This document shows, piece after piece, positions 1 through 64,000 of a stretch of 64,000 bases of DNA; the first letter of the stretch is position 1; each line of letters opens with the position of its first letter. The stretch is from Flavobacteriaceae bacterium D16 (GTDB taxonomy: Bacteria > Bacteroidota > Bacteroidia > Flavobacteriales > Flavobacteriaceae). The notes beneath the pieces were generated by a model. It was not told the DNA's origin, ran no database searches, and saw nothing but the letters and a program-made list of their open reading frames with translations. The stretch lies in assembly GCA_021295155.1 (NCBI GenBank), contig JAJTJC010000035.1, positions 496,001 through 560,000 on the forward strand, given 5' to 3'. The position numbers and the translations under genes are program-made.

Positions 1-57
1 TTATAGTAAAACTGCATTGAAAAAATAATTAATAAACGAGAAAAACAGCCTACAACA

Positions 58-110
58 TTCAATTCAAGTATGATAAACAAGAAGGTAGAAGCTATAAAAG
101 TTGAATTGAA
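58..110. repeat. Inverted repeat in left-edge non-coding stretch
   Basis: No gene is visible in bases 1-196. A perfect 10-bp inverted repeat (58-67 and 101-110, arm TTCAATTCAA) encloses a 33-nt spacer. It lies just before the first cassette-like gene, where a recombination-type palindrome would be expected if the array continues to the left. The repeat is seen directly; the role is inference. Confidence 0.4.
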
Positions 111-196
111 ACGGTATAAGCACTGGATTTAATAAGGACAACTTGTTAACTCTAATTGTAATGCATGAGTAACAAACGAACTAAAAATCAACAATA

Positions 197-649
197 ATGA
201 AAACCGTAATTGTCATATTAACCTTATGCCTCAGCGCAATCTCTTCAATGGCTCAATCTTTTAACATGGAACTGGAACACATTAGTATTGTCGTTAAAGA
301 TGTTGAGAAAAGTGAAGAATTTTATAAAAATATCCTGCATCTTAAGGAAGTACCAACACCATGGGGAGAAAACACACCGCTACCCGCAGTTTTTTTTGAT
401 CTTGGCAATAAGCGTGAACTTCACCTTACTGAGTATAATTCTGAAATAAAACTACACAAGTTTATACATTTTGCATTTGCGATAGATGATTTTGACGGCT
501 ACCTGGAATTTTTAAATACTAATGGTATAGCGTATGGAGAATTCTCAGATAAAAACATGAAATTCCAAACAAGAATAGATGGAGTAAGACAGGTTTATAT
601 TCAAGACCCTGACGGATATTGGATTGAGATAAATGACGCAAAACACTAA
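197..649 (+). CDS. Secreted VOC-superfamily (glyoxalase-fold) protein
   Basis: A 150-residue protein with a signal peptide at residues 1-20 ending in a typical MAQ cleavage region, then one vicinal-oxygen-chelate domain (about 24-148). Candidate metal ligands fall at the usual VOC positions: H28 on the first strand, H76, H91 opening the second module, and E144 in the last strand motif WIEIND. VOC proteins bind a divalent metal and act in glyoxalase, dioxygenase or resistance reactions; the substrate cannot be read here. It is the first complete gene of the + strand array. A chromosomal relative at 39890-40333 has the same layout and nearly the same C-terminus (EINDAKH against EINNAKH), which argues for a periplasmic or extracellular enzyme of a recurring flavobacterial family. 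Confidence 0.8.
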   Translation: MKTVIVILTLCLSAISSMAQSFNMELEHISIVVKDVEKSEEFYKNILHLKEVPTPWGENTPLPAVFFDLGNKRELHLTEYNSEIKLHKFIHFAFAIDDFDGYLEFLNTNGIAYGEFSDKNMKFQTRIDGVRQVYIQDPDGYWIEINDAKH

Positions 650-716
650 TCTTCTGATACAAGAAAACTAATTAAAACTATTGTGGTAAAATAAGTATAT
701 AAATTCCTTAAAATCC

Positions 717-1484
717 ATGATTAAATTTTTTAGACGCATTCGCCAGCAACTACTCTCTGAAAATAATTTCAGTAAGTATCTGATTTATGCTATTGGTGAA
801 ATCATCCTGGTTGTGATTGGTATTTTAATTGCTCTAGGTGTTAACAATTGGAATCAGGAAAAGAGGGAACAGCGTTTAGGTGATGAATTATTGGTTAGAA
901 TACATCGTGATTTGGTAAAGGATACCATTAACTTTAAAAATGATATGATTCGTAATGACGCACTGCGAGAAGAATTAAAAAAACTACTTGTTAGACTGTA
1001 TGATGGCGTTGACAATATCGAAGAGGTCCAAAATATGAGTGAAACCTGGGATCAAATGTTGGACCAGGCTTTTTCTCCTAATGATAACACTTATCAGAGT
1101 ATGTTGAGTTCAGGGACTCTGGGATTTATCCGAAACCAAGATTTAAAAGACGAAATACTCGATCTTTATGGGGAATATGATCAGACCAAGGTGTTACTTC
1201 AGTCCATTAGTGAATGGATGATTGGTCTTGCCTCGAATATGGACTCCCAAACTGATTTTATCAAATTTGGACGTACCGTTTCTGATATTTACACCACTCC
1301 AGAAATGTTAAATGACAGCGATTTTGATTTTCTTAATCAAAAGGATAGTCCGGAATTTAATTTGTTTGTCAGGGCAATGTCTGGGGTTGCCTTCTACCAA
1401 AAAGTAAACAATAGCTACCGATCGGAATTAATTAAAAAATGCAACTCAGTTTTGGAATCTATTGATCAAGAACTTGAGGAATAA
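717..1484 (+). CDS. DUF6090-family single-span membrane protein
   Basis: 255 residues beginning MIKFFRRIRQ, then one hydrophobic segment at about 22-42 (AIGEIILVVIGILIALGVNNWN), the hallmark start of DUF6090. The rest is soluble and charged, predicted helical, and should lie outside the inner membrane. The family's function is unknown; members recur in marine flavobacterial accessory DNA. A second, diverged member lies 1.3 kb downstream (2743-3507) and shares the opening MIKFFR and the YAIGEI...VGIL core. No own promoter is obvious and the upstream gap is only 67 nt, so expression probably depends on read-through. I infer no enzymatic role. Confidence 0.75.
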   Translation: MIKFFRRIRQQLLSENNFSKYLIYAIGEIILVVIGILIALGVNNWNQEKREQRLGDELLVRIHRDLVKDTINFKNDMIRNDALREELKKLLVRLYDGVDNIEEVQNMSETWDQMLDQAFSPNDNTYQSMLSSGTLGFIRNQDLKDEILDLYGEYDQTKVLLQSISEWMIGLASNMDSQTDFIKFGRTVSDIYTTPEMLNDSDFDFLNQKDSPEFNLFVRAMSGVAFYQKVNNSYRSELIKKCNSVLESIDQELEE

Positions 1485-1488
1485 TGAA

Positions 1489-1557
1489 AGCATAACATTT
1501 TATATGAGGTTCGTTCCCGGTAAATAAGAGCAACGCTACATAAAGAAAATCGTTATA
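1489..1557 (+). repeat. attC-like imperfect palindrome (site B)
   Basis: The 78-nt gap between two co-oriented genes folds as an imperfect hairpin. The left arm begins GCATAACATTTTATAT (1490-1505) and the right arm ends ACATAAAGAAAATCGTTAT (1538-1556). GCATAAC matches the integron R'' consensus RYYYAAC at 6 of 7 positions; the right core is poor. It is interpreted as a recombination site only because similar structures recur in neighbouring gaps. Confidence 0.35.
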
Positions 1558-1562
1558 AACTA

Positions 1563-2594
1563 ATGATGATGAAATCAATTTTAATAGTATTCTTCGCTTC
1601 CATATTGCTTTTTAGCTGCAAAAGTGAGCCTGACAATCAGATTGAATCTGACAACTTTGAATTGGTTGAATTAGGCAATGGTATTTACGGTTGTATCCAC
1701 AAATTTGGAGGAAAAGCCATTTGCAACGTAGGCATTGTTGATAATGGAAGAGAAACTTTAATCTTTGACAGCTTTCTCTCCCCTGATGTAGCAGAAGAAT
1801 TATTGAATGCTGTAAAGGAAATGGGCTTATCACCAGTAAAATATGTAGTTAATAGCCACTTTCACAATGACCATATTCGAGGCAATCAGGTCTTTTCGAA
1901 AGATGCACAAATAATTAGTACCCGAAAGACGAAGGAGCTCATTGAAGAAGAAGAGCCTTTACAAATTGCATATGAAAAAGAAAATGCACCAGCACGCCAA
2001 TTTTATTATGATTCCCTGTATAATTCGTTTGTTGGAGACAGGCAATCAAGAGCATATAAACAGATTCTTATGTGGAGGCCCTATTATGAGACCCTGTCCA
2101 ATAGCCATATAGAAGTTAAAACTCAATTACCCAATTTGTTCGTAGATAGTATATTGAATTTACATGGTCCTGATCGAAAAATCCAATTAATTTCCAAAGG
2201 AGAAGGTCATACCCCAAGCGATCTGGTTATGTATTTACCAGATGACCGTATCTTATTTACAGGTGATCTCATATTCAATAAATCCCATCCCTATGTAGCA
2301 CATGGAAACATTTCGAAATGGAAAGCATGGCTCGATTTTATGAACTCGCTTGAAGTTTCCGTCGTAATACCCGGTCACGGACAGATTGGACCTGATAAAC
2401 TTATTGATCAAATGAAGGATTACTTATTGGACCTTGAATCCTCAGCTGAAGATCTAGTCAAAAACAATGTGTCTCTAGAAAAGCCTGAAAATTTCTTAAT
2501 TCTTGATAAATATAAAGACTGGTGGTTTGATCGGTTTTATGAATATAATTTGAGATTTGCATATGAATCATTGAACACAAAAAAAACGAAATGA
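1563..2594 (+). CDS. Metallo-beta-lactamase-fold lipoprotein
   Basis: 343 residues with an SPII signal ending in LLFSC (Cys19), so a membrane-anchored lipoprotein. The MBL zinc site is complete: H99, H101, D103 and H104 in the SHFHNDH motif, then H216 (GEGHTPSD), D235 (FTGDLIF) and H272 (IPGHG). The arrangement resembles the B1-like branch, but MBL-fold proteins include many hydrolases that do not act on beta-lactams (glyoxalase II, lactonase, phosphodiesterase types), and nothing here proves antibiotic cleavage. A 70-residue insertion between the HxHxDH motif and the second His carries several aromatic and acidic residues. Three consecutive ATG codons open the gene; the first was taken. It is a cassette-like single gene flanked by palindromes. 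Confidence 0.85.
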   Translation: MMMKSILIVFFASILLFSCKSEPDNQIESDNFELVELGNGIYGCIHKFGGKAICNVGIVDNGRETLIFDSFLSPDVAEELLNAVKEMGLSPVKYVVNSHFHNDHIRGNQVFSKDAQIISTRKTKELIEEEEPLQIAYEKENAPARQFYYDSLYNSFVGDRQSRAYKQILMWRPYYETLSNSHIEVKTQLPNLFVDSILNLHGPDRKIQLISKGEGHTPSDLVMYLPDDRILFTGDLIFNKSHPYVAHGNISKWKAWLDFMNSLEVSVVIPGHGQIGPDKLIDQMKDYLLDLESSAEDLVKNNVSLEKPENFLILDKYKDWWFDRFYEYNLRFAYESLNTKKTK

Positions 2595-2600
2595 CGCTGT

Positions 2601-2735
2601 ACACAACAATGTATATAAGCCATTAACTCCTTCGTCAGCCTTTCTTTGTCCGCGTGCCGCTGAAGCTTTAGCAGAGGTGTAAGTAATTTGGCTACAAAGG
2701 CCAAAAAGCCTCGGAGTAGAAACTTTAACCAACCA
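2601..2735 (+). repeat. attC-like imperfect palindrome (site C)
   Basis: This 148-nt gap contains a left arm starting ACACAAC (2601-2607, 6 of 7 to RYYYAAC) and continuing GTATATAAGCCATTA (2611-2625). It pairs imperfectly with TAATTTGGCTAC (2684-2695). A second small palindrome (AGGCCAAAAAGCCT, near 2698-2711) follows. It separates the MBL gene from the second DUF6090 gene. Confidence 0.4.
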
Positions 2736-2742
2736 ATAACCA

Positions 2743-3507
2743 ATGATTAAATTTTTTAGAAAAATTCGATATGACCTTATGGAGAAAAACAAAACCGGAA
2801 AGTATCTCAAATATGCCATCGGTGAAATTTTCCTTGTCATGGTTGGAATTCTACTGGCTTTACAAGTCAATGACTGGAATGAAAACAGGAAAATAAACAA
2901 TCAAGAATTGGAGCTTTTAGCGTCTCTTCATAATGAATTTACCTATAATAGAAATGAATTAGAACGTTGTATAAAACTTGCCCAGTCTATTCAAAATAGG
3001 TGCGAGAAATTATTAGAAAACACAGGTGACCAAGAAGTAAAATTATCTCGTCAGGAAAGTAATGCTCTTATTTACTATGGTTTATTGTCTATAGTTTCTT
3101 TTGACCGAAGTAATGGTGTTTTAGATAACATTATTTATTCAGGTCATATTAATATTATTAAAAATGATAACTTAAGAGAATTGCTTTCAAATTGGGATGG
3201 TATTCTTTATGATGTTAAAGAAGATGAAACTTGGGGGATAAATGCTAGGAACAATATAGCTCGACCTTTTATTATGAAGAACGCCAATTTAGTTGATATT
3301 CATGAAATGGAATTAGAAGGCAAAAAGATTACATCAGGTTTTAATACCGACTATAAGGCTATCTATAATTCATTGGAATTTGAAAACCTTGTTAACAGTC
3401 ATAGGTGGTGGAATAGAAAAAATGAATGGGGTTATGAGAATCTTAAGGAAACTGTGGATAAAATCATCGCTCTTTGTGAGGAAGAAATAAGGCTAAAAAA
3501 TAAATAA
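2743..3507 (+). CDS. DUF6090-family single-span membrane protein, second copy
   Basis: 254 residues, starting MIKFFRKIRY, with one transmembrane segment at about 24-44 followed by a VNDWNEN motif. The long soluble domain is helical, with many Asn, Glu and Lys. It belongs to the same family as 717-1484, but the two are clearly diverged outside the membrane segment, so this is not a recent tandem duplication. Each copy has its own flanking palindrome, which fits independent acquisition as separate cassettes. Function is unknown. Base composition is strongly AT-rich compared with the core genes after 7.4 kb. Confidence 0.75.
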   Translation: MIKFFRKIRYDLMEKNKTGKYLKYAIGEIFLVMVGILLALQVNDWNENRKINNQELELLASLHNEFTYNRNELERCIKLAQSIQNRCEKLLENTGDQEVKLSRQESNALIYYGLLSIVSFDRSNGVLDNIIYSGHINIIKNDNLRELLSNWDGILYDVKEDETWGINARNNIARPFIMKNANLVDIHEMELEGKKITSGFNTDYKAIYNSLEFENLVNSHRWWNRKNEWGYENLKETVDKIIALCEEEIRLKNK

Positions 3508-3512
3508 CGAAA

Positions 3513-3669
3513 GCAAAACAATGGCTATAATTGCTTGAGCCAGTTCGCTGCGCTCGTGTCATTGTGGTTTTGTGCCACACCAAAATAAAAGTATAATTCA
3601 ACGGCTGATTTCTAAGCGGAATTATTCTAACGGATTTCCCAAGCCGAAATTATAGCTTAACAGTTAGGC
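3513..3669 (+). repeat. attC-like site with perfect R' core (site D)
   Basis: This is the longest gap site. The left arm CAATGGCTATAATTGCTTG (3519-3537) pairs with the right arm CAAGCCGAAATTATAGC (3640-3656), including the exact octamer GCTATAAT/ATTATAGC (3524-3531 and 3649-3656). The right end is GTTAGGC (3663-3669), a perfect match to the integron R' consensus GTTRRRY. The interior holds smaller stems. This is the strongest single piece of evidence that the array is integron-like. Confidence 0.55.
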
Positions 3670-3719
3670 ATTATTAAAAAAAAAACAGACAATTAACAAC
3701 ACTTTAAACCAACAAAAAA

Positions 3720-4427
3720 ATGAAAAAATTAGTGGCAGAATTTATCGGAACAGCATGGCTTGTATTAGGAGGTTGTGGTGCAGCAGTACTTGCAGCAGGA
3801 ATTCCTAACATTGGTATTGGATTAGTAGGGGTTTCTCTTGCTTTTGGTCTTACGGTATTAACAGGTGCATACGCCTTGGGGCACATTTCCGGGGCCCATT
3901 TTAATCCAGCGGTTTCATTGGGATTATGGGCTGGAGGAAGATTTGATAAAAAAGAGTTATTACCCTACATAGGAGCACAAGTACTAGGAGGAGCTCTGGG
4001 AGCGGCAATCTTATATTTAATTGTTAGTAGTTCACAGACATTTACTGGTGTGGGAGCAGATATGGGGGCTTTTGCAACCAATTTTTATAATGCCGATGTT
4101 TATGGCGTTAACTTTGGCTTAGTTGGAGCATTAGTTACTGAAATTGTTATGACGTTTATGTTCTTGATTGTAATATTAGGAGCCACACACAAAAACGCTT
4201 CTCCAGGCTTTGGAGGTATGGCAATCGGATTGGCCCTGACATTAATACATTTGATTAGTATCCCAGTTACGAATACATCTGTTAATCCAGCAAGAAGTAC
4301 TGCCGTTGCAATATTTGCTGAAGCAAATGCAATGGGTCAGTTATGGTTGTTCTGGGTTGCGCCAATTGTCGGTGCCCTTTTAGCAGGAGTGGTTTACAAG
4401 TTCATGTCGCCAGAAAAAGAAGAATAA
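3720..4427 (+). CDS. aqpZ: Aquaporin Z, water channel
   Basis: 235 residues, six predicted membrane helices and the two half-helix NPA motifs at 62-64 (HFNPAV) and 189-191 (SVNPAR). The aromatic/arginine filter residues of the water-specific AqpZ type are present (F42, H177, T186, R192), and the stretch around the second NPA is very close to the bacterial AqpZ signature. It conducts water across the inner membrane during osmotic shifts. What is odd is the setting: a conserved osmotic gene sits alone between palindromic sites in an AT-rich array next to a toxin-antitoxin pair, so it looks like mobile cargo. The start at 3720 follows an A-rich leader typical of Bacteroidota. Confidence 0.93.
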
Positions 4428-4432
4428 ACCAA

Positions 4433-4484
4433 TGCCAACGGAAAGTATAAAGGGTATTAAAATACTCTTTATACAATGTTAGTC
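4433..4484 (+). repeat. Short attC-like hairpin (site E)
   Basis: A compact 52-nt site directly after aqpZ. The arms GTATAAAGGGTATT (4445-4458) and AATACTCTTTATAC (4461-4474) pair with a single mismatch around a 2-nt loop. They are flanked by TGCCAAC (4433-4439, near RYYYAAC) and GTTAGTC (4478-4484, near GTTRRRY). No T-run follows, so a terminator alone does not explain it. Confidence 0.55.
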
Positions 4485-4503
4485 ATAAGCTAGATAAACT
4501 CAT

Positions 4504-4530
4504 AAAAGTTACCGTTTTGGTAACTTTTTT
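4504..4530 (+). terminator. Hairpin plus T-run before higBA
   Basis: A perfect 10-bp stem AAAAGTTACC/GGTAACTTTT (4504-4513 and 4519-4528), loop of 5, ends in a run of T. It can end transcripts entering from aqpZ, or serve as the operator on which HigA represses its own operon. TGCCTTTG at 4533-4540 is one base off the TAnnTTTG -7 element, so a dedicated toxin-antitoxin promoter is plausible here. Confidence 0.5.
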
Positions 4531-4556
4531 TGTGCCTTTGTCTGAAAGAACATATT

Positions 4557-4850
4557 TTGAAAGTAATCTCAAAGAGGACTTTGAGAGACTTTTGGACAAG
4601 GCACGCGGATAGCGAGCAGCAATTGACGGCATGGTACAGAGAAACCGCAAAATCTGAATTTAAGAACCTTAACGAATTAAAAAGGGAATATCCGAGTGCC
4701 AGCATATTGAAGGACAATCGTAATGTTTTCAATATAAAGGGCAATAAGTACAGGCTTATTGTAAAATTCAATTTTGAGTACCAAATCTGTTGGATTCGCT
4801 TTGTCGGAACTCACGCAGAATATGACAAGATAAATGCAAAAGAAATTTAA
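4557..4850 (+). CDS. higB: HigB-family toxin, ribosome-dependent mRNA interferase
   Basis: 97 residues from the TTG at 4557 (reading MKVISKRTLRDF, the usual HigB start). A TTG at 4530 would add nine residues that the family lacks. The C-terminal block from KGNKYRLIVK to GTHAEYDKI is the diagnostic HigB_toxin region; HigB toxins fold like RelE and cut mRNA on translating ribosomes. The antitoxin follows immediately with the higB-higA order typical of this family. Type II toxin-antitoxin pairs are frequent stabilising cassettes in sedentary integrons, which agrees with the array reading. Confidence 0.85.
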   Translation: MKVISKRTLRDFWTRHADSEQQLTAWYRETAKSEFKNLNELKREYPSASILKDNRNVFNIKGNKYRLIVKFNFEYQICWIRFVGTHAEYDKINAKEI

Positions 4851-4851
4851 G

Positions 4852-5208
4852 ATGAATATAGCACCTATCAGAAACGAAAAAGACTATCAGAAAGCTCTTA
4901 AGAGGCTCGAATTGATTTTTGACGCAAAAAAGGGCACCGAACAGGGCGACGAACTCGAAATCCTATCGATTTTAATCGACCGATATGAGAACGAGAACTT
5001 CCCCATTGGAATGCCGGACCCTATCGAGGCCATCAAATTCCGAATGGAGCAGATGGGAATGAAACAAAAGGACTTGGCGGAGATAGTGGGGTTTAAAAGC
5101 AGGGTAAGCGAGATTTTGAGCAAAAAACGCATACTTACATTGGGTATGATTAGAAAACTCAACACGACATTGCATATCCCTACAGAGGTATTGGTGCAGG
5201 ACTATTAG
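4852..5208 (+). CDS. higA: HigA-family antitoxin, XRE helix-turn-helix
   Basis: 118 residues from the ATG at 4852, one base after the higB stop, implying translational coupling. An in-frame ATG at 4834 would overlap higB, but the sequence MNIAPIRNEKDY is the common family start. An N-terminal toxin-binding region rich in acidic residues precedes an XRE-type helix-turn-helix (about 60-112, with QKDLAEIVG and SRVSEILSKKR as recognition elements). It neutralises HigB and represses the operon. Confidence 0.88.
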   Translation: MNIAPIRNEKDYQKALKRLELIFDAKKGTEQGDELEILSILIDRYENENFPIGMPDPIEAIKFRMEQMGMKQKDLAEIVGFKSRVSEILSKKRILTLGMIRKLNTTLHIPTEVLVQDY

Positions 5209-5222
5209 CAAAAATAAGCCAG

Positions 5223-5440
5223 TGCCTAACAAAACCTATAAACAATAGGAGTTTCAGGCCCAATCGCAGGGTTTGCGTATTTTTATGAAGTCCGCAAAAT
5301 CTTTAGGATTTTGCTTTTTAGCAGAATAAAGAAAAAAGAAAACCAAAAGATTTAGCTACGTTCGTGGCGGAAAGCAAACCACAGTTTGCTCCTGTACTGT
5401 TCATAGCGTAACCATAGTGCGTCATTTAAGCTGAACCAAA
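5223..5440 (+). repeat. attC-like site with perfect R'' core (site F)
   Basis: The 240-nt gap after higA opens with GCCTAAC (5224-5230), a perfect RYYYAAC core and the exact reverse complement of the GTTAGGC core of site D. The arm CCTATAAACAATAGGAG (5235-5251) pairs imperfectly with CTCCTGTACTGTTCATAGC (5389-5407). The right core is degraded. Interior palindromes include GCAAAATCTTTAGGATTTTGC. Confidence 0.5.
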
Positions 5441-5448
5441 ACCAACAA

Positions 5449-6468
5449 ATGAAAAATTATCAAATAAGTATTTTTTACTTTCTAATAGTGCTTTCCGTAT
5501 TTGGATGTAAAAACCCTGAAAAAAAAGAGATAAAAAAAGAAAACAAAATTCCAGATTCCTATGTTTTGTTAGAAGATTGGCCAAAAATACCAGAAGACCT
5601 CGTATTAGGAAATCCAACTGGACTCGGAATTGATTCTGAAAATAATATTTTGGTTTTTCATAGAGCAAGTAGAGTTTGGCAAGAACCAATGCCAGAAGAT
5701 AAAATTCAAGAGAATACTATTCTTACAATCAATAAACAAACTGGGGAGATCTTAAAAAATTGGGGAGCCGATTTATTTATAATGCCACACGGTTTGGAGG
5801 TTGATAAAGACAATAATATTTGGGTTACAGATGTTGCCTTACACCAAATTTTTAAATTTAGTTCAGAAGGAAATCTACTTTTAACATTAGGAGAGGCTAA
5901 AGTCGCCGGAAATGATGCTGAACATTTCAATCTTCCAACAGACGTTGCTGTTTCAGATGATGGCTCATTTTATGTTAGCGATGGTTATGGCAACAGCAGA
6001 GTAGTTAAATTCTCAAAAGACGGAACATATTTATTTGAATGGGGCAAGTTCGGAAATAAGCAAGGAGAATTTAATATACCGCACGGAATTGATTTAGATA
6101 AATACGGGAATGTCTATGTTGCTGACCGTGAAAATAATAGAATTCAAAAATTTGACGCTCAAGGAAATTTTATTGCTGTTTGGCAGAATAAAATAACCGA
6201 ACAATTATATTCTGTAACCCTTGACAATCAAAACGACCATCTTTTTGGAATAGATTATATGACTGTAAATGATACAGTTGTTAAGGGTTCTGATATTTTT
6301 CGCTTTGATTTAAATACCAACCTACAAATACAGTTTGGTAGAACGGGATTTTATGATGGCCCAATTTCGAGATATCACGACGTTCAAATTGATGATGAAG
6401 GGAGTATTTACGTAGGAGATATTTTAGGCAATAAGGTTCAAAAATTCCGATTAAAGAAAGTTGAATAG
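5449..6468 (+). CDS. PAL-like NHL beta-propeller lipoprotein
   Basis: 339 residues with an SPII signal ending SVFGC (Cys20). NHL-type blades recur from about 55 to 335. The pattern matches the lyase half (PAL) of peptidylglycine amidating monooxygenase: MPHGLEVD (H114), HFNLPTDVAV, the SDGYGNSRVVKF blade, IPHGIDLD (H212), VADRENNRIQKF and RYHDVQID (H310). The three His are spaced by 98 residues each, close to the zinc-ligand spacing of animal PAL. PAL splits peptidyl-alpha-hydroxyglycine into an amidated peptide and glyoxylate. No partner hydroxylase (PHM) is in the window, so the true substrate is unknown. It sits in the cassette array between two palindromic gaps. Confidence 0.75.
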   Translation: MKNYQISIFYFLIVLSVFGCKNPEKKEIKKENKIPDSYVLLEDWPKIPEDLVLGNPTGLGIDSENNILVFHRASRVWQEPMPEDKIQENTILTINKQTGEILKNWGADLFIMPHGLEVDKDNNIWVTDVALHQIFKFSSEGNLLLTLGEAKVAGNDAEHFNLPTDVAVSDDGSFYVSDGYGNSRVVKFSKDGTYLFEWGKFGNKQGEFNIPHGIDLDKYGNVYVADRENNRIQKFDAQGNFIAVWQNKITEQLYSVTLDNQNDHLFGIDYMTVNDTVVKGSDIFRFDLNTNLQIQFGRTGFYDGPISRYHDVQIDDEGSIYVGDILGNKVQKFRLKKVE

Positions 6469-6475
6469 AATAAAA

Positions 6476-6620
6476 ACAAACGCATAATAGTGGCCAAAAG
6501 TAACCAGTCCGACAGATTCGTTCAGGCGGTTTGCTTGCCTGCCTGTCGGCAGACAGGTTCTCGCCTACTCCTGGAAATACGTCCACCCTCTCAAAGCCAA
6601 GGCTGTTGTGTGTAATACAT
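6476..6620 (+). repeat. Palindromic gap (site G), weak attC-like
   Basis: The 163-nt gap carries the small perfect palindrome CCTGTC/GACAGG (6542-6547 and 6552-6557) inside a GCCTGCC-type repeat often seen between flavobacterial genes. The outer arms (ACGCATAATAGTGGCC near 6480 and GGCTGTTGTGTGTAA near 6601) pair poorly. It is the least convincing of the array sites. Confidence 0.3.
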
Positions 6621-6631
6621 AAATATCACGA

Positions 6632-7156
6632 ATGAGACTAATTCATTTAAAAAGCTTGTTCATACTAGTTTTCATTATTTACAGCTGTGAAAAGAGAAAT
6701 CAGTTTGACGAAATACAAGGCATTGTTACTGTAAATGACATCAACCTTAAAATCAACATAGAAAATGTAAAGGGCGTTGAAATAGAAGGGCTTCCAATAA
6801 ATAAAAACAGCGATGAATTTATAAAAATTCATGTAACCAACGAATTCTCATTAAGAGGTAAGGTAGATGTAGAAACAAATAAACCTTACAAGCTATCCGT
6901 AACTTTGATGAATGAAAGTGCCAATCCACTTGTTTTATACTCCTTTTGGAATGGACCTATAACTCTAAAACGAAGCTTTGTTTTAGATGGAAATCCGGGA
7001 AATCCACCTGCATCAAAAACCCAAAAAGTAAGTGCGGAATGGAAAACTTATGAAACAACCTTTAAAGCTGAGGAAAACGAAGACTCGATAATGCTTAACA
7101 TCTTCTCCGAAAGTGGTATGTTTTACTTAAAAGAAATTCGAATTGAGGCTATATAA
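6632..7156 (+). CDS. Small lipoprotein with a jelly-roll-like C-terminus
   Basis: 174 residues with an SPII signal ending IIYSC (Cys19). No family was recognised with certainty. The second half, with alternating strands and the run SAEWKTYETTFKAEE followed by GMFYLKEIRIE, resembles the end of carbohydrate-binding-module or galactose-binding jelly-roll domains, where such motifs close the sandwich; this is a visual likeness only. It is the last + strand gene of the array, followed by one more palindrome (site H) and a bidirectional terminator that marks the border with the core chromosome. No enzymatic residues stand out. Confidence 0.6.
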   Translation: MRLIHLKSLFILVFIIYSCEKRNQFDEIQGIVTVNDINLKINIENVKGVEIEGLPINKNSDEFIKIHVTNEFSLRGKVDVETNKPYKLSVTLMNESANPLVLYSFWNGPITLKRSFVLDGNPGNPPASKTQKVSAEWKTYETTFKAEENEDSIMLNIFSESGMFYLKEIRIEAI

Positions 7157-7169
7157 TTGACGAAGTACT

Positions 7170-7350
7170 ACACACAGTAGTTGCCATAAATCTGCTCAAT
7201 TCATTCCAAATTGATCAATTTAAATTCAAAATAACGAGTCCACTGAAATTTCGAATTGACGCAGCGGATCCTTTGGGATCCAAAAGCTACCCAAAAACAC
7301 TGTTCTACGGCCGAATTTATGGCCGAGACCGATATAGATTAACTACTGTT
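7170..7350 (+). repeat. Last palindromic site of the array (site H)
   Basis: The 322-nt gap 7157-7478 holds no gene. ACAGTAGTT (7174-7182) and AACTACTGT (7341-7349) form a perfect 9-bp stem that continues imperfectly (GCCATAAATC against GATATAGATT). Inside are further small palindromes, GGATCCTTTGGGATCC and CGGCCGAATTTATGGCCG. It has the same architecture as sites D and F and marks the right end of the cassette-like region. Confidence 0.45.
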
Positions 7351-7413
7351 TGTTTCGGAGTATCCGATATTTTGGTCGATTGAAAGTTTTGAATACAGTT
7401 GATCTCTCAATAT

Positions 7414-7451
7414 AAAAAACCCCCTATCTTCATTAGCAGATAGGGGGTTTT
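7414..7451. terminator. Bidirectional terminator
   Basis: The stem ACCCCCTATCT/AGATAGGGGGT has an 8-nt loop, with A-run before and T-run after, so it works on both strands. It ends the BNR-protein gene on the minus strand and blocks read-through from the cassette array on the plus strand. Confidence 0.9.
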
Positions 7452-7478
7452 GAAGTATTTCTTTACTTAAATCAGCTG

Positions 7479-10400
7479 CTACTCCAAAAAGTGAATATTT
7501 CCCGGTGTATAAGGGGACCCGGATGCTTTCAACTTCTTTCTAAAGGCATCAAATTTATTGTTTACCAGATCTTTAGCTCGTACATATACCGGCTCAAACT
7601 CTTCTTTAGCTATAGCAAAAGTGCTTTTATGTGTTTCTGTTGGTGCACCCGTAGAGCTTGATTGCTCATATTGCAAATACCCTACTCTGCTTGATATAGA
7701 AGGCGGTGTTCCCTGATCTAAGCGACTGGCAATACGATCTCCATTGAGTATTAAGCGGATGGCTTTCATTTCCTCATCCAGCGCTTTCCAACCTTTTAAC
7801 AAATCCACATGATTACTTGGTGTTTGCTTAATTGCTTCTTTCATGAATTTCAACTCATTAGCGAGTTCTGAAAGTGAATTTTGAACACTGCTTACTTTGC
7901 CTGACAAATCATTGACCTCCTGCTGGAATTGAGCTAAAGCCTCACGATCAGCAGCAGGTAGTACCGTATTGTTCAACGGAATTACCTCAAAAGAAACCGG
8001 GGCTGAAAGTTGCGTCTCAACTTCATCTACAATTTTAGACAGGCTAACCGAATAGGTTCCCGGGGCAACCAATGCTCCTTTGCTGTCCCCGCCAAATGGG
8101 TTGTAAAAGGCTGGCTTGCGGAAGTTAATCGGCTCCTGCGAGGCATAGCGCAAATCCCAATGTATTCTTTTTAAACCTTTCTTCGGGGAGGTGAACAATT
8201 TGCGAACAATATCGCCGCCACTGTCAGTTACGGTCAATACCAATTGCGGGCTCATTTCTTCTGCCTCTTCCTTGAGGGTGCCATAGGTTGGATAGGGGTT
8301 ATCCTTTCCGTCCTTAGTCAGTTTTTTAGCGGCTTCTTTCCGCTGCTTCTCTTTACTCTCAATAGACTCCTTTAAGTACCAGGTAAAAATGGCTTCTGAG
8401 CCCAGGTTGTCGCCTATAAAAAAATTGTCGCCCATAAAGGCTTTGTCAGGTAAACCCAGTGGGTAAGCCATTTCAAATTGAAGTGCATCACGTACGCCAA
8501 ATAAAGTCGCTTCGCTATTTAATTTTGGGCTTAAGCCTCTCAAACTTGAATAATCATCCAACACATAAAAACCCCTGCCAAAAGTTCCCAGGACCAGGTC
8601 ATTGTGTTCTTCCTGAATGGCAATGTCACGCACAGCAATGGTAGGTACACCGCCTTTCAATTGTTTCCACTCCCCTCCTCTGCTATCAGAAAAGAAAACA
8701 CCAAATTCAGTACCCACAAACAAAAGGTCCGGGTCTACATGGTCTTCTTCAATAGCATATGCCGAACCTCTTTCCGGTAGTGTACTACTAATATTCCTCC
8801 AGGTGGTTCCTTTATCCCGGCTTATATAGACATAAGGTTTAAAGTCCCCGTTTTTGTGGTTATTAAAGCATGCATACACCACATTTTCATCGTGTTTGGA
8901 AGCGAATACGGCATTTACATAGGTTCTCTCCGGCACACCGTCAAAGCGGGCTACTTTTCTCCAGCTCTTGCCGCCATCTTCCGTTATCTGAATTAGGCCG
9001 TCATCGGTACCTACATATAATAAATTCTCATTTTTTGGAGATTCAGAAAAAGCGACGATAGTACCATAAGGCGAGGTAGATTGGTTTTTCATTACGGCAT
9101 CAACTCCCCAAATTCTGCCCATCACCGGGAGTTTATTTCGGTCCAGATTACGAGTTAAATCCTCGCTGATAACCTGCCAACTGTTGCCACGGTCATCACT
9201 TTTGAACAATTTGTTTGCAGCAAAATAGACCCGGCCCGATTTATGCCGACTTACTGCCAAAGGAGCATCCCAATTCCATCGGTAGCTATTCTCCCCTTTT
9301 CTTTCTTTCGGTTGGATTCCCTTTTCCTCACCGCTCATTTTATCATAACGCACCAGATTTCCGTACTGAGATTGCGCGTAAACAATGTTCGGATTGTCAG
9401 GATCCACTTGCGACTCAAACCCATCACCTCCATGGGTAATGAACCAATCAAAGTTGTTCGGGCCATTACCGCTTACGGTTCTGGAAGGACCTCCCAAACT
9501 GAAATTGTCTTGTGTTCCCCCATAAATGTTGTAGAATGGTTTGGCATTATCAACAGCCACCTTATAAAACTGGGTAACCGGTAAATTGGGTTTGAAGGAC
9601 CAGTGTTTACCGCCATCCCAGGATTCATACACCCCTCCATCATTACCAGAGAGCAAATGCATATTGTTGTTTGGGTTGATCCAGATAACATGGTTGTCAA
9701 TATGCTTGTAATCTTCACCTACATAGTCAAAGGTCTTTCCTCCATCACTGGTAACCCGCATCCAGTTGTTCATTGCATAGACTCGGTCTGGGTCAACCGG
9801 ATCGGCAATAATCTCCTGGTAATAGTTTCCGCTTGTGGCGTAATCGTTTCGTTTTTCCCAGGATGCCCCTCGATTGGTAGAAATAAAGAATCCGCCTTTC
9901 CCTTCAGCGGCTTCTACAATCGCGTAAATGTATTCCGGGTTGGCCGGTGAAATCGCCAGACCAATTCTTCCCAGCATGGTTTTGGGCAGCCCCTTGTTGA
10001 TTTCCTTCCAGGTTTTTCCACCATCTTCTGACTTATGCATGCCAGAACCTGGTCCACCACCTATATAGGTAAATACGTGACGCCTTCTTTGGAAAGTAGA
10101 CGCGTACAAGATATCCGGATTGCGGGGATCCATAACCACATCATTCACTCCGGTATGCTTATCAACCGTTAGGATGGTTTCCCATGTTTTTCCACCATCT
10201 TCTGTTTTGTAAAGACCCCGATCTCCACCAGCACTCCAGAGCGGGCCAATGGCAGCTGCATATACCACGTTGGAGTTTTCAGGATGGACAATAATTTTTC
10301 CTATATGCTCGGAATTCTTCAAGCCTACATGTTCCCAACTCTTACCGCCATCAAGCGATTTGTATAAACCATCACCATAAGAAACGCTGCGTTGGTTGTT

Positions 10401-10763
10401 GTTCTCACCCGTACCTACCCAAACAATGTTGGCGTTATTAGGATCTAACGTAATGCAACCAATGGAGTAACTGCCCTGACTATCGAAAATAGGCTGAAAA
10501 GTATTGCCGGCATTGATGGTCTTCCATACACCGCCTGCAGAAGTGGCTACATAATACTCATTGAAATTGTCAGGGTTGACCGCCAAATCTGAGATACGAC
10601 CCGAAGTAAGTGCTGGTCCTAAACTTCTGAACTTTAAGCCGGATAAATCGGCTTTTTCCAGAACGGATTTAGAAGTTTCTGTGTTTGATTTTTTCTTGCG
10701 CTGTGCCGTAAGTGACAGCGTACAAAGCATGATAACTAGTAGAAAAATATTTCTCATTTTCAA
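7479..10763 (-). CDS. Giant secreted BNR/Asp-box beta-propeller protein
   Basis: 1094 residues with a signal peptide at about 1-20 (ending LSLTAQ). From about 40 to 750 there are repeated propeller blades with the Asp-box pattern S-x-D-x-G-x-(S/T)-W; examples are SLDGGKSWEHV, TEDGGKTWETI, SEDGGKTWKEI, STNRGASWEKR and SDDRGNSWQVI. This matches the VPS10/sortilin-like and photosystem-assembly-factor-like BNR proteins. The last 300 residues contain a FlgD/Ig-like strand-rich segment and a predicted coiled coil (near 930-1000). Such flavobacterial proteins are labelled glycosyl hydrolase, but no sialidase catalytic arginine triad can be asserted. It is likely cell-surface and may bind protein or glycan. 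The gene stands alone, with a clear terminator and a 394-nt upstream gap. Confidence 0.85.
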   Translation of the reverse strand: MKMRNIFLLVIMLCTLSLTAQRKKKSNTETSKSVLEKADLSGLKFRSLGPALTSGRISDLAVNPDNFNEYYVATSAGGVWKTINAGNTFQPIFDSQGSYSIGCITLDPNNANIVWVGTGENNNQRSVSYGDGLYKSLDGGKSWEHVGLKNSEHIGKIIVHPENSNVVYAAAIGPLWSAGGDRGLYKTEDGGKTWETILTVDKHTGVNDVVMDPRNPDILYASTFQRRRHVFTYIGGGPGSGMHKSEDGGKTWKEINKGLPKTMLGRIGLAISPANPEYIYAIVEAAEGKGGFFISTNRGASWEKRNDYATSGNYYQEIIADPVDPDRVYAMNNWMRVTSDGGKTFDYVGEDYKHIDNHVIWINPNNNMHLLSGNDGGVYESWDGGKHWSFKPNLPVTQFYKVAVDNAKPFYNIYGGTQDNFSLGGPSRTVSGNGPNNFDWFITHGGDGFESQVDPDNPNIVYAQSQYGNLVRYDKMSGEEKGIQPKERKGENSYRWNWDAPLAVSRHKSGRVYFAANKLFKSDDRGNSWQVISEDLTRNLDRNKLPVMGRIWGVDAVMKNQSTSPYGTIVAFSESPKNENLLYVGTDDGLIQITEDGGKSWRKVARFDGVPERTYVNAVFASKHDENVVYACFNNHKNGDFKPYVYISRDKGTTWRNISSTLPERGSAYAIEEDHVDPDLLFVGTEFGVFFSDSRGGEWKQLKGGVPTIAVRDIAIQEEHNDLVLGTFGRGFYVLDDYSSLRGLSPKLNSEATLFGVRDALQFEMAYPLGLPDKAFMGDNFFIGDNLGSEAIFTWYLKESIESKEKQRKEAAKKLTKDGKDNPYPTYGTLKEEAEEMSPQLVLTVTDSGGDIVRKLFTSPKKGLKRIHWDLRYASQEPINFRKPAFYNPFGGDSKGALVAPGTYSVSLSKIVDEVETQLSAPVSFEVIPLNNTVLPAADREALAQFQQEVNDLSGKVSSVQNSLSELANELKFMKEAIKQTPSNHVDLLKGWKALDEEMKAIRLILNGDRIASRLDQGTPPSISSRVGYLQYEQSSSTGAPTETHKSTFAIAKEEFEPVYVRAKDLVNNKFDAFRKKLKASGSPYTPGNIHFLE

Positions 10764-11157
10764 TTAAACTGGTTAGTAAATAGAATTAGCCTGTAAGTTA
10801 TTGAATATTCCCTTCTCAGTCATGGAGAAAAGCTAAAATATATGGGATACGGTTCTTTTACGAATAATCACAAATTATGCCTTTGTATTCTTCTCAATTA
10901 TGTAGTGTAACAGCTCAAAAGAATATTTAGAAAGGCCTTTTTATGACTTATATCATAGGCTGGATAATGGAGCTATCAGACCTTTGATTACTACTATACA
11001 AATGCTAATTAGCAACCATTGATAAGCCTTAAAATCTCTCAATTACAAATAAAAAACCGTCGAGGCAGTGCCCTATTAACTATGATGTAAAGTTGATGAG
11101 TGGCTGCTGCTTTATTAATAAGATAATCCAATAATAACCTTCATATTTAATTGTAAT
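10764..11157. other. Intergenic stretch between divergent genes
   Basis: A 394-nt AT-rich gap between the divergently read BNR protein and OFA transporter genes. I see no coding sequence, RNA gene or strong palindrome. It must hold both promoters, but no -33/-7 pair can be assigned confidently; TGCCTTTG near 10877-10884 is one base off a + strand -7 element and lies far from the transporter start. Confidence 0.5.
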
Positions 11158-12399
11158 ATGGCTACTAAAAACAGAAACTTCGTAATCCTAGGGGCAACCC
11201 TTATTCAACTGGCACTTGGTGCTATATATGCCTGGCCCGTTTTCACGCCCGTACTAAAAGATGCGGATTGGAGTAAAACCGAAACCCAGATCGTATTTGC
11301 GGTGGGACTGGCCATGTTTGCCCTTTCCATGATCTTCGCCGGTAAGAAAATGAAAACCTGGGGACCTCAGAAGCTGGCAGTGCTTGGGGGTATAGTTCTG
11401 GGACTGGGCTACGTAGGTGCCGGTCTCTTTGGAGGCACGGATTTTATTTCACTACTAATCTGTATAGGGGTTATTGGCGGAATAGGTATCGGACTGGCCT
11501 ATGTAGTACCCATAGCAGTGGGTATTCAATGGTTTCCCAACAGGAAGGGAATGATCACCGGGATAGCCGTGGCCGGATTTGGTTTTGGGGCCTTATTCTG
11601 GGTTAAAATCGCTGGTTCCTGGGGAGATCTGTTGAATTCTATAGGCATCGCCAATACTTTTATTTTATACGGCGCCCTCTTTCTGTTCATGATTTTATTG
11701 GGTAGCATCTGGATGAAAAACCCACCTGCTGGATGGGAACCCGAAGGGGGCATCAAAGAAACTGAAGCAAAAAAGTCGGCCGTGGTTGTCAAGGAAATGA
11801 CCCCCAGGGAAATGCTTCGTACCCCACAGTTTTATATGATCTTCCTGACCTTTGCTTTTAGTGCGGGAGCGGGATTGATGTCTATTGGGCTGATGAAGCT
11901 ATACCCCATGGAAGCACTAATGGAAAATGGCTTTTCTGAGCTTAGGGCCAGTGCCATTGCAGGTACCGCCATAGCCGTATTTTTTAGTCTGGCCAATGGT
12001 TTGGGAAGGATCCTATGGGGTGTGATCAGTGATGCCCTTGGCAGGAGAAGGTCTATCATTATACTGACCTTTACTCAGGGGGTTTTTGTAATCCTGTTTA
12101 CCTATATGGCCGGAAGTGAACTGCTATTGTATCTGGCTGCCACCCTGATAGGCTTTAATTATGGTGGACTTTTTGCCCTTTTCCCTGCTACCACAGCGGA
12201 TGTTTTTGGAACCAAAAGTGTTGGACAAAACTATCCTTTTGTATTCCTGGCCTATGGTTTCGGGGGTATTTTCGGACCTATACTAGGGGGCTATCTGGGT
12301 GACCTTGGTAATTTTCCTGCAGCCTTTACCATTTCAGGTGTGCTGGTCTTGTTAAGTACCCTGCTGATTTATTTTGTTAAACATGTAAGGAAGGCTTAA
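11158..12399 (+). CDS. OFA-family major facilitator transporter
   Basis: 413 residues with 12 predicted membrane spans. The opening (ATLIQLALGAIYAWPVFTP) and the loop motif NPPAGWEPEGG after span 6 are characteristic of the oxalate/formate antiporter (OFA) family, as is GRILWGVISDALGRRRSI between spans 8 and 9 (MFS motif A). OFA members move small carboxylates such as oxalate, formate, lactate or other monocarboxylates; the substrate cannot be read from the sequence. It is a single gene, GC-richer than the array to the left. The following M28 peptidase gene begins 150 nt later with its own -7 element. Confidence 0.9.
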   Translation: MATKNRNFVILGATLIQLALGAIYAWPVFTPVLKDADWSKTETQIVFAVGLAMFALSMIFAGKKMKTWGPQKLAVLGGIVLGLGYVGAGLFGGTDFISLLICIGVIGGIGIGLAYVVPIAVGIQWFPNRKGMITGIAVAGFGFGALFWVKIAGSWGDLLNSIGIANTFILYGALFLFMILLGSIWMKNPPAGWEPEGGIKETEAKKSAVVVKEMTPREMLRTPQFYMIFLTFAFSAGAGLMSIGLMKLYPMEALMENGFSELRASAIAGTAIAVFFSLANGLGRILWGVISDALGRRRSIIILTFTQGVFVILFTYMAGSELLLYLAATLIGFNYGGLFALFPATTADVFGTKSVGQNYPFVFLAYGFGGIFGPILGGYLGDLGNFPAAFTISGVLVLLSTLLIYFVKHVRKA

Positions 12400-12440
12400 C
12401 ATCTCTAATAATCCAGAATTAAGGATATTCTCAATTCTAA

Positions 12441-12460
12441 GCACCTTGAATTAAAGGTGC
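12441..12460 (+). terminator. Hairpin after the OFA transporter, no T-run
   Basis: Perfect arms GCACCTT (12441-12447) and AAGGTGC (12454-12460) with a 6-nt loop. No T-run follows, so it is at best a weak terminator or an mRNA-stabilising hairpin. Confidence 0.35.
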
Positions 12461-12517
12461 CGGAATATGTGGTGTGAATTATAGGGTATACCCTGCCCCA
12501 ATTACCTGTCTTTTCCC

Positions 12518-12525
12518 TATTTTTG
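12518..12525 (+). promoter_or_regulatory. Probable -7 element for the M28 peptidase
   Basis: TATTTTTG fits the Bacteroidota -7 consensus TAnnTTTG and lies 24 nt before the ATG at 12549. No clear TTG is found 19 nt upstream. It supports the downstream start rather than the GTG at 12474. Confidence 0.45.
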
Positions 12526-12548
12526 ATCGATTTTTAAAAAATATAAGG

Positions 12549-14111
12549 ATGAAAAAATTGTTATGGATTTCCCTGATTCTGATCTGGGCTTGTAACTCCA
12601 CCCAAAAACCTACAGAAACAACGTCTCCCAAAGAGGATTCTGTAGTTAATCTGGATCCCGTGTATTATGCAAGCACAATTACCGAAGAAGAACTGAAAGA
12701 ACATTTATACACCTATGCCTCAGATGAGTATGAGGGTAGAGAGACCGGAAAAGAAGGTCAGAAAAAAGCGGTAGAATACCTCAGGGCTGCTTACGAAGAG
12801 CTAAGTATTCCGCCTGCGCAGAAAAATGGGGAATATTTTCAAAAAGTACCCCTTGAAATGTCCAAACTACCTCTGGGCTCGATTAACATATCGGGAAACG
12901 ACTATGAAATTGGCAAGGATTTCCTGGCTTTTACAGCAGGAGAAGGTTCTTTTGATGAAGTTATTTATGTAGGATACGGTATTGAAACCGATAACTATTC
13001 AGACTATACCGATATAGATGTAAGCGGGAAACTGCTTCTGATGAAATTTGGTGAACCTCAAAACTCAGATGGCAGCTACCTGGTTTCCGGAAACGAGGAA
13101 GCATCTGCCTGGAGCAATATGTCCGAAGCCATCGGAAAGCGTACAGAAGTTGCCAAGGCCAAGGGTGCAAAGGGTATTCTTTATTTTGATGAGGCCAACT
13201 ATGCCCGCTACAAAGGCTACTATCAATATATGGAACGCAATAACAGCGGACGCATGGGTATCAAAGAAGCTGAGGAGGATCCAGTACTCGTTTTGCTGGG
13301 ACAGGATATGGGAGATGCTCTAATGCCTAACAAAGGTGACGCAAAAGCACAAAGTATTACCAAAAAAATTAATATAAATCTGGAAAGCGCCAATGTGGCC
13401 GTGGATTCAGAAAACGTGGTGTCCTTTATACGTGGATCTCAATATCCTAACGAATATGTAGTAATCTCTTCTCACCTGGACCATATAGGGGTAAACGCCA
13501 AAGGGCAGATCAACAATGGTGCCGATGATGATGGTTCTGGAACTGTAGCTATGCTTGAAATAGCCGAGGCATTCAAGGAAGCTGCTGAGGCCGGTGCAGG
13601 ACCTAAACGCTCTTTGGTTTTCCTGCATGTTACAGGAGAAGAAAAGGGACTACTTGGCTCCCAGTATTATACGGATATAGATCCCATATTTCCCCTGGCT
13701 CAAACCGTTGCAAATCTTAATATCGATATGATAGGTCGCATTGACCCTAAACGTGAGGGCGATAGGAATTACGTCTACCTTATTGGTTCTGATAAGTTAA
13801 GCAGTGAACTGCACCAACTTTCTGAAGATATTAATGCCAAATATGCCGGACTTGAGTTGGATTACAAATTCAATGACGAAAATGATCCTAACCGCTTTTA
13901 CTACCGAAGTGATCATTACAATTTCGCCAAAAACAATATTCCGATCATCTTTTATTTTAACGGCACCCACGACGACTATCACCGACCTGGTGATACTCCA
14001 GACAAGATCAATTACGACTTATTGCGCAACCGGGCGCGTCTTGTTTTTCACACTGCATGGGAAGTAGCCAATAGAGGGCAACGTGTTGTAGTAGATAAGA
14101 TGGCTAAATAA
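12549..14111 (+). CDS. M28-family zinc peptidase lipoprotein
   Basis: 520 residues from the ATG at 12549, preceded by ATAAGG. An upstream in-frame GTG would destroy the lipoprotein signal. The SPII signal ends LIWAC (Cys15). A PA-like insert (about 125-260) precedes the M28 catalytic domain. The co-catalytic zinc set is visible: His in SSHLDHIGV (near 307), Asp in NNGADDDGSGT (near 325), the Glu pair in TGEEKGLLGS (near 362), Asp in NLNIDMIGR (near 392) and His in DDYHRPGDTPDK (near 477). It is probably an aminopeptidase in the periplasm or at the outer membrane, releasing amino acids from peptides. A strong terminator follows. Confidence 0.92.
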   Translation: MKKLLWISLILIWACNSTQKPTETTSPKEDSVVNLDPVYYASTITEEELKEHLYTYASDEYEGRETGKEGQKKAVEYLRAAYEELSIPPAQKNGEYFQKVPLEMSKLPLGSINISGNDYEIGKDFLAFTAGEGSFDEVIYVGYGIETDNYSDYTDIDVSGKLLLMKFGEPQNSDGSYLVSGNEEASAWSNMSEAIGKRTEVAKAKGAKGILYFDEANYARYKGYYQYMERNNSGRMGIKEAEEDPVLVLLGQDMGDALMPNKGDAKAQSITKKININLESANVAVDSENVVSFIRGSQYPNEYVVISSHLDHIGVNAKGQINNGADDDGSGTVAMLEIAEAFKEAAEAGAGPKRSLVFLHVTGEEKGLLGSQYYTDIDPIFPLAQTVANLNIDMIGRIDPKREGDRNYVYLIGSDKLSSELHQLSEDINAKYAGLELDYKFNDENDPNRFYYRSDHYNFAKNNIPIIFYFNGTHDDYHRPGDTPDKINYDLLRNRARLVFHTAWEVANRGQRVVVDKMAK

Positions 14112-14133
14112 AAAAGTAATATGTTATAATAAC

Positions 14134-14164
14134 AAACCCCAACTTCAATAGTTGGGGTTTTTAT
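14134..14164 (+). terminator. Rho-independent terminator of the M28 gene
   Basis: The stem AAACCCCAAC/GTTGGGGTTT with a 7-nt loop is followed by a T-run, 22 nt after the stop codon. Confidence 0.9.
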
Positions 14165-14217
14165 TTTGACGATCTCTGGTTTCCTTAGTTAAGCAAAGAG
14201 GGCGTTGACTACTAAAT

Positions 14218-14460
14218 TTATTTTAGGCCATACTTTTTAATAAACCTAATTTTCCTGCTCCTGCTAAGATTTTTGAGTTTCCGTTCAAGCATAAGCGCTT
14301 CTTTTATATTAGGCTTTATAACTATACATTCCAATATCCAGGGAATACCTGATGACGTATACGTTGACATACCCTGGTTATGTTCAAAGAATCGCTTAGA
14401 AATATTTCTGGTTTGGCCAACGTAGAATCGGCCTAGTTTTTCTGAGGAAATTATGTACAC
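14218..14460 (-). CDS. Small GIY-YIG nuclease-family protein
   Basis: 80 residues. The GIY-YIG core reads VYIISSEKLGRFYVGQT with the catalytic-type arginine in NISKRF and the conserved His-Asn of FEHNQG, ending in the helical LERKLKNLSRSRKIRFIKKYG tail of the UvrC/YhbQ-like single-domain group. The only start in frame is GTG at 14460. The usual His-Phe before Val-Tyr-Ile-Ile is encoded just upstream, but no ATG exists between it and a stop codon six codons before the GTG, so the 5' end may be eroded. A palindromic repeat unit lies just upstream and another by tRNA-His. The role of these small proteins is not settled. Confidence 0.75.
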   Translation of the reverse strand: MYIISSEKLGRFYVGQTRNISKRFFEHNQGMSTYTSSGIPWILECIVIKPNIKEALMLERKLKNLSRSRKIRFIKKYGLK

Positions 14461-14535
14461 AAAATGCGACAGCCTTTAGATTTATGAACAAAATAAAAAG
14501 TGGACAATGAAAAAACAATTCAGGTAGAAAAAAGT

Positions 14536-14632
14536 GCTGACGATCCTGTGAGGATGTCAGCACTGCTTCCGCTATACTCTTTGGCCAGCCTGCTGACCGA
14601 CCAGGAGTGTAGGTAGGACCGACCAAAGGGAG
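14536..14632 (-). repeat. REP-like palindromic repeat, copy 1 (includes a terminator)
   Basis: A 68-bp unit (14536-14603) is almost identical to copy 2 at 14756-14823, with one difference in 68. It contains hairpin 1 (GCTGAC 14536-14541 with GTCAGC 14556-14561, inner ATCC/GGAT). Read on the minus strand this is followed by TTTTTT, so it is a rho-independent terminator. Hairpin 2 (CTCTTTGG 14577-14584 with CCAAAGGGAG 14623-14632) is stretched by a local duplication of GACCGACCA. Confidence 0.75.
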
Positions 14633-14755
14633 TATTCAATATCATTACAGGTTTTAATACTTACAACCTATCAAAGTATATGTGTAGTGAGAATTGGTTT
14701 GTTTTGAAAAAATTCGATATCTAAAAGTGAGTTGGATTGGGGTGAAAAAAGTAGC

Positions 14756-14828
14756 GCTGACGATCCTGTGAGGATGTCAGCACTGCTTCCGCTATACTCT
14801 TTGGCCAGCCTGTTGACCGACCAAAGAG
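14756..14828 (-). repeat. REP-like palindromic repeat, copy 2, terminator of tRNA-His
   Basis: The second copy of the unit, 220 bp from the first. Hairpin 1 is GCTGAC (14756-14761) with GTCAGC (14776-14781), and hairpin 2 is CTCTTTGG (14797-14804) with CCAAAGAG (14821-14828). On the minus strand hairpin 1 is followed by a T-run (complement of 14745-14750), making this the likely terminator of tRNA-His, whose 3' end is 12 nt upstream. Confidence 0.75.
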
Positions 14829-14839
14829 AGCGTCAGTAG

Positions 14840-14914
14840 GGTGGAAGACCGGGTTCGAACCGGCGACCTCTGGAACCACAATCCAGCGCTCTAACCAGCT
14901 GAGCTACAACCACC
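14840..14914 (-). tRNA. tRNA-His (GTG)
   Basis: Read on the minus strand, the D arm GCTC/GAGC, an anticodon arm with loop TTGTGGT (anticodon GTG) and the T arm with TTCGAAC are intact. The extra 5' G (14914) facing C73 (14840) is the histidine identity element. Acceptor arms GTGGTTG and CTTCCAC pair at five of seven positions, leaving two adjacent T-T mismatches (5:68 and 6:67). CCA is not encoded. The gene is isolated and followed by the palindromic repeats. Confidence 0.85.
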
Positions 14915-15173
14915 GTTTGTAAGCGGAGCCAAAGTTACTTCATTTTCCCCTATGAATCCAAAAAAAATGCCAGGCTATTTGGTCGTGATTAACTTATTGT
15001 ATCCATTATAGGCATTCCAAACTTGTTGTTGATCTATAGGCTTAAATACCGGTATTTTATCGATGTAATGCATAAAATATCAGCTCAAACACACAAAAAA
15101 TAGCATTTCACAACAATAATTAGAGGGGCCCAGGACATGGAGCTATTTTTAAGAGTCAATATAGTAAAGGAAT

Positions 15174-17312
15174 ATGCCCTTAAAACCAGTCCTTTTTCCA
15201 TATGCCCTTCCCTTTTGGGGAAAAAAGAAGGTCATTTCGTTTTTAATAGCCCTGCTATGGGCCAGTTTCTCTTTTGCCCAGAATGCAAAAGTGGAACAGC
15301 TTCGCGATTCCTTGAAACAACTTCGGGCCCAGCCTGCATTCTCAGAAAAAGATACTACTCATATTGACCTGATCAATGAGCTTGCGGTCAACCTGAGATA
15401 TTTCGATGTTGAAGAAGCGTATGAACTTGCACAGAAAGGGCTTAAGCTCAGTCGGGAGGCGGATTATGGCCTGGGGGAAGCTACAGCCTTGCTTCGTATT
15501 GGTGATTATTATTCCGATATGGGTCAAAGTGATGATGCTATAAAGAATTTTGAAGCTGCCCTGGAAATAGCGGATGGTCTGGACGACGAAATGATCCCAT
15601 TCAGGATTATAAACAATCTGGCTTCAGAGCATACTTACAAAGGTGATTTTGCAGAGGCCCTCAGCGATTACCTGCACGGCGTAGAACGCGTCAATACCTT
15701 ACTAGAAACTAAAAGGGATAAAGAAATTCTGGTGATCTTGTCCATCATGAATGAAAATATTGCCAATCTTTTCGCATCTCAAAAAGACTATGAACAATCC
15801 CTGAAATATTATGAAAAAGTAAGGAGAATTAACGCGGAAATAGGTGAGGCCATAATTATGGCTGAGACCAACAGCAACCTTGCTTCCGTATATGCTGAAA
15901 AGGGTGATACTGATGGAGGCACAGAAAAGGATTTTGAATATGCCATGTTTCATGTCAACAGCAGTATCAAAACCTTTGAAAAGGAAAAGATAATGGACTG
16001 GCTTGCCTATGCTTATGAAGTGAAAGGGAAGATACACCTGAAACAAGAGAATTTTAAATGGGCATTACATTGGTACAAACAAAGTGAAACCATCCATGCA
16101 GATCTTGAAGACGACCGCGGTAAAATAGACCTCTATAATGGACTTGCAGAAACTTACCTGGCTCAGAACAAGGACAGCCTCGCAAAAAAATATGCCCTGG
16201 ATGCCTACGCAATTTCGAATAGGATTAATGATGCGGAAGGAACACAGGAATGCGCCAGGACCTTGTATAGAGTGCACAAAAATAGTGGCGATCACCTTAC
16301 AGCCCTAGAATACCTGGAACTCTATCAGAAACTCTCTTCCAATATTTACAGGAATGAAAACAAGAAAAGCCTGGTGCTCATCAAAACCCAGTCCGAATAC
16401 AATGATCAGATAAAAGCAGAAAAGGAAGCCAATGAAAAGGCTTTGGCGAAGCGGGATCTTTATGTTTGGATAAGCATATCCATATTTTTAGCCCTTATCC
16501 TTGTAATTTTCCTGATTCAACGTAACCAAAAAATCCAAAAACGCCTGAATGGGGTCTTGAATGCCAAGAAAGACCTATTGGAAAAACGTGAATCTGAATT
16601 GAAGGAAAACAACGAAACGAAAACCAAGCTTTTCTCTATTATCGGTCATGACCTAAGAGGACCTATTGGTGCTTTACAGGGCCTCCTGAATATGTTCTCC
16701 GAAGGCGAGATTACTAAAAAAGAATTCATGGATTTCCTTCCCAAACTTCGGGGAGATGTAGACCATATCTATTTTACGCTGAATAACCTGCTTTCCTGGG
16801 GGCACTCTCAATTGAATGGATCGGTTACCAAGCCGTCAGTGACTGCTTTAGAAACGATTGTAGAAGAAAATATCAACCTGCTTACAGAACAAGCACAAAG
16901 TAAATCTATACGCATTGTAAATGACCTGCCGGATAACACCCACACCTGGGCAGATGCCAATCAGATTGATATCGTGATCCGAAACCTTATGAGTAATGCG
17001 CTTAAATTCACACCTGAGAACGGAATGATCAAAATCTCGGGGGAAGAATATTCTGGACACTGGCAAATATCTGTTCGAGATACCGGTGTTGGTATGGACC
17101 AGACCACCGTTGATATGCTTTTCGACAAAAATTCTAATGTCACTACCTACGGAACCAACAATGAAAAAGGAACCGGCCTGGGGCTATCACTCTGTAAAGA
17201 AATGGTGGAGAAAAACAAAGGTAAAATATGGGTAGAAAGTACCTTAAGAAAAGGGAGTACCTTTCACTTCACCCTGCCCAAGATCAAACAGAGTTATCCC
17301 AAGGCGAGTTAA
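15174..17312 (+). CDS. TPR-containing sensor histidine kinase
   Basis: 712 residues. An N-terminal signal or membrane segment (about 18-36, ending FSFAQN) is followed by tetratricopeptide repeats (about 60-390). One membrane span lies at about 430-450 and a coiled-coil linker follows. The HisKA domain carries the phospho-acceptor His in FSIIGHDLRGP (near 491). The HATPase_c domain shows the N box (RNLMSNALKF, near 605), G1 box (DTGVGMD, near 636) and G2 box (GTGLGLSLCKEM, near 665). The TPR region should be periplasmic and sense a protein or envelope signal. No response regulator is adjacent, so this is an orphan kinase. Its 3' end overlaps bshB1 on the other strand by 4 nt. Confidence 0.92.
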   Translation: MPLKPVLFPYALPFWGKKKVISFLIALLWASFSFAQNAKVEQLRDSLKQLRAQPAFSEKDTTHIDLINELAVNLRYFDVEEAYELAQKGLKLSREADYGLGEATALLRIGDYYSDMGQSDDAIKNFEAALEIADGLDDEMIPFRIINNLASEHTYKGDFAEALSDYLHGVERVNTLLETKRDKEILVILSIMNENIANLFASQKDYEQSLKYYEKVRRINAEIGEAIIMAETNSNLASVYAEKGDTDGGTEKDFEYAMFHVNSSIKTFEKEKIMDWLAYAYEVKGKIHLKQENFKWALHWYKQSETIHADLEDDRGKIDLYNGLAETYLAQNKDSLAKKYALDAYAISNRINDAEGTQECARTLYRVHKNSGDHLTALEYLELYQKLSSNIYRNENKKSLVLIKTQSEYNDQIKAEKEANEKALAKRDLYVWISISIFLALILVIFLIQRNQKIQKRLNGVLNAKKDLLEKRESELKENNETKTKLFSIIGHDLRGPIGALQGLLNMFSEGEITKKEFMDFLPKLRGDVDHIYFTLNNLLSWGHSQLNGSVTKPSVTALETIVEENINLLTEQAQSKSIRIVNDLPDNTHTWADANQIDIVIRNLMSNALKFTPENGMIKISGEEYSGHWQISVRDTGVGMDQTTVDMLFDKNSNVTTYGTNNEKGTGLGLSLCKEMVEKNKGKIWVESTLRKGSTFHFTLPKIKQSYPKAS

Positions 17313-18031
17313 ATCATATCTCCCAAATTTCGCACCCCTATATAACGTTCAACGGTAAATCCTTCACCGTATTCGACTCCTATTAACCTGCCCAGATCAC
17401 GTGCGCGATAACGAATGCTATCTGTAAAGTTTTTGCTGCTGATTGGAGTTTCAGGTTCCTTGCTATCCGGATCAAAAAATTGGGAAGCATAGGCATTTAT
17501 GGCTTCCATCTTCTGGTCGATAAAATCGGATACATCTACAACAAAGTCAGGTTCCAGATTTTTCCATTGTATGTAGTGATATACCTGCCTGGGGCGCCAT
17601 GGATCCTGCCATTCGTCTTCTCCTACCCATTTGGTGTCAATTTTCAATAAACCACTCAAAAAACAAGCATCACTAACCAGCTGACTTCCCTTAGCGTGAT
17701 CAATATGCCTGTCATCAATAGCATTACATAGCACAATATCCGGCCGGTATTTTCGCAACACCTCGATCACCTGTATTTGATGCTCCTTGTCGTTCACAAA
17801 AAAGCCATCAGCAAATTCCAAATTAATTCGCATACTCAATCCGAGGATTTCTGCTGCCTTCCTGGCTTCCTGGTCTCGTAATTCAGGAGTTCCACGGGTT
17901 CCCAACTCTCCACGGGTAAGGTCCACAACCCCAACTTTTTTGCCATTCGCGATTTCTTTGGCTATGGTGGCCCCTGCTCCCAATTCAGCATCATCGGGAT
18001 GGGAACCAAATACTAAAATATCTAGTTTCAT
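17309..18031 (-). CDS. bshB1: Bacillithiol biosynthesis deacetylase BshB1
   Basis: 240 residues of the PIG-L/LmbE zinc deacetylase fold. The metal site is visible as H11 and D14 in GSHPDDAELG and H112 in DDRHIDH, with D13 as the probable general base. The conserved TRGELGTRG block and full-length match point to BshB1, which converts N-acetylglucosaminyl-malate into glucosaminyl-malate in bacillithiol synthesis. The organism should therefore use bacillithiol as its low-molecular-weight thiol; bshA and bshC are not in this window. It follows the PLP-enzyme gene by 14 nt on the same strand, a plausible sulfur/thiol operon. Confidence 0.92.
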   Translation of the reverse strand: MKLDILVFGSHPDDAELGAGATIAKEIANGKKVGVVDLTRGELGTRGTPELRDQEARKAAEILGLSMRINLEFADGFFVNDKEHQIQVIEVLRKYRPDIVLCNAIDDRHIDHAKGSQLVSDACFLSGLLKIDTKWVGEDEWQDPWRPRQVYHYIQWKNLEPDFVVDVSDFIDQKMEAINAYASQFFDPDSKEPETPISSKNFTDSIRYRARDLGRLIGVEYGEGFTVERYIGVRNLGDMI

Positions 18032-18045
18032 TATTGTTAATTAGT

Positions 18046-19218
18046 TCAATTTCCGACTGGTAATGTATTCTTATCCTTGCTAATGGCCTTCAATGCCTGC
18101 TCGAGGTCTGCAATTAAATCTTCTGTTTCTTCAATACCTACAGAAAATCGAATGAGGCCATCGGTAATACCCTGTTGCTGTCTTTCTTCAGCCGACAGCA
18201 GTGCATGGGAGGTTTGGGCAGGACTCAATAATGTACTTTCCACTCCAGCCAGGCTCATGGATGCTTTGATGAGTTTTAGTGCCTTTTGAAATTCTGAGGT
18301 TTTTCCTGCATCCAATAATTCAAAGGAGAGCATTCCGCCAAACCCGTGCATCTGACGTTGGGCCAGATCATGTTGGGGGTGCTGTGCAAGACCCGGATAG
18401 TATACCTGCTTGATATCTTCGTGGCCCGCTAAATATTCTGCAAGCTTTTGCGCATTTTCATTTTGTGCCTTCACCCTTAAACCCATAGTCTTAAGGCTTC
18501 GTTCTAAGAGCCAAACGGTGTAATCACTAAGGCTTCCGCCCAGGTTTTTAGCCAAATGGAAGATTTTTTCCATATGCACATGAGAAGCGGCTACGGCCCC
18601 TGCACATATATCAGAATGTCCGCCCATATATTTGGTCGCGCTATGGATAACGATGTCGATTCCAAAATCTATCGGATTTTGATTTACCGGACTGGCAAAA
18701 GTATTGTCGATCATGGAAACCACATTGTTTTTTTGAGCCAGTTCTGCTATTCCCTGAATATCGGTTAATTGCAATAATGGATTGGAGGGCGTTTCTATAT
18801 AGACAACCCTGGTGTTCTCTTTTATTTCAGCTTCAAAATCAGTAACCTCCATCCCCCTGGTAAAGGAATATACAATGCCATATTTATCAAATTCCTCCAA
18901 TATCAGGTTGTGGGTGCCGCCATAGATCTGGTTTTGAATGACAATATGGTCTCCTGCTTTTAGGAAAGCCAATAAAGAGGTGCTAATAGCAGCCATACCA
19001 CTCCCAAAGATCAGGGCCGATTCTGCGTGCTCCAGTGCAGCTATTTTCTTGCACAGTGCTTCCTGATTGGGAGTATTGAAATAACGCGGATATCGCTTTA
19101 TATCTACGTCCTCATAGGCATAAGATGTGCTCATGTATAACGGAGAGATGGCTCCTTTAAAAGTCTCATCCTTTATTTCACCCTCATGGGTGCAGATAGT
19201 ATTTATTCCCTTTTTCAT
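18046..19218 (-). CDS. PLP-dependent Cys/Met-metabolism enzyme (transsulfuration family)
   Basis: 390 residues of the cystathionine gamma-synthase / beta-lyase / methionine gamma-lyase family. The PLP lysine is K196 in HSATKYMGGH, with D171 (MIDNTFASP) contacting the ring nitrogen and Y99 in QIYGGTHNL stacking on it. The glycine motif FGSGMAAIS (71-79) binds the phosphate. The family includes synthases and lyases that cannot be separated by eye. Coupling with bshB1 (14-nt gap) suggests a role in cysteine or homocysteine supply, but that is inference. Length and all catalytic residues are normal. Confidence 0.88.
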   Translation of the reverse strand: MKKGINTICTHEGEIKDETFKGAISPLYMSTSYAYEDVDIKRYPRYFNTPNQEALCKKIAALEHAESALIFGSGMAAISTSLLAFLKAGDHIVIQNQIYGGTHNLILEEFDKYGIVYSFTRGMEVTDFEAEIKENTRVVYIETPSNPLLQLTDIQGIAELAQKNNVVSMIDNTFASPVNQNPIDFGIDIVIHSATKYMGGHSDICAGAVAASHVHMEKIFHLAKNLGGSLSDYTVWLLERSLKTMGLRVKAQNENAQKLAEYLAGHEDIKQVYYPGLAQHPQHDLAQRQMHGFGGMLSFELLDAGKTSEFQKALKLIKASMSLAGVESTLLSPAQTSHALLSAEERQQQGITDGLIRFSVGIEETEDLIADLEQALKAISKDKNTLPVGN

Positions 19219-19266
19219 TGGCTCTTTTACTACGATTCAGACAAGTCTTAAAGGTACGAAATTAGC

Positions 19267-20673
19267 TTAAACCTCTACCTTTTTCCAATGGCCTTTACGG
19301 AACCATATGATTGCGATCACAGACAATAAAACTTCCGCCAGGGTAATGGCTAAAAATACCCCCAGCGCTCCCATTTCAAAGGTAATGGCTGCCAGATATG
19401 CAAAGGGCAACTGAAAAACCCAGAAGGCTATAAGATTGATCTTGGTAGGAGTTCGGGTATCACCAGCACCATTGAAAGATTGTGAAATGACCATGCCGTA
19501 AGCATAGAACAGGTAACCCGCCGCCACTACCTGCAAACAAAGGGCTCCATTTTGAATTACACTGGGTGTCTGGTTAAAAAAGCCAATAATCTCCCTGGCA
19601 AAGACGAGATAAACTACAGACACCAGAACCATAAATACAGCATTGTAACGCCCGGTTAACCAGACTGATTTCTCTGCCCTTTCCGGCTGTTTGGCCCCAA
19701 GGTTTTGCCCTACCAGGGTAGCTGCAGCATTACTCATCCCCCATGCGGGCATAAAAGTGAACATCATAACCCGAATAGCAATGGTATATCCGGCCAGGAC
19801 CTCACTTCCAAATTCGGACATGATACGCATAAGGAAAACCCAGCTTGAAGTCCCGATCAGGAACTGTGCAATACCCCCCAGGGAAACCCGTATAAGGTTC
19901 ATCATCACCTTAAATCTTAAAACAATATCCTGAAGTTTGAGTTTTATCCTGCCCCATCCGTAGAATAGGATCAGAATTTGAAATACTACGGCAGAGCCCC
20001 TTCCTATATTGGTGGCGATGGCTGCTCCCATAACCCCAAACTCCGGTACGGGCCCCAGTCCGAATATGAAAATAGGATCCAGAATAATGTTCAGGGCATT
20101 GGATAATACCAGTGTCCACATGGCCATTGAGGCATCTCCTGCACCACGAAAAATGGCGTTGATAAGGAAGAGCAGAACGATGGTGATGTTCCCTCCGATA
20201 AGCAATTTAGTATAGCCATAACCTTCTTCAATAAGATCAGGCTCCCCTCCCATAAGGGCCAGTATTTCTTTCGAATACAGGAATCCCAGAACCCCGATAC
20301 CGGCAGCAACAAATATGCCAAGCAATATGGCTTGCATGGCCGCCTCCCGAGCTCCTTTCACATCCTTCTCCCCTATTCTACGTGCTACAACAGCCGTAGC
20401 TGCCATACTCAATCCGATGGCAATGGCATAGACCAGGGTGATTACCGATTCCGTAAGACCAATAGTGGCGACCGCATTGACACTCACGCGGGATACATAG
20501 GCAATATCTACCACGGCAAATATGGATTCCATCATCATCTCCAGAATCATGGGAATGGATAACATGAAGATGGCTTTACGGATACTACCAGAGGTATATT
20601 CAGTTTCCCTACCGGTTACGGCAATAATAAAATAGCGGAAATATTTCTTGATTGGGTTGGTATGCTGAGTCAT
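19267..20673 (-). CDS. MATE-family multidrug/cation antiporter
   Basis: 468 residues with 12 predicted membrane spans in two MatE repeats. The start is IRKAIFMLSIPMILEMMMESIFAVVDIAYVS, the second half opens near residue 255, and PAWGMSNAAATLVGQNLGAKQPERA is the family's repeat-2 signature. MATE proteins export cationic drugs or metabolites in exchange for sodium or protons; the substrate is unknown. The start ATG was chosen because the residues before the first helix are short and charged, as usual. The gene ends 48 nt upstream of the PLP enzyme start and may be transcribed with it. Confidence 0.92.
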   Translation of the reverse strand: MTQHTNPIKKYFRYFIIAVTGRETEYTSGSIRKAIFMLSIPMILEMMMESIFAVVDIAYVSRVSVNAVATIGLTESVITLVYAIAIGLSMAATAVVARRIGEKDVKGAREAAMQAILLGIFVAAGIGVLGFLYSKEILALMGGEPDLIEEGYGYTKLLIGGNITIVLLFLINAIFRGAGDASMAMWTLVLSNALNIILDPIFIFGLGPVPEFGVMGAAIATNIGRGSAVVFQILILFYGWGRIKLKLQDIVLRFKVMMNLIRVSLGGIAQFLIGTSSWVFLMRIMSEFGSEVLAGYTIAIRVMMFTFMPAWGMSNAAATLVGQNLGAKQPERAEKSVWLTGRYNAVFMVLVSVVYLVFAREIIGFFNQTPSVIQNGALCLQVVAAGYLFYAYGMVISQSFNGAGDTRTPTKINLIAFWVFQLPFAYLAAITFEMGALGVFLAITLAEVLLSVIAIIWFRKGHWKKVEV

Positions 20674-20880
20674 GATATGAAAATATGTTGTTGGAAAAAG
20701 TCTTGAGTCCCCTTCAGGATGAAGGATTATCGGGTAGTAATTTTTACCAAGACATCTATAGCGAACATAGTTTCTAGAGCTTCATATCGAGACAAAGATG
20801 CAATTTTTTTTGAAGATGCAAAATTAATTTAGGGGCGGTGAGTTAAGGTAACTTAGCTTACCTGCCAGTCAAAGAGGGAA

Positions 20881-21429
20881 TTAGTCCAATTTTGCGGGGC
20901 CTTGAGTATCGTTGGTTATGACCCAGTGCTCGTCCTGCATGGATTTATATTTAATCTCCCAATTCAGATTCCCTTCCATTAATACAAAGCTATTTAGAAA
21001 AAAATTATAATCCTTTTCTGTGGTTACTTCAAATATTCGGTAATTAATGTTAGGGGGAATAGCCATACCAGGATTTAAAGTTGATTTATCAACATGCGTT
21101 ATACTGTCCAATTCCGGATTTTGTGATACCAGAAAGTCAAATAAGTAATGGTTATAATCTTTTAAATCGTACTCTTCTCCCTTGAAATGCAATTTAACGG
21201 ATTCAATAATTGCAGGACCCACACCATAATTTTGAATACTGAGCTCAAAGCTATTATTTTCTGGGGCATTGGAAGTAGAGAGCTGTAAATAGGGTAAAAT
21301 AGAAAGATAGTTTTGTTTACTCATCAGATTGGTCTGATAGATAAAAATAATCAGGGTGATAAAGCTAATGCTCATCGCACTCATCCCGAGGATACGCTCA
21401 GAATTCCATTTGATTTTAAACTTGGCCAT
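20881..21429 (-). CDS. Single-span membrane protein of unknown function
   Basis: 182 residues with one transmembrane segment at about 14-34 (MSAMSISFITLIIFIYQTNLM) and a soluble, strand-rich C-terminal domain (ILPYLQLSTSN...ELSIQNYGVGPAIIESVKL). The pattern of Asn-Tyr-Gly-x-Gly-Pro-Ala resembles immunoglobulin-like domains of small flavobacterial membrane proteins, but I recognise no named family. It lies 60 nt downstream of ccsBA on the same strand and could be co-transcribed. No catalytic motif is visible. Confidence 0.65.
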   Translation of the reverse strand: MAKFKIKWNSERILGMSAMSISFITLIIFIYQTNLMSKQNYLSILPYLQLSTSNAPENNSFELSIQNYGVGPAIIESVKLHFKGEEYDLKDYNHYLFDFLVSQNPELDSITHVDKSTLNPGMAIPPNINYRIFEVTTEKDYNFFLNSFVLMEGNLNWEIKYKSMQDEHWVITNDTQGPAKLD

Positions 21430-21489
21430 AACTGCAATACAAATTTTTTCTAAAAATAAGGATTACGAACAATCTGAAAAGCTAGTTGT

Positions 21490-24400
21490 TTACTTATTGC
21501 GGTAGTTTACGCGGTACCTCCAGAAACTGATTGCCCCCAGGATAAGGATTCCCAGCACAGTATACCAGACAAATGTTGGGGTAATAACCTGGTCACCGCT
21601 TGCATAACTATGTAATCCTACCAGGTAAAAATTCACCCCAAAATAGGTCATCATAATACTACCAAAGGCGACGATACTCAGGAAATTAAAGGTCCAGCGA
21701 CCTCTTAAGCCAGGCACAAGTCGGGCATGTAGCACAAAGGCATAAACCATAATGGATATAAGCGCCCAGGTCTCCTTGGGGTCCCATCCCCAATACCTTC
21801 CCCAGCTTTCATTGGCCCATTGCCCTCCCAGGAAATTTCCAATGGTGAGCATGATCAATCCCACAGTAATGGCCAGTTCGTTAATAACTGTCAACTCTTT
21901 GAGATTGTGCTCCATGCGCTTTTTGTTCCGTTTATTGGTCAGTATTATCAGTAACAAGGCAACTATACCCAGGATCATCCCCACAGTCAAAGGCCCATAG
22001 CTTCCCACAATTACCGCTACATGGATCATTAGCCAATAACTGTCCAGAACAGGAACCAGGTTTGCAATAGACGGATCAACCCAACTCTGATGGGCAATCC
22101 AGAGAAGCATAGAGGAAACAAATGCCGTGGCCGCAATAGTGATATCACTTTTTCTTCCCAATGATAGCCCCATGGCCATGGTTGCCCAGGATACATAGAG
22201 AATACTTTCATAGGCATCACTCCAGGGTGCATGTCCGGAGATATACCAGCGCATAATGAGACCCCCGGTATGCCAAAGGAAAAAGATGATGATTATCCCT
22301 TTAAAGAAGTAGGTCGCAATCTTCCAGATCTCACGATCTTTAAAAATTCTAAAAATGAGCACGAAGAACATCAGAATACCCACAAGGGCATACCATTTGT
22401 AAAGCCTGTTGAAAATATCGAGCTTGTTATAAATGATTTCGGCCTTAACCTTTTGCTTAGCAGGTAGCACTTCGCTTCCGTAATCAGCCTGGTTTTTATG
22501 AAAGGCCTCCAAAATCTTTTCAGCTTCGGCATAATCTCCCGTAGAAAGTCCTTTCCTGAGAGACATCAAATAATATGGGACGCCGTTTTGAATAAAGTTG
22601 GCATAAAGACTATCGGCTACCTGATATTGGCCAGAGCGATATTCCACAGCCGATATCCACTTATTGTTTTCATCATTTTTTAATGGGAAAATCTTGACAA
22701 TTTCACCACTTAAAGCGCGGTCCAAAAGACTGAGGCGGAAGTAGGCATCCTTAAAATCCGACTGGAATTTATTGGGTGTATTTGTAGCAAAGGCTTCCTG
22801 CAGGTAAGGCCCAAGTTTATTATTCCCTTTGTCATCAAAGAAATCGGTTGCTTTTATAAACTTCTTTCCTTTTGGAATACCGATTATACTCCTTATACTA
22901 TCGTTCTGAGCTTTTTTATCCAAAGCGATAAACTCGTTGTTGTACCAGAGTGCCGGATTTAGCATCATGGAGAGGAATACCTGGTTGGCATCCAGGTCCT
23001 TGTAGGCATCCTTAAAACTCAATTTTCTCAACAGTTCAGAGGCAAAAGTATTTACCGGTTTCATGCGACCCCCATCATCCTGAATAACCAGTTCCCCAAA
23101 AAGCGCTGCATGGTCCTCAGGTACCCTGGATAAATTTATAAGGGAATCCACCTCCTCCTGCGATGGAGGTTCCGTATGAATATGACCGTCCCCTTGCTGC
23201 ACCTCTTGTCCCTGCAGTGGCACGTAAAGGAAGAATACCAATACAGCGGCTAGTTTGGTCCTTTTTTTCCTCAACTTTTCAAGGGTATTCGCCAGTTCTT
23301 TAAAACGGGTTTTACCATAGAACATGATCCCCAAAAGCCCGAGGTAAAGCAGGAAATAACCTATGTAGGTAATCCATGTTCCCCACTGGTCGTGATTCAC
23401 GGAGAGTACTGTTCCTTTTTCATCCTGATCAAAACTTGCCTGGAAGAAACGATAGCCTCTGTGGTCAAGGACATGGTTCATGTAGATATCATAATCGAAC
23501 GAACGCTCGTCATTAACGGTAATCTTACTCATAAAGGAGGAATATCCTTTTTCGGTTCCAGGATACTTTTCGGCAATAAAATCATTGAGCTGTATGTTAA
23601 AGGGCAACTGATAAATTTTCGACCCAAAACTCAGGCTGAAATCCAGTTCCCCGACGCGGATTTGATCAGAAAAATTGGCTGAACCTTTTCCTCCCAAAAG
23701 TTTAGCCTGCACGGTTTCTCCCGCCACAGCTATTTCTACGATCAGGGCATCCGGGGTAGCATCTGTTTTTTCCTCTTCAGGAACAGCGACAACATCATAC
23801 TTCCCTATGGTAATTGGTTCCGGAACTACAAATTGCATGCCGGCCACAGTATATAAGGATCGTAAATAAAAGGATTGCAGACTGTCTGGGACAACAGATC
23901 CTTTCAACTGGTCTGACATACGCATAAAGCCGCCATCGAAAGGGCTCTGTATTTGGTAATCAGAACCGTCGGCGATAATATTAATAGCTCCTTCAGTAGG
24001 TTTATTCAGTGCAAAGAGTACATTATGTATACTGGTAACCGTACCACTTTCCAGATAGTGATCATGTCGACCTCCTCCCCCGGATTCTACAACTTTCAGA
24101 TATTCTTTGCCATCAGGATCACGAACAAATCCCTTTTTTGCACCCTCAATGAAATCGATATAAGAGACCGAAAATTTCTGACCATTAAAGTCCAAGTCCC
24201 AGGGTAAATTCGTTTTCAATGCTTCCGAAGTAACCATTAATTCGGACTGGAAGGTCCTCCGCATCATTTCTCCATCAATATCTCCGTCTACGAAAAGGGT
24301 CAGATAGGTCTTATCTGAATAAAAAATGTTGGAACTTTTACCCTCCCGAATAGGCATCATTCCCTCATAGCTAATGTATCTGGTAACAAAAGCGCCCACA

Positions 24401-24669
24401 ATAATAAGGATCCAGGAAAGATGCAAAGTCAATACCGCCCATTTCTCCTTTTTCAGCAGGTTATATCTCTTAATATTTCCGATAAAATTGATCAGGAAAA
24501 AGGCCATGATGGCTTCAAACCACCAGGCATTATAAATCCAGATTCTTGCTGTTTCTGTACTGTACCAACTCTCTACAAAAGTTCCAAAAGCCATAGCTGT
24601 GGCAAAAACCAGGAAAAGCACGGCCATCAATCGTGTAGAAAAAAGTGTCTTTCTGAGAATTTCTTGCAT
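21490..24669 (-). CDS. ccsBA: Fused ResB-CcsA cytochrome c assembly protein
   Basis: 1059 residues. The first half is ResB/CcsB-like, with membrane spans near 12-32, 44-62, 75-95 and 430-450 around a large periplasmic domain. The second half is CcsA, with about eight spans and the heme-binding WWD signature WGRYWGWDPKETWAL near residue 956. Conserved His residues occur in LLWIAHQSWVD, LDSYWLMIHVAV and LVGLHSYASG. CcsBA exports heme and ligates it to apocytochrome c in the periplasm (System II). The Bacteroidota fusion of both subunits in one chain is seen here, with an extra periplasmic stretch of about 270 residues (510-780) rich in charged helices between the halves. It is divergent from the DUF2520 gene. 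Confidence 0.92.
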   Translation of the reverse strand: MQEILRKTLFSTRLMAVLFLVFATAMAFGTFVESWYSTETARIWIYNAWWFEAIMAFFLINFIGNIKRYNLLKKEKWAVLTLHLSWILIIVGAFVTRYISYEGMMPIREGKSSNIFYSDKTYLTLFVDGDIDGEMMRRTFQSELMVTSEALKTNLPWDLDFNGQKFSVSYIDFIEGAKKGFVRDPDGKEYLKVVESGGGGRHDHYLESGTVTSIHNVLFALNKPTEGAINIIADGSDYQIQSPFDGGFMRMSDQLKGSVVPDSLQSFYLRSLYTVAGMQFVVPEPITIGKYDVVAVPEEEKTDATPDALIVEIAVAGETVQAKLLGGKGSANFSDQIRVGELDFSLSFGSKIYQLPFNIQLNDFIAEKYPGTEKGYSSFMSKITVNDERSFDYDIYMNHVLDHRGYRFFQASFDQDEKGTVLSVNHDQWGTWITYIGYFLLYLGLLGIMFYGKTRFKELANTLEKLRKKRTKLAAVLVFFLYVPLQGQEVQQGDGHIHTEPPSQEEVDSLINLSRVPEDHAALFGELVIQDDGGRMKPVNTFASELLRKLSFKDAYKDLDANQVFLSMMLNPALWYNNEFIALDKKAQNDSIRSIIGIPKGKKFIKATDFFDDKGNNKLGPYLQEAFATNTPNKFQSDFKDAYFRLSLLDRALSGEIVKIFPLKNDENNKWISAVEYRSGQYQVADSLYANFIQNGVPYYLMSLRKGLSTGDYAEAEKILEAFHKNQADYGSEVLPAKQKVKAEIIYNKLDIFNRLYKWYALVGILMFFVLIFRIFKDREIWKIATYFFKGIIIIFFLWHTGGLIMRWYISGHAPWSDAYESILYVSWATMAMGLSLGRKSDITIAATAFVSSMLLWIAHQSWVDPSIANLVPVLDSYWLMIHVAVIVGSYGPLTVGMILGIVALLLIILTNKRNKKRMEHNLKELTVINELAITVGLIMLTIGNFLGGQWANESWGRYWGWDPKETWALISIMVYAFVLHARLVPGLRGRWTFNFLSIVAFGSIMMTYFGVNFYLVGLHSYASGDQVITPTFVWYTVLGILILGAISFWRYRVNYRNK

Positions 24670-24810
24670 AGTTTACCCTAGCGGTCTGAGTTCAATGTGC
24701 TAAAATAAGGTCTTTTTCCGTCTTAGCATGGGAGAACCATGCATAAAAAGTTGAACAGAATTGTTAATAATTACAAAAGCTGCGGGGTGGTAAAATTCGT
24801 ATTTTTGACC

Positions 24811-25569
24811 ATGCTTAAAATTGTTCTCCTGGGTACTGGTAACCTGGCCACACATCTCTTCAAAGCGTTTTCAGAAACTAAGACTGTGAATGTAGTTCAG
24901 GTATTCGGGCGTAATAGCGCGGGGCTTACTTTTTTTGAGGAAAAAGTGGATACAACCGATGATCCAGGGAAGCTCCAAAAAGCAGACATTTATGTATGTG
25001 CAGTAAGTGACGACGCTATTGAATTGGTTGCTCAATACCCCCCACAGGAAGATTCAATTGTGGTACATTGTTCCGGAGCAGTTGGGTTATCAGCTTTACC
25101 TAAAGAAATCAAACGCGGGGTATTCTATCCGCTACAATCCTTTACCAAGGGCAGTCAGGTTGATTTTTCACAGGTTCCGGTTTGTGTAGAAGCCGAAAAA
25201 CAAGAGGTCTTGGATATACTTTTGGCACTTGGCAATAGCATTTCGGAAACCTGTATCCCCATTGATTCTGATCAGCGAAAGGCCTTGCATCTGGCTGCGG
25301 TCTTTGCCAATAATTTCACCAATCACCTACTCCATAGGGCGTCTGTAATCTGCGAGGAGTACAATCTTCCTTTTTCACTTCTCAAACCGCTTATTGGGGA
25401 AACTATAAATAAACTTGATAGTCTGAGTCCACTAGAGGCTCAAACTGGCCCGGCGAGAAGGGGTGATAAGGACACACAACAAGAGCATATGAAATTAATA
25501 AGCGATATGCAGGGCCGGGAAATATATCGCATTCTAAGTCAAGCAATTGGAGATACTTATGGAAACTAG
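24811..25569 (+). CDS. Rossmann-like/DUF2520 dehydrogenase-type protein
   Basis: 252 residues from the ATG at 24811; a further upstream ATG (24739) would add a tail not seen in the family. The N-terminus has a dinucleotide-binding motif LLGTGNLATHLFKAF (about 5-19) and a ketopantoate/NADP oxidoreductase-like fold, and the C-terminus is the helical DUF2520 domain. The substrate is unknown; relatives are grouped with NADP oxidoreductases, and some lack activity. Its last 11 nt overlap kdsC, and maf follows, forming a tight three-gene operon that is widespread in Bacteroidota. Confidence 0.85.
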   Translation: MLKIVLLGTGNLATHLFKAFSETKTVNVVQVFGRNSAGLTFFEEKVDTTDDPGKLQKADIYVCAVSDDAIELVAQYPPQEDSIVVHCSGAVGLSALPKEIKRGVFYPLQSFTKGSQVDFSQVPVCVEAEKQEVLDILLALGNSISETCIPIDSDQRKALHLAAVFANNFTNHLLHRASVICEEYNLPFSLLKPLIGETINKLDSLSPLEAQTGPARRGDKDTQQEHMKLISDMQGREIYRILSQAIGDTYGN

Positions 25570-26086
25570 TTATAAAACATACCTTAAAAATATAACCACC
25601 TTCGTTTTTGACGTGGATGGTGTCTTTACCGATGGAACCGTACTCATTACTACTGATGGTGAATTATTGAGGAAAATGAATATTCAGGACGGTTATGCCG
25701 TAAAGACAGCCTTAAAAAAAGGATACCGTGTCTGTATAATTACCGGGGGAACCAATCAAGGCGTCCGGAAAAGACTAAAAGGCCTTGGAGTAACCGACAT
25801 TTACCTTGGCGCCGATTTAAAGGAACAAACCCTCGAAGAATATCTTGAAATCTACGAGATAGATCCCTCGAATGTGCTTTATATGGGAGACGACTTGCCG
25901 GACCTGCCTTGTCTGCAAATGGTTGGGCTACCGACCTGCCCTCAAAATGCTGTGCCTGAAATAAAAGACATATGCAAATACATTTCTCCCAAATCCGGGG
26001 CGGAGGGCTGTGTTCGAGACGTCATTGAACAAGTGCTCAAAGTAAAGGGCGATTGGCAAGATAATTTTAGCGCCGCAAATGACTAG
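25559..26086 (+). CDS. kdsC: KDO-8-phosphate phosphatase
   Basis: 175 residues from the ATG at 25559, overlapping the DUF2520 gene by 11 nt. It is a HAD-superfamily C0-type enzyme. Motif I is FVFDVDGVFTDG with catalytic D18 and D20, motif II Thr is in CIITGG, and motif III is YMGDDLPDLP. It hydrolyses 3-deoxy-D-manno-octulosonate 8-phosphate to KDO for lipopolysaccharide core synthesis, working as a cytoplasmic tetramer. Length and motifs are typical of KdsC rather than of the larger CMP-sugar fusions. Confidence 0.92.
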   Translation: METSYKTYLKNITTFVFDVDGVFTDGTVLITTDGELLRKMNIQDGYAVKTALKKGYRVCIITGGTNQGVRKRLKGLGVTDIYLGADLKEQTLEEYLEIYEIDPSNVLYMGDDLPDLPCLQMVGLPTCPQNAVPEIKDICKYISPKSGAEGCVRDVIEQVLKVKGDWQDNFSAAND

Positions 26087-26089
26087 GCC

Positions 26090-26680
26090 ATGCTTGCTGA
26101 TAAACTGAGCCCTTTTCATGTTATTCTCGCTTCAGGATCCCCCAGGAGACAACAGCTGCTGGGCGACATGGGCATATCTTTTACGCTATTATCAAACGCA
26201 GTAGACGAGAGTTACCCTCCCAATTTAATGGGAGAAGCAATACCCGCTTACCTGGCCAAAAAGAAGGCTGCAGCACTTTTGAAACAGCTAAAGGTCAATG
26301 ATATTTTGATTACAGCAGACACCGTTGTCTGGCACAAGGACACCTCCCTCGAAAAACCAGCCAATCAAAATGAGGCCAGGGCAATGTTATCTGCTCTTTC
26401 GGGCGACTGGCATGAGGTTATAACAGCAATCTGTATTACCTATCAGGGCAAACACCGGATTATTAGTGATAACACCCGGGTTAAATTTGCATCCCTTACT
26501 GCTGAAGAGATTGACTTCTATATAGAACGATATAAACCCTACGATAAGGCTGGTAGTTATGGAATTCAGGAATGGCTGGGATTAATTGGTATAGAAGAAA
26601 TTTCCGGATCTTACACCAATGTGGTGGGGCTACCCACCCAAAAACTATACAAAACGTTAAGGGCCATGGTTATAGCCTAA
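26090..26680 (+). CDS. maf: Maf-family nucleotide pyrophosphatase
   Basis: 196 residues beginning with the family signature VILASGSPRRQQLL (about 11-24) and containing the conserved ITADTVVWH, YKPYDKAGSYGIQEWLG and NVVGLPTQKLY blocks. Maf proteins hydrolyse non-canonical or canonical nucleoside triphosphates (dTTP, UTP, CTP or m7GTP types); which specificity applies is not decided here. It starts 3 nt after kdsC, so the genes are coupled. The signature Ser/Arg/Glu catalytic set is intact. Confidence 0.92.
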   Translation: MLADKLSPFHVILASGSPRRQQLLGDMGISFTLLSNAVDESYPPNLMGEAIPAYLAKKKAAALLKQLKVNDILITADTVVWHKDTSLEKPANQNEARAMLSALSGDWHEVITAICITYQGKHRIISDNTRVKFASLTAEEIDFYIERYKPYDKAGSYGIQEWLGLIGIEEISGSYTNVVGLPTQKLYKTLRAMVIA

Positions 26681-26688
26681 GTGTAAAG

Positions 26689-26696
26689 TACTTTTG
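26689..26696 (+). promoter_or_regulatory. Probable -7 element before the lipoprotein gene
   Basis: TACTTTTG fits TAnnTTTG and lies 15 nt before the ATG at 26712. The -33 region is weak (TGG at 26667-26669). It supports the downstream start. Confidence 0.45.
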
Positions 26697-26711
26697 CACA
26701 AAAATTGCGCT

Positions 26712-27665
26712 ATGAAAAGAATGGCTAGATATGGCTTCTTCCTGATATTACTTTGTTCCTCAGGTATTGCATTAAACAGCTGCAACGATTCTGTCAAAGG
26801 CAGTGAGCCCAAAAAGGCTTACTCAAATATTGACTTAGAAAAGCAGCCAGACGTTACTCCCCTTTCAAAGGAATTCAAATCATACTGGTATGCCGGAGAA
26901 GCAGAAATCAGCAGTTTTGAACTGGAACAAGTTCGATACGGTGAAATAAGGAAAGGCAGTGCGGTACAAGTATTTGTTACAGAACCATTCCTGGCAGATA
27001 AACAGGTAAAAGCAGACTACAGCAAAAATGGCAATATTCCTGTGCTAAAATTGAATAGTACCAAAAAATTCCTGACCGGGATTTACCCGTATTCCATTAT
27101 GACCAGCACATTTTCTCCTGTCGATCAAGAAGGTCATGCAATTAAAATATCCAATTCCGTGCAGGAATGGTGTGGACAGGTATATACCCAACTAAATAAT
27201 CGCGATTCTTTCGAGATCGTTTCCCATTCGTATTTTGAAGGTGAAGCAGACCAAAACCTATCTATGGAAAAGGTTGTTTTAGAAGATGAACTTTGGAACC
27301 TTATTCGCCTGCGACCGGAGACTTTGCCTACCGGCACTTTTAGTGCACTTCCATCCATGGAGTATTTGCGTCTAAACCATCAAGATTTTCGCGCTTATGA
27401 GGTTTCAGCTAACCGCATTGAATCTGAAGGGTTAATTAGCTATACACTTAAATATCCTGAATTGGGACGTACACTTACCATAAATTTTACTCAGGATTTT
27501 CCTTACCAAATAGAAGGCTGGTCCGAAAGTATGAATCGCGGATCGGGCAGTAATTCTAAAAACCTTACCTCCACTGCACGTCGTATTAAAAGCATTAAAA
27601 CGGCCTACTGGAGGCAAAACAGAAATCGTGACCTTGTATTGAGGGATTCCCTAAGCTTACCCTAA
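26712..27665 (+). CDS. Lipoprotein of unknown function
   Basis: 317 residues from ATG 26712 with an SPII signal ending ALNSC. The TTG at 26694 upstream overlaps the -7 element and is rejected. No domain was recognised. Homologues beside maf in flavobacteria are often mislabelled as septum-formation inhibitor because of this neighbourhood. The sequence is strand-rich, with conserved-looking blocks SYWYAGEAEISSFELEQ, KKFLTGIYPYSIMTSTF and EWCGQVYTQLNN. It is probably attached to the outer membrane, facing the periplasm. It is expressed from its own -7 element and separated from maf by 31 nt. Confidence 0.7.
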   Translation: MKRMARYGFFLILLCSSGIALNSCNDSVKGSEPKKAYSNIDLEKQPDVTPLSKEFKSYWYAGEAEISSFELEQVRYGEIRKGSAVQVFVTEPFLADKQVKADYSKNGNIPVLKLNSTKKFLTGIYPYSIMTSTFSPVDQEGHAIKISNSVQEWCGQVYTQLNNRDSFEIVSHSYFEGEADQNLSMEKVVLEDELWNLIRLRPETLPTGTFSALPSMEYLRLNHQDFRAYEVSANRIESEGLISYTLKYPELGRTLTINFTQDFPYQIEGWSESMNRGSGSNSKNLTSTARRIKSIKTAYWRQNRNRDLVLRDSLSLP

Positions 27666-27721
27666 GTAAAAATAGGCTGTTAAAGAAGTGCAAAATACCC
27701 CTGTGAGGCAGGCAATCTTTC

Positions 27722-27729
27722 TATCTTTG
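27722..27729 (+). promoter_or_regulatory. Probable -7 element of the PIG-L gene
   Basis: TATCTTTG matches TAnnTTTG exactly, 23 nt before the ATG at 27753. A CTG lies 19-20 nt upstream in place of TTG. Confidence 0.5.
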
Positions 27730-27752
27730 GATTCCAACTAACTATCCATAAT

Positions 27753-30284
27753 ATGCGGAAGACCTACCTAATCTTGTTGGGAAGTATCCTTTTCTTCTCT
27801 GCAACAATTGCCCAGGCACCAAAAAAGTACAGCACTTCTGAGTCTTACCAGCTATTGGAAAAACTCAATTTTCTGGGTTCTGCCCTTTACATAGCGGCAC
27901 ATCCGGATGATGAAAACACACGACTGATTTCTTACCTCTCAAATGAAGTTAAAGCGCGCACCGGGTATCTATCGATTACCAGGGGTGACGGGGGACAAAA
28001 CCTGATTGGCACAGAATTACGCGAGTTGCTCGGTGTGCTAAGGACACAGGAGTTGTTGGCTGCGCGGCGTGTTGATGGTGGAGAACAGTTTTTTACACGA
28101 GCCAATGACTTTGGCTATTCCAAGCACCCAAATGAAACGTTGCGGATTTGGGATAAGGAGGCTATACTGGGCGATGTGATTCGCGTAATACGTAATTTCC
28201 GGCCAGACATCATAATCAACCGTTTTGATCATCGTACCCCGGGCAGTACTCATGGGCACCATACTTCTTCGGCGCTTTTAAGTGTTGAAGCCTTTGATCT
28301 TGCTGGAAAAAATGATGCTTATCCCGAACAGTTACAATCCTTACTCCCCTGGCAACCAAGACGAGTATTCTTTAATACTTCCTGGTGGTTTTATGGTAGC
28401 CCGGAAAACTTTGAAAAGGCCAATAAGGATAAAATGCTCAAATTCGATATTGGTACCTACTACCCAATGTTGGGGCTTTCCAATAATGAAATTGCCGCTC
28501 GTGCCAGTAGCCAGCACCTTAGCCAGGGATTCGGACGCGTCTCAGTAAGGGGTTCAGAACCGGAATATATAGAGCTCTTAAAAGGAGATATGCCTTCGAA
28601 TGAAATGGATTTATTTGAAGGGATTAACACCACATGGACTCGGGTTTCCGGTGGAAAAGCCATAGGAGAACTCCTTGAAAAGATACAGGCCGATTTTAAT
28701 TTTAAAAACCCCGCTACTCACTTACCGGAATTAATGAAAGCCTATGCATTAATTCAGCAGTTGGAGGATAAACACTGGCAGAAGATTAAGACAAGGCAAA
28801 TAAAAGAACTCATTGTAGCAGTATCAGGACTTTATCTCGAAGCGTCAGCTTCATCTTCAGAAGCCAACCCTGGAAGTGCGGTCGATCTCACTATTGAGGC
28901 CGTTAATCGAAGTAATAACAGTATTCGGTTGATCTCTACACAGCTTTCCAATGGAAATTCTGATCTGCGGAATATGGAATTGGCGAATAACCAAAAGGCT
29001 GTTTTTAAGATGAAAGCCGATGTAGACCCAAATACGGAATACACCAGCCCCTACTGGCTTTCAAAGAAAGGATCCCTGGGCATGTATACGGTTGGAGATC
29101 CTGATCTTATAGGAAAACCGGAGACACCTCGTGCTTTGATTGCCTCATTTATGCTAGAGATCGAGGGGAAAACGATAACTATTGACCGGCCAGTGATCCG
29201 CAGGTATTCCAAACCAGATAAAGGCGAGATCTATGAACCTTTCGAAATCCTGCCGGAAGCTACGGCCAGCTTTCAGGATAAGGTCCTTTTATTCCCCGAC
29301 GGTACCTCAAAAGTGGTTCCGGTAACTGTTGTTGCCCATAAAGATGAATTGGAAGGGGAAATCGTACTCAAAACAGGTAACGGCTGGCAGCTGGACCAAA
29401 AGACACAAAAATTTTCAATTTCCAGAAAAGGGGAAGCAGTTACCTTGAATTTTACGCTTACACCTCCTGCAACTGAAGCTGAAGACTATATATATCCTGT
29501 AATCCGGATTAATGGCAAGGAAATTATCCATCAACTAGAGGTTATCCCATACGCTCACATACCCAAACAATCCGTTCTTCTTCCCGCAGAAGTAAAAGTA
29601 GTTCGATTAAATCTGAATAAGGCAGGAGAAAATATTGGGTACATTCCCGGAGCTGGGGACAATGTAGCCGAGAGCCTGAAACAAATAGGTTATAATGTTC
29701 AACTTTTGGAAACTGATGAAATACAGGAGGGAGAACTTGATAAGTTTGATGCCATTGTGGTAGGTATTAGGGCGTATAACGTTTCTGAGGACCTGAAGTT
29801 TAAACAACCTATACTCCTGGAATATGTGAAGAATGGAGGCACTTTGGTTTTGCAATACAATACTGCAGGCAGACGTGACCGTCCTTTTGAAGAATTAGCC
29901 CCGTATCCGCTTAAACTTTCCCGTGACAGGGTAACGAACGAGAACTCAGAAGTAAGATTTTTAGCTGCTGAACATCCCGTATTAAACTTTCCAAACCCCA
30001 TTACCCAAAAGGATTTTGAGGGTTGGGTACAGGAACGTGGATTGTATTTTCCAAATGAATGGGACCAGCGATTTACTCCAGTTTTATCGATGAACGACGA
30101 GGGCGAATCTCCAAAATCAGGCAGCTTACTGATAACATCCTATGGAAAAGGTCACTATATTTATACAGGACTCAGTTTCTTCAGGGAACTTCCAGCCGGA
30201 GTACCCGGAGCGTACAAATTATTCACCAACATACTTTCAATAGGTAAGAAAAACCTGAAAAAGAAACCCAATATTAAAGGATAA
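27753..30284 (+). CDS. Large secreted PIG-L/LmbE-family deacetylase
   Basis: 843 residues with a signal peptide at about 1-21 (ending ATIAQA). The N-terminal third is a PIG-L N-acetylglucosamine deacetylase domain with the zinc motif AAHPDDENTR (H50, D52, D53) and the downstream His cluster GSTHGHHTSS (near 165-175). The middle is strand-rich and Ig-like. The C-terminal part (about 620-830) looks like a ThuA/GATase-like alpha-beta domain, with FDAIVVGIRAYN and NGGTLVLQYNT motifs. It probably removes acetyl groups from an extracellular amino-sugar or conjugate. A 33-residue membrane peptide and a sodium symporter follow without gaps, suggesting that the released product is imported. It is not BshB: it is secreted and three times as long. 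Confidence 0.85.
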   Translation: MRKTYLILLGSILFFSATIAQAPKKYSTSESYQLLEKLNFLGSALYIAAHPDDENTRLISYLSNEVKARTGYLSITRGDGGQNLIGTELRELLGVLRTQELLAARRVDGGEQFFTRANDFGYSKHPNETLRIWDKEAILGDVIRVIRNFRPDIIINRFDHRTPGSTHGHHTSSALLSVEAFDLAGKNDAYPEQLQSLLPWQPRRVFFNTSWWFYGSPENFEKANKDKMLKFDIGTYYPMLGLSNNEIAARASSQHLSQGFGRVSVRGSEPEYIELLKGDMPSNEMDLFEGINTTWTRVSGGKAIGELLEKIQADFNFKNPATHLPELMKAYALIQQLEDKHWQKIKTRQIKELIVAVSGLYLEASASSSEANPGSAVDLTIEAVNRSNNSIRLISTQLSNGNSDLRNMELANNQKAVFKMKADVDPNTEYTSPYWLSKKGSLGMYTVGDPDLIGKPETPRALIASFMLEIEGKTITIDRPVIRRYSKPDKGEIYEPFEILPEATASFQDKVLLFPDGTSKVVPVTVVAHKDELEGEIVLKTGNGWQLDQKTQKFSISRKGEAVTLNFTLTPPATEAEDYIYPVIRINGKEIIHQLEVIPYAHIPKQSVLLPAEVKVVRLNLNKAGENIGYIPGAGDNVAESLKQIGYNVQLLETDEIQEGELDKFDAIVVGIRAYNVSEDLKFKQPILLEYVKNGGTLVLQYNTAGRRDRPFEELAPYPLKLSRDRVTNENSEVRFLAAEHPVLNFPNPITQKDFEGWVQERGLYFPNEWDQRFTPVLSMNDEGESPKSGSLLITSYGKGHYIYTGLSFFRELPAGVPGAYKLFTNILSIGKKNLKKKPNIKG

Positions 30285-30285
30285 C

Positions 30286-30387
30286 ATGAAACACGACTTT
30301 ACCTGGAAAAAGGCCTATACATGGGTACTGGTTTTGAATGCCCTGTATATCCTTTCCTTTTATTTAATCATGAAAGCATACATGTAG
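30286..30387 (+). CDS. 33-residue single-span membrane peptide
   Basis: ATG at 30286, one base after the deacetylase stop, through TAG 30385-30387. The product starts MKHDFTWKKAYTW and continues as one hydrophobic helix (VLVLNALYILSFYLIMKAY). It begins 1 nt after the upstream stop and ends 1 nt before the symporter ATG, so the spacing itself supports translation. A three-residue basic N-terminus before the helix predicts an Nin-Cout or Nout anchor. It could be a small accessory subunit of the symporter; that is inference from position only. Confidence 0.65.
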   Translation: MKHDFTWKKAYTWVLVLNALYILSFYLIMKAYM

Positions 30388-30388
30388 T

Positions 30389-32095
30389 ATGGCGCCACTC
30401 GACTGGATCATACTATCAGGCACCCTTATGTTCATAGTGATCTACGGGGTAATGAAAACCCGTGGAAGCAAAGATGTGGACGATTATGTGCTGGGGGGAA
30501 ATAAAGCCAAATGGTGGACCATAGGTCTTTCTGTAATGGCTACCCAGGCAAGTGCAATTACTTTTTTGTCCACTCCTGGTCAGGCTTTTCATGACGGAAT
30601 GGGTTTCGTACAATTCTACTTCGGCCTGCCACTGGCTATGATTATTATATGTATTGTCTTCATTCCGCTATATCACAGGCTAAAAGTGTATACCGCCTAT
30701 GAATTCCTGGAAAAGCGATTTGACCTCAAAACCCGCACTCTTGCTGCTATTCTTTTTCTCATCCAGCGGGGCATTGCGGCGGGCATCACCATATTTGCTC
30801 CTTCTATAATCCTTTCCGCTGTTTTAGGCTGGGATCTGAGGACATTGAATATTATCATCGGGGTACTGGTCATTATCTACACCGTATCCGGGGGTACTAA
30901 AGCCGTGAGTGTCACGCATAAACAGCAGATGTTTATCATCATGACAGGCATGATCATGGCTTTTTTCTTTATCCTGGGCTATCTGCCTTCTGATGTCTCT
31001 TTTGACAAAGCCCTGAAAATTGCAGGAGCAAGCGGTAAATTGGAGATATTGAATTTTGAAATGGATACTTCCAGCAGGTATACCTTCTGGAGCGGCATCA
31101 CTGGTGGTCTGTTTCTTGCCCTGGCCTATTTTGGTACGGACCAGAGTCAGGTGCAGCGGTATTTATCAGGTAAATCGGTAAGGGAAAGCCAATTAGGTCT
31201 CATTTTCAATGCGATATTCAAAATTCCCATGCAATTTTTTATCCTGCTGGTAGGAGTGATGGTTTTTGTTTTTTACCAGTACAATCCCTCTCCATTAAAC
31301 TTCAATCCAGCTGCTACAGAGGCCATCCTCAGTTCTGATCGCGCCGAAGAATACGAGCTGCTTCAACGAGGACACCTTGAGCTGGAAATGGAAAAGAAAG
31401 CTGCTCAGGATGCCTATTCCGTTGCACTTGACTCAGGAGATGAAGAGAATATCCTTAGGGCCGAGACCCAACTTACGGAAGTCATCCAGATTGAAATGAA
31501 TAATCGGGATGCAGCCAAAAGTATGATTACAAAAGCGGATGACAGTGTTGAGACCAATGACAAAGACTATGTCTTTATTCATTTCATTCTAAACTACCTG
31601 CCGACGGGCTTAATTGGTTTGCTGCTGGCCGTAATCATATCTGCGGCCATGTCTTCTACGGCCTCTGAATTAAACGCTTTGGGTACGATAACGGCTATCG
31701 ACCTTTATAAACGAAATAGAAAGGATTCCTTCACTGAGAAGCATTTCGTACTGGCATCAAAAGGCTTCACTTTGTTATGGGGAGTTGTTGCGATTATAAT
31801 CGCCTGTGTGGCCGATCTTTTTGATAACCTGATCCAGCTGGTAAATATTGTTGGATCTATTTTCTACGGGAACGTTTTAGGGATATTCCTTCTGGCATTT
31901 TTCTTCAAATTTGTTAAGGGAAATTCGGTATTTATTGCCGCAATTGCTACCCAGATAATTGTAATTATCGGATTTAGACTGGATTGGATGTCATTCCTTT
32001 GGTTGAATGCCTTTGGCTGTGGTCTGGTAATTCTGCTGGCTATACTGCTTGAAGTCTTTGATCGCTTCCAAAAAAACCCTCCCTTAAAAACATAA
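30389..32095 (+). CDS. Sodium:solute symporter (SSS family)
   Basis: 568 residues with about 13 predicted spans of the SLC5/SSS fold. Family blocks include DDYVLGGNKAKWW near the start, SVMATQASAITFLSTPGQAF (span 2), YFGTDQSQVQRYLSGKS (near 250) and LLAVIISAAMSSTASELNAL (near 415). Between the predicted spans around 305 and 395 is a long polar, Glu-rich, predicted coiled-coil loop (ELLQRGHLELEMEKKAAQDA region), longer than in standard SSS proteins. The substrate is unknown; position after a secreted deacetylase suggests a sugar or amino-sugar. A terminator follows at once. Confidence 0.9.
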   Translation: MAPLDWIILSGTLMFIVIYGVMKTRGSKDVDDYVLGGNKAKWWTIGLSVMATQASAITFLSTPGQAFHDGMGFVQFYFGLPLAMIIICIVFIPLYHRLKVYTAYEFLEKRFDLKTRTLAAILFLIQRGIAAGITIFAPSIILSAVLGWDLRTLNIIIGVLVIIYTVSGGTKAVSVTHKQQMFIIMTGMIMAFFFILGYLPSDVSFDKALKIAGASGKLEILNFEMDTSSRYTFWSGITGGLFLALAYFGTDQSQVQRYLSGKSVRESQLGLIFNAIFKIPMQFFILLVGVMVFVFYQYNPSPLNFNPAATEAILSSDRAEEYELLQRGHLELEMEKKAAQDAYSVALDSGDEENILRAETQLTEVIQIEMNNRDAAKSMITKADDSVETNDKDYVFIHFILNYLPTGLIGLLLAVIISAAMSSTASELNALGTITAIDLYKRNRKDSFTEKHFVLASKGFTLLWGVVAIIIACVADLFDNLIQLVNIVGSIFYGNVLGIFLLAFFFKFVKGNSVFIAAIATQIIVIIGFRLDWMSFLWLNAFGCGLVILLAILLEVFDRFQKNPPLKT

Positions 32096-32126
32096 AAAAA
32101 ACCGACAGTTAATTCTGTCGGTTTTT
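32094..32126. terminator. Bidirectional terminator between convergent genes
   Basis: The stem AACCGACAG/CTGTCGGTT with a 6-nt loop, A-run before and T-run after, serves the symporter on + and the DUF2911 gene on -. Confidence 0.92.
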
Positions 32127-32147
32127 AATAATCTTATTGCCAATAAA

Positions 32148-32990
32148 TTACATGGCTCCCCACTCCTTAAGGGAATCCATATTCATTTTTACATAATCCG
32201 CATTATTGGCCGCCTTGGCATCTGCCAGAGATTTCTTGGCAGCTTTGATAGCTCCGGCTTTGTCTCCAAGTTTTGCGTAAATCAGAGACTGTTGACGACT
32301 CATCCAAAAGGCCTTGTCATTCATGGATACGGCTTTGTCAATCCACATTTTGGCTTTATTCAGATCCATATCCTCCTGGAGGTAGTATAGGGCAGCAGAG
32401 AAATAATCATTGCCTGATGGGCCTCCCATTACGGCTTCAATGCTACGCTTTGCCTTAGCCTGTGTTGGGACTTTAAAAGGAACGCCTACATAGGTATTTT
32501 CCCATATCATGCCCAGAGTGGCACCATTGTTATTAAGGTTGTCTATGGAAATGGTAAAGGTCTCTACATCCTCAGCCATGCTGTAAACAGGAACATTGAT
32601 TTGAGCAGCGATTTTAGAATCGTCCAAGTTAGCAGGAGCACCCCCACCACCTGTTTCTGTATAAAAGTATACGTCCCAGCTGGTTTGCCCGGGTTTGGTA
32701 AAAATGGCATAAGTTCCAGCCTTCACAGTGGTTTCTCCAACAGTTACATCATCACTGAAGGTCACTTTTGTTCGTGCATTGGCTCCGGTACGCCAGATTT
32801 TGTCGAATGGCACTAAATTTCCAAAAATGGTACGTCCCCTCATGGATGGACGTGAATACTCCAAAGACACATCGGTAAGTCCTACCACCTGGTGAATCTT
32901 GGAAAACGGACTGGGTTGTGGTGTGGAAATTTGCCCTTGTAGTGTAAAAGAGAATGCTACAGCAGCAAATAAAAGCAGTAATTTTTTCAT
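32148..32990 (-). CDS. Secreted DUF2911 protein
   Basis: 280 residues with a signal peptide at about 1-19 (ending TLQGQ). DUF2911 covers about 25-180, marked by EYSRPSMRGRTIFG, WRTGANARTKVTF, AGTYAIFTKPG and the final GMIWENTYVGVPF strand. The remaining 90 residues are helical and TPR-like (FWMSRQQSLIYAKLGDKAGAIKAAKKSL). The family is common in Bacteroidota and its biochemical role is unknown; the domain is a beta-sandwich by prediction. It is likely periplasmic. The gene stands alone with a strong terminator. A TAGCTTTG -7-like element lies on the minus strand at 33016-33023. Confidence 0.82.
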   Translation of the reverse strand: MKKLLLLFAAVAFSFTLQGQISTPQPSPFSKIHQVVGLTDVSLEYSRPSMRGRTIFGNLVPFDKIWRTGANARTKVTFSDDVTVGETTVKAGTYAIFTKPGQTSWDVYFYTETGGGGAPANLDDSKIAAQINVPVYSMAEDVETFTISIDNLNNNGATLGMIWENTYVGVPFKVPTQAKAKRSIEAVMGGPSGNDYFSAALYYLQEDMDLNKAKMWIDKAVSMNDKAFWMSRQQSLIYAKLGDKAGAIKAAKKSLADAKAANNADYVKMNMDSLKEWGAM

Positions 32991-33015
32991 TTTTAATAGG
33001 TTTACGTGTTCTACA

Positions 33016-33023
33016 CAAAGCTA
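33016..33023 (-). promoter_or_regulatory. Probable -7 element of the DUF2911 gene
   Basis: Read on the minus strand, TAGCTTTG fits TAnnTTTG and lies 26 nt before the ATG at 32990. No clear -33 TTG was found at the expected spacing. Confidence 0.4.
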
Positions 33024-33081
33024 AAGATTAAGGCAGGTGTTATTTGTTAAGGAATCCTTAAATAAGTTAAGAGCACCGGAA

Positions 33082-34227
33082 TCAATCCAGAAAAAAGGGT
33101 TTGGCAATTGTAGTTCCTCGCAGGTAGAAGGCAAGATAGTAAACTGAACTGCTTAGCGAGGATATATCAATTTGGTTATCAACAATTTGAGTGCCAATCA
33201 GCATATCAACCCTGCGGCCTGCGGTATCGAATATTTCCCATCCTAAGATATCCCTATCGGTTAACAGGGTATATTCCAGGGTCCTGCTTCCATAGGGAAC
33301 ATATACCGCTAATTCCGTATTTCCATGGCTAGTTCCTGAATCACCTTCATCAGCCGGTTCTTCTACAACATCATTGGTCAGGAGACTAAAAAGCGAAGGG
33401 TTCAAAGTGATAGGGGGTGAAGTACTGCTAAATGCCTCGGATGAGAGCAAGTATTTGTTATCATCTGCTGTTGCGATGGCCTCTATTTGGGCAAATCCGG
33501 TATCGAGATTAAACCGCTCCCCTCCTCCACTCAAAGCAAAAGGGGTAGACAGATCGGCCAACCGGAACAGGAAGGGTTGCAGCAATGTGCTGTAACCAAC
33601 CAGATAAATTAATCCGGATTGTTCGTTATAAGTTCCTCCGGTTAACAAACCATTTACAGGATTACTCCCTGCCCGTTGGGCTACATATTCTCCCGGTATT
33701 TTAGGCAAGGAATAGGCAACAGTGCCCAAAGATTGCCACTGCTTTGTAAAAATCAGAAGTTCATTACCATAACAAATAAGTGCTTCCGCATCCCAATCGC
33801 TATTGGTACCTGAATCAAATACGGTCTGATCTGCATAGGAAAACCGTATGCTCTCGGCTGTCACTGTGTTTTCTGTATCCAATTCTGCTAGTAGCACACG
33901 ATAAATAGTAAGGTCTCTTCGGTTACCCAGGTTATTTCCGATATCCCCTATGTATAGATAGGTGTCGTCTTTAGCCAGGTCTTCCCAGTCCACATTTTCG
34001 GCACCATTGATTTGAATGGTCCTGCGGATCGCAAGGTTAAGTGTATCTAGTTCATAGAGCAAGGCATAAGCACCGGAATCATTATGGGTATATACTTTGC
34101 CATTATGTATAACTAAACCTGAGGTCTCCTGAATTTCCTGAGGTAAGGTACCCAGAAGTGATAGTTCTGGTTGTCCATAAACACTAAACCCCAAAAGCAA
34201 TATCAGAAGTTGCCCAATCCTGTTCAT
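33082..34227 (-). CDS. Secreted propeller-like protein with T9SS-type C-terminal domain
   Basis: 381 residues from the ATG at 34227 (MNRIGQLL...), giving a normal signal peptide ending GFSVYGQ; an ATG 48 nt further out would put 16 extra residues before it. The body (about 25-270) has repeated strand motifs (TSGLVIHNGKVYTHNDSG, DTYLYIGDIGNNLGNRRD) typical of a beta-propeller of the SdiA-regulated/esterase-like phytase kind. The last 75 residues (YGSRTLEYTLLTDRDILGWE...FYLRGTTIAKPFFLD) look like a type A sorting domain recognised by the type IX secretion system. It is probably exported to the cell surface. Function is unknown. Confidence 0.72.
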   Translation of the reverse strand: MNRIGQLLILLLGFSVYGQPELSLLGTLPQEIQETSGLVIHNGKVYTHNDSGAYALLYELDTLNLAIRRTIQINGAENVDWEDLAKDDTYLYIGDIGNNLGNRRDLTIYRVLLAELDTENTVTAESIRFSYADQTVFDSGTNSDWDAEALICYGNELLIFTKQWQSLGTVAYSLPKIPGEYVAQRAGSNPVNGLLTGGTYNEQSGLIYLVGYSTLLQPFLFRLADLSTPFALSGGGERFNLDTGFAQIEAIATADDNKYLLSSEAFSSTSPPITLNPSLFSLLTNDVVEEPADEGDSGTSHGNTELAVYVPYGSRTLEYTLLTDRDILGWEIFDTAGRRVDMLIGTQIVDNQIDISSLSSSVYYLAFYLRGTTIAKPFFLD

Positions 34228-34329
34228 AAGTGTACCCTTAATACTCAGAAAAAGGTACAAAATTGACTTTAGCATTGCTAAAAAATCAGTTACCTCGTCC
34301 GGAATAGCGACAAATTGGCCACAAATTTA

Positions 34330-34368
34330 ATTTTGTTTAACAAAACAAAAGTTAATATTAAACAAAAT
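34330..34368 (+). promoter_or_regulatory. Inverted-repeat operator upstream of the photolyase operon
   Basis: A perfect 11-bp inverted repeat, ATTTTGTTTAA (34330-34340) and TTAAACAAAAT (34358-34368), encloses a 17-nt spacer that contains further AAC-rich half-sites. It lies directly before the -7 element at 34374-34381, so a bound repressor would cover the -33 region. The likely ligand is a MerR/CarH-type light regulator as known for photolyase operons in other bacteria, but no regulator gene is in the window. Confidence 0.6.
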
Positions 34369-34373
34369 GAAAG

Positions 34374-34381
34374 TATCTTTG
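34374..34381 (+). promoter_or_regulatory. -7 element of the SRPBCC-SDR-photolyase operon
   Basis: TATCTTTG is an exact TAnnTTTG match, 13 nt before the ATG at 34395, implying a very short leader. The -33 region lacks a clean TTG and overlaps the right half of the inverted repeat, fitting a regulated promoter. Confidence 0.6.
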
Positions 34382-34394
34382 TTTAAAACCTAAG

Positions 34395-34892
34395 ATGAAA
34401 ATTTATTCACTACATGCTAAGCAGGCCCTGCCGATATCCGTGAAAGAGGCCTGGGAATTTTTATCGAACCCTGCAAACTTAAAGGTAATTACCCCAGAGC
34501 ACATGGGTTTTAAAATTCATTCAGGGGCAGACAGACCCATGTACGCCGGGCAAATTATTCAATATAAGGTCTCACCTTTCCCCGGATTTACGACCAAATG
34601 GGTAACTGAAATAACCCATGTGGAAAAGGGTTCTTATTTTGTGGATGAGCAGCGTTTTGGGCCCTATCAACTTTGGCACCACAAGCATTTTATTCGAAAA
34701 ATTGACGATGGTGTGGAGATGGAAGATTTGATACATTACAAATTACCGCTTGGATGGTTGGGACAAATGGCTCATCCTTTTCTTGTCAAAAAACAATTAA
34801 AGCAAATATTCACCTACCGGGAAGCCAAACTCACAGCGTTGTTTGGATCGGTCTCCGGTCGGGATACTGAACTTAAATTCGATACCTTTTAA
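34395..34892 (+). CDS. SRPBCC-family ligand-binding protein
   Basis: 165 residues of the START/SRPBCC (polyketide cyclase-like) fold, with the typical pattern ALPISVKEAWEFLSNPANL at the start and a C-terminal long helix (KKQLKQIFTYREAKLTALFG). Such proteins bind hydrophobic ligands. It is first in an operon with an SDR and a cryptochrome/photolyase, an arrangement repeated in flavobacteria and related to light-stress response. No signal peptide; cytoplasmic. It is separated from the SDR start by a single base, so they are coupled. Confidence 0.8.
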   Translation: MKIYSLHAKQALPISVKEAWEFLSNPANLKVITPEHMGFKIHSGADRPMYAGQIIQYKVSPFPGFTTKWVTEITHVEKGSYFVDEQRFGPYQLWHHKHFIRKIDDGVEMEDLIHYKLPLGWLGQMAHPFLVKKQLKQIFTYREAKLTALFGSVSGRDTELKFDTF

Positions 34893-34893
34893 A

Positions 34894-35586
34894 ATGAAAA
34901 AAAATATTTTACTAATTGGAGGTTCCTATGGAATTGGAAATGCACTGGCTTCTAGGCTACAAAATTCATTCAATGTATTTGTTGCTTCAAGGAGTAATGA
35001 AGGGTTAACGGAACTTAACGTTACCCATATACAATTCGACGCTTCCTCGGATAACATAGATCTAACGACCCTCCCTGAAGAACTTCACGGATTTGTCTAC
35101 TGTCCGGGCAGCATTAACCTTAAACCCTTCAAGATGATGAGTGTGGATTCAATTGTATCTGATATGCAACTGAATTTCTTCAATCTTGTTAAGGTGACTA
35201 AAGATGTGATGCCTAAAATGGCCGCTGGATCCAGTATGGTCTTTTTCAGTACGGTGGCCGTGGGTACGGGTATGCCATTTCATACCAGTGTAGCAGCTGC
35301 TAAAGGGGCCATTGAAGGGTTTGCCAAATCGATGGCTGCAGAATATGCACCAAAAATTAGATTCAATGTGGTGGCACCTTCCCTTGTCGACACCCCGCTG
35401 GCTTCAAGATTATTAAGTAACGACCGTAAACGTGAAATGATGGCGGAACGCCATCCTTTAAAACGGGTTGGAAAGGCAGAGGATATTGCCGCTGCTGCTA
35501 GCTTCCTTTTATCTGAGGAAAGCAGTTGGATGACAGGTCAAATACTTGGTGTAGATGGGGGCCTATCTACCTTAAATGTGAATTAA
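34894..35586 (+). CDS. SDR-family protein lacking the catalytic tyrosine
   Basis: 230 residues from ATG 34894 (an upstream in-frame start at 34843 would run inside the SRPBCC gene). The cofactor motif is GGSYGIGNALASRL and the catalytic Ser is in FFSTVAVG. The expected Tyr-x-x-x-Lys reads VAAAK within HTSVAAAKGAIEG: Lys is kept but the Tyr is Val. PSLVDTPLASRLL and the C-terminal GQILGVDGGLSTL are normal. Without the Tyr, ordinary alcohol oxidation is unlikely; it may use another residue or act as a binding protein. In the photolyase operon, 1 nt after SRPBCC. Confidence 0.78.
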   Translation: MKKNILLIGGSYGIGNALASRLQNSFNVFVASRSNEGLTELNVTHIQFDASSDNIDLTTLPEELHGFVYCPGSINLKPFKMMSVDSIVSDMQLNFFNLVKVTKDVMPKMAAGSSMVFFSTVAVGTGMPFHTSVAAAKGAIEGFAKSMAAEYAPKIRFNVVAPSLVDTPLASRLLSNDRKREMMAERHPLKRVGKAEDIAAAASFLLSEESSWMTGQILGVDGGLSTLNVN

Positions 35587-36894
35587 ATGGCCGAAGGCAT
35601 TTGCTTATTTTGGTTTAGGAGAGATCTGCGGCTTAATGACAATGCCGGTCTCTACACAGCACTGAAATCAGGATACCCTGTACTACCCCTTTTTATTTTT
35701 GATCCTGAGATACTTAGTGCCCTGCCTCAGGATGATGCCCGGGTGAGTTTTATTCACCAAAACCTGCAGCATATCCGTGCCCAGCTCAGGGAATATGCCG
35801 AATCATCCTTAGCTATTTTTCATGGTGAACCTGTGGAGGTTTTCCAAAAGTTGCTCCAGGCCTATCCCGTTAAAGCCGTATATACCAATGAAGACTATGA
35901 ACCCTACGCCATTAAGCGTGATCTGGGCATAGGTCAATTACTGCAAGATCAACAGGTTCCATTTATCAGCTGTAAGGACCAGGTAATATTTGCCAAGGAT
36001 GAGGTTACCAAGGATGATGGAAATCCTTATGTGGTTTACACGCCCTTCATGCGAAAATGGAAGGCCAGCCTGGAACCGGAAAAGCATTTGCTTGAGCACC
36101 AAAGTCAGCATCAACTAAACGCTTTTGTTAAGAATACGGATTTGCCTTACCTCAGCCTTTCGGAAATGGGATTCGAGCCTTCGAGAATTCAGGTTCCTCC
36201 TTATCAGGCAGACAGTTCTTTGATAGACCTCTATGGTAAAAAGAGGGATTATCCCGCCCTTAACGGAACCTCACACCTTGGTCCACACCTTCGATTTGGA
36301 ACAGTTTCTATTCGTGAACTTGTGAAAAAAGCCAGGAAAAGCAAAGAGGAAACCTTCCTGAATGAGTTGATCTGGCGAGAATTCTTTATGCAGATACTCT
36401 GGCATTTTCCAAGAACAGTACACGAGTCGTTTAAGAAAAAGTACGATAATATTATCTGGCGTAACGATACCTCAGATTTTGAGAAATGGAAGAATGGTGA
36501 GACCGGGTATGCTCTGGTAGATGCCGGTATGAGGGAGCTCAATGCAACCGGTTATATGCACAACCGCGTTCGTATGCTGGTAGCCAGTTTCTTATGTAAA
36601 CATTTACTTATCGACTGGCGCTGGGGGGAAGCCTATTTTGCAGAGAAATTATTGGATTTTGAACTGAGCAGCAATGTAGGCAACTGGCAATGGGCAAGCG
36701 GAAGCGGAGTTGATGCAGCCCCCTATTTCCGCATTTTCAATCCCATGACCCAAATTGAGAAATTTGATAAACTAAGGCTTTACATTAAAAAGTGGGTTCC
36801 CGAATTTGGTACATCATCCTATCCTGAAAAGATGGTCGATCATAAAGCTGCACGTGAACGATGCCTGACTACCTACAAAGCTGCACTGAATTAA
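35587..36894 (+). CDS. Cryptochrome/DNA photolyase family protein
   Basis: 435 residues. The N-terminal alpha-beta antenna domain (1-125) begins LFWFRRDLRLNDNAGL. The FAD-binding helical domain (200-430) contains GTSHLGPHLRFGTVSIREL, ELIWREFFMQILWHFP, the GYMHNRVRMLVASFL stretch and GNWQWASGSGVDAAPYFRIFNP. These are class I CPD-photolyase motifs, including the tryptophans used in electron transfer. It repairs UV-induced cyclobutane dimers using blue light or acts as a light sensor; which of the two cannot be read by eye. It is the third gene of the light-type operon, starting straight after the SDR stop. Confidence 0.9.
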   Translation: MAEGICLFWFRRDLRLNDNAGLYTALKSGYPVLPLFIFDPEILSALPQDDARVSFIHQNLQHIRAQLREYAESSLAIFHGEPVEVFQKLLQAYPVKAVYTNEDYEPYAIKRDLGIGQLLQDQQVPFISCKDQVIFAKDEVTKDDGNPYVVYTPFMRKWKASLEPEKHLLEHQSQHQLNAFVKNTDLPYLSLSEMGFEPSRIQVPPYQADSSLIDLYGKKRDYPALNGTSHLGPHLRFGTVSIRELVKKARKSKEETFLNELIWREFFMQILWHFPRTVHESFKKKYDNIIWRNDTSDFEKWKNGETGYALVDAGMRELNATGYMHNRVRMLVASFLCKHLLIDWRWGEAYFAEKLLDFELSSNVGNWQWASGSGVDAAPYFRIFNPMTQIEKFDKLRLYIKKWVPEFGTSSYPEKMVDHKAARERCLTTYKAALN

Positions 36895-36989
36895 GCTTCT
36901 TTTTTCATTATATTTAGGGCTGATGGGGTCGGCAAACTGATTTACAATTGCCCCTCAGTGTAGTTTGTACAATTTATACACCTTAGCCC

Positions 36990-38417
36990 ATGAAGCGTAT
37001 ACTTATAGTTTTCCTTTTAGTGTTCATTTCCTCACCCCTGATCGCACAGAAAATAGGAAAGAATAAACGAGCCGCCATTGCTACAATAGAGAAACACGAA
37101 AAAGAACTTATTGGAGTTAGTGATTCTATCTGGGCCCTGGCCGAAACCGCATTTGAAGAAACAGTTTCAGCGGAAATTCTGGCGAGTATCGCTGAGTTTA
37201 ATGGTTTTACGGTGGAACGCGGTGTAGCGGGAATGCCTACTGCTTTTGTTGCCACCTATGGATCTGGAAAACCGGTAATAAGTGTACTTGGTGAATTTGA
37301 TGCCCTACCAGGGATTTCCCAGAAAGCACAACCCACCAAGGAACCTCTTAATGCAGGGGCTGCCGGACATGGCTGTGGTCATAATCTTTTTGGGGTGGCC
37401 AGTCTTGCATCTGCTATTGCCGTTAAAGAACTAATTGAAGAAGGTAAACTAAAAGGAACAGTCAAGTTTTTCGGCACCCCTGCTGAAGAAAAGTACTTTG
37501 GAAAAATATGGATGGTCAAAGAAGGACTTTGGGATGATGTGGATGTTAACCTGAGTTGGCACCCTGGCGCAAAAACAGAGGCGGATGTTCAAAGCACGCT
37601 GGCCCTGGTGGATTTTAAGGTTGAGTTTTTTGGACAGGCTGCGCATGCTTCTGCCGATCCCTGGAACGGAAGAAGTGCTTCAGATGCCCTTGAATTGTAT
37701 ACTACTGGAATTAATTACTATCGCGAGCATATCAAACCTACTGTCAGAATTCATTACCACATTCAGGATGGCGGACAGGTGGTTAATGTTGTTCCTGACT
37801 ATTCTAAACTCTGGGTAAGGGTAAGGGACACCAAACGCAGCGGGATGATGCCCGTATATGAACAGGTTCAGAAAATGGCTGAAGGTGCGGCCATTATGGC
37901 TAATGTGGATTATAAGATATCCCTGATTTCCGGGATATATGAAGTCCTGGTTAATCGTACTGGGGGCGAAATCATGCAAAAAAACCTGGAGCTTCTCGGT
38001 CCCATTACCTACACAGAGGAAGAAACGGCTTTTGGGAAAAAGATTCAGGCTGCTACAGGAAAGCCGCTTGTGGGAATGGATAGCAAGATCAACCCGCTTA
38101 AGGAAACTCTGAAAAACCCTGGAGGAGGCTCCACGGATGTAGGAGATGTAAGCTGGAATGTTCCCAATATTAACCTAAGTGTTACGGTGGCACCCAAGGA
38201 TACCCCCTGGCATTCCTGGGCTGTAGTAGCCTGTGGCGGCATGAGTATAGGGCACAAAGGAATGATCCAAGCAGCTAAGGCTATGGCCATGACTATGGTG
38301 GATCTGTTTGAAAAACCCAGCCTGGTTGAAAAGGTTAAAGAAGAATACATAGAGCGAAAAGGAGATGAAGTGTATAAACCCCTAGTGCCTGAAGGACCAC
38401 CACCGATAGGGAATTAA
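36990..38417 (+). CDS. Secreted M20D amidohydrolase (AbgB-like)
   Basis: 475 residues with a signal peptide at about 1-18 (FLLVFISSPLIAQ). The zinc peptidase fold of the M20D group is marked by GAAGHGCGHNLFG (near 125, metal ligands Cys/His), GTPAEE (near 165), LSWHPG (near 190) and the late PWHSWAVVACGGMSIGHKGM (near 405), plus GSTDVGDVSW. The closest named relatives are aminobenzoyl-glutamate hydrolase subunit B and IAA-amino-acid hydrolases that cut amide bonds. A secreted form suggests processing of external N-acyl or aromatic amides. The FeS protein follows after 45 nt. Confidence 0.87.
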   Translation: MKRILIVFLLVFISSPLIAQKIGKNKRAAIATIEKHEKELIGVSDSIWALAETAFEETVSAEILASIAEFNGFTVERGVAGMPTAFVATYGSGKPVISVLGEFDALPGISQKAQPTKEPLNAGAAGHGCGHNLFGVASLASAIAVKELIEEGKLKGTVKFFGTPAEEKYFGKIWMVKEGLWDDVDVNLSWHPGAKTEADVQSTLALVDFKVEFFGQAAHASADPWNGRSASDALELYTTGINYYREHIKPTVRIHYHIQDGGQVVNVVPDYSKLWVRVRDTKRSGMMPVYEQVQKMAEGAAIMANVDYKISLISGIYEVLVNRTGGEIMQKNLELLGPITYTEEETAFGKKIQAATGKPLVGMDSKINPLKETLKNPGGGSTDVGDVSWNVPNINLSVTVAPKDTPWHSWAVVACGGMSIGHKGMIQAAKAMAMTMVDLFEKPSLVEKVKEEYIERKGDEVYKPLVPEGPPPIGN

Positions 38418-38462
38418 AACAAAAAAATTGACTAGAATATTTATTATTTAGAACCCATTGTT

Positions 38463-38894
38463 ATGGCCGAAAGAGAGATCGTAAAAGAATATCAAAATGG
38501 CGACCTCGTTGTGGTATGGAAGCCCAGGTCCTGTATCCATTCCGGGATCTGTGTTAAGACCCTTCCCAAGGTCTACAACCCTAACGAAAAACCCTGGATA
38601 AAGGTAGAAAATGCTTCTATTGACGAACTGAAATCACAGATTGATTTATGTCCTTCCGGGGCCCTTACGTATTATATAACAGGAAAAAAGAAAGATACTA
38701 TGGAATCATCAAAAACTACAAAGGTAGATGTCGCTTCGGGAGGCCCGTTGCTTGTGCATGGGGAAATTGAAGTAACCGGCACTGACGGACAGGTAGAAAA
38801 GAAAAAACGCACTACGGCCTTTTGCCGCTGTGGTGCCTCAGAGAACAAACCCTATTGTGACGGGACCCATAATAAAATTGATTTTTCCGATTAA
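38463..38894 (+). CDS. Fusion of Fer4_19 and CDGSH iron-sulfur domains
   Basis: 143 residues. The first part (about 10-65) is the YjdI-like mono-cluster domain, with Cys in [14 protein letters not shown] and [10 protein letters not shown]. The second (about 110-140) is a CDGSH zinc-finger-like [2Fe-2S] domain, C-x-C-x7-C-D-G-x-H, reading [16 protein letters not shown]. Such fused proteins probably store or transfer iron-sulfur clusters or electrons in the cytoplasm. No signal peptide. It begins 45 nt after the amidohydrolase and 14 nt before the WD40-like gene, so it may belong to the same transcript. Confidence 0.88.
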
Positions 38895-38908
38895 TAATTC
38901 ACCTCAGA

Positions 38909-39862
38909 ATGGACGCTATTAACAGGTTGCTGCCCTTAACTCACAAGGGCATCAGGATGCTTTTTTTTGTCCTCTTCGCACTTACGATCAGCATGTCGAA
39001 TGCACAGCAAAATAGGACGGTAACCTCTTTTCTTGAGGTGTATTCCCTGGAAACTACAAGCAGATCCCAGGTTCTGGTTGAAGAAGCCCACTTTGAAGCG
39101 CCGAACTGGAGTAGAGACGGAGACTACCTGCTTATTAATCAGGAAGGCAAATTATATCGGGTTTACTTTAAAGATGGTCGTAAAGAGGTATTAAATACAG
39201 GTAAGGCCATACAATGTAATAATGATCATGGTATCTCCACGGATGGAAAAGAAATAGCCATAAGCAATAATGATCCACAGGATAAATCTTCTGCTGCTGG
39301 TTCCCGGATCTATATTGTCCCGATCTCCGGCGGCACCCCTGATCTGGTTACCAAAAAAAGCCCTTCCTACTGGCATGGATGGTCTCCGGATGATCAGTGG
39401 TTGGTTTACGTTGCAGAACGAGGCGGTGAATACGATATATACAAAATACATCGGGATGGTGGAGAGGAGATTAAACTGACTGATTTCCGGGGTCTGCAGG
39501 ATGGACCGGAATACGGTCCAAATGGAAAATATATCTACTACAATTCAGCCCATACAGGTTCTATGGAGTTATGGAGGATGGATCCTGACGGAAAAAATCA
39601 CACCCAACTAACAGAAGACGAGTTTTCCAATTGGTTCCCACACCCTTCACCTGATGGTAAGTATCTTGTATACCTTTCCTATATCCAGGATCAGGGGGAA
39701 AGTCATCCCGCCATGAAATCCGTGGCCCTGAAGCTTATGGATTTAAAAGACAATACCATCAAGACGCTATGTACCTTCACGGGTGGGCAGGGGACTATTA
39801 ATGTTCCCTCCTGGTCTCCTGACAGCAAACATTTTGCCTTTGTTTCCTACATGTATAAATAA
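38909..39862 (+). CDS. Secreted PD40/TolB-like propeller protein
   Basis: 317 residues with a signal peptide at about 14-33 after a short polar start ([16 protein letters not shown]). Five propeller blades of the PD40 type occur: [67 protein letters not shown] and [16 protein letters not shown]. It lacks the N-terminal TolB domain, so it is not TolB itself. The propeller probably binds a protein or ligand in the periplasm or outside. It ends 27 nt before the VOC gene and is on the same strand as its neighbours. Confidence 0.85.
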
Positions 39863-39889
39863 TAAGAACACCATTAATTAGTCATTCCT

Positions 39890-40333
39890 ATGAAATATTT
39901 ACTAGTGTCACTACTATTCCTGGGTTTATATACCACTAATGCCCAGGACTTTGATTTTCATTACGATCATTATTCTTTTGTAGTACAGGATTTGAAAAAG
40001 GTGGGAGATTTTTATGCAGATGTACTTAAACTGGAAGAGATTCCCCATCCATCGGACCCTGATGGATTCAGGTGGTTCAGGATCCGTGGTAACAGCCAAT
40101 TGCACCTTATTGGCAAGGATACGGTCGTCCGTCAGGAGAATAAAAGTGTCCATTTATGTTTGTCCACAGCAAAGCTGGAAACATTTATCGAACACCTGAA
40201 CTCTAAAAACGTTCCTTTTTGGGATTGGCCTGGCCAAAAGGGAGCTATTACCAATAGGGCCGACGGCGTAAAACAAATCTATCTTCTTGATCCGGAAAAG
40301 AACTGGGTTGAAATCAACAATGCTAAGCACTGA
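39890..40333 (+). CDS. Secreted VOC-superfamily protein, chromosomal paralogue
   Basis: 147 residues with a signal peptide at about 1-18 (LLFLGLYTTNAQD), then a VOC domain. It has the same plan as 197-649: HYDHYSFVVQDL opening, a glycan-like ELHL/QLHLI strand, the second-module His in SVHLCLST, and the final WVEINNAKH. The two proteins thus form a paralogue pair, one in the cassette array and one in ordinary chromosome. Metal dependence is expected; the substrate is unknown. The pirin gene begins 3 nt after the stop, so they are co-transcribed. Confidence 0.82.
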   Translation: MKYLLVSLLFLGLYTTNAQDFDFHYDHYSFVVQDLKKVGDFYADVLKLEEIPHPSDPDGFRWFRIRGNSQLHLIGKDTVVRQENKSVHLCLSTAKLETFIEHLNSKNVPFWDWPGQKGAITNRADGVKQIYLLDPEKNWVEINNAKH

Positions 40334-40336
40334 CCT

Positions 40337-41344
40337 ATGAATATGAATGCTGATATTAAGCGAATCTACCCCCTTGGTTTTCCCTGGCAGACCCAAGATC
40401 CTTTTCTGTTTTGTGTATACCATCTTGATCATTACCCCAAAGGAAACGAGGAAATGGGGCCGGATGCTTCCCTGGAGGGAAGGAATCTTGGTAGTGATTT
40501 TGAACTTAAGGATGGCTGGCGTATGTATCACGGACGCAAAGTACCAGGCTTTCCATACCATCCACATCGGGGTTTTGAAACCATTACCATAGTAAACCAG
40601 GGGTTTTGCGACCATACGGATTCTTTGGGTGCAGCTGGTCGATTTGGACAAGGAGATGTTCAATGGATGGCTGCCGGTAAAGGGGTTCAGCATTCCGAAA
40701 TGTTTCCGCTTATCAACAAGGATGCTGCCAATACACTGGAACTCTTTCAGATCTGGCTGAACCTCCCTGCTAAGGATAAACTTGCGGAACCGTACTTCAA
40801 AATGCTCTGGCATGAAGATATCCCTGTGATTTTCCAAGAAGGCGTACGCCTGAGAATAATTGCCGGTAATTGGAATAATCAGAAGAGTGTCCAACCCCCT
40901 CCGCATTCATGGGCTTCCGGTCTGGAGAATGAAGTTGCCGTCTGGGAAATCCATATGGAGCCCGGGTCCCAATTAACGCTACCGTTAACCGGCAAAGACA
41001 TCAATAGAAGCTTGTATCTATACGATGGGAAATCTATATCCCTTAATGATACAGGAATGACAGTTGACCACGGTGCTGATCTTATTCCCGGTGCTGAAAT
41101 TACCATCCGGAATGGAGCTCAAAAGGCAGGTCTGCTTCTTTTACAAGGGGCTCCCATAGCTGAGCCTGTCGCTAAATACGGCCCCTTCGTGATGAATACC
41201 CAGCAGGAAATACAGGAAGCCATGCAAGAGTACAGGAAGACGGAATTTGGAGGATGGCCATGGCCCGAGGCGGAGTACGTTCATAAGAGGGAAAAGGGAC
41301 GTTTTGCCCTTTATCCCGATGGGCATCTGGAAGAACGGAAATAA
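40337..41344 (+). CDS. Pirin-family cupin protein
   Basis: 335 residues. The N-terminal cupin half shows the pirin signature PYHPHRGFETITIVNQG, with the metal-binding His residues at about positions 75-77, and GDVQWMAAGKGVQHSEM around 118. The C-terminal domain is a second cupin fold with fewer motifs (GPFVMNTQQEIQEAMQEY). Bacterial pirins include quercetin 2,3-dioxygenase-like enzymes and regulators. This one is full-length with intact metal ligands, so an oxygenase-type role is possible. It overlaps the next gene by one base (TAATG). Confidence 0.9.
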   Translation: MNMNADIKRIYPLGFPWQTQDPFLFCVYHLDHYPKGNEEMGPDASLEGRNLGSDFELKDGWRMYHGRKVPGFPYHPHRGFETITIVNQGFCDHTDSLGAAGRFGQGDVQWMAAGKGVQHSEMFPLINKDAANTLELFQIWLNLPAKDKLAEPYFKMLWHEDIPVIFQEGVRLRIIAGNWNNQKSVQPPPHSWASGLENEVAVWEIHMEPGSQLTLPLTGKDINRSLYLYDGKSISLNDTGMTVDHGADLIPGAEITIRNGAQKAGLLLLQGAPIAEPVAKYGPFVMNTQQEIQEAMQEYRKTEFGGWPWPEAEYVHKREKGRFALYPDGHLEERK

Positions 41345-41763
41345 TGGAAGTTAATTTACTTGGCTTACTTGTAGATGCGGGCCTGTGCGTTCTTGCCTGG
41401 ATGGTTCAACGTATCGTATATCCTGGTTTTCTTGAATACAGTCTGGTGGATCTTCAAAGATGGCATTATAAATACACCCCGAGAATTACAGGGATTGTTG
41501 CCCCTTTAATGTTAACCCAATTAGCCTTGTCAGTATATCACGTGATACGCGAACCTAATGGGTTTGCCATTGGCGCGATAATTCTCGTCCTTGGCATATG
41601 GTTGGTTACCTTTCTGTTTTTTGTGCCCCTTCACCAAAGGATAGAGAAGGGAGAAATACATAGATTAGATTTGGATCGACTTATTCGCCTAAGTTGGCTC
41701 CGAACTTTACCCTGGACCCTGGTACTGCTACTCGATCTGTTTAACTTTCTGAATTTAAGCTAG
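41344..41763 (+). CDS. Four-span membrane protein of unknown function
   Basis: 139 residues with about four predicted membrane helices (near 5-22, 52-72, 78-98 and 117-135) joined by short polar loops (RWHYKYTPRITGI; FVPLHQRIEKGEIHRLDLDRL). Its ATG shares one base with the pirin stop codon, so translation is coupled. No named family can be assigned with confidence. Conserved-looking charged residues in the loops (HxYTPR, LHQRIEKG) suggest a distinct small family. Confidence 0.65.
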   Translation: MEVNLLGLLVDAGLCVLAWMVQRIVYPGFLEYSLVDLQRWHYKYTPRITGIVAPLMLTQLALSVYHVIREPNGFAIGAIILVLGIWLVTFLFFVPLHQRIEKGEIHRLDLDRLIRLSWLRTLPWTLVLLLDLFNFLNLS

Positions 41764-41798
41764 CTGGGGCTCCAGAGATAACCCTCTTATTTAGGCGT

Positions 41799-42122
41799 CT
41801 AAGCAATGGAGTAGCCCGGCGCAAGAATTCCGGAGGCGTCTTCAGGATGTTTTTTTAAATAGGCGGCAACAAAAGGACAAAGCGGTGCCATTTTAAAACC
41901 TTTTTTGCGAATATATTCCAGTGTTTTTGAAACGATAAGACTCCCAAGACCATTTCCCTCAAGTGACTGGGGAACTTCCGTATGCGTCAGGAAAATGATA
42001 TTCTGATTATTTTGAATATACTCGATAAAGGGAATTACATCCCCTTCACCCAATTCAAATCGTTTCTTACCATCCATTTCCCGGTTAACCAGAGCCTGAC
42101 TTTGCCAATTAATTTGACCCAT
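41799..42122 (-). CDS. GNAT-type N-acetyltransferase, short YjdJ-like form
   Basis: 107 residues, shorter than standard GNATs. It contains the acetyl-CoA P-loop equivalent QSLEGNGLGSLIVSKTLEYI (near 50-75) and the YxxxAPLCPFVAAYL-like strand near 85. This matches the single-domain YjdJ/GCN5-related group that acetylates small amines or proteins of unknown identity. It lies 13 nt downstream of murA on the same strand and may be co-transcribed. The length is normal for this subgroup, so truncation is not suspected. Confidence 0.82.
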   Translation of the reverse strand: MGQINWQSQALVNREMDGKKRFELGEGDVIPFIEYIQNNQNIIFLTHTEVPQSLEGNGLGSLIVSKTLEYIRKKGFKMAPLCPFVAAYLKKHPEDASGILAPGYSIA

Positions 42123-42135
42123 TGCTAGTCTAAAA

Positions 42136-43443
42136 TTAAACTCGGTCTATTTTGGCGCCAATTGCACGAAGTCGCGTATCGATATCTTCATATCCCCGGT
42201 CTATTTGCTCAATGTTGTGTATGGTAGAAGTACCCTTGGCGCTCAGAGCGGCAATAAGTAGGGAAACTCCCGCACGTATATCCGGTGACACCATGGTGGT
42301 GGCCTTTAAAGTGGATTTAAAATCGTGACCAATAACTGTAGCTCTGTGCGGGTCGCACAAAATAATCTTGGCGCCCATATCAATAAGTTTATCTACGAAA
42401 AAGAGGCGGCTTTCAAACATCTTTTGATGTACCAGGACCTCACCTTTCGCCTGGGTGGCCACCACCAGGATAATGCTTAGTAGATCTGGTGTAAGACCAG
42501 GCCAGGGAGCATCGGCTACGGTAAGTATAGACCCGTCAATATAACTATGGATCTTATAGCCATCCTTGTGCTCCGGGATATAGATATCATCACCTCTGCG
42601 TTCCAGGCTTATCCCCAATTTGTGAAATGCATTGGGAATTTGCCCCAGGTTGTCCCAGCTTACATTCTTAATGGTCAGCTCGCTTCTGGTCATCGCTGCC
42701 AGACCAATCCAACTCCCAATTTCAATCATATCCGGCAACATAGTATGTTCTGTTCCTCCTAGCTCCGAAACCCCTTCAATAACCAATAAGTTAGAACCGA
42801 GGCCGGAAATTTTAGCCCCCATGCGATTCAGCATCTTACATAATTGTTGCAAATAGGGTTCACAAGCAGCGTTATAGATGGTAGTCTTCCCTTCGGCCAG
42901 CACTGCTGCCATAACAATATTGGCAGTACCTGTAACGGATGCCTCATCCAGCAACATGTACGTGCCTTTTAGTTTCTTGGCCTCTACTCCATAGAAATAC
43001 TCCTCCTTGTTGTAGCGGAATTTTGCCCCGAGGTTGATAAAGCCTTCAAAATGGGTGTCGAGGCGTCTGCGTCCTATTTTATCCCCTCCCGGCTTGGGAA
43101 TATACCCTTTGCCGAATCTGGCCAGTAAGGGACCTACCAGCATTATAGAACCTCGAAGTCCGCGTCCGTCCTGCTTAAACTGCTCTGATTGCAGGTAATC
43201 CAGGTTTACATCATCTGCCTTAAAGGTGTAGGAGCCCTTTCCTTTTTTCTGGATCTTGACTCCCAGATCCTCCAGGAGCTGGATCAGCTTGTTTACATCC
43301 AGAATATCCGGAATGTTATGAATAGTGACTTTTTCAGGTGTGAGTAAGACTGCACAAAGAATCTGTAAGGCCTCGTTCTTGGCTCCCTGTGGTGTTATTG
43401 CCCCATGAAGCTTATGACCGCCTTCAATCTTAAATGTACCCAT
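42136..43443 (-). CDS. murA: UDP-GlcNAc 1-carboxyvinyltransferase MurA
   Basis: 435 residues of the EPSP-synthase-like fold. K22 and N23 (GAKNEAL) fit the UDP-GlcNAc site. The active-site loop reads PGGDKIGRRRLD (118-129), so the catalytic-cysteine position (Cys115 in E. coli) is Asp121. Asp at this place is functional in several bacteria and removes the thiol that fosfomycin alkylates. The enzyme transfers enolpyruvate to UDP-GlcNAc in the first committed step of peptidoglycan synthesis. DUF4290 lies just upstream, and the N-acetyltransferase downstream, on the same strand. Confidence 0.95.
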   Translation of the reverse strand: MGTFKIEGGHKLHGAITPQGAKNEALQILCAVLLTPEKVTIHNIPDILDVNKLIQLLEDLGVKIQKKGKGSYTFKADDVNLDYLQSEQFKQDGRGLRGSIMLVGPLLARFGKGYIPKPGGDKIGRRRLDTHFEGFINLGAKFRYNKEEYFYGVEAKKLKGTYMLLDEASVTGTANIVMAAVLAEGKTTIYNAACEPYLQQLCKMLNRMGAKISGLGSNLLVIEGVSELGGTEHTMLPDMIEIGSWIGLAAMTRSELTIKNVSWDNLGQIPNAFHKLGISLERRGDDIYIPEHKDGYKIHSYIDGSILTVADAPWPGLTPDLLSIILVVATQAKGEVLVHQKMFESRLFFVDKLIDMGAKIILCDPHRATVIGHDFKSTLKATTMVSPDIRAGVSLLIAALSAKGTSTIHNIEQIDRGYEDIDTRLRAIGAKIDRV

Positions 43444-43455
43444 AAAGAATGGTAA

Positions 43456-44109
43456 TTAATATCGTTTCTTTCCTCTACTACCACCCCTTGAGCCTTTTTT
43501 CCCGGAACCTCCCCGGTTAGACTTGCTTATGCGGTTTTTGAGGAATTGTCCACTGTCTGTTAAGTTTTCCCCATCAGAGGCAAGATCAATCTTGCCATCG
43601 CTCAATTCAAACAAATGCTTGAAAATCACCTGATCGTCTACAGTATCCTTGTTCCAGTTCAGGTAACATTTCTTCATATGGTTAGCGATAGCATATTCCA
43701 GGCCTGATCTCTTATCCCCTTTTTCCCAATTAATGGCAACATCGATCATCCTTTTGATATTGTTCCCATAAAAACGGTATTTAGGAAAATTCTGGGGGTA
43801 TTCCAGCGGATCGGGACGTTGCTGAAGCACTTCTTTACTGGTAATTGGAAAAGGTGAATCTACATCCAATTTAAAATCGGACATGATAAAAAGCTGGTCC
43901 CATAATTTATGCTGGAAATCCGGTACATCCCTGAGGTGGGGCTGTAAATTTCCCATCACACTTATGATGGCTTTGGCTACGCGGTTACGCTCTTCACGAT
44001 CTGCAATAGAAACTGCATAATCAACCATCTTTTGAAAATGGCGACCGTATTCCGGAATAATGAGCATTGAGCGTTCTGTATTGTATTCTAAGTGGTTAAC
44101 TGCGTCCAA
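43456..44109 (-). CDS. DUF4290 protein
   Basis: 217 residues, with the family opening LEYNTERSMLIIPEYGRHFQKMVDYAV and a central helical region (MKKCYLNWNKDT near 165). The C-terminus is Gly-, Ser-, Lys-, Arg-rich (RGGSGKKGSRGGSRGKKR), suggesting nucleic-acid or polyanion binding. The family is confined to Bacteroidota and its biochemical role is unknown. It is placed 12 nt upstream of murA, so the two are almost surely co-transcribed and may share a link to envelope growth. Confidence 0.82.
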   Translation of the reverse strand: MDAVNHLEYNTERSMLIIPEYGRHFQKMVDYAVSIADREERNRVAKAIISVMGNLQPHLRDVPDFQHKLWDQLFIMSDFKLDVDSPFPITSKEVLQQRPDPLEYPQNFPKYRFYGNNIKRMIDVAINWEKGDKRSGLEYAIANHMKKCYLNWNKDTVDDQVIFKHLFELSDGKIDLASDGENLTDSGQFLKNRISKSNRGGSGKKGSRGGSRGKKRY

Positions 44110-44181
44110 TATATATGTGATTTAAGAGGTAGTATTTGAATAACGAAAGCAAGGTAACAAAATTATGATTCATTCGAGGGC

Positions 44182-44469
44182 TTACAGAGAGATAACGCCT
44201 TCTACCTTACCAACTTCCTTGTATTTTTCAATTACTTCATCCGGGTTTTTTAAATTAACGGTGATTGAAAGGCTGGTGTATTTACCTTTACTTGATTGTT
44301 TAGACTCGATTACCGCTCCTGTGTTATCAAAAATATCCTGAATCTGGCTTATCCTTTCCGGGTCAGTGGGTACGATAAACTTATACAGATAGTCGGCTGG
44401 CCATTGTGTGTTTTTAAGTAACTCAGCTTTCAACCGGTTGTAAAATGCTTCGGCCTTATCAGGATCCAT
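44182..44469 (-). CDS. DUF493-family small protein
   Basis: 95 residues from ATG 44469 (MDPDKAEAFYNRL); a longer upstream in-frame start would run into the divergent ATPase gene and is rejected. The ferredoxin-like DUF493/YbeD fold is recognisable by the strand-helix pattern NTQWPADYLYKFIVPTD, SSKGKYTSLSITV and the final GKVEGVISL. YbeD-like proteins are probable ligand-binding regulators without known reaction. Divergent from the AAA_28 ATPase. Confidence 0.85.
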   Translation of the reverse strand: MDPDKAEAFYNRLKAELLKNTQWPADYLYKFIVPTDPERISQIQDIFDNTGAVIESKQSSKGKYTSLSITVNLKNPDEVIEKYKEVGKVEGVISL

Positions 44470-44557
44470 TACAATCTTTTTGCAAATATACAGGATCAAC
44501 TTCAATTTTAAGAGCAGGTGTTGAATGATTACTTTTGTACGGACAAACATATTCCTA

Positions 44558-45124
44558 ATGCCCCCAAAAAAAGTTGTTATTACAGGTGGTCCCGGTACCG
44601 GTAAAACTAGTTTAATCAATGCCCTTTTAGATAAGGGATATACTTGTTTTGAAGAAATCATAAGGAGTCTTACCTCTGAAGCCAAAAGGGATACCCCTAC
44701 AGAACAGGTTGCACAAAACCCACTTGCTTTTGTACAGGACCCTTTTGATTTTAACACTAAACTTCTGGAAGGTCGTATGGAACAGTTCCATAAAGCAAGC
44801 ATGCACCAGACCTCCATCGTTTTCTATGACAGGGGCATACCTGACGTAATTGCGTACATGGACTATTTTGGACAATCGTATACCCAATATTTTGAACGCG
44901 CCTGCAGAGAATTGCGGTACGATGAAGTAATTTTACTACCTCCCTGGAAAGATATTTACAAGGCCGATGAAGAACGCTTGGAATCGTTTGAAGAAGCGGT
45001 TGCCATACATGGTCACCTGGAAGAGACCTATCACGGATTGGGCTACGGCCCGGTTCTGGTGCCCAAAGGAACCATAACAGAGCGTACAACATTTATTATT
45101 GAGGCATTAAACCTGCAGATGTGA
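44558..45124 (+). CDS. AAA_28-family ATPase (NadR/Ttd14-like kinase fold)
   Basis: 188 residues from ATG 44558; codons before it belong to the gap. Walker A is GGPGTGKTSLI at the N-terminus, and the DRGIPDVIAYMDYFGQ block (near 98) is the conserved AAA_28 signature resembling the NadR kinase and Ttd14. The substrate is unknown; a P-loop nucleotide-dependent function is certain from the motif. The stop overlaps the GTG of recQ by 4 nt, making the first member of an operon with recQ and fmt. Confidence 0.85.
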   Translation: MPPKKVVITGGPGTGKTSLINALLDKGYTCFEEIIRSLTSEAKRDTPTEQVAQNPLAFVQDPFDFNTKLLEGRMEQFHKASMHQTSIVFYDRGIPDVIAYMDYFGQSYTQYFERACRELRYDEVILLPPWKDIYKADEERLESFEEAVAIHGHLEETYHGLGYGPVLVPKGTITERTTFIIEALNLQM

Positions 45125-47019
45125 GAGAAGATGCATCCCAAATTCTGAAAAAATATTGGGGCCATGATAGCTTTCGTGGCTCACAGGCCAGTATCATCGA
45201 TGCAACCTTGCAAAAACAAGATGTACTGGCCCTATTACCTACGGGTGGCGGTAAGTCTGTTTGTTATCAGGTGCCCACATTACTACAGGAAGGTATCTGT
45301 ATTGTAGTTAGCCCTTTAATTGCGCTAATTGAAGACCAGGTAAATGCATTAAAAAGAAAAGATATCAGGGCTCTGGGACTAACTGGCGGACTTAGTTTTG
45401 ATGAGGTGCTGACCCTGTTAGACAATTGTCTTTATGGAAATTACCGATTCCTGTATCTATCGCCTGAACGCCTGCAACAAGAACTGGTACGTGAAAAAAT
45501 CAAAGGCATGCCTGTTAATCTGATTGCTATTGATGAAGCGCACTGTATCTCTCAATGGGGTCATGATTTTCGTCCGGCATATCTGGATTGTGCTATTCTT
45601 CGCGAGCTCCACCCGGAAGCCCCGATTATGGCCTTGACTGCTACTGCTACTGAACGGGTAGCCCGGGATATAGTTGAAAATCTGGGCCTTAACCATCCCC
45701 GTGTCTTCAAGGACTCCTTTTTAAGGAAAAATATAAGTTATACCGTATTCTGGGAGGAGGACAAAAGATACCGTTTGGCAATTCTTTGTAAAGCAACGCA
45801 AAAAAGCGGAATCATCTATGTGCGCTCAAGGCGAATGACTCAGGAATTGGCCGGATTGCTAAATAAAAAAGGATTAAAGAGCCATTATTACCATGGAGGT
45901 ATGACCAGTTCGGAAAAGTCGGACAAGCTTAATGACTGGCTCCACGACAAGGTACAATTCATGGTAGCAACCAATGCTTTTGGAATGGGTGTGGATAAAC
46001 CGGATGTCGGTCTTGTGGTTCACTATCAAATCCCGGATAACCTGGAAAATTACTTCCAGGAATCGGGACGAGCAGGACGTGATGGTAAAGCAGCACAAGC
46101 CATATTATTGACCAACAAAGCGGATGAAGCACGGTTAAAAGAACAATTCCTGAGTGTACTCCCCAGCATAACCTATCTGAAACTGGTCTACCGTAAATTG
46201 AATAATTATTTCCAAATCTCCTATGGCGGGGGTGAACACGAGAGTTATCCTTTTCATTTTGACTCTTTTTGTGAGGTATATGATTTTCAGTATATGCTCA
46301 CTTACAATGCCCTTAGAATTCTAGACCAACAATCCGTGATCAGTCTTTCTCAGGAATTCAGCAGGCATACAACGGTTAAGCTTGAAGCCTCTAAAAAAGA
46401 CCTGTTCAACTATATGGAAGTGAATCGGGCGGTTGCTGAAATAATTCAGGTAGTGCTTCGGACCTATGGAGGGGTGTTTGATTTTGAGACAAGGATTAAC
46501 CCTGTATTGATTGGTAAAAAAACAGGAAAATCCGAACAGTTAATAATGGATAGCCTCAAAAAGATGGAGGCCGATGGTTTGTTAAGCCTGCATATACAGG
46601 ATCGGGATATGAAAATAACCTTCCTGCTGCCAAGGGAAGACGATTTGGTTATCAATCGATTTGCCAAAATAGTAAAGGCACATCACAGGCTGAAAGCACA
46701 GAACCTCCAAAAAATGCTGGACTATCTCGAAAATGACAAAGTATGCAGGAGTAAGCAGTTACTGCACTATTTTGGACAGGAACTGAAAGATGATTGTCGA
46801 TCCTGTGATGTTTGTAAAAGAAAATACAACACGTTTAGTTTACCGTCAGATCTAACTGAAAGAATACTCAAGCAACTCCGGGAATCCGGCAGCACTTCCA
46901 GGGAATTGGTCGCCAGCCTTCCTGATGATGAGGAAATGATACTGGAAAACTTACGGGAAATGCTTGAAGACGGAAGTATTAGCCTGAATCATAAAAATGA
47001 GTATATTCTGAACATATGA
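45121..47019 (+). CDS. recQ: RecQ-family DNA helicase
   Basis: 632 residues starting at GTG 45121, overlapping the ATPase stop. Helicase motifs: Walker A LLPTGGGKSVCYQVP (near 40), motif II AIDEAHCISQWGHDFRP (near 138), motif III TATA, and QESGRAGRDG (near 315). The RQC zinc cysteines appear in KVCRSKQLLHYFGQ and CRSCDVCKRK (near 540-565). It unwinds forked or joint DNA in recombination repair. It lacks the HRDC domain, as many Bacteroidota RecQ do. The stop overlaps fmt's ATG by 4 nt, typical of an operon. Confidence 0.95.
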   Translation: MREDASQILKKYWGHDSFRGSQASIIDATLQKQDVLALLPTGGGKSVCYQVPTLLQEGICIVVSPLIALIEDQVNALKRKDIRALGLTGGLSFDEVLTLLDNCLYGNYRFLYLSPERLQQELVREKIKGMPVNLIAIDEAHCISQWGHDFRPAYLDCAILRELHPEAPIMALTATATERVARDIVENLGLNHPRVFKDSFLRKNISYTVFWEEDKRYRLAILCKATQKSGIIYVRSRRMTQELAGLLNKKGLKSHYYHGGMTSSEKSDKLNDWLHDKVQFMVATNAFGMGVDKPDVGLVVHYQIPDNLENYFQESGRAGRDGKAAQAILLTNKADEARLKEQFLSVLPSITYLKLVYRKLNNYFQISYGGGEHESYPFHFDSFCEVYDFQYMLTYNALRILDQQSVISLSQEFSRHTTVKLEASKKDLFNYMEVNRAVAEIIQVVLRTYGGVFDFETRINPVLIGKKTGKSEQLIMDSLKKMEADGLLSLHIQDRDMKITFLLPREDDLVINRFAKIVKAHHRLKAQNLQKMLDYLENDKVCRSKQLLHYFGQELKDDCRSCDVCKRKYNTFSLPSDLTERILKQLRESGSTSRELVASLPDDEEMILENLREMLEDGSISLNHKNEYILNI

Positions 47020-47963
47020 GAGCATTGCGAATTGTTTTTATGGGGACCCCTGATTTTGCCGTCCCAACCCTGGAGGCCTTACTTAATCAAGGTTATGAAG
47101 TGGTTGGCGTAATAACGGCTCCGGATAAACCCGCTGGACGGGGGAGAAAACTACATGAGTCAGCGGTTAAGCGATACGCCAGGGATAAGGGGTTGACTAT
47201 TTTACAACCCACCAATTTAAAAAGTCCTGATTTTCAGCAGGAACTTAGAGCACTTAAAGCCAACTTGCAGATCGTAGTCGCTTTTCGAATGCTGCCCAGG
47301 GAGGTATGGGAGATGCCTGAATACGGCACGGTAAACCTGCATGCCTCTCTCCTACCCCAATACCGGGGAGCTGCCCCCATTAACTGGGCCATCATCAATG
47401 GCGAAACCAAGACCGGGGTCACTACCTTTTATATTAATGAGCGGATAGATACCGGTGAAATTATTTTGCAGGATAAAACAGCGATTCATTCTGATGAAAA
47501 TGCCGGAGCGCTTCATGACCGACTTATGCTTTTAGGTGCCGAACTGGTTCTTAAGACCGTAGCACTTATCCAGAAAGATAAGGTGCAGCCCATTGTCCAA
47601 TTGGAAACAGGGCAATTAAAGGCAGCTCCAAAGATTAATCGCGATACCTGTAAAATAGACTGGACAGATTCTGCCCTCCTTATTTATAACAAAATTCGCG
47701 GACTAAGCCCTTATCCCGCCTCCTGGACCAACCTTTACAATCCGGACAAACCAACAATGCTTAAGGTTTACAAGGCCGCGTATAGGGAGGAGGGCCATAG
47801 TCATGATCCGGGAAGGTTATTGCTCAAAGACGGACATCTAGAGGTTGCCGTCCATGATGGCTATATCACTTTACTGGAAATACAGATTTCGGGTAAGAAA
47901 AAGATGACTGTAAAAGAGTTTCTTAACGGACATCAGATAGACAATTTAGCCAAACTTGGCTAA
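47016..47963 (+). CDS. fmt: Methionyl-tRNA formyltransferase
   Basis: 315 residues. The formyl-transferase domain opens VFMGTPDFAVPTLEAL and includes the folate-binding signature SLLPQYRGAAPINWAI (near 110) with the catalytic Asn-His-Asp group (VNLHASLLP, and D in ERIDTGEII). The C-terminal OB-like half runs RGLSPYPASWT to the end. It formylates initiator Met-tRNA using 10-formyl-tetrahydrofolate. Its ATG overlaps the recQ stop. Confidence 0.96.
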   Translation: MRALRIVFMGTPDFAVPTLEALLNQGYEVVGVITAPDKPAGRGRKLHESAVKRYARDKGLTILQPTNLKSPDFQQELRALKANLQIVVAFRMLPREVWEMPEYGTVNLHASLLPQYRGAAPINWAIINGETKTGVTTFYINERIDTGEIILQDKTAIHSDENAGALHDRLMLLGAELVLKTVALIQKDKVQPIVQLETGQLKAAPKINRDTCKIDWTDSALLIYNKIRGLSPYPASWTNLYNPDKPTMLKVYKAAYREEGHSHDPGRLLLKDGHLEVAVHDGYITLLEIQISGKKKMTVKEFLNGHQIDNLAKLG

Positions 47964-48066
47964 AGCCCCGTGCTTGTTGCTTTCTAGGAGATTGGCTGTT
48001 TTTTTGCGACTTTATCAACAAAGGCCTGAAGTTATTAACAAAAAAGCCGATTTCCCCCGAATTTAC

Positions 48067-48096
48067 TTGCGTTGACCGCAAATCCATATAAATTTG
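48067..48096 (+). promoter_or_regulatory. Promoter of the HU gene
   Basis: TTG (48067-48069), a 19-nt spacer and TAAATTTG (48089-48096) match the Bacteroidota consensus TTG-N19-TAnnTTTG exactly, 44 nt before the HU start. Confidence 0.8.
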
Positions 48097-48139
48097 TTTA
48101 AGCTTTGAAATATTTAACAACAATTAATTGATTTAAATT

Positions 48140-48412
48140 ATGAACAAAACAGAATTAATTGATGCCATGGCAGCAGATGCCGGTATCACTAAAGCCGCCG
48201 CCAAAAAATCTTTGGAATCTTTTCTGAGCAACGTTGAAAAATCACTTAAAGGTGGTAACAGAGTTTCTCTAGTTGGATTCGGATCTTGGTCTGTTTCCCG
48301 AAGAAATGCCCGAGAAGGAAGAAACCCATCTACTGGAGCTACAATTAAAATTGCTGCAAAGAATGTGGTTAAGTTTAAAGCTGGATCTGACTTAAGCAGC
48401 GCTGTAAACTAA
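48140..48412 (+). CDS. HU-family nucleoid protein
   Basis: 90 residues, the standard HU length. The DNA-binding arm is RNAREGRNPSTGATIKIAAKNVVKFKAG with the conserved RxGRNPxTG, and the dimer core is MNKTELIDAMAADAGITKAAAKKSLESF. It bends and compacts DNA and is abundant. It stands alone under a consensus promoter and ends in a strong terminator, as expected of a highly expressed gene. Confidence 0.95.
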   Translation: MNKTELIDAMAADAGITKAAAKKSLESFLSNVEKSLKGGNRVSLVGFGSWSVSRRNAREGRNPSTGATIKIAAKNVVKFKAGSDLSSAVN

Positions 48413-48432
48413 TTCCTATTCTCTACAATATT

Positions 48433-48467
48433 AAAAAAGCACTTTCCGAAACGGGAAGTGCTTTTTT
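48433..48467 (+). terminator. Terminator of the HU gene
   Basis: AAAAAAGCACTT pairs with AAGTGCTTTTTT around an 11-nt loop, ending in a T-run. Confidence 0.92.
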
Positions 48468-48482
48468 GATTTATATCCCTTT

Positions 48483-48512
48483 TTGTTATTTAGCCGAATT
48501 ATGCTATTTTTA
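48483..48512 (+). promoter_or_regulatory. Probable promoter of yqgE
   Basis: TTG (48483-48485), a 19-nt spacer and TATTTTTA (48505-48512) match the Bacteroidota consensus except for the last base, 17 nt before the ATG. Confidence 0.55.
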
Positions 48513-48529
48513 ATTTAAGCTTTTACACC

Positions 48530-49090
48530 ATGCAGACTCTTAAACCGAAAAAAGGTAAGTTGCTTATTGCAGAACCTGCACTAACAGGGGATGTATCATT
48601 TAACCGGTCTGTAGTATTACTGGCTGAGCATAATGAAGAAGGGTCTGTAGGTTTTATTTTGAACAAGCCATTGGATTTTGACATCAGTGATCTGGTAGAA
48701 GAAATCCACGTGCCTTTCCAGGTTTTCAATGGAGGGCCGGTAGAGCAGGACAATCTTTATTTCATACACAAGGTGCCTCACCTCATTAATGGCAGCATTG
48801 AGATATCTGATGGCATCTATTGGGGAGGTGATTTTGAACGCACAATAGACCTGATCAACAGCAAGGAAATTACGGAACAGGACATCCGATTTTTCCTTGG
48901 TTATTCAGGATGGGCTTCTTTACAGCTTGATGAGGAACTCTCCTCCAGATCCTGGATTGTGGCAAGTAACGAGTACGAAAGTGATATCATCAAGAAATCC
49001 ACCATTGCTTTCTGGAAGGAAAAGATGATTGAACTTGGTGGAGATTACCTTTTATGGAGTAACGCCCCGGAGAATCCGGCGCTCAATTAG
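48530..49090 (+). CDS. YqgE/AlgH-family protein
   Basis: 186 residues. The family motif PKKGKLLIAEPALTG and the fixed pattern FNRSVVLLAEHNEEGSVGFILNKP open the protein, with FNGGPVEQDNLYFIH (near 62) and FFLGYSGWASLQLDEEL in the middle. The fold is known, but the biochemical role is not; links to alginate/transcription in AlgH come from other bacteria. Its 3' end overlaps the class IV aminotransferase gene, which is convergent, by 4 nt. Confidence 0.92.
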   Translation: MQTLKPKKGKLLIAEPALTGDVSFNRSVVLLAEHNEEGSVGFILNKPLDFDISDLVEEIHVPFQVFNGGPVEQDNLYFIHKVPHLINGSIEISDGIYWGGDFERTIDLINSKEITEQDIRFFLGYSGWASLQLDEELSSRSWIVASNEYESDIIKKSTIAFWKEKMIELGGDYLLWSNAPENPALN

Positions 49091-49932
49091 GCTAATCTGG
49101 CCATAGCATTTAGTTTTCCAAGTAAACTCCGTGACACATCCGTTTTATATGCTGCTTTACGGTATTTGGTCACCGGCTGTATCCCTTTTCGAATACTGGT
49201 GATAAAAAGTTCATCTGCCTTTTGTAATTCAAAAGGAGAAATGGGAGCTTCATTAATTTCATAGCCCTCGGTTTTTTGAAGTATCTCCAGCATCTTTCTA
49301 CGAATAATACCATCTCGGCATCCGTCTGAAAGTGGGGGCGTTTTAACTTTGTTCCCCTTAACCAGAAACAAATTTCCATCTAGTGCCTGTACTACATTTT
49401 TACTGGCATTGATTAGTAAACAATCCTGGTAGCCATTTTCACGTGCGTAGATACTTCCGGTTACGGAAAGCAGTCGATTGGTGCTGCTTAACGTAGATAA
49501 CATATCGGCATTGCAGTAAAAATCTTTGTAGAGCTCTACTTCATAAGCGTCATCTGAGAGCGTATAAAATGGTGCATCTCCTTTCTCGGTTGAGATCAGA
49601 TAGCTCACCTCATTATTTGTCTGAAAAAGCTGGGGGCTATCCGCACGATATACCATTATCCTGATAAAAGCTGGCTGCTCCTCCAATTCATTAGCTTTTA
49701 TTAACTTGTGAATTTCTGACTCAAGGAATTCCATGGTGAAATTCATTGGGATCTCCATCCTTAAGATTCGCATGGAAGACATAAGCCTCAGGTAATGTTC
49801 TTCCCAGAAATACAAAACACCGTTAACTATTTTGATATCCTCGTAGAGCGCATCACCAAAGTTCAGACCTCTGTTTGAGTATTTTAGAATGGGATCCTTT
49901 TCGGAAATGAGATTTCCCTGATAATTGAGCAT
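49087..49932 (-). CDS. Class IV aminotransferase homologue without PLP lysine
   Basis: 281 residues from ATG 49932; an upstream in-frame start would run through the terminator hairpin. The overall fold matches class IV PLP enzymes (DAAT/BCAT/ADCL): NRGLNFGDALYEDIKI at the start, and LFLVKGNKVKTPPLSDGCRDGIIRR. The PLP lysine, three residues before the Asn of K-x-x-N, is Ser149 in LSTLSSTNRLL. The Glu that contacts the PLP nitrogen is Gln in VVQALDGNLF. It is therefore probably a pseudoenzyme or a gene in decay. It is the last gene of a minus unit with a START-like gene upstream. Confidence 0.8.
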   Translation of the reverse strand: MLNYQGNLISEKDPILKYSNRGLNFGDALYEDIKIVNGVLYFWEEHYLRLMSSMRILRMEIPMNFTMEFLESEIHKLIKANELEEQPAFIRIMVYRADSPQLFQTNNEVSYLISTEKGDAPFYTLSDDAYEVELYKDFYCNADMLSTLSSTNRLLSVTGSIYARENGYQDCLLINASKNVVQALDGNLFLVKGNKVKTPPLSDGCRDGIIRRKMLEILQKTEGYEINEAPISPFELQKADELFITSIRKGIQPVTKYRKAAYKTDVSRSLLGKLNAMARLA

Positions 49933-49935
49933 AAA

Positions 49936-49958
49936 AAAACCTTCAGAAAATGAAGGCC
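49936..49958 (-). terminator. Terminator abutting the next start codon
   Basis: Read on the minus strand, CCTTCATTTTCTGAAGG forms a 5-bp stem followed by TTTTTTT that runs straight into the A of the ATG at 49932. It would end the START-domain transcript or attenuate the aminotransferase homologue. No space remains for a separate Shine-Dalgarno sequence. Confidence 0.6.
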
Positions 49959-49984
49959 AAATATAATTGTTTTCAATTGATTTG

Positions 49985-50368
49985 TCAGGTAGACCCAAGC
50001 ACTTGCTTAAGATCACCTATCTGATTTTCCCATAACATTTTAGCTTCTTCTACCTCATCTTCTTCCGCAAAATCAGTGATGAAAAGGCTCACATCTTTGG
50101 TAATTTCATCCACTATAATTTTCATTTCAAAATAGTAATCATCTTCGTTAGCCGTCCAGTTGAATTTTACAAATTCATCTGTCTTGCGCTTTAGTAATTT
50201 GGCCTGTTCTTCTGCACCATCCCAAATAAAACTGAACATCTCACCCCTTGAATTCACATTATCTGCAAACCATTCCGAAAGCCCCGAGGGGGTAGACAAA
50301 TACTGATACAGTAACTGTGGAGAAGCCTGAATTACAAACTCAATTTGAAATTTTATCTTGTCACTCAT
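49985..50368 (-). CDS. START-like/AHSA1-type small protein
   Basis: 127 residues from ATG 50368 (MSDKIKFQIEFVI); an upstream in-frame start adds eight residues not expected. The helix-grip fold is indicated by the start QIEFVIQASPQLLYQYLSTPSGLSEWF, a strand-rich middle and the final helix EEAKMLWENQIGDLKQVLG. Members bind hydrophobic ligands or Hsp90; the specific role is unknown. It lies upstream of the aminotransferase homologue with a terminator hairpin between them. Confidence 0.78.
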   Translation of the reverse strand: MSDKIKFQIEFVIQASPQLLYQYLSTPSGLSEWFADNVNSRGEMFSFIWDGAEEQAKLLKRKTDEFVKFNWTANEDDYYFEMKIIVDEITKDVSLFITDFAEEDEVEEAKMLWENQIGDLKQVLGST

Positions 50369-50453
50369 ATCATGGCAATTTTCTTCGAACAATATAGCAT
50401 TTTAAGGATGATAAAAAAATAAAACCAAAAGAAACTTTTTTGAGAGTGGAATG

Positions 50454-50484
50454 TTGAAGAAGACGATTTTTAACTATATATTTG
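50454..50484 (+). promoter_or_regulatory. Promoter of the tRNA with anticodon CAT
   Basis: TTG (50454-50456), a 20-nt spacer and TATATTTG (50477-50484) fit the Bacteroidota consensus, 20 nt before the tRNA. Confidence 0.7.
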
Positions 50485-50504
50485 CAGCCCATTTTTAACC
50501 CCAT

Positions 50505-50578
50505 GGCGAGGTAGCTCAGGTGGTTAGAGCGCAGGATTCATAACCCTGAGGTCGGGAGTTCAAGTCTCCCTCTCGCTA
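50505..50578 (+). tRNA. tRNA-Met (CAT), elongator or Ile2 type
   Basis: 74 nt with D arm GCTC/GAGC, anticodon loop TTCATAA (anticodon CAT) and T arm GGGAG-TTCAAGT-CTCCC. The acceptor GGCGAGG pairs with TCTCGCT with G-T at both ends, discriminator A. The initiator's three G-C pairs below the anticodon are absent, so it is elongator Met or a lysidine-modified Ile2; the sequence alone does not decide. CCA is not encoded. Confidence 0.93.
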
Positions 50579-50582
50579 CAAG

Positions 50583-50608
50583 AAAAGGCCGTATATCGGC
50601 CTTTTTTT
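50583..50608. terminator. Terminator after tRNA, overlapping the purC stop
   Basis: The stem AAAAGGCCG/CGGCCTTTT with loop TATAT is followed by a T-run. It ends the tRNA on + and lies over the last codons of purC on -, whose stop is at 50607-50609. Confidence 0.88.
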
Positions 50609-51563
50609 ATTGCTGTCCCTGGAGAAAACTATTTACGTTATTCTCGATTCGCTGCTCTATTTCCGATAGGTCGGCTTTAACAAAAGTCTCCCCGGTAATA
50701 TTCTCGTATAACTCAATGTATCGCTCTGAAACCGTCTGGATATAGGCATCGGACATTTCCGGGACACTTTGCCCTTCCAATCCCTGGAAGCCATTACTAA
50801 TAAGCCACTGACGCACAAATTCCTTAGATAGCTGTTTTTGAGTCTCCTTGCGGTTTTGCCTTTCCTCATATCCTTCTGCGTAGAAGTAGCGTGAGGAATC
50901 AGGCGTATGGATCTCATCTATCAATACAATTTTTCCGTCTGCGGTTTTCCCAAACTCATATTTAGTGTCTACCAGAATAAGACCACGCTCAGCAGCTAAT
51001 TCTGTTCCCCTTTTAAAAAGGGCTCGGGTATACTGTTCCAGAACCGTATAGTCATCCTCACTTACAATGCCTTTTCTCAGAATGTCCGCCCGGGAAATAT
51101 CTTCATCATGGTCGCCTTTTTCGGCTTTGGTAGCCGGAGTGATGATGGGTTCTGGAAAAGCGTCATTTTCAATCATCCCCTCTGGCATGGGAACCCCACA
51201 AAGCATACGTTTTCCGGCCTTGTACTCCCTTGCTGCATGACCCGACAAATAACCGCGGATAACCATTTCTACCTTAAAAGGTTCGCAGGCATATCCTACC
51301 GCCACATTTGGATCTGGGGTGGCCATTAACCAGTTCGGGACCAGATCTTCGGTATCGGCCATCATCTTTGTGGCGATCTGGTTAAGGATCTGTCCTTTGT
51401 AAGGGATCCCTTTTGGCATAACTACATCAAAGGCAGAAAGGCGGTCCGTGGCTACCATGACCAGCAAACCTCCTTTAAGTCGATACACCTCACGAACTTT
51501 TCCTCGATAAACCGATTCCTGTCCGGGGAATTCAAAATTGGTACTCATTAGGGTGTTAGCCAT
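50607..51563 (-). CDS. purC: SAICAR synthetase
   Basis: 318 residues. The signature [30 protein letters not shown] is at the N-terminus, with [19 protein letters not shown] (near 88), [24 protein letters not shown] (near 185) and [13 protein letters not shown]. It joins CAIR with aspartate in purine synthesis. An internal ATG at residue 6 (51548) is an equally good start. A 6-nt gap to the phoH stop suggests the two are transcribed together. Confidence 0.95.
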
Positions 51564-51569
51564 GCAGGA

Positions 51570-52523
51570 TCAATTTTGATGTTCGATATTCTTGTAGGCG
51601 TCTATAACCTTTTTAACAAGTTTGTGCCGTATTACGTCCTTGTCGTCCAGGTAGATCATGGAGATACCTTCCGTGTTTTTCAGAACCAATAGTGCCTCCT
51701 TTAGTCCGGAAATGACCCTTCTGGGAAGGTCTATCTGACCAGGATCACCCGTAATTATAAATTTGGCATGTTTCCCCATACGTGTCAGGAACATCTTCAT
51801 CTGGGCATGAGTGGTGTTTTGGGCTTCATCCAGGATTACGAAGGCATTGTCCAGGGTGCGACCTCGCATAAAGGCCATAGGAGCGATCTGAATGGTTCCG
51901 TTCTCAATGAGGTTTACCAGCTTCTCATTGGGGATCATATCCCGAAGGGCATCGTACAAGGGCTGCATGTAAGGATCCAGCTTCTCTTTTAAATCTCCCG
52001 GTAAAAACCCTAGGTTTTCGCCTGCTTCCACCGCAGGTCGGGTCAGAATGATCCGCTTCACCTGCTTGTTTTTCAAAGCCCGTACGGCCAAGGCAACACC
52101 AGTGTAGGTTTTTCCCGTACCAGCAGGACCAATGGCAAAGACCATATCATTGTTATTTGCAGCATCAACAAGTTTTCTCTGGTTGGCAGTTCTGGCTTTG
52201 ATGAGCCTGCCACTGACCCCGTGTACCAGGATGTCGTTACTGGAATCAGAAGACTCATAGTCTTCATTACCATTACTGCTCAAAACCCGCTCAATTACGT
52301 TGGTATCCAGGATATTGTATTTGGCAAAATGTGCCGTAAGCATATGAAAGCGTTTGTCGAATTCATCCAACAGTTGCTGATCCCCATATACTTTTATTTT
52401 GCTACCCCGGGCAACAATTTTGAGTTTTGGGAAATGTTTTTTCAGTAAATCAATGTTCTCGTTTTGCTGCCCAAAAAAATCTCTTGGGCTGATTTCGGTA
52501 AGTTCTAGTCTTAGTTCGTTCAA
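51570..52523 (-). CDS. phoH: PhoH-family ATPase
   Basis: 317 residues. An N-terminal KH-like segment precedes the P-loop, with Walker A GPAGTGKTYTGVALA (near 134), RPAVEAGENLGFLPGDLKEK (near 160) and Walker B VILDEAQNTT (near 224). PhoH proteins are cytoplasmic ATP-binding RNA-related enzymes, and the partner ribonuclease YbeY is often nearby, though not in this window. It directly precedes purC on the minus strand. Confidence 0.93.
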   Translation of the reverse strand: MNELRLELTEISPRDFFGQQNENIDLLKKHFPKLKIVARGSKIKVYGDQQLLDEFDKRFHMLTAHFAKYNILDTNVIERVLSSNGNEDYESSDSSNDILVHGVSGRLIKARTANQRKLVDAANNNDMVFAIGPAGTGKTYTGVALAVRALKNKQVKRIILTRPAVEAGENLGFLPGDLKEKLDPYMQPLYDALRDMIPNEKLVNLIENGTIQIAPMAFMRGRTLDNAFVILDEAQNTTHAQMKMFLTRMGKHAKFIITGDPGQIDLPRRVISGLKEALLVLKNTEGISMIYLDDKDVIRHKLVKKVIDAYKNIEHQN

Positions 52524-52586
52524 AAAGCGTTGAAAATTTGAATGTGAATACCTTTGCCGTACTTTTCGGTACGCTATTTTTTTGTG

Positions 52587-52594
52587 TAATTTTG
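52587..52594 (+). promoter_or_regulatory. Probable -7 element before the DUF62 gene
   Basis: TAATTTTG fits TAnnTTTG, 59 nt upstream of the ATG. A second match on the minus strand (TAAGTTTG, complement of 52600-52607) may serve phoH. Both are single-element matches. Confidence 0.4.
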
Positions 52595-52653
52595 CTTAAC
52601 AAACTTAATTAAAAAAACAGTTTGCCCGGGCAAAAATATATCAACAGTATTGC

Positions 52654-53484
52654 ATGGCAATCATCACGTTAACTACAGATTTTGGGCTTAAAGACCATTT
52701 CGTAGGCGCTATCAAAGGAACCATATACAGTGAACTAGAAGATGCAAAAATTGTTGATATTTCGCATTCCATAAGCCCTTTTAATATCCAGGAATGTGCT
52801 TATATCCTCAAAAATTCCTACCACGCATTTCCCAAAGGGAGTATACATATAGTTGGTGTTGATGCTGAACCCACTGTTGAAAACCCGCATATTGCCGTTT
52901 ATGTAGACGGACATTATTTTATCGGGGCAAACAATGGTGTGGTGAGTCTGATTACAGCAGAGATCCAGCCAGACAAGGTTTTTGAAATTAAGCTTCCAGA
53001 TGTGTTGCACGGTGCTTTTCCGGTACTTGAGGTCTTTGTTAAAGTGGCCTGCCATTTGGCCAGAGGCGGGAAACTTGAGGTTGTTGGCAAACCCTTTAAT
53101 GATTTAAAAATCCTCAAAGAGTTTTCCCCAAGGGTTACCAATAATGGCAATACCCTTACAGGTAGTGTTATTTACATTGATAATTATGGCAATGTTATAA
53201 CCAATATTCAGAAAGGCCTCTTTGAAGCTTACAGAAAAGGAAGGAAGTTTGAAATCAATGCAAGGAATAAGCGTATCACAGAAATTCACACGAAGTATAG
53301 TGATATTATCAACTTTAATTTGGAGAAAGGACGCCGTAAAGGTCCGGGTGATCTTCTGGCTCTTTTTAACTCTTCAAATTATATAGAACTTGCTATCTAT
53401 AAAAGCAATCTTCAAACAGTTGGAGGGGCCTCCACATTATTAGGTCTTGATTACCGGGATACAATAATCATAAACTTTGAATGA
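52654..53484 (+). CDS. SAM hydroxide adenosyltransferase (DUF62)
   Basis: 276 residues of the chlorinase/fluorinase-like family. Motifs: ITLTTDFGLKDHFVGAIKG (1-22), DISHSISPFNIQECAYIL (near 38-55), YFIGANNGVVSLI (near 88), the Asp-Arg-His-type SAM site, and VIYIDNYGNVITNI (near 170). DUF62 enzymes cleave S-adenosylmethionine to adenosine and methionine using hydroxide. The genes that follow (monooxygenase, gldF, gldG) keep the same order in many flavobacteria. Confidence 0.9.
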   Translation: MAIITLTTDFGLKDHFVGAIKGTIYSELEDAKIVDISHSISPFNIQECAYILKNSYHAFPKGSIHIVGVDAEPTVENPHIAVYVDGHYFIGANNGVVSLITAEIQPDKVFEIKLPDVLHGAFPVLEVFVKVACHLARGGKLEVVGKPFNDLKILKEFSPRVTNNGNTLTGSVIYIDNYGNVITNIQKGLFEAYRKGRKFEINARNKRITEIHTKYSDIINFNLEKGRRKGPGDLLALFNSSNYIELAIYKSNLQTVGGASTLLGLDYRDTIIINFE

Positions 53485-53780
53485 TGCTGGTACGGATAGT
53501 AAAATTGAATATTAAGAAGGAAAATATTGCTAAGTTTGAAGCAATTTTTGCAGAAACAAAGGCCTATATCAGAAATTCAGAAGGATGCCTGCTCCTGGAG
53601 CTTTATCAGGAAAACCAGAATCCATCACTTTTTTTCACCTACAGTCACTGGGAAGACGAATCCTTCCTGGACAAGTACCGGCAATCTCCTTTTTTTAGGG
53701 ATGTCTGGGGTAGGACAAAACAACTTTTTGCTGCTGCACCAGAGGCGTGGAGTGTGCACAAATTGGAAAGTTTAAACTAA
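53481..53780 (+). CDS. Antibiotic-biosynthesis-monooxygenase-like protein
   Basis: 99 residues of the dimeric alpha-beta ferredoxin-like ABM fold: MLVRIVKLNIKKENIAKFEAIF at the start, then SEGCLLLELYQENQNP and the SPFFRDVWGRTKQLFAAAPEAW helix. ABM proteins are heme-degrading or quinol oxygenase-like; no function is assigned here. It overlaps the DUF62 stop by 4 nt and the gldF ATG by one base. Confidence 0.85.
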   Translation: MMLVRIVKLNIKKENIAKFEAIFAETKAYIRNSEGCLLLELYQENQNPSLFFTYSHWEDESFLDKYRQSPFFRDVWGRTKQLFAAAPEAWSVHKLESLN

Positions 53781-54511
53781 TGCTGGCAATATTTAAAAAG
53801 GAAATACGATCATTCTTCACCACACCAATGGGTTACCTGGTGGTGGGATTATTTCTGCTCCTAAATGGGTTGTTTCTTTGGGTGTTCGAAGGGCCTTACA
53901 ACCTTTTGGAATATGGCTTTGCAGATCTCAGCAACTTTTTTGCTATTGCACCCTGGATCTTTTTGTTCCTGATACCGGCTATTTGCATGCGCAGTTTTTC
54001 TGAGGAGCGTAAGCTGGGCACGCTGGAGTTACTCTATATCAAACCCACTACCCTATGGCAGATAGTTCTGGGCAAATTCACAGGCGCTTTAGCACTCGTG
54101 CTGATTGCCTTGCTGCCTACCCTCTTGTATGTTTATGCTATTTCAGAACTGGGAACCACAACTGGTAATCTGGATCTGGGCTTGATATGGGGCTCATATT
54201 TTGGAATGATATTTTTGATCATTGGGTATACTTCGATCAGTTTGTTAATCTCCGCTCTTTCTGAAAATCAGATAGTGGCTTTCCTGATAAGCATATTGAT
54301 TTGTTTTTGTCTTTTTTATGGGTTTGAAGCAATTGCTTCCCTTATAGACAACGGTGCGCTGGCACTGGGTGTGAAAAGCGTGGGGATGAAGTCACACTAT
54401 GACGACATGGCAAATGGGGTATTAGACTCCAGGGATATGGTGTATTTCCTGTCTCTTGGGTATTTCTTTTTATTCCTCACCACCATGTATTTAAAAAAGA
54501 GAGCACGCTAA
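53780..54511 (+). CDS. gldF: Gliding-motility ABC permease GldF
   Basis: 243 residues from ATG 53780, which shares its A with the monooxygenase stop. Six predicted spans; the ABC-2 permease motif is MRSFSEERKLGTLELLYIKPT (near 75-95). The adjoining GldG completes the pair. GldF, GldG and the ATPase GldA form an ABC transporter required for gliding in Flavobacterium. The gldA gene is not within this window. Confidence 0.93.
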   Translation: MLAIFKKEIRSFFTTPMGYLVVGLFLLLNGLFLWVFEGPYNLLEYGFADLSNFFAIAPWIFLFLIPAICMRSFSEERKLGTLELLYIKPTTLWQIVLGKFTGALALVLIALLPTLLYVYAISELGTTTGNLDLGLIWGSYFGMIFLIIGYTSISLLISALSENQIVAFLISILICFCLFYGFEAIASLIDNGALALGVKSVGMKSHYDDMANGVLDSRDMVYFLSLGYFFLFLTTMYLKKRAR

Positions 54512-56178
54512 TGGGGAAAGGATTGTTCATATCTGGAATAAAAGCACTTCTGGGATTGATTCTGCTGAATTTCCTGGCTCATCAGGTCTATGTAAGGTTT
54601 GACCTAACGGAAGATCAACGATATTCCCTGTCAGAAGCCTCTCAGGATGCGGTGAATAATCTGGAAGGTCCAGTGGTCATTGACGTTCTTATGGATGGGG
54701 ATCTCCCTCCTGAGTTTCTTCGCTTACGTAAGGAAAGCCGACAAATCCTTGAAGAATTTGCAGAGGAAAATCCCGATTTGGTTATCAACTACGTAAACCC
54801 TCTTGAAGAAGAAACACAGGTAGAGGCTACTATTGCACAACTGCAGAGTCTTGGACTTACCCCCGTCAATATAACTGTTGAGAATACCGGCAAAACCACG
54901 CAAGAGTTACTGTTTCCCTGGGCCCTGTTAACCCATAATGAACGTACTGTAAAGGTGCCATTGTTAAAGAATAAACTAGGTGCCACTGCGGAAGACCGTG
55001 TCAATAACTCGGTACAAAATCTGGAATACGCCTTTGCTGACGCCTTTTATAAACTGGGCATTAAGGATAAAAAACGAATAGCCGTCCTAAAAGGTAACGG
55101 ACAGTTGGCAGATCAATATCTGGCAGATTTTCTAACCACCATACAGGATTACTACAACATAGGAGCCATTACCCTGGACTCAGTGGCCAATAATCCAGAG
55201 GGAACGTTGAAAACCCTTAAGGAGTACGATCTGGCCCTGATTGCCAAACCTACACAAGCCTTTACCGACCAGGAAAAATACATCCTCGACCAATATATGG
55301 TAAGCGGAGGCGCCAGTATCTGGCTTGTTGATCCCGTGGTTGCAGAGTTAGACAGCTTGTTCAATAATGAAGGCAAAAGCCTGGCGTTTATAAGGGACCT
55401 CAATATCAATGACCTCTTATTTCGCTATGGGGTACGGGTTAATCCCAATTTAGTCAATGATCTGTATTTTACGCAGGTTGTGTTGGCTTCAGGAGAGGGA
55501 AATAACGCCCAGTACAATCCGGTTCCCTGGTTCTATCACCCTATGGTATTCTCCCGTGAAAATCACCCTGTAAATAGCAATATAGAGGCTTTGAGGTTGC
55601 AGTTTGCAAGTGTTTTAGACACCCTCCCCAATGCCTACAAAAAGACGATTTTGCTTCAGAGTTCTCCTCTTTCTAAGGCTGATGGCGTTCCAAGGACCAT
55701 CAGTCTGGAAATGATTACAACGGAACCTGATCGGGAAAACTACGGGCCTGGTGGAATGCCACTTGCTGTTCTGGTAGAAGGTGAATTTAAATCGGCCTAT
55801 GCGAATCGAATACGTCCACTTGAACTGTCTCAGCATCAGGAATCAGGGCCTGAGAATAAGATGATTGTTATTGGTGATGGAGACCTGATCAAGAACCAAA
55901 TGAGAAATGGCCGTCCATTGGAACTCGGATATGATAAATGGACCAATAATTTTTATGGAAACAAGGAGTTTCTGATTAATTGTCTCAACTATATGCTGGA
56001 AGATGCCGGACTTATAAACATCCGGGCCAAGGAAATCAATATACCATTGCTGGATCAGGAAAAAATTACCGTCCAGAAAAGGAAATGGCAACTGATTAAT
56101 ATTGGTCTTCCCCTTTTGGCAACCTTATTATTTGGATTGATCTTTAATATGCTAAGGAGGCGTAAATACGCCCGATAA
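54511..56178 (+). CDS. gldG: Gliding-motility ABC auxiliary protein GldG
   Basis: 555 residues. The N-terminal span is followed by the large periplasmic domain, with FDLTEDQRYSLSEASQDAVNNLEGPVVIDVLMDG near the start and YGPGGMPLAVLVEGEFKS near 415, and a C-terminal span (LINIGLPLLATLLFGLIFNML) precedes the RRRKYAR tail. The ATG overlaps the gldF stop by one base. Such ABC-type uncharacterised transport domains bind substrate or stabilise the permease. Confidence 0.93.
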   Translation: MGKGLFISGIKALLGLILLNFLAHQVYVRFDLTEDQRYSLSEASQDAVNNLEGPVVIDVLMDGDLPPEFLRLRKESRQILEEFAEENPDLVINYVNPLEEETQVEATIAQLQSLGLTPVNITVENTGKTTQELLFPWALLTHNERTVKVPLLKNKLGATAEDRVNNSVQNLEYAFADAFYKLGIKDKKRIAVLKGNGQLADQYLADFLTTIQDYYNIGAITLDSVANNPEGTLKTLKEYDLALIAKPTQAFTDQEKYILDQYMVSGGASIWLVDPVVAELDSLFNNEGKSLAFIRDLNINDLLFRYGVRVNPNLVNDLYFTQVVLASGEGNNAQYNPVPWFYHPMVFSRENHPVNSNIEALRLQFASVLDTLPNAYKKTILLQSSPLSKADGVPRTISLEMITTEPDRENYGPGGMPLAVLVEGEFKSAYANRIRPLELSQHQESGPENKMIVIGDGDLIKNQMRNGRPLELGYDKWTNNFYGNKEFLINCLNYMLEDAGLINIRAKEINIPLLDQEKITVQKRKWQLINIGLPLLATLLFGLIFNMLRRRKYAR

Positions 56179-56305
56179 CTGTTAATAAGTTTGTTTCTTT
56201 CAGGGGTACATTTCAGATATATGAAATATATTTGTTTTACGGCCAAAACAGGCGGTGGAAGATTATAATTTAGAGTCGGATTCAAGCAAAAAAGAGAGTC
56301 AACGC

Positions 56306-57424
56306 ATGAAATTTATTGTATCGAGTACGTATCTGTTAAAGCAACTTCAAGTTTTGGGTGGTGTTATCAATACCAGCAACACCCTTCCTATTCTGGATAA
56401 TTTCCTTTTTGTACTGGAAAAAGGGAAATTAACGGTTTCTGCATCTGATCTGGAAACGACTATGAGTACCGTGTTGGAGGTAGATTCGGACAATGAGGGC
56501 ACTATTGCCGTTCCTGCAAGACTACTCCTTGATACGCTGAAGACATTCCCCGAGCAACCGCTTACCTTCGTTGTTGAGGATAATAATACCGTTGAGATCA
56601 GTTCCAATCATGGGAAATACGCATTGGCTTATGCTGATGGAGCCGAATTTCCCAAAGCTGTTGAGCTTGCTGACCCAAGCTCCACTTCGATCATGGGTGA
56701 TATTCTGGCAAATGCCATTAATAAAACCATTTTTGCCGCAGGAAATGACGACCTCAGGCCTGTTATGAGTGGTGTTTTCTTTCAGTTTTCCCCGGAAAAC
56801 CTGACTTTTGTCGCCACTGACGCCCATAAACTGGTAAAATACCGTCGTACCGACGTCCAAGCTTCGGAAGTAGCGGAGTTTATCATGCCCAAGAAACCCC
56901 TCAATCTATTAAAGGGAATCCTGACAGGCAGCGAAGAGGATGTGCTGATTGAATACAATGACAGCAATGCCAAATTCAGCTTTAACGAAACAGAGCTTAT
57001 TTGCAGGCTTATCGATGGAAAATACCCTAATTATGAGGCAGTAATCCCCAAGGAAAATCCCAATAAACTGAGTATTTCCAGAAATCAGTTTTTGAGTTCG
57101 GTCAGAAGGGTATCTATTTTTTCCAATAAGACTACACATCAAATCCGGCTTAAGATAGCCGGTGCTGAATTAAATATCTCCGCTGAAGATATCGACTACA
57201 GTAACAAGGCAGAAGAGCGCCTCACCTGTTCGTATCAGGGGGATGATCTTCAAATCGGGTTCAATTCGCGTTTCCTTGTAGAAATGCTGGGACATTTATC
57301 CTCTGATGATGTTTCCCTGGAAATGAGCCTGCCAAACCGCGCCGGTATCCTCACCCCTGCTGATGGCCTGGACGAAGGAGAGAGTATTACCATGCTGGTC
57401 ATGCCGGTGATGTTGAACAATTAG
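56306..57424 (+). CDS. dnaN: DNA polymerase III beta sliding clamp
   Basis: 372 residues from ATG 56306, the normal length for DnaN; a GTG 51 nt upstream adds a tail not found in clamps. Three clamp domains of about 120 residues each begin with KFIVSSTYLLKQLQVLGGVI. The final residues VMPVMLNN contain the usual VMPM-type end that closes the clamp. It tethers the replicase to DNA. It is the last of the gldF-gldG-dnaN run on the + strand and ends the core block before the AT-rich insert. Confidence 0.96.
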   Translation: MKFIVSSTYLLKQLQVLGGVINTSNTLPILDNFLFVLEKGKLTVSASDLETTMSTVLEVDSDNEGTIAVPARLLLDTLKTFPEQPLTFVVEDNNTVEISSNHGKYALAYADGAEFPKAVELADPSSTSIMGDILANAINKTIFAAGNDDLRPVMSGVFFQFSPENLTFVATDAHKLVKYRRTDVQASEVAEFIMPKKPLNLLKGILTGSEEDVLIEYNDSNAKFSFNETELICRLIDGKYPNYEAVIPKENPNKLSISRNQFLSSVRRVSIFSNKTTHQIRLKIAGAELNISAEDIDYSNKAEERLTCSYQGDDLQIGFNSRFLVEMLGHLSSDDVSLEMSLPNRAGILTPADGLDEGESITMLVMPVMLNN

Positions 57425-57665
57425 AATTACGCATTTCTCTAGTCTTCTTTTCTTGTATTTAGAGGAGTAATTTCTTACAACTCTATCTCACTAGATACCT
57501 CTTATCCAGTTTTTTAGGTTACATATCGATATTTCACAATATGTAATAATAAAGTTAATAAATTTATATGTTTAGACTGACCAAAGTCATTGCATATATA
57601 TGCTTATATGTACAGCTTTGAACTTATAATAAAACGTAACCTTTTAAAACACTAAACTACTTATT

Positions 57666-58730
57666 ATGAAAAAATTACTCTCATTTATTTTTGCGGCGTC
57701 GCTGTTGCTTGTTTCCTGTGAGAAGGATCAGGGTGATTCGCAAAATCTAAATTCGGTCGATGGAAAGGCTAAGGCTAAGACTATGGTTAAATTTGACATG
57801 GATGGTTGCTCTGGCGCGGTCCGTGATCTTGTTGCCGGAAGGGACAAAGTTGTTGTTGGTTCTATTACGGTAGCAGAAGATGGTGATAACTATGTTATTA
57901 CATATAATATTACTGATGAGGATTACTGCTTAACAGAAGCCCATGTTGACGTTGCAGATGTTCCTATGAATTTTGAGATGACCAATAGTTATAATCCTAA
58001 AATTGGGAACTTCGACTATGTTAAAGACGATATTGATTGTACAAATGAATATACAGTGACTGTGGCAAACACAGGGACCTGGCTTGCGGTGCATGGGGTT
58101 GTAGTATGTTCTACAGATTCCCCTGAGACCGTTCTTGGTAATTTACCGGATATGGCTGACTTCTGTACTACCGTTCAAGGACCTGATTCTTATCTTAATA
58201 TTTCTATTGCTGAGGGTCCCCTGGCAGGTGATTACGAGGCATGGTGCATTGACAATGATGCTTCAATCAGCATAAATAGTTGCTATAATGGTGCATCGCT
58301 ATATTCAAGTACCGGCATGTTGCCAGAAGGAGAATACGAATATCCCGAAAATTTTGACAAGGTCAATTACTTATTGAATCAGTCAATTGTTGGAGAGGCT
58401 TGCCCGTCAGGAGGAGTTTATACTTATGGTGATCTTCAGATGGCTATTTGGATGTTATTGGATGACATTACAACTGGAAGCACCGCTGGACTTGGAGATT
58501 ATTCAGAAGATTGTGTAAACAATTTACTTACTTTTGCAGAAGAAGGTGAAGGTTTTACTCCTGATTGTGGAGATATTGTTGGTGTTATTGTAGATGGCGA
58601 TGGTATTCAACCACTAATTATTCCATTCCCGTTGGAGTGTGCACCTTGTGATGAAACAATATGGGCCGTCGGCTGTGATTTCCCAGGAAATAGTTGGGCC
58701 ATGTATTTTGAATTCTATTCAGATAATTAA
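57666..58730 (+). CDS. Large Asp-rich lipoprotein of unknown function
   Basis: 354 residues with an SPII signal ending LLLVSC (Cys18). The sequence is rich in Asp, Asn and Gly and has 13-14 Cys after the lipid Cys, unusual for a periplasmic lipoprotein and suggesting several disulfides. The central block (YEAWCIDNDASI near 200, then YNGASLYSS, KVNYLLNQS and QMAIWMLLDD) is similar in order to TQXA thioester-like adhesin domains, by appearance only. It is AT-rich, separated from dnaN by a gene-free 241-nt gap, and stands upstream of two CelD/BioF2-like acyltransferase genes. No function can be named. Confidence 0.6.
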   Translation: MKKLLSFIFAASLLLVSCEKDQGDSQNLNSVDGKAKAKTMVKFDMDGCSGAVRDLVAGRDKVVVGSITVAEDGDNYVITYNITDEDYCLTEAHVDVADVPMNFEMTNSYNPKIGNFDYVKDDIDCTNEYTVTVANTGTWLAVHGVVVCSTDSPETVLGNLPDMADFCTTVQGPDSYLNISIAEGPLAGDYEAWCIDNDASISINSCYNGASLYSSTGMLPEGEYEYPENFDKVNYLLNQSIVGEACPSGGVYTYGDLQMAIWMLLDDITTGSTAGLGDYSEDCVNNLLTFAEEGEGFTPDCGDIVGVIVDGDGIQPLIIPFPLECAPCDETIWAVGCDFPGNSWAMYFEFYSDN

Positions 58731-58752
58731 TCGATATGTAATTATATATATT

Positions 58753-58783
58753 AAAAGGGTGAAAATATTTTCACCCTTTTTTT
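58753..58783 (+). terminator. Terminator of the lipoprotein gene
   Basis: AAAAGGGTGAAAA pairs with TTTTCACCCTTTT around a very short centre, followed by more T. Confidence 0.9.
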
Positions 58784-58832
58784 GTTTTCTTGATATAGCT
58801 TTGTACTTCATATTCACTTTATAAAAGCCTTG

Positions 58833-59774
58833 ATGGGCCTGATAATAAATAGGTTTAATTTTTTTCTAGATTTTTTTGAAAAACGGAGGATCTCTGGATT
58901 TTACCAAAAGAGAACCACTAAGTATGATAAATTTTTGGATATCAAAGCATATAATGACAAGATTTCAAAAAAATCCATTGTGATAGTCAATTGTATTCCC
59001 CCATACTTAGGAATTGATCTTAATGACATTAATGAGGATTTAGGCTGTTTTGAAAGCTCTCACCGCCTAGGTTATGCCATGGATCTTAAAGGATTCTCTT
59101 CTGCAAGGGAATTTCTCAGAAATCAATTGGGAAAAAAACCTTTTAAAAATCTAAGGCAGGACAGGCAAAGGTTTGAACGGTATCATAATGTCACATTCGA
59201 AATTTATCATGGAAAAATTGATGAAGCTTGCTGCCAAAATCTAATTGACACTTTAAAGGGCTTTATCGAAATTCGTTTTCAGGGTAAAGCATCCAGACAT
59301 GCTGCCCTCAAAAGATGGAGTGAATACGAGGAATCAGTTAAAAAGGAAATTAATTCAGGGAATGCTTCATTTTTTGTGAATAAGATTGGAAAGAGAATAA
59401 TAGCTATTGCCCTGAACTATCATTTCAGAGATATCCTGTACGCCGCCATAATATCCTTTGATCCTGAATTTCATCGCTACAGCCCTGGCCGTCAAATGTT
59501 TTACAGACAAGTGGAGTGGTGTTTTGAAAATAATTATCGGTTAATTGATTTGGCCTGGGGTAATTTTGACTATAAAATTAAATTCTCAAATGCAGTATAT
59601 AAATTTCGAACACATGCCATTTATCCAAAAAAAAATTTTCGATTAAAAGTGATAGCTTTTGTCATACTTCATCTTACCCGATTAAAATATTATTTAGTCC
59701 AGGTAAGAGACCGGAAATGGAAAAATCCATCCGTGACATATCAAAGCCGATGGCTTGAATATACTCTGGAATGA
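58833..59774 (+). CDS. BioF2/CelD-like acyltransferase (GNAT fold), first copy
   Basis: 313 residues from ATG 58833 (a TTG at 58830 is no better). The Acetyltransf_6-like C-terminal half has QMFYRQVEWCFENNYRLIDLAWGNFDYKIKFS (near 228-260), matching the GNAT acyl-CoA-binding repeat plan of CelD/BioF2 proteins; no known substrate motif stands out. N-terminal residues are predicted partly strand-rich. AT-rich composition and the neighbouring lipoprotein suggest recent acquisition. It lacks a signal peptide; cytoplasmic or membrane-peripheral. Confidence 0.75.
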   Translation: MGLIINRFNFFLDFFEKRRISGFYQKRTTKYDKFLDIKAYNDKISKKSIVIVNCIPPYLGIDLNDINEDLGCFESSHRLGYAMDLKGFSSAREFLRNQLGKKPFKNLRQDRQRFERYHNVTFEIYHGKIDEACCQNLIDTLKGFIEIRFQGKASRHAALKRWSEYEESVKKEINSGNASFFVNKIGKRIIAIALNYHFRDILYAAIISFDPEFHRYSPGRQMFYRQVEWCFENNYRLIDLAWGNFDYKIKFSNAVYKFRTHAIYPKKNFRLKVIAFVILHLTRLKYYLVQVRDRKWKNPSVTYQSRWLEYTLE

Positions 59775-59892
59775 GCATTAATTTTAAAGTCCAATTATCG
59801 TTTATTTGGTAATCACAATCGAATTTAACGCTCAATTAAGAATGAAAAAGTTGCCCTTGTGCAGTAGATTTAGAATCAGAAAAACATGAATT

Positions 59893-61122
59893 GTGGATAT
59901 TGGTAATCTTTTCACATCAACTACTTTCGTCAATATCTGGAATAAGCACTTCAATAAAACAGAAGAAACTTTCCTCTTTTCTCATTTATCCAATATAACT
60001 TTTGTTAAACCCTCCTTTCTTCCTGTTTATGTTAATGTAGGCAAAAGGTTTACGCAGGGGCTTACATATAATTTAGTTGATAACAATCCTCAACCTTTAT
60101 TTAGCAATAATGTGTACCTCATTTATGATGTACCTTCCAGAGAGCCAATTCATGAATTACTTGCATATTTCGAGATAAAGGAAATAAAGCAATACGAGGC
60201 CTATCTGATAAATCTGCGGGGGTACGGGAATATTGACGAATACCTAAAAAATCAATTCAGCAGCAACAGAAGGTGGCAGTTACGCAGTGCATTAAAAAAG
60301 TTTGAAAATGCATTTAACACTTCTTTTGAGGTAGTTACGGGGAAGAACGTTACTAAAGAACGACACCATAAATTATTCAAAACTTTTTACCAACTTTTAC
60401 TCAGACGTTATAATTCCAAGGGTGAAGATCACGTTTTTTTAAATCCAAAAAGGTGGGAATATTTAAAGGATTTAGCCTATACCTTAATTACGGAAGAAAA
60501 GGCAGGGTTATTTATTTTGTATGCAAATAATAAACCAGTCGCCATCAACTTGAATTATTTGTCAGATGGAAATCTGATTCTTGGACTTCCGGTTTTTGAT
60601 ATAGACTACGATCGCTTTAAGATTGGCCATATCACCACCTTAAAAACACTACAATGGTGCCTTGATCATGGTATTTCAAGTTATGATCTTTCTAAAGGTT
60701 ACTACAAATACAAAGAACAATGGGGCAATCTACATTATAACTTCTATTATCATGTAATCTTTGATAAAAGATCCTTCTGGAGTAGTTTTATCGGATACTT
60801 GATTTCATATTTTTTTCTGTTAAAGGGATGGCTACGGTTTCGGATATTGCCTCTTTTTAGATATTTTAAAAATATTCTAAGCTTTAAAGCACCTCATAAA
60901 AAGATTCCTTATAAAATTTTAGATGATAATAGTAATTCTTCTGAAATGGTGAAGGTAAGTGCAAGTGATTATGAAAGTAAAAATATAATCAAACCCCTGA
61001 ATGATTTTTTATTCAAATATTCGGAAAATTTCAAAGCAGTAGAGGTTTTCCAATTAAATGAAAACACATTCCTTTTTAAGAGCGAACAAAATTGTTCCAA
61101 AGTCTGCCTCCCATCATCTTAA
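59893..61122 (+). CDS. BioF2/CelD-like acyltransferase (GNAT fold), second copy
   Basis: 409 residues starting at GTG 59893, the only in-frame start after a stop two codons upstream. The shared core is visible: NYLSDGNLILGLPVFDIDYDRFKIGHITTLKTLQWCLDHGISSYDLSKGYYKYKEQWGN. It resembles that of the 58833 gene (QWCLDH / EWCFEN, DLSKGYYKYK / DLAWGNFDYK), so the two are diverged paralogues. The C-terminal third is unique, with a membrane-like FWSSFIGYLISYFFLLKG segment and a Ser/Asn-rich tail. The substrate is unknown. 118 nt of AT-rich DNA separates the copies. Confidence 0.75.
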   Translation: MDIGNLFTSTTFVNIWNKHFNKTEETFLFSHLSNITFVKPSFLPVYVNVGKRFTQGLTYNLVDNNPQPLFSNNVYLIYDVPSREPIHELLAYFEIKEIKQYEAYLINLRGYGNIDEYLKNQFSSNRRWQLRSALKKFENAFNTSFEVVTGKNVTKERHHKLFKTFYQLLLRRYNSKGEDHVFLNPKRWEYLKDLAYTLITEEKAGLFILYANNKPVAINLNYLSDGNLILGLPVFDIDYDRFKIGHITTLKTLQWCLDHGISSYDLSKGYYKYKEQWGNLHYNFYYHVIFDKRSFWSSFIGYLISYFFLLKGWLRFRILPLFRYFKNILSFKAPHKKIPYKILDDNSNSSEMVKVSASDYESKNIIKPLNDFLFKYSENFKAVEVFQLNENTFLFKSEQNCSKVCLPSS

Positions 61123-61149
61123 AGTGCTTGCTAAATATTTTAGGGTAAT

Positions 61150-61178
61150 AAAAAATCCGGCTCCCTAAGGAACCGGAT
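61150..61178 (-). terminator. Terminator of the DUF4870 gene
   Basis: On the minus strand, ATCCGG (complement of 61173-61178) pairs with CCGGAT (complement of 61155-61160), extended by TCC/GGA, and is followed by TTTTTTA. Confidence 0.8.
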
Positions 61179-61206
61179 GCTAAACAAAACTAACCTTTTT
61201 TTTATT

Positions 61207-61569
61207 CTAGGAAATAAAAGGTATGGTCATAAAATAACTGGGGGATTCCCCGTTATTGGCCCTTACAGCATTTACAATCGGCATTACAAATCCAAGAATA
61301 ACCGTTCCTATTATGGTGAGTATACCTAATCCCAGTAGTAAAATAGCCGGAATGCTTATAAGTATATAAAGAATAATACTTAGCTGCAGGTTTACTACTG
61401 CCTTGCCGTGTTCGTTCATATCTTCAACAGTATTCCGCGTGGATAACCAAATGATCAGGGGAACGATCAAGCTTCCAAAACCAATTACATAGGAAAGCAA
61501 CTGGGTTAGATGGGTTACCACCAGCAGGGACCTGTCGGTTCTCATTGCGGGTTGACTGATTACATGCAT
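61207..61569 (-). CDS. DUF4870 (Tic20-like) membrane protein
   Basis: 120 residues with three predicted helices: SYVIGFGSLIVPLIIWL, AVVNLQLSIILYILISIPAILLL and LTIIGTVILGFVMPIVNAV. This topology and the VEDMNEHGKAVVNLQLS loop identify DUF4870. Function is unknown; the family is distantly Tic20-like. It is divergent from mnmE with a terminator downstream. Confidence 0.87.
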   Translation of the reverse strand: MHVISQPAMRTDRSLLVVTHLTQLLSYVIGFGSLIVPLIIWLSTRNTVEDMNEHGKAVVNLQLSIILYILISIPAILLLGLGILTIIGTVILGFVMPIVNAVRANNGESPSYFMTIPFIS

Positions 61570-61667
61570 TTTTTGATTGATTTAAAAGGTTTTATCTATA
61601 TGTAGCAATAAATGGCAATTTGTTACAGTAGGATCGTCAATCTATGGCCATAGTAGGGTCTTTTAGC

Positions 61668-61675
61668 TATTTTTG
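61668..61675 (+). promoter_or_regulatory. -7 element of mnmE
   Basis: TATTTTTG fits TAnnTTTG, 16 nt before the ATG at 61692. It supports this start over an in-frame ATG at 61644 that lies upstream of the promoter. Confidence 0.5.
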
Positions 61676-61691
61676 CAGGAAAAGGAACCCT

Positions 61692-63083
61692 ATGATCTCA
61701 AAGGATACTATAATCGCTTCAGCAACAGCACCGGGGATCGGAGCTATTGCCGTACTTCGTGTATCAGGTGTTGAAGCCATTACACTGACCAATGAGGTCT
61801 TTTCTAAGGACCTTTCTAGAGTAAAGAGTCATACCATACACCTCGGTGAGATTAAGGACGGAGAACGGGTTTTGGACCAGGTATTGGTATCCTTGTTCCG
61901 GGGTCCTAATTCCTATACTGGAGAGGACGTAGTGGAGATATCCTGCCACGGTTCGCCCTATATCCAGGAACAAATTATACAGCTATTCTTGAGAAAGGGA
62001 TGCCGCATGGCAAACCCGGGTGAGTTTACCCTTCGTGCTTTCCTGAATGGTAAATTGGATTTAAGTCAGGCTGAGGCTGTTGCCGATATCATTGCAAGCG
62101 ATAGTGAAGCCTCTCATAAGATTGCCATGCAGCAAATGCGAGGCGGTTTTAGTTCTGAAATACAACAACTGCGTTCGGAGCTGTTGAATTTCGCCTCCCT
62201 GATTGAACTGGAACTGGATTTTGCGGAGGAAGATGTGGAATTTGCTGATCGCGAGGCATTCATTGAATTACTTAAACGCATTGAACATACTTTAAGAAAG
62301 TTAATCGATTCCTTTGCCCTTGGGAATGTCATCAAGAACGGTATCCCCATTGCGATTGTGGGCAAGCCCAATGTAGGGAAATCTACGCTGCTCAATGCTT
62401 TGCTCAATGAGGAGCGCGCAATAGTCTCCGAGATTGCCGGTACAACAAGGGATACCATCGAAGATGAAATTGCCATAGGAGGCATCCGATTCCGATTTAT
62501 TGATACGGCGGGTATCCGGGAAACTGGCGACCATATAGAACAGATCGGGATAAAGCGGACTTTTGAAAATATTGAAAAAGCAAGGGTGGTTTTTTTCCTG
62601 TTTGAGGCATCAGAACTAAAGACACATCCCGATGAGCTCCGATTAGCTATCGAGAAAGTCAAAGAGAAAGCTTCAGAGCAGCCAGTTTTGCTACTTGCCA
62701 ATAAAGTCGATCAAGTTGATAGCCAGGGATATCAAGAGCAATTGAACGAGTTAGGGGAATCCACCGAAATGCAAGTGTTGGCACTTTCGGCTAAGGAACA
62801 TATTGGATTAGACCAATTAAGGGATACGCTAATACACCTGGTCAATACCGGGGCCTTGCAGAAGAATGAAACCATAGTGACCAATTCACGTCATTACGAT
62901 GCCCTTTTAAAAGCTCTGGGAGAGATCCATAAGGTACAGGAGGCTATGGACGAAGGGATCTCTGGCGACCTGCTGGCGATTGATATCCGTCAGGCCCTGT
63001 ATCACCTTGGGGAGATCACAGGCGAAATTACTTCCGATGACCTGCTGGGCAATATCTTTGCTAATTTTTGTATCGGGAAGTAA
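61692..63083 (+). CDS. mnmE: tRNA-modification GTPase MnmE
   Basis: 463 residues from ATG 61692. The N-terminal folate-like domain runs DTIIASATAPGIGAIAVLRVSG, and the helical middle follows. The G domain carries G1 GKPNVGKSTLLNALL (near 220), G2 EIAGTTRD (near 247), G3 DTAGIRE (near 270) and G4 NKVD (near 335). The C-terminus ends FCIGK, the invariant Cys-x-Gly-Lys. With MnmG it makes the 5-carboxymethylaminomethyl group on wobble U34. All motifs are intact. Confidence 0.96.
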   Translation: MISKDTIIASATAPGIGAIAVLRVSGVEAITLTNEVFSKDLSRVKSHTIHLGEIKDGERVLDQVLVSLFRGPNSYTGEDVVEISCHGSPYIQEQIIQLFLRKGCRMANPGEFTLRAFLNGKLDLSQAEAVADIIASDSEASHKIAMQQMRGGFSSEIQQLRSELLNFASLIELELDFAEEDVEFADREAFIELLKRIEHTLRKLIDSFALGNVIKNGIPIAIVGKPNVGKSTLLNALLNEERAIVSEIAGTTRDTIEDEIAIGGIRFRFIDTAGIRETGDHIEQIGIKRTFENIEKARVVFFLFEASELKTHPDELRLAIEKVKEKASEQPVLLLANKVDQVDSQGYQEQLNELGESTEMQVLALSAKEHIGLDQLRDTLIHLVNTGALQKNETIVTNSRHYDALLKALGEIHKVQEAMDEGISGDLLAIDIRQALYHLGEITGEITSDDLLGNIFANFCIGK

Positions 63084-63151
63084 GGGGATTCAACATAAAT
63101 AACACTTCAAATAATACAGTTTTAAGTACACCATTTCCCTTCTACCAATTG

Positions 63152-63172
63152 TTAATAACTTTTTTAATAACT
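63152..63172 (+). repeat. Direct repeat TTAATAACT upstream of nrdG
   Basis: Two copies of TTAATAACT (63152-63160, 63164-63172) spaced by 3 nt, 12-bp period, within the gap that drives nrdG-nrdD. It could be a regulator half-site pair for oxygen or nucleotide control. A second hairpin AAATGAT/ATCATTT (about 63217-63236) follows nearer the start. Confidence 0.35.
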
Positions 63173-63248
63173 CCCAAAGCCGGTCTTTATACGCTTTTCA
63201 GAGTACAGTAATTTTATAAATGATTTTTTTATCATTTTATATTTATTT

Positions 63249-63698
63249 ATGCATTGTCATGAATTTAACGTCGTACTTCAAGAAGTACCCGGCGAGATAA
63301 GTCTTTGTTTTAGCATTTCCGGCTGCCCGTTACAATGCGCCGGTTGCCACTCCCCTTATTTATGGAAAGAACAAACAGGTGAAAAATTAACCCTTAAGGA
63401 TTTTAAAGCTGTTTTAAGCCAATATAAAGCCTTTGCTTCATGCGTTCTCTTTATGGGCGGTGAATGGCACTCCAGGGAGTTAATATCCATGCTAAAATGG
63501 GCACAAGGCATGGGCTATAAAACCTGTCTGTATACCGGGGAAGAGGAAGTAAACCCTGAGATACTGGAACACCTGACCTACCTCAAAACCGGTCCCTGGA
63601 TACAGGAACTGGGCGGTTTATCCAGCCAATCAACCAACCAAATTTTTAAAGAAGTTAAGACCAACAACATACTGAACCATCTATTCATTCCTAATTAA
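63249..63698 (+). CDS. nrdG: Anaerobic RNR-activating protein NrdG
   Basis: 149 residues, a compact radical-SAM enzyme. The cluster motif is CPLQCAGC (near 27-34: Cys-x3-Cys-x2-Cys), placed in the SISGCPLQCAGCHSPYLW stretch. It generates the glycyl radical on NrdD. The downstream gene is nrdD, 8 nt after the stop, so the operon order is nrdG-nrdD, reversed from the usual nrdD-nrdG of E. coli. It implies that the organism can make deoxynucleotides without oxygen. Confidence 0.93.
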   Translation: MHCHEFNVVLQEVPGEISLCFSISGCPLQCAGCHSPYLWKEQTGEKLTLKDFKAVLSQYKAFASCVLFMGGEWHSRELISMLKWAQGMGYKTCLYTGEEEVNPEILEHLTYLKTGPWIQELGGLSSQSTNQIFKEVKTNNILNHLFIPN

Positions 63699-63706
63699 CA
63701 AGACTC

Positions 63707-64000
63707 ATGACCCGACTCACTGAAGAACAGATTGACAAGAAAATATCATTTATAAATCGTTACCTCGCCTCACAGAATGCGGCAGATGGATCCAAAGTGG
63801 ATTCGAATGCCAATGTTACCTCCAAGAACATTGCCACCATGGAGGCGGAATTAAATAAGGATTTCAATATCCAAATCAATCGTACCCTGGTCAGGCAAAA
63901 AATAGCCAGTCTTTTCGGGAATGATTTGGCAGAGGAATACATCAGACAAATAGAATCGCATGAGATATATGTTCATGACGAAACTTCCCTAAAGCCCTAT
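63707..64000 (+). CDS. nrdD: Anaerobic ribonucleotide reductase NrdD, 5' part
   Basis: 98 codons open from the ATG at 63707 to the window edge, with no stop. The start MTRLTEEQIDKKISFINRYL and the core stretch SHEIYVHDETSLKPY are those of class III ribonucleoside-triphosphate reductases. It lacks the usual N-terminal ATP-cone in the part seen. The catalytic cysteines and C-terminal glycyl loop lie outside the window. It pairs with nrdG just upstream. Confidence 0.9.
   Translation, partial: MTRLTEEQIDKKISFINRYLASQNAADGSKVDSNANVTSKNIATMEAELNKDFNIQINRTLVRQKIASLFGNDLAEEYIRQIESHEIYVHDETSLKPY

Follow-up and report, generated by a model that had tools for sequence, protein, structure and literature searches.

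What is a very small gene for a putative GIY-YIG nuclease doing beside a tRNA-His gene and two near-identical hairpin repeats in the genome of Flavobacteriaceae bacterium D16? The locus lies in a stretch of 64,000 nt, which is called the window below. In REP/RAYT systems a small gene for a DNA enzyme, a Y1 transposase, lies beside palindromes, and the original prediction saw a parallel layout here. The features of the locus are the following:

14839..14913, minus strand: intact tRNA-His(gtg) (ARAGORN; Rfam RF00005, 59.8 bits)
14756..14823, minus strand: proximal 68-bp trailer unit, 15 nt past tRNA-His (repeat comparison; fold z -8.4)
14797..14828, minus strand: first hairpin of the proximal unit, CTCTTTGG..CCAAAGAG (sequence, fold)
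14753..14784, minus strand: second hairpin of the proximal unit, terminator-like and followed by a T run (sequence, fold)
14536..14603, minus strand: distal 68-bp unit, upstream of the GIY-YIG gene (repeat comparison)
14533..14564, minus strand: terminator-like hairpin of the distal unit (fold of 14525-14640, z -4.9)
14218..14460, minus strand: GIY-YIG nuclease gene, 80 aa from a GTG start (ORF, PF01541, AlphaFold2)

The order on the minus strand is therefore tRNA-His, 68-bp unit, spacer, second 68-bp unit and GIY-YIG ORF, and the two copies of the unit, 220 bp apart, differ at one position. When each unit was folded with its flanks and compared with 200 shuffles, two hairpins were obtained for the proximal unit (-49.8 kcal/mol, z -8.4) and likewise two for the distal unit (z -4.9); none of the 200 shuffles matched the native fold in either case. 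The repeat pair with its single mismatch, the hairpins in each unit and their placement, one after tRNA-His and the other upstream of the nuclease gene, had thus been correctly recognised in the original prediction.

In a search of the whole genome, the 68-bp unit was found in two copies, both at this locus, and the further matches were two partial ones of 24 nt (E 2.4). Among 98 relatives besides the window's genome (G000), a DNA search gave the unit only in a congener (G002), in which the arrangement is the same as in the window, and otherwise two matches of 28-30 nt; the same search did not find the unit in the 87% complete genome of a second congener (G001). Both copies read GTATAG in G000 and GCTAG in G002, and loop letters are likewise private to each genome. 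These features common to both copies of a genome indicate that the copies were homogenised or duplicated more than once. The 68-bp unit is a duplicated tRNA-His trailer and terminator. Having two genomic copies it forms no REP family, and the same count ruled it out as a dispersed REP. The proposed tie between this repeat and GIY-YIG genes across relatives did not hold up when it was checked: G002 was the single case among the 98, and other GIY-YIG relatives carry pieces of their own tRNA. A search for partial copies revealed no tRNA-His fragment at the window's locus or at that of the congener, where the trailer only is duplicated, and in the window both trailer copies lie on one and the same side of the ORF. 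Past the 3' end of the gene (14160-14215), there are 12 nt similar to the beginning of the trailer unit. We rejected this stretch as a third trailer copy, since 17 of 500 shuffles are as good; it may be a decayed copy.

The predicted protein belongs to the GIY-YIG nuclease superfamily, as judged from its match to the Pfam profile PF01541 (E 3.6e-13, 50 bits against a curated cut-off of 22.6, residues 2-70). Eight residues (Y, S, Y, G, R, H, E and K) are invariant across 22 aligned members. The AlphaFold2 model (mean pLDDT 96.1) consists of a bare GIY-YIG domain forming one compact unit and, the Pfam match filling residues 2-70 of the 80 aa, there is no DNA-binding domain beside it. Seg and I-TevI enzymes carry such a domain, and SegB is larger than the proteins of the units described below. 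Lacking this domain, the window's protein was filed as one that may work like Seg enzymes, not as a Seg member. The closest solved structures by profile were UPF0213 proteins (1zg2, 1.7e-17), then SLX1, then the catalytic domain of I-TevI. A fold search of the model agreed with the profile, UPF0213 being the best but a weak match (E 5.7e-3, TMq 0.63). The likeness to UPF0213 (1zg2, 1ywl) thus concerns size, fold and both of these searches; to our knowledge, UPF0213 proteins have never been described as tRNA-linked mobile units. The NCBIfam label of group I intron endonuclease was weak (25 bits, cut-off 56), and the ORF is intergenic, outside any intron.

The reading frame is open upstream to a CTG at 14472, the counterpart of an ATG in G002, so that the first canonical start in the window is a GTG four codons in. 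The 5' end had been described as eroded. The usual ATG is indeed missing, but "eroded" is too strong a word, as comparison of the gene between G000 and G002 gave a pN of 0.105 against a saturated pS of 0.89, a ratio that indicates strong purifying selection.

PF01541 was detected at nine places in the window's genome, the frame being small (81-113 aa) at six of them and long (595, 376 and 460 aa) at the other three. One small gene adjoins tRNA-His, two adjoin tRNA-Asn, two lie between tRNA-Ser and tRNA-Pro and one follows the tmRNA. The first five are 374, 73, 288, 21 and 206 nt from the nearest intact tRNA. The sixth is 651 nt after the tmRNA and 43 kb from any tRNA on its contig, and for the three long-frame domains the distance to any tRNA of the same contig is 66-408 kb. 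Stretches no more than 400 nt from one of the 36 intact tRNAs make up about 1.1% of the genome; on this basis, five of six small genes at 374 nt or less corresponds to P ~8e-10 (400-nt cut-off), or to 5e-6 when counted as three of four separate loci. The tRNA-Pro locus reads tRNA-Ser, degraded tRNA-Pro, GIY-YIG, degraded tRNA-Pro, GIY-YIG, intact tRNA-Pro. It contains a 300-nt repeat whose copies are 99% identical and spaced at 319 bp. The degraded tRNA-Pro carries TCACGCC..GGCGTGA in place of the T-arm, and one such copy is still recognised as a tRNA at 39.3 bits (gathering score 29). We propose, with a probability of about 0.6, that the gene in the window is the tRNA-His member of a group of minimal, free-standing GIY-YIG selfish genes of homing type that live on tRNA loci.

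Linkage to tRNA genes was also observed in other genomes. In a scan of genome contigs for the best 80 of 121 relatives, a tRNA was present within 600 nt in 53 of the 80 loci, 72 of 73 such tRNAs were on the strand of the GIY-YIG gene, and tRNA density was 0.83/kb near the gene against 0.029/kb elsewhere in those loci. A search with the congener's protein gave a match at E <= 1e-11 in 28 of 249 family genomes, with a tRNA within 1.5 kb in 26 of 30 loci, the remaining four being shortened by a contig end. After pooling, 133 of 218 non-redundant small GIY-YIG ORFs were within 600 nt of a tRNA or tmRNA, a fraction that is overstated because the pool and the scans feeding it were built from tRNA-linked proteins or their loci. 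Less biased counts are those of the window's own genome, of one locus set with 36 ORFs (15 linked) and of Bacteroidota PF01541 loci with 28 ORFs (10 linked); the latter two indicate that tRNA linkage is usual in only part of the family. An element carried mainly by viral contigs was considered and rejected, since two peptide patterns, which set the sensitivity of the search, recovered a single relative from IMG/VR. Seven Arenibacter loci (L066, L071, L074, L080, L082, L084 and L092) are about 550 nt or less from a contig end, as if GIY-YIG/tRNA-Pro arrays broke short-read assembly. At L041:672-826, a Flavo-1 RNA (RF01705) is found less than 1 kb from an unlinked small GIY-YIG gene.

The nearest tRNA or tmRNA was on the same strand in 133 of 133 linked ORFs and downstream in 89, and the ORF stop fell inside the tRNA in 42 of 82 cases; in 34 of these it is a TAG at nt 8-10 of the tRNA, but tRNA-Pro(tgg) accounts for 33 of the 42. 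The TCACGC hairpin directly precedes the start codon in 27 of the 29 upstream stretches listed for tRNA-Pro(tgg), once with a changed base; of the other two, one comes from a distant genome and one is a mis-placed stretch, and some stretches have a second TCACGC hairpin in the D-loop. Such an arrangement would also suit a domesticated unit that serves the host and does not spread selfishly. Its nuclease and its pseudo-tRNA or hairpins would control, process or insulate the transcription of the tRNA, or would increase the number of tRNA copies when defence systems that cleave tRNAs attack. The tRNA-Pro(tgg) pseudo-tRNA that keeps its hairpin and, in the copy mentioned above, still scores as a tRNA, points in the same direction, as does the account of SegB, whose amplification of tRNA-Tyr is described as defeating Septu (PMC13096335). 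A host-serving unit does not sit well with scattered occurrence at one and the same tRNA among related genera, with the many isotypes involved or with arrays holding stop-containing copies (two of four in G142), and we regard it as unlikely.

A second, partial copy of the same tRNA was found across the nuclease gene in 86 of 132 linked rows, in each of which it scored better than all 30 shuffles, and no significant tRNA fragment in the other 46. The 132 rows include loci reached twice (e.g. L088/L236 and L100/L237); removal of these repeats reduced the 86 to 69 for the palindrome test described below. By side, a partial copy was present in 69 of 89 rows with the tRNA downstream and in 17 of 43 with the tRNA upstream. 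Individual units, the anatomy of which was read by eye, measure about 300-400 bp and contain one GIY-YIG ORF of 75-110 aa plus a duplicated piece of tRNA or trailer. In the commonest form, a partial or degraded tRNA copy, often with a palindrome, is followed by the ORF and then by the intact tRNA. A second form starts with the intact tRNA and its terminator, followed by the ORF and by a 3' piece of the tRNA with a terminator. In the His form, the intact tRNA and its trailer hairpins, duplicated in this genus, are followed by the ORF. One Flavobacteriaceae genome has three units, spaced at 304 bp, ahead of tRNA-Pro(ggg); in these a hairpin takes the place of the anticodon arm. Units at tRNA-Asn and tRNA-Arg carry TCCCGATAGCTATCGGGA in the D-loop, and the tRNA-Met unit repeats a GIY-YIG gene, a tRNA-Met 3' half with the TCCCGATAGCTATCGGGA palindrome at the anticodon loop, and a terminator. 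Copies of tRNA-Gln (partial, 54/54 nt) were found in a Staskawiczbacteria MAG, of tRNA-Glu (22 nt) in Parcubacteria, of tRNA-Asn (21 nt) in Omnitrophota, of tRNA-Ala (26 nt, anticodon arm exchanged) in Nitrospiria and of tRNA-Gly (28 nt) in Gracilibacteria. Tandem arrays occurred in 6 of the 28 genomes matched by the congener's protein (G000, G028, G142, G217, G252 and G259).

A nuclease tree was built from 156 of the 218 ORFs, short, near-identical and end-cut unlinked ones having been dropped, and the nearest tRNA was taken as the target. Its resolution is that of 79 alignment columns, with 13 of 153 inner branches starred and 75 forks open. The linked or unlinked state changed 11 times on the tree against 39-52 times in 100 shuffles, and the isotype of the 101 linked proteins 40 times against 54-58 in 100 shuffles (35 against 42-49 when tRNA-Pro was left out). 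On this tree, nuclease clades track tRNA isotype. Five tRNA-His proteins, from five genomes, fall into one clade of seven (SH-aLRT 97), together with one Ser- and one Pro-linked protein.

Occupied and empty sites were compared at the same tRNA genes. In G188, G187 and G147, tRNA-His adjoins the same M28 peptidase gene (tblastn, 57-66% identity), and in two of these the same bshB-like gene as well. Among 30 loci anchored on the M28 gene, tRNA-His was near in 22, two of which had a GIY-YIG gene (G000 and G010). That of G010 (L184) is a member of an unlinked clade, and its tRNA linkage is probably due to chance. The gaps between tRNA-His and the M28 gene in L181, L183 and L185 measure 828-1210 nt and gave no GIY-YIG match. 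Among the best-matching tRNA-Pro(tgg) loci, one per genome, a GIY-YIG gene was present in 1 of 30 (G000), the occupied tRNA-Pro copies of G038 and G041 (L023 and L024) being among the matches but outside these 30. The distance from tRNA-Ser to tRNA-Pro was 3-256 nt in 20 empty loci with tRNA-Ser alongside, against 752 nt in G000. Presence or absence of the gene therefore varies between genera at both the tRNA-His/M28 and the tRNA-Ser/tRNA-Pro sites. The intact tRNA-Pro of the occupied G119 was identical over 76 nt to that of five genomes in which the copy compared has no GIY-YIG gene, which indicates that occupation leaves the body of the tRNA unchanged, so that the occupied allele would have to escape cutting in some other way.

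These observations also bear on a plainer account, according to which tRNA loci are tolerant and prone to recombination, a repair gene of the ordinary UPF0213-like kind simply parks in them, and replication or recombination has left the duplications behind. That UPF0213 proteins are the closest solved relatives of the profile, and that many small GIY-YIG genes are unlinked, is what one would expect on this account. Clades that track isotype and complete strand agreement are not expected from it, and eight of eight Firmicutes loci of the contig scan, which have no tRNA within 1.5 kb, argue against it too. We consider such passive parking quite improbable.

For the homing-type selfish gene that we prefer, genome comparison shows where and on which strand the units lie, that they hold duplications, follow isotype and form tandem copies, that sites may be occupied or empty, and that the window's gene is under purifying selection; from this we infer cleavage and mobility. 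The nuclease would cut alleles devoid of the GIY-YIG gene at or near the tRNA gene, and repair from the occupied allele would copy the unit in. The essential tRNA would survive, an intact one being either left in place or brought along by the unit, and the displaced copy would diverge afterwards. The occupied allele would be protected from cutting. Repeated rounds of breakage and repair could amplify the unit or the trailer and could have produced the two homogenised 68-bp copies observed here, and the hairpins upstream of the gene may curb transcription running on from the tRNA promoter, so that the gene is expressed at a low level. Several observations count against homing. The protein has no separate DNA-binding domain with which it might find one tRNA gene, the tRNA-Pro of the occupied G119 is unaltered, the window's locus has a duplicated trailer but no tRNA-His fragment, 46 of the 132 linked rows show no significant fragment, many small GIY-YIG ORFs of the less biased sets are unlinked, and at a stem of at least 6 the palindromes described below differ little from intact tRNAs.

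SegB of phages T4 and T6 is described as a GIY-YIG enzyme that cuts inside phage tRNA genes and amplifies them, cutting being favoured by the motif RAWTSGAAC (PMC13096335), and hairpins and distant cleavage sites are reported for the free-standing endonucleases of T4 (PMC2988022). From these accounts, the units resemble SegB in having a GIY-YIG domain and no intron, in their position among tRNA genes of many isotypes, and in the tandem amplification ascribed to SegB. On the other strand, the SegB motif as given there resembles the tRNA T-loop, a part that is replaced in displaced tRNA-Pro(tgg) copies. SegB belongs to phage genomes, whereas the units described here are on bacterial chromosomes and encode a single domain of 75-110 aa; moreover, the accessible text of PMC13096335 and PMC2988022 mentions neither displaced copies of the same tRNA nor clades that track isotype. 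A second parallel is provided by mobile ORFs with a duplicated host-gene end, described at Glomus atp6, atp9, cox2 and nad3 and at Allomyces atp6 (PMC3630166). There, as in the units, an endonuclease ORF sits at an essential gene with a partial copy of that gene, the native end being displaced; according to the same source, the Glomus atp9 ORF is of GIY-YIG type and the other three Glomus cases are LAGLIDADG. The fungal ORFs reported in it are at mitochondrial protein genes, whereas the present units are at bacterial tRNA genes, with a displaced copy that often carries palindromes. The duplicate of the host gene across the ORF is a feature of 86 of the 132 rows of the wider set, the window's locus having only the trailer, on one side.

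In a literature search judged mostly by titles and the openings of abstracts, with most subscription papers outside its coverage, no description of chromosomal GIY-YIG/tRNA units with displaced tRNA copies was found. If our reading is true, many genes annotated merely as GIY-YIG family would gain a lifestyle and a target, and tRNA genes would house elements far smaller than the known islands that use them. It would then also follow that bacterial chromosomes, like fungal mitochondria, harbour elements that carry part of their host gene with them. Each nuclease points to its own candidate substrate, the neighbouring tRNA gene.

The palindromes of the units were analysed at the break of the displaced copy. 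Of 69 distinct cases, 50 had a perfect stem of at least 6, compared with 12.4% of 1380 other windows. This control, taken from mostly coding DNA of the same loci, is too easy because tRNA arms are hairpins themselves, and at the same offset in intact tRNAs such a stem was present in 38 of 69 cases, little below the displaced copies. With a stem of at least 7, the counts were 39 of 69 displaced copies, 13 of 69 intact tRNAs and 4.3% of the 1380 windows. An excess thus remains at this stem length, weakened by the intact-tRNA control. The break palindromes themselves (TCCCGA..TCGGGA, CCTGCC..GGCAGG and similar) are not tRNA arms.

One of them, TCCCGAT-N4-ATCGGGA, found inside displaced tRNA copies, is present in 24 of 60 family genomes. 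G000 and G099 each have a single copy of it, the former in the displaced tRNA-Asn and the latter in a tRNA-Asn GIY-YIG locus (L029). Among 40 hand-chosen stretches carrying it in 10 genomes, including one (L298) already known to be near a GIY-YIG match, a GIY-YIG ORF was present within 1 kb in one and a tRNA in four. All copies of TCACGC-N3-6-GCGTGA in G000 (two), G028 (two) and G038 (one) are at a tRNA-Pro GIY-YIG locus; the same palindrome occurs in 17 other genomes of the 60, and the tRNA-Pro units of G041 and G020 have TCCCGC..GCGGGA instead. The idea that the palindromes are exclusive to GIY-YIG units was therefore rejected. This mixed distribution indicates that palindromes are frequent in the units, and neither uniform nor exclusive.

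A broader version of the selfish-gene reading would make the units bacteria-wide elements of about 300 bp, each combining an isotype-specific GIY-YIG nuclease with a matched palindrome. The inserted unit would displace a tRNA copy, the palindrome would replace one arm and mark that copy as spent, and the unit would supply or preserve an intact tRNA. It would be the GIY-YIG equivalent of REP/RAYT, a parasite of tRNA genes found in Bacteroidota, Patescibacteria, Omnitrophota and Nitrospiria. We hold this version to be conceivable but doubtful, and lowered our estimate of it because the matched intact-tRNA control weakened the palindrome test.

The original idea of a REP/RAYT-like system, with a GIY-YIG nuclease that mobilises palindromes, was right in that the link between GIY-YIG gene, hairpins and tRNA is real, and indeed more general than proposed. 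The excess of stems of at least 7 and the five TCACGC copies confined to tRNA-Pro GIY-YIG loci in three genomes could be taken to favour it. The enzyme is, however, a GIY-YIG nuclease and no Y1 transposase, the 68-bp unit is an undispersed trailer, the TCCCGAT palindrome abounds in places with no GIY-YIG gene nearby (33 copies in G039), and the TCACGC palindrome is neither restricted to these three genomes nor common to all tRNA-Pro units, all of which makes such a system very unlikely. Descent from group I introns of tRNA genes that carried a GIY-YIG homing gene, for which one could cite the weak NCBIfam label and the occurrence of group I introns in tRNA genes (PMC3984707), is largely refuted, as Rfam detected no group I intron, and hence no ribozyme core, in the window or in two sets of 18 related loci, and the intact tRNA adjoins the gene unsplit.

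Other repeats were noticed in the course of this work. In G039, with its 33 copies of TCCCGAT-N4-ATCGGGA (e.g. L301 and L310), none of 12 stretches examined had a GIY-YIG ORF, and a tRNA was within 1 kb of the palindrome in 2 of these 12 and in 2 of 3 stretches of G052 (which include L311 and L312). The palindrome is a dispersed REP-like family that may favour tRNA surroundings. In G010, between tRNA-His and the M28 peptidase gene (L184:2373-3605), inspection by eye placed the GIY-YIG gene amid several copies of another palindromic repeat, GACTGCCGCGGCC..GCAGTGACG, which is probably a separate repeat system. Finally, the region from the tmRNA to the sixth small GIY-YIG gene of G000 (L010:796-1433) contains tandem hairpin repeats in steps of 55 and 107 bp, with a 217-bp unit that is 97% identical.
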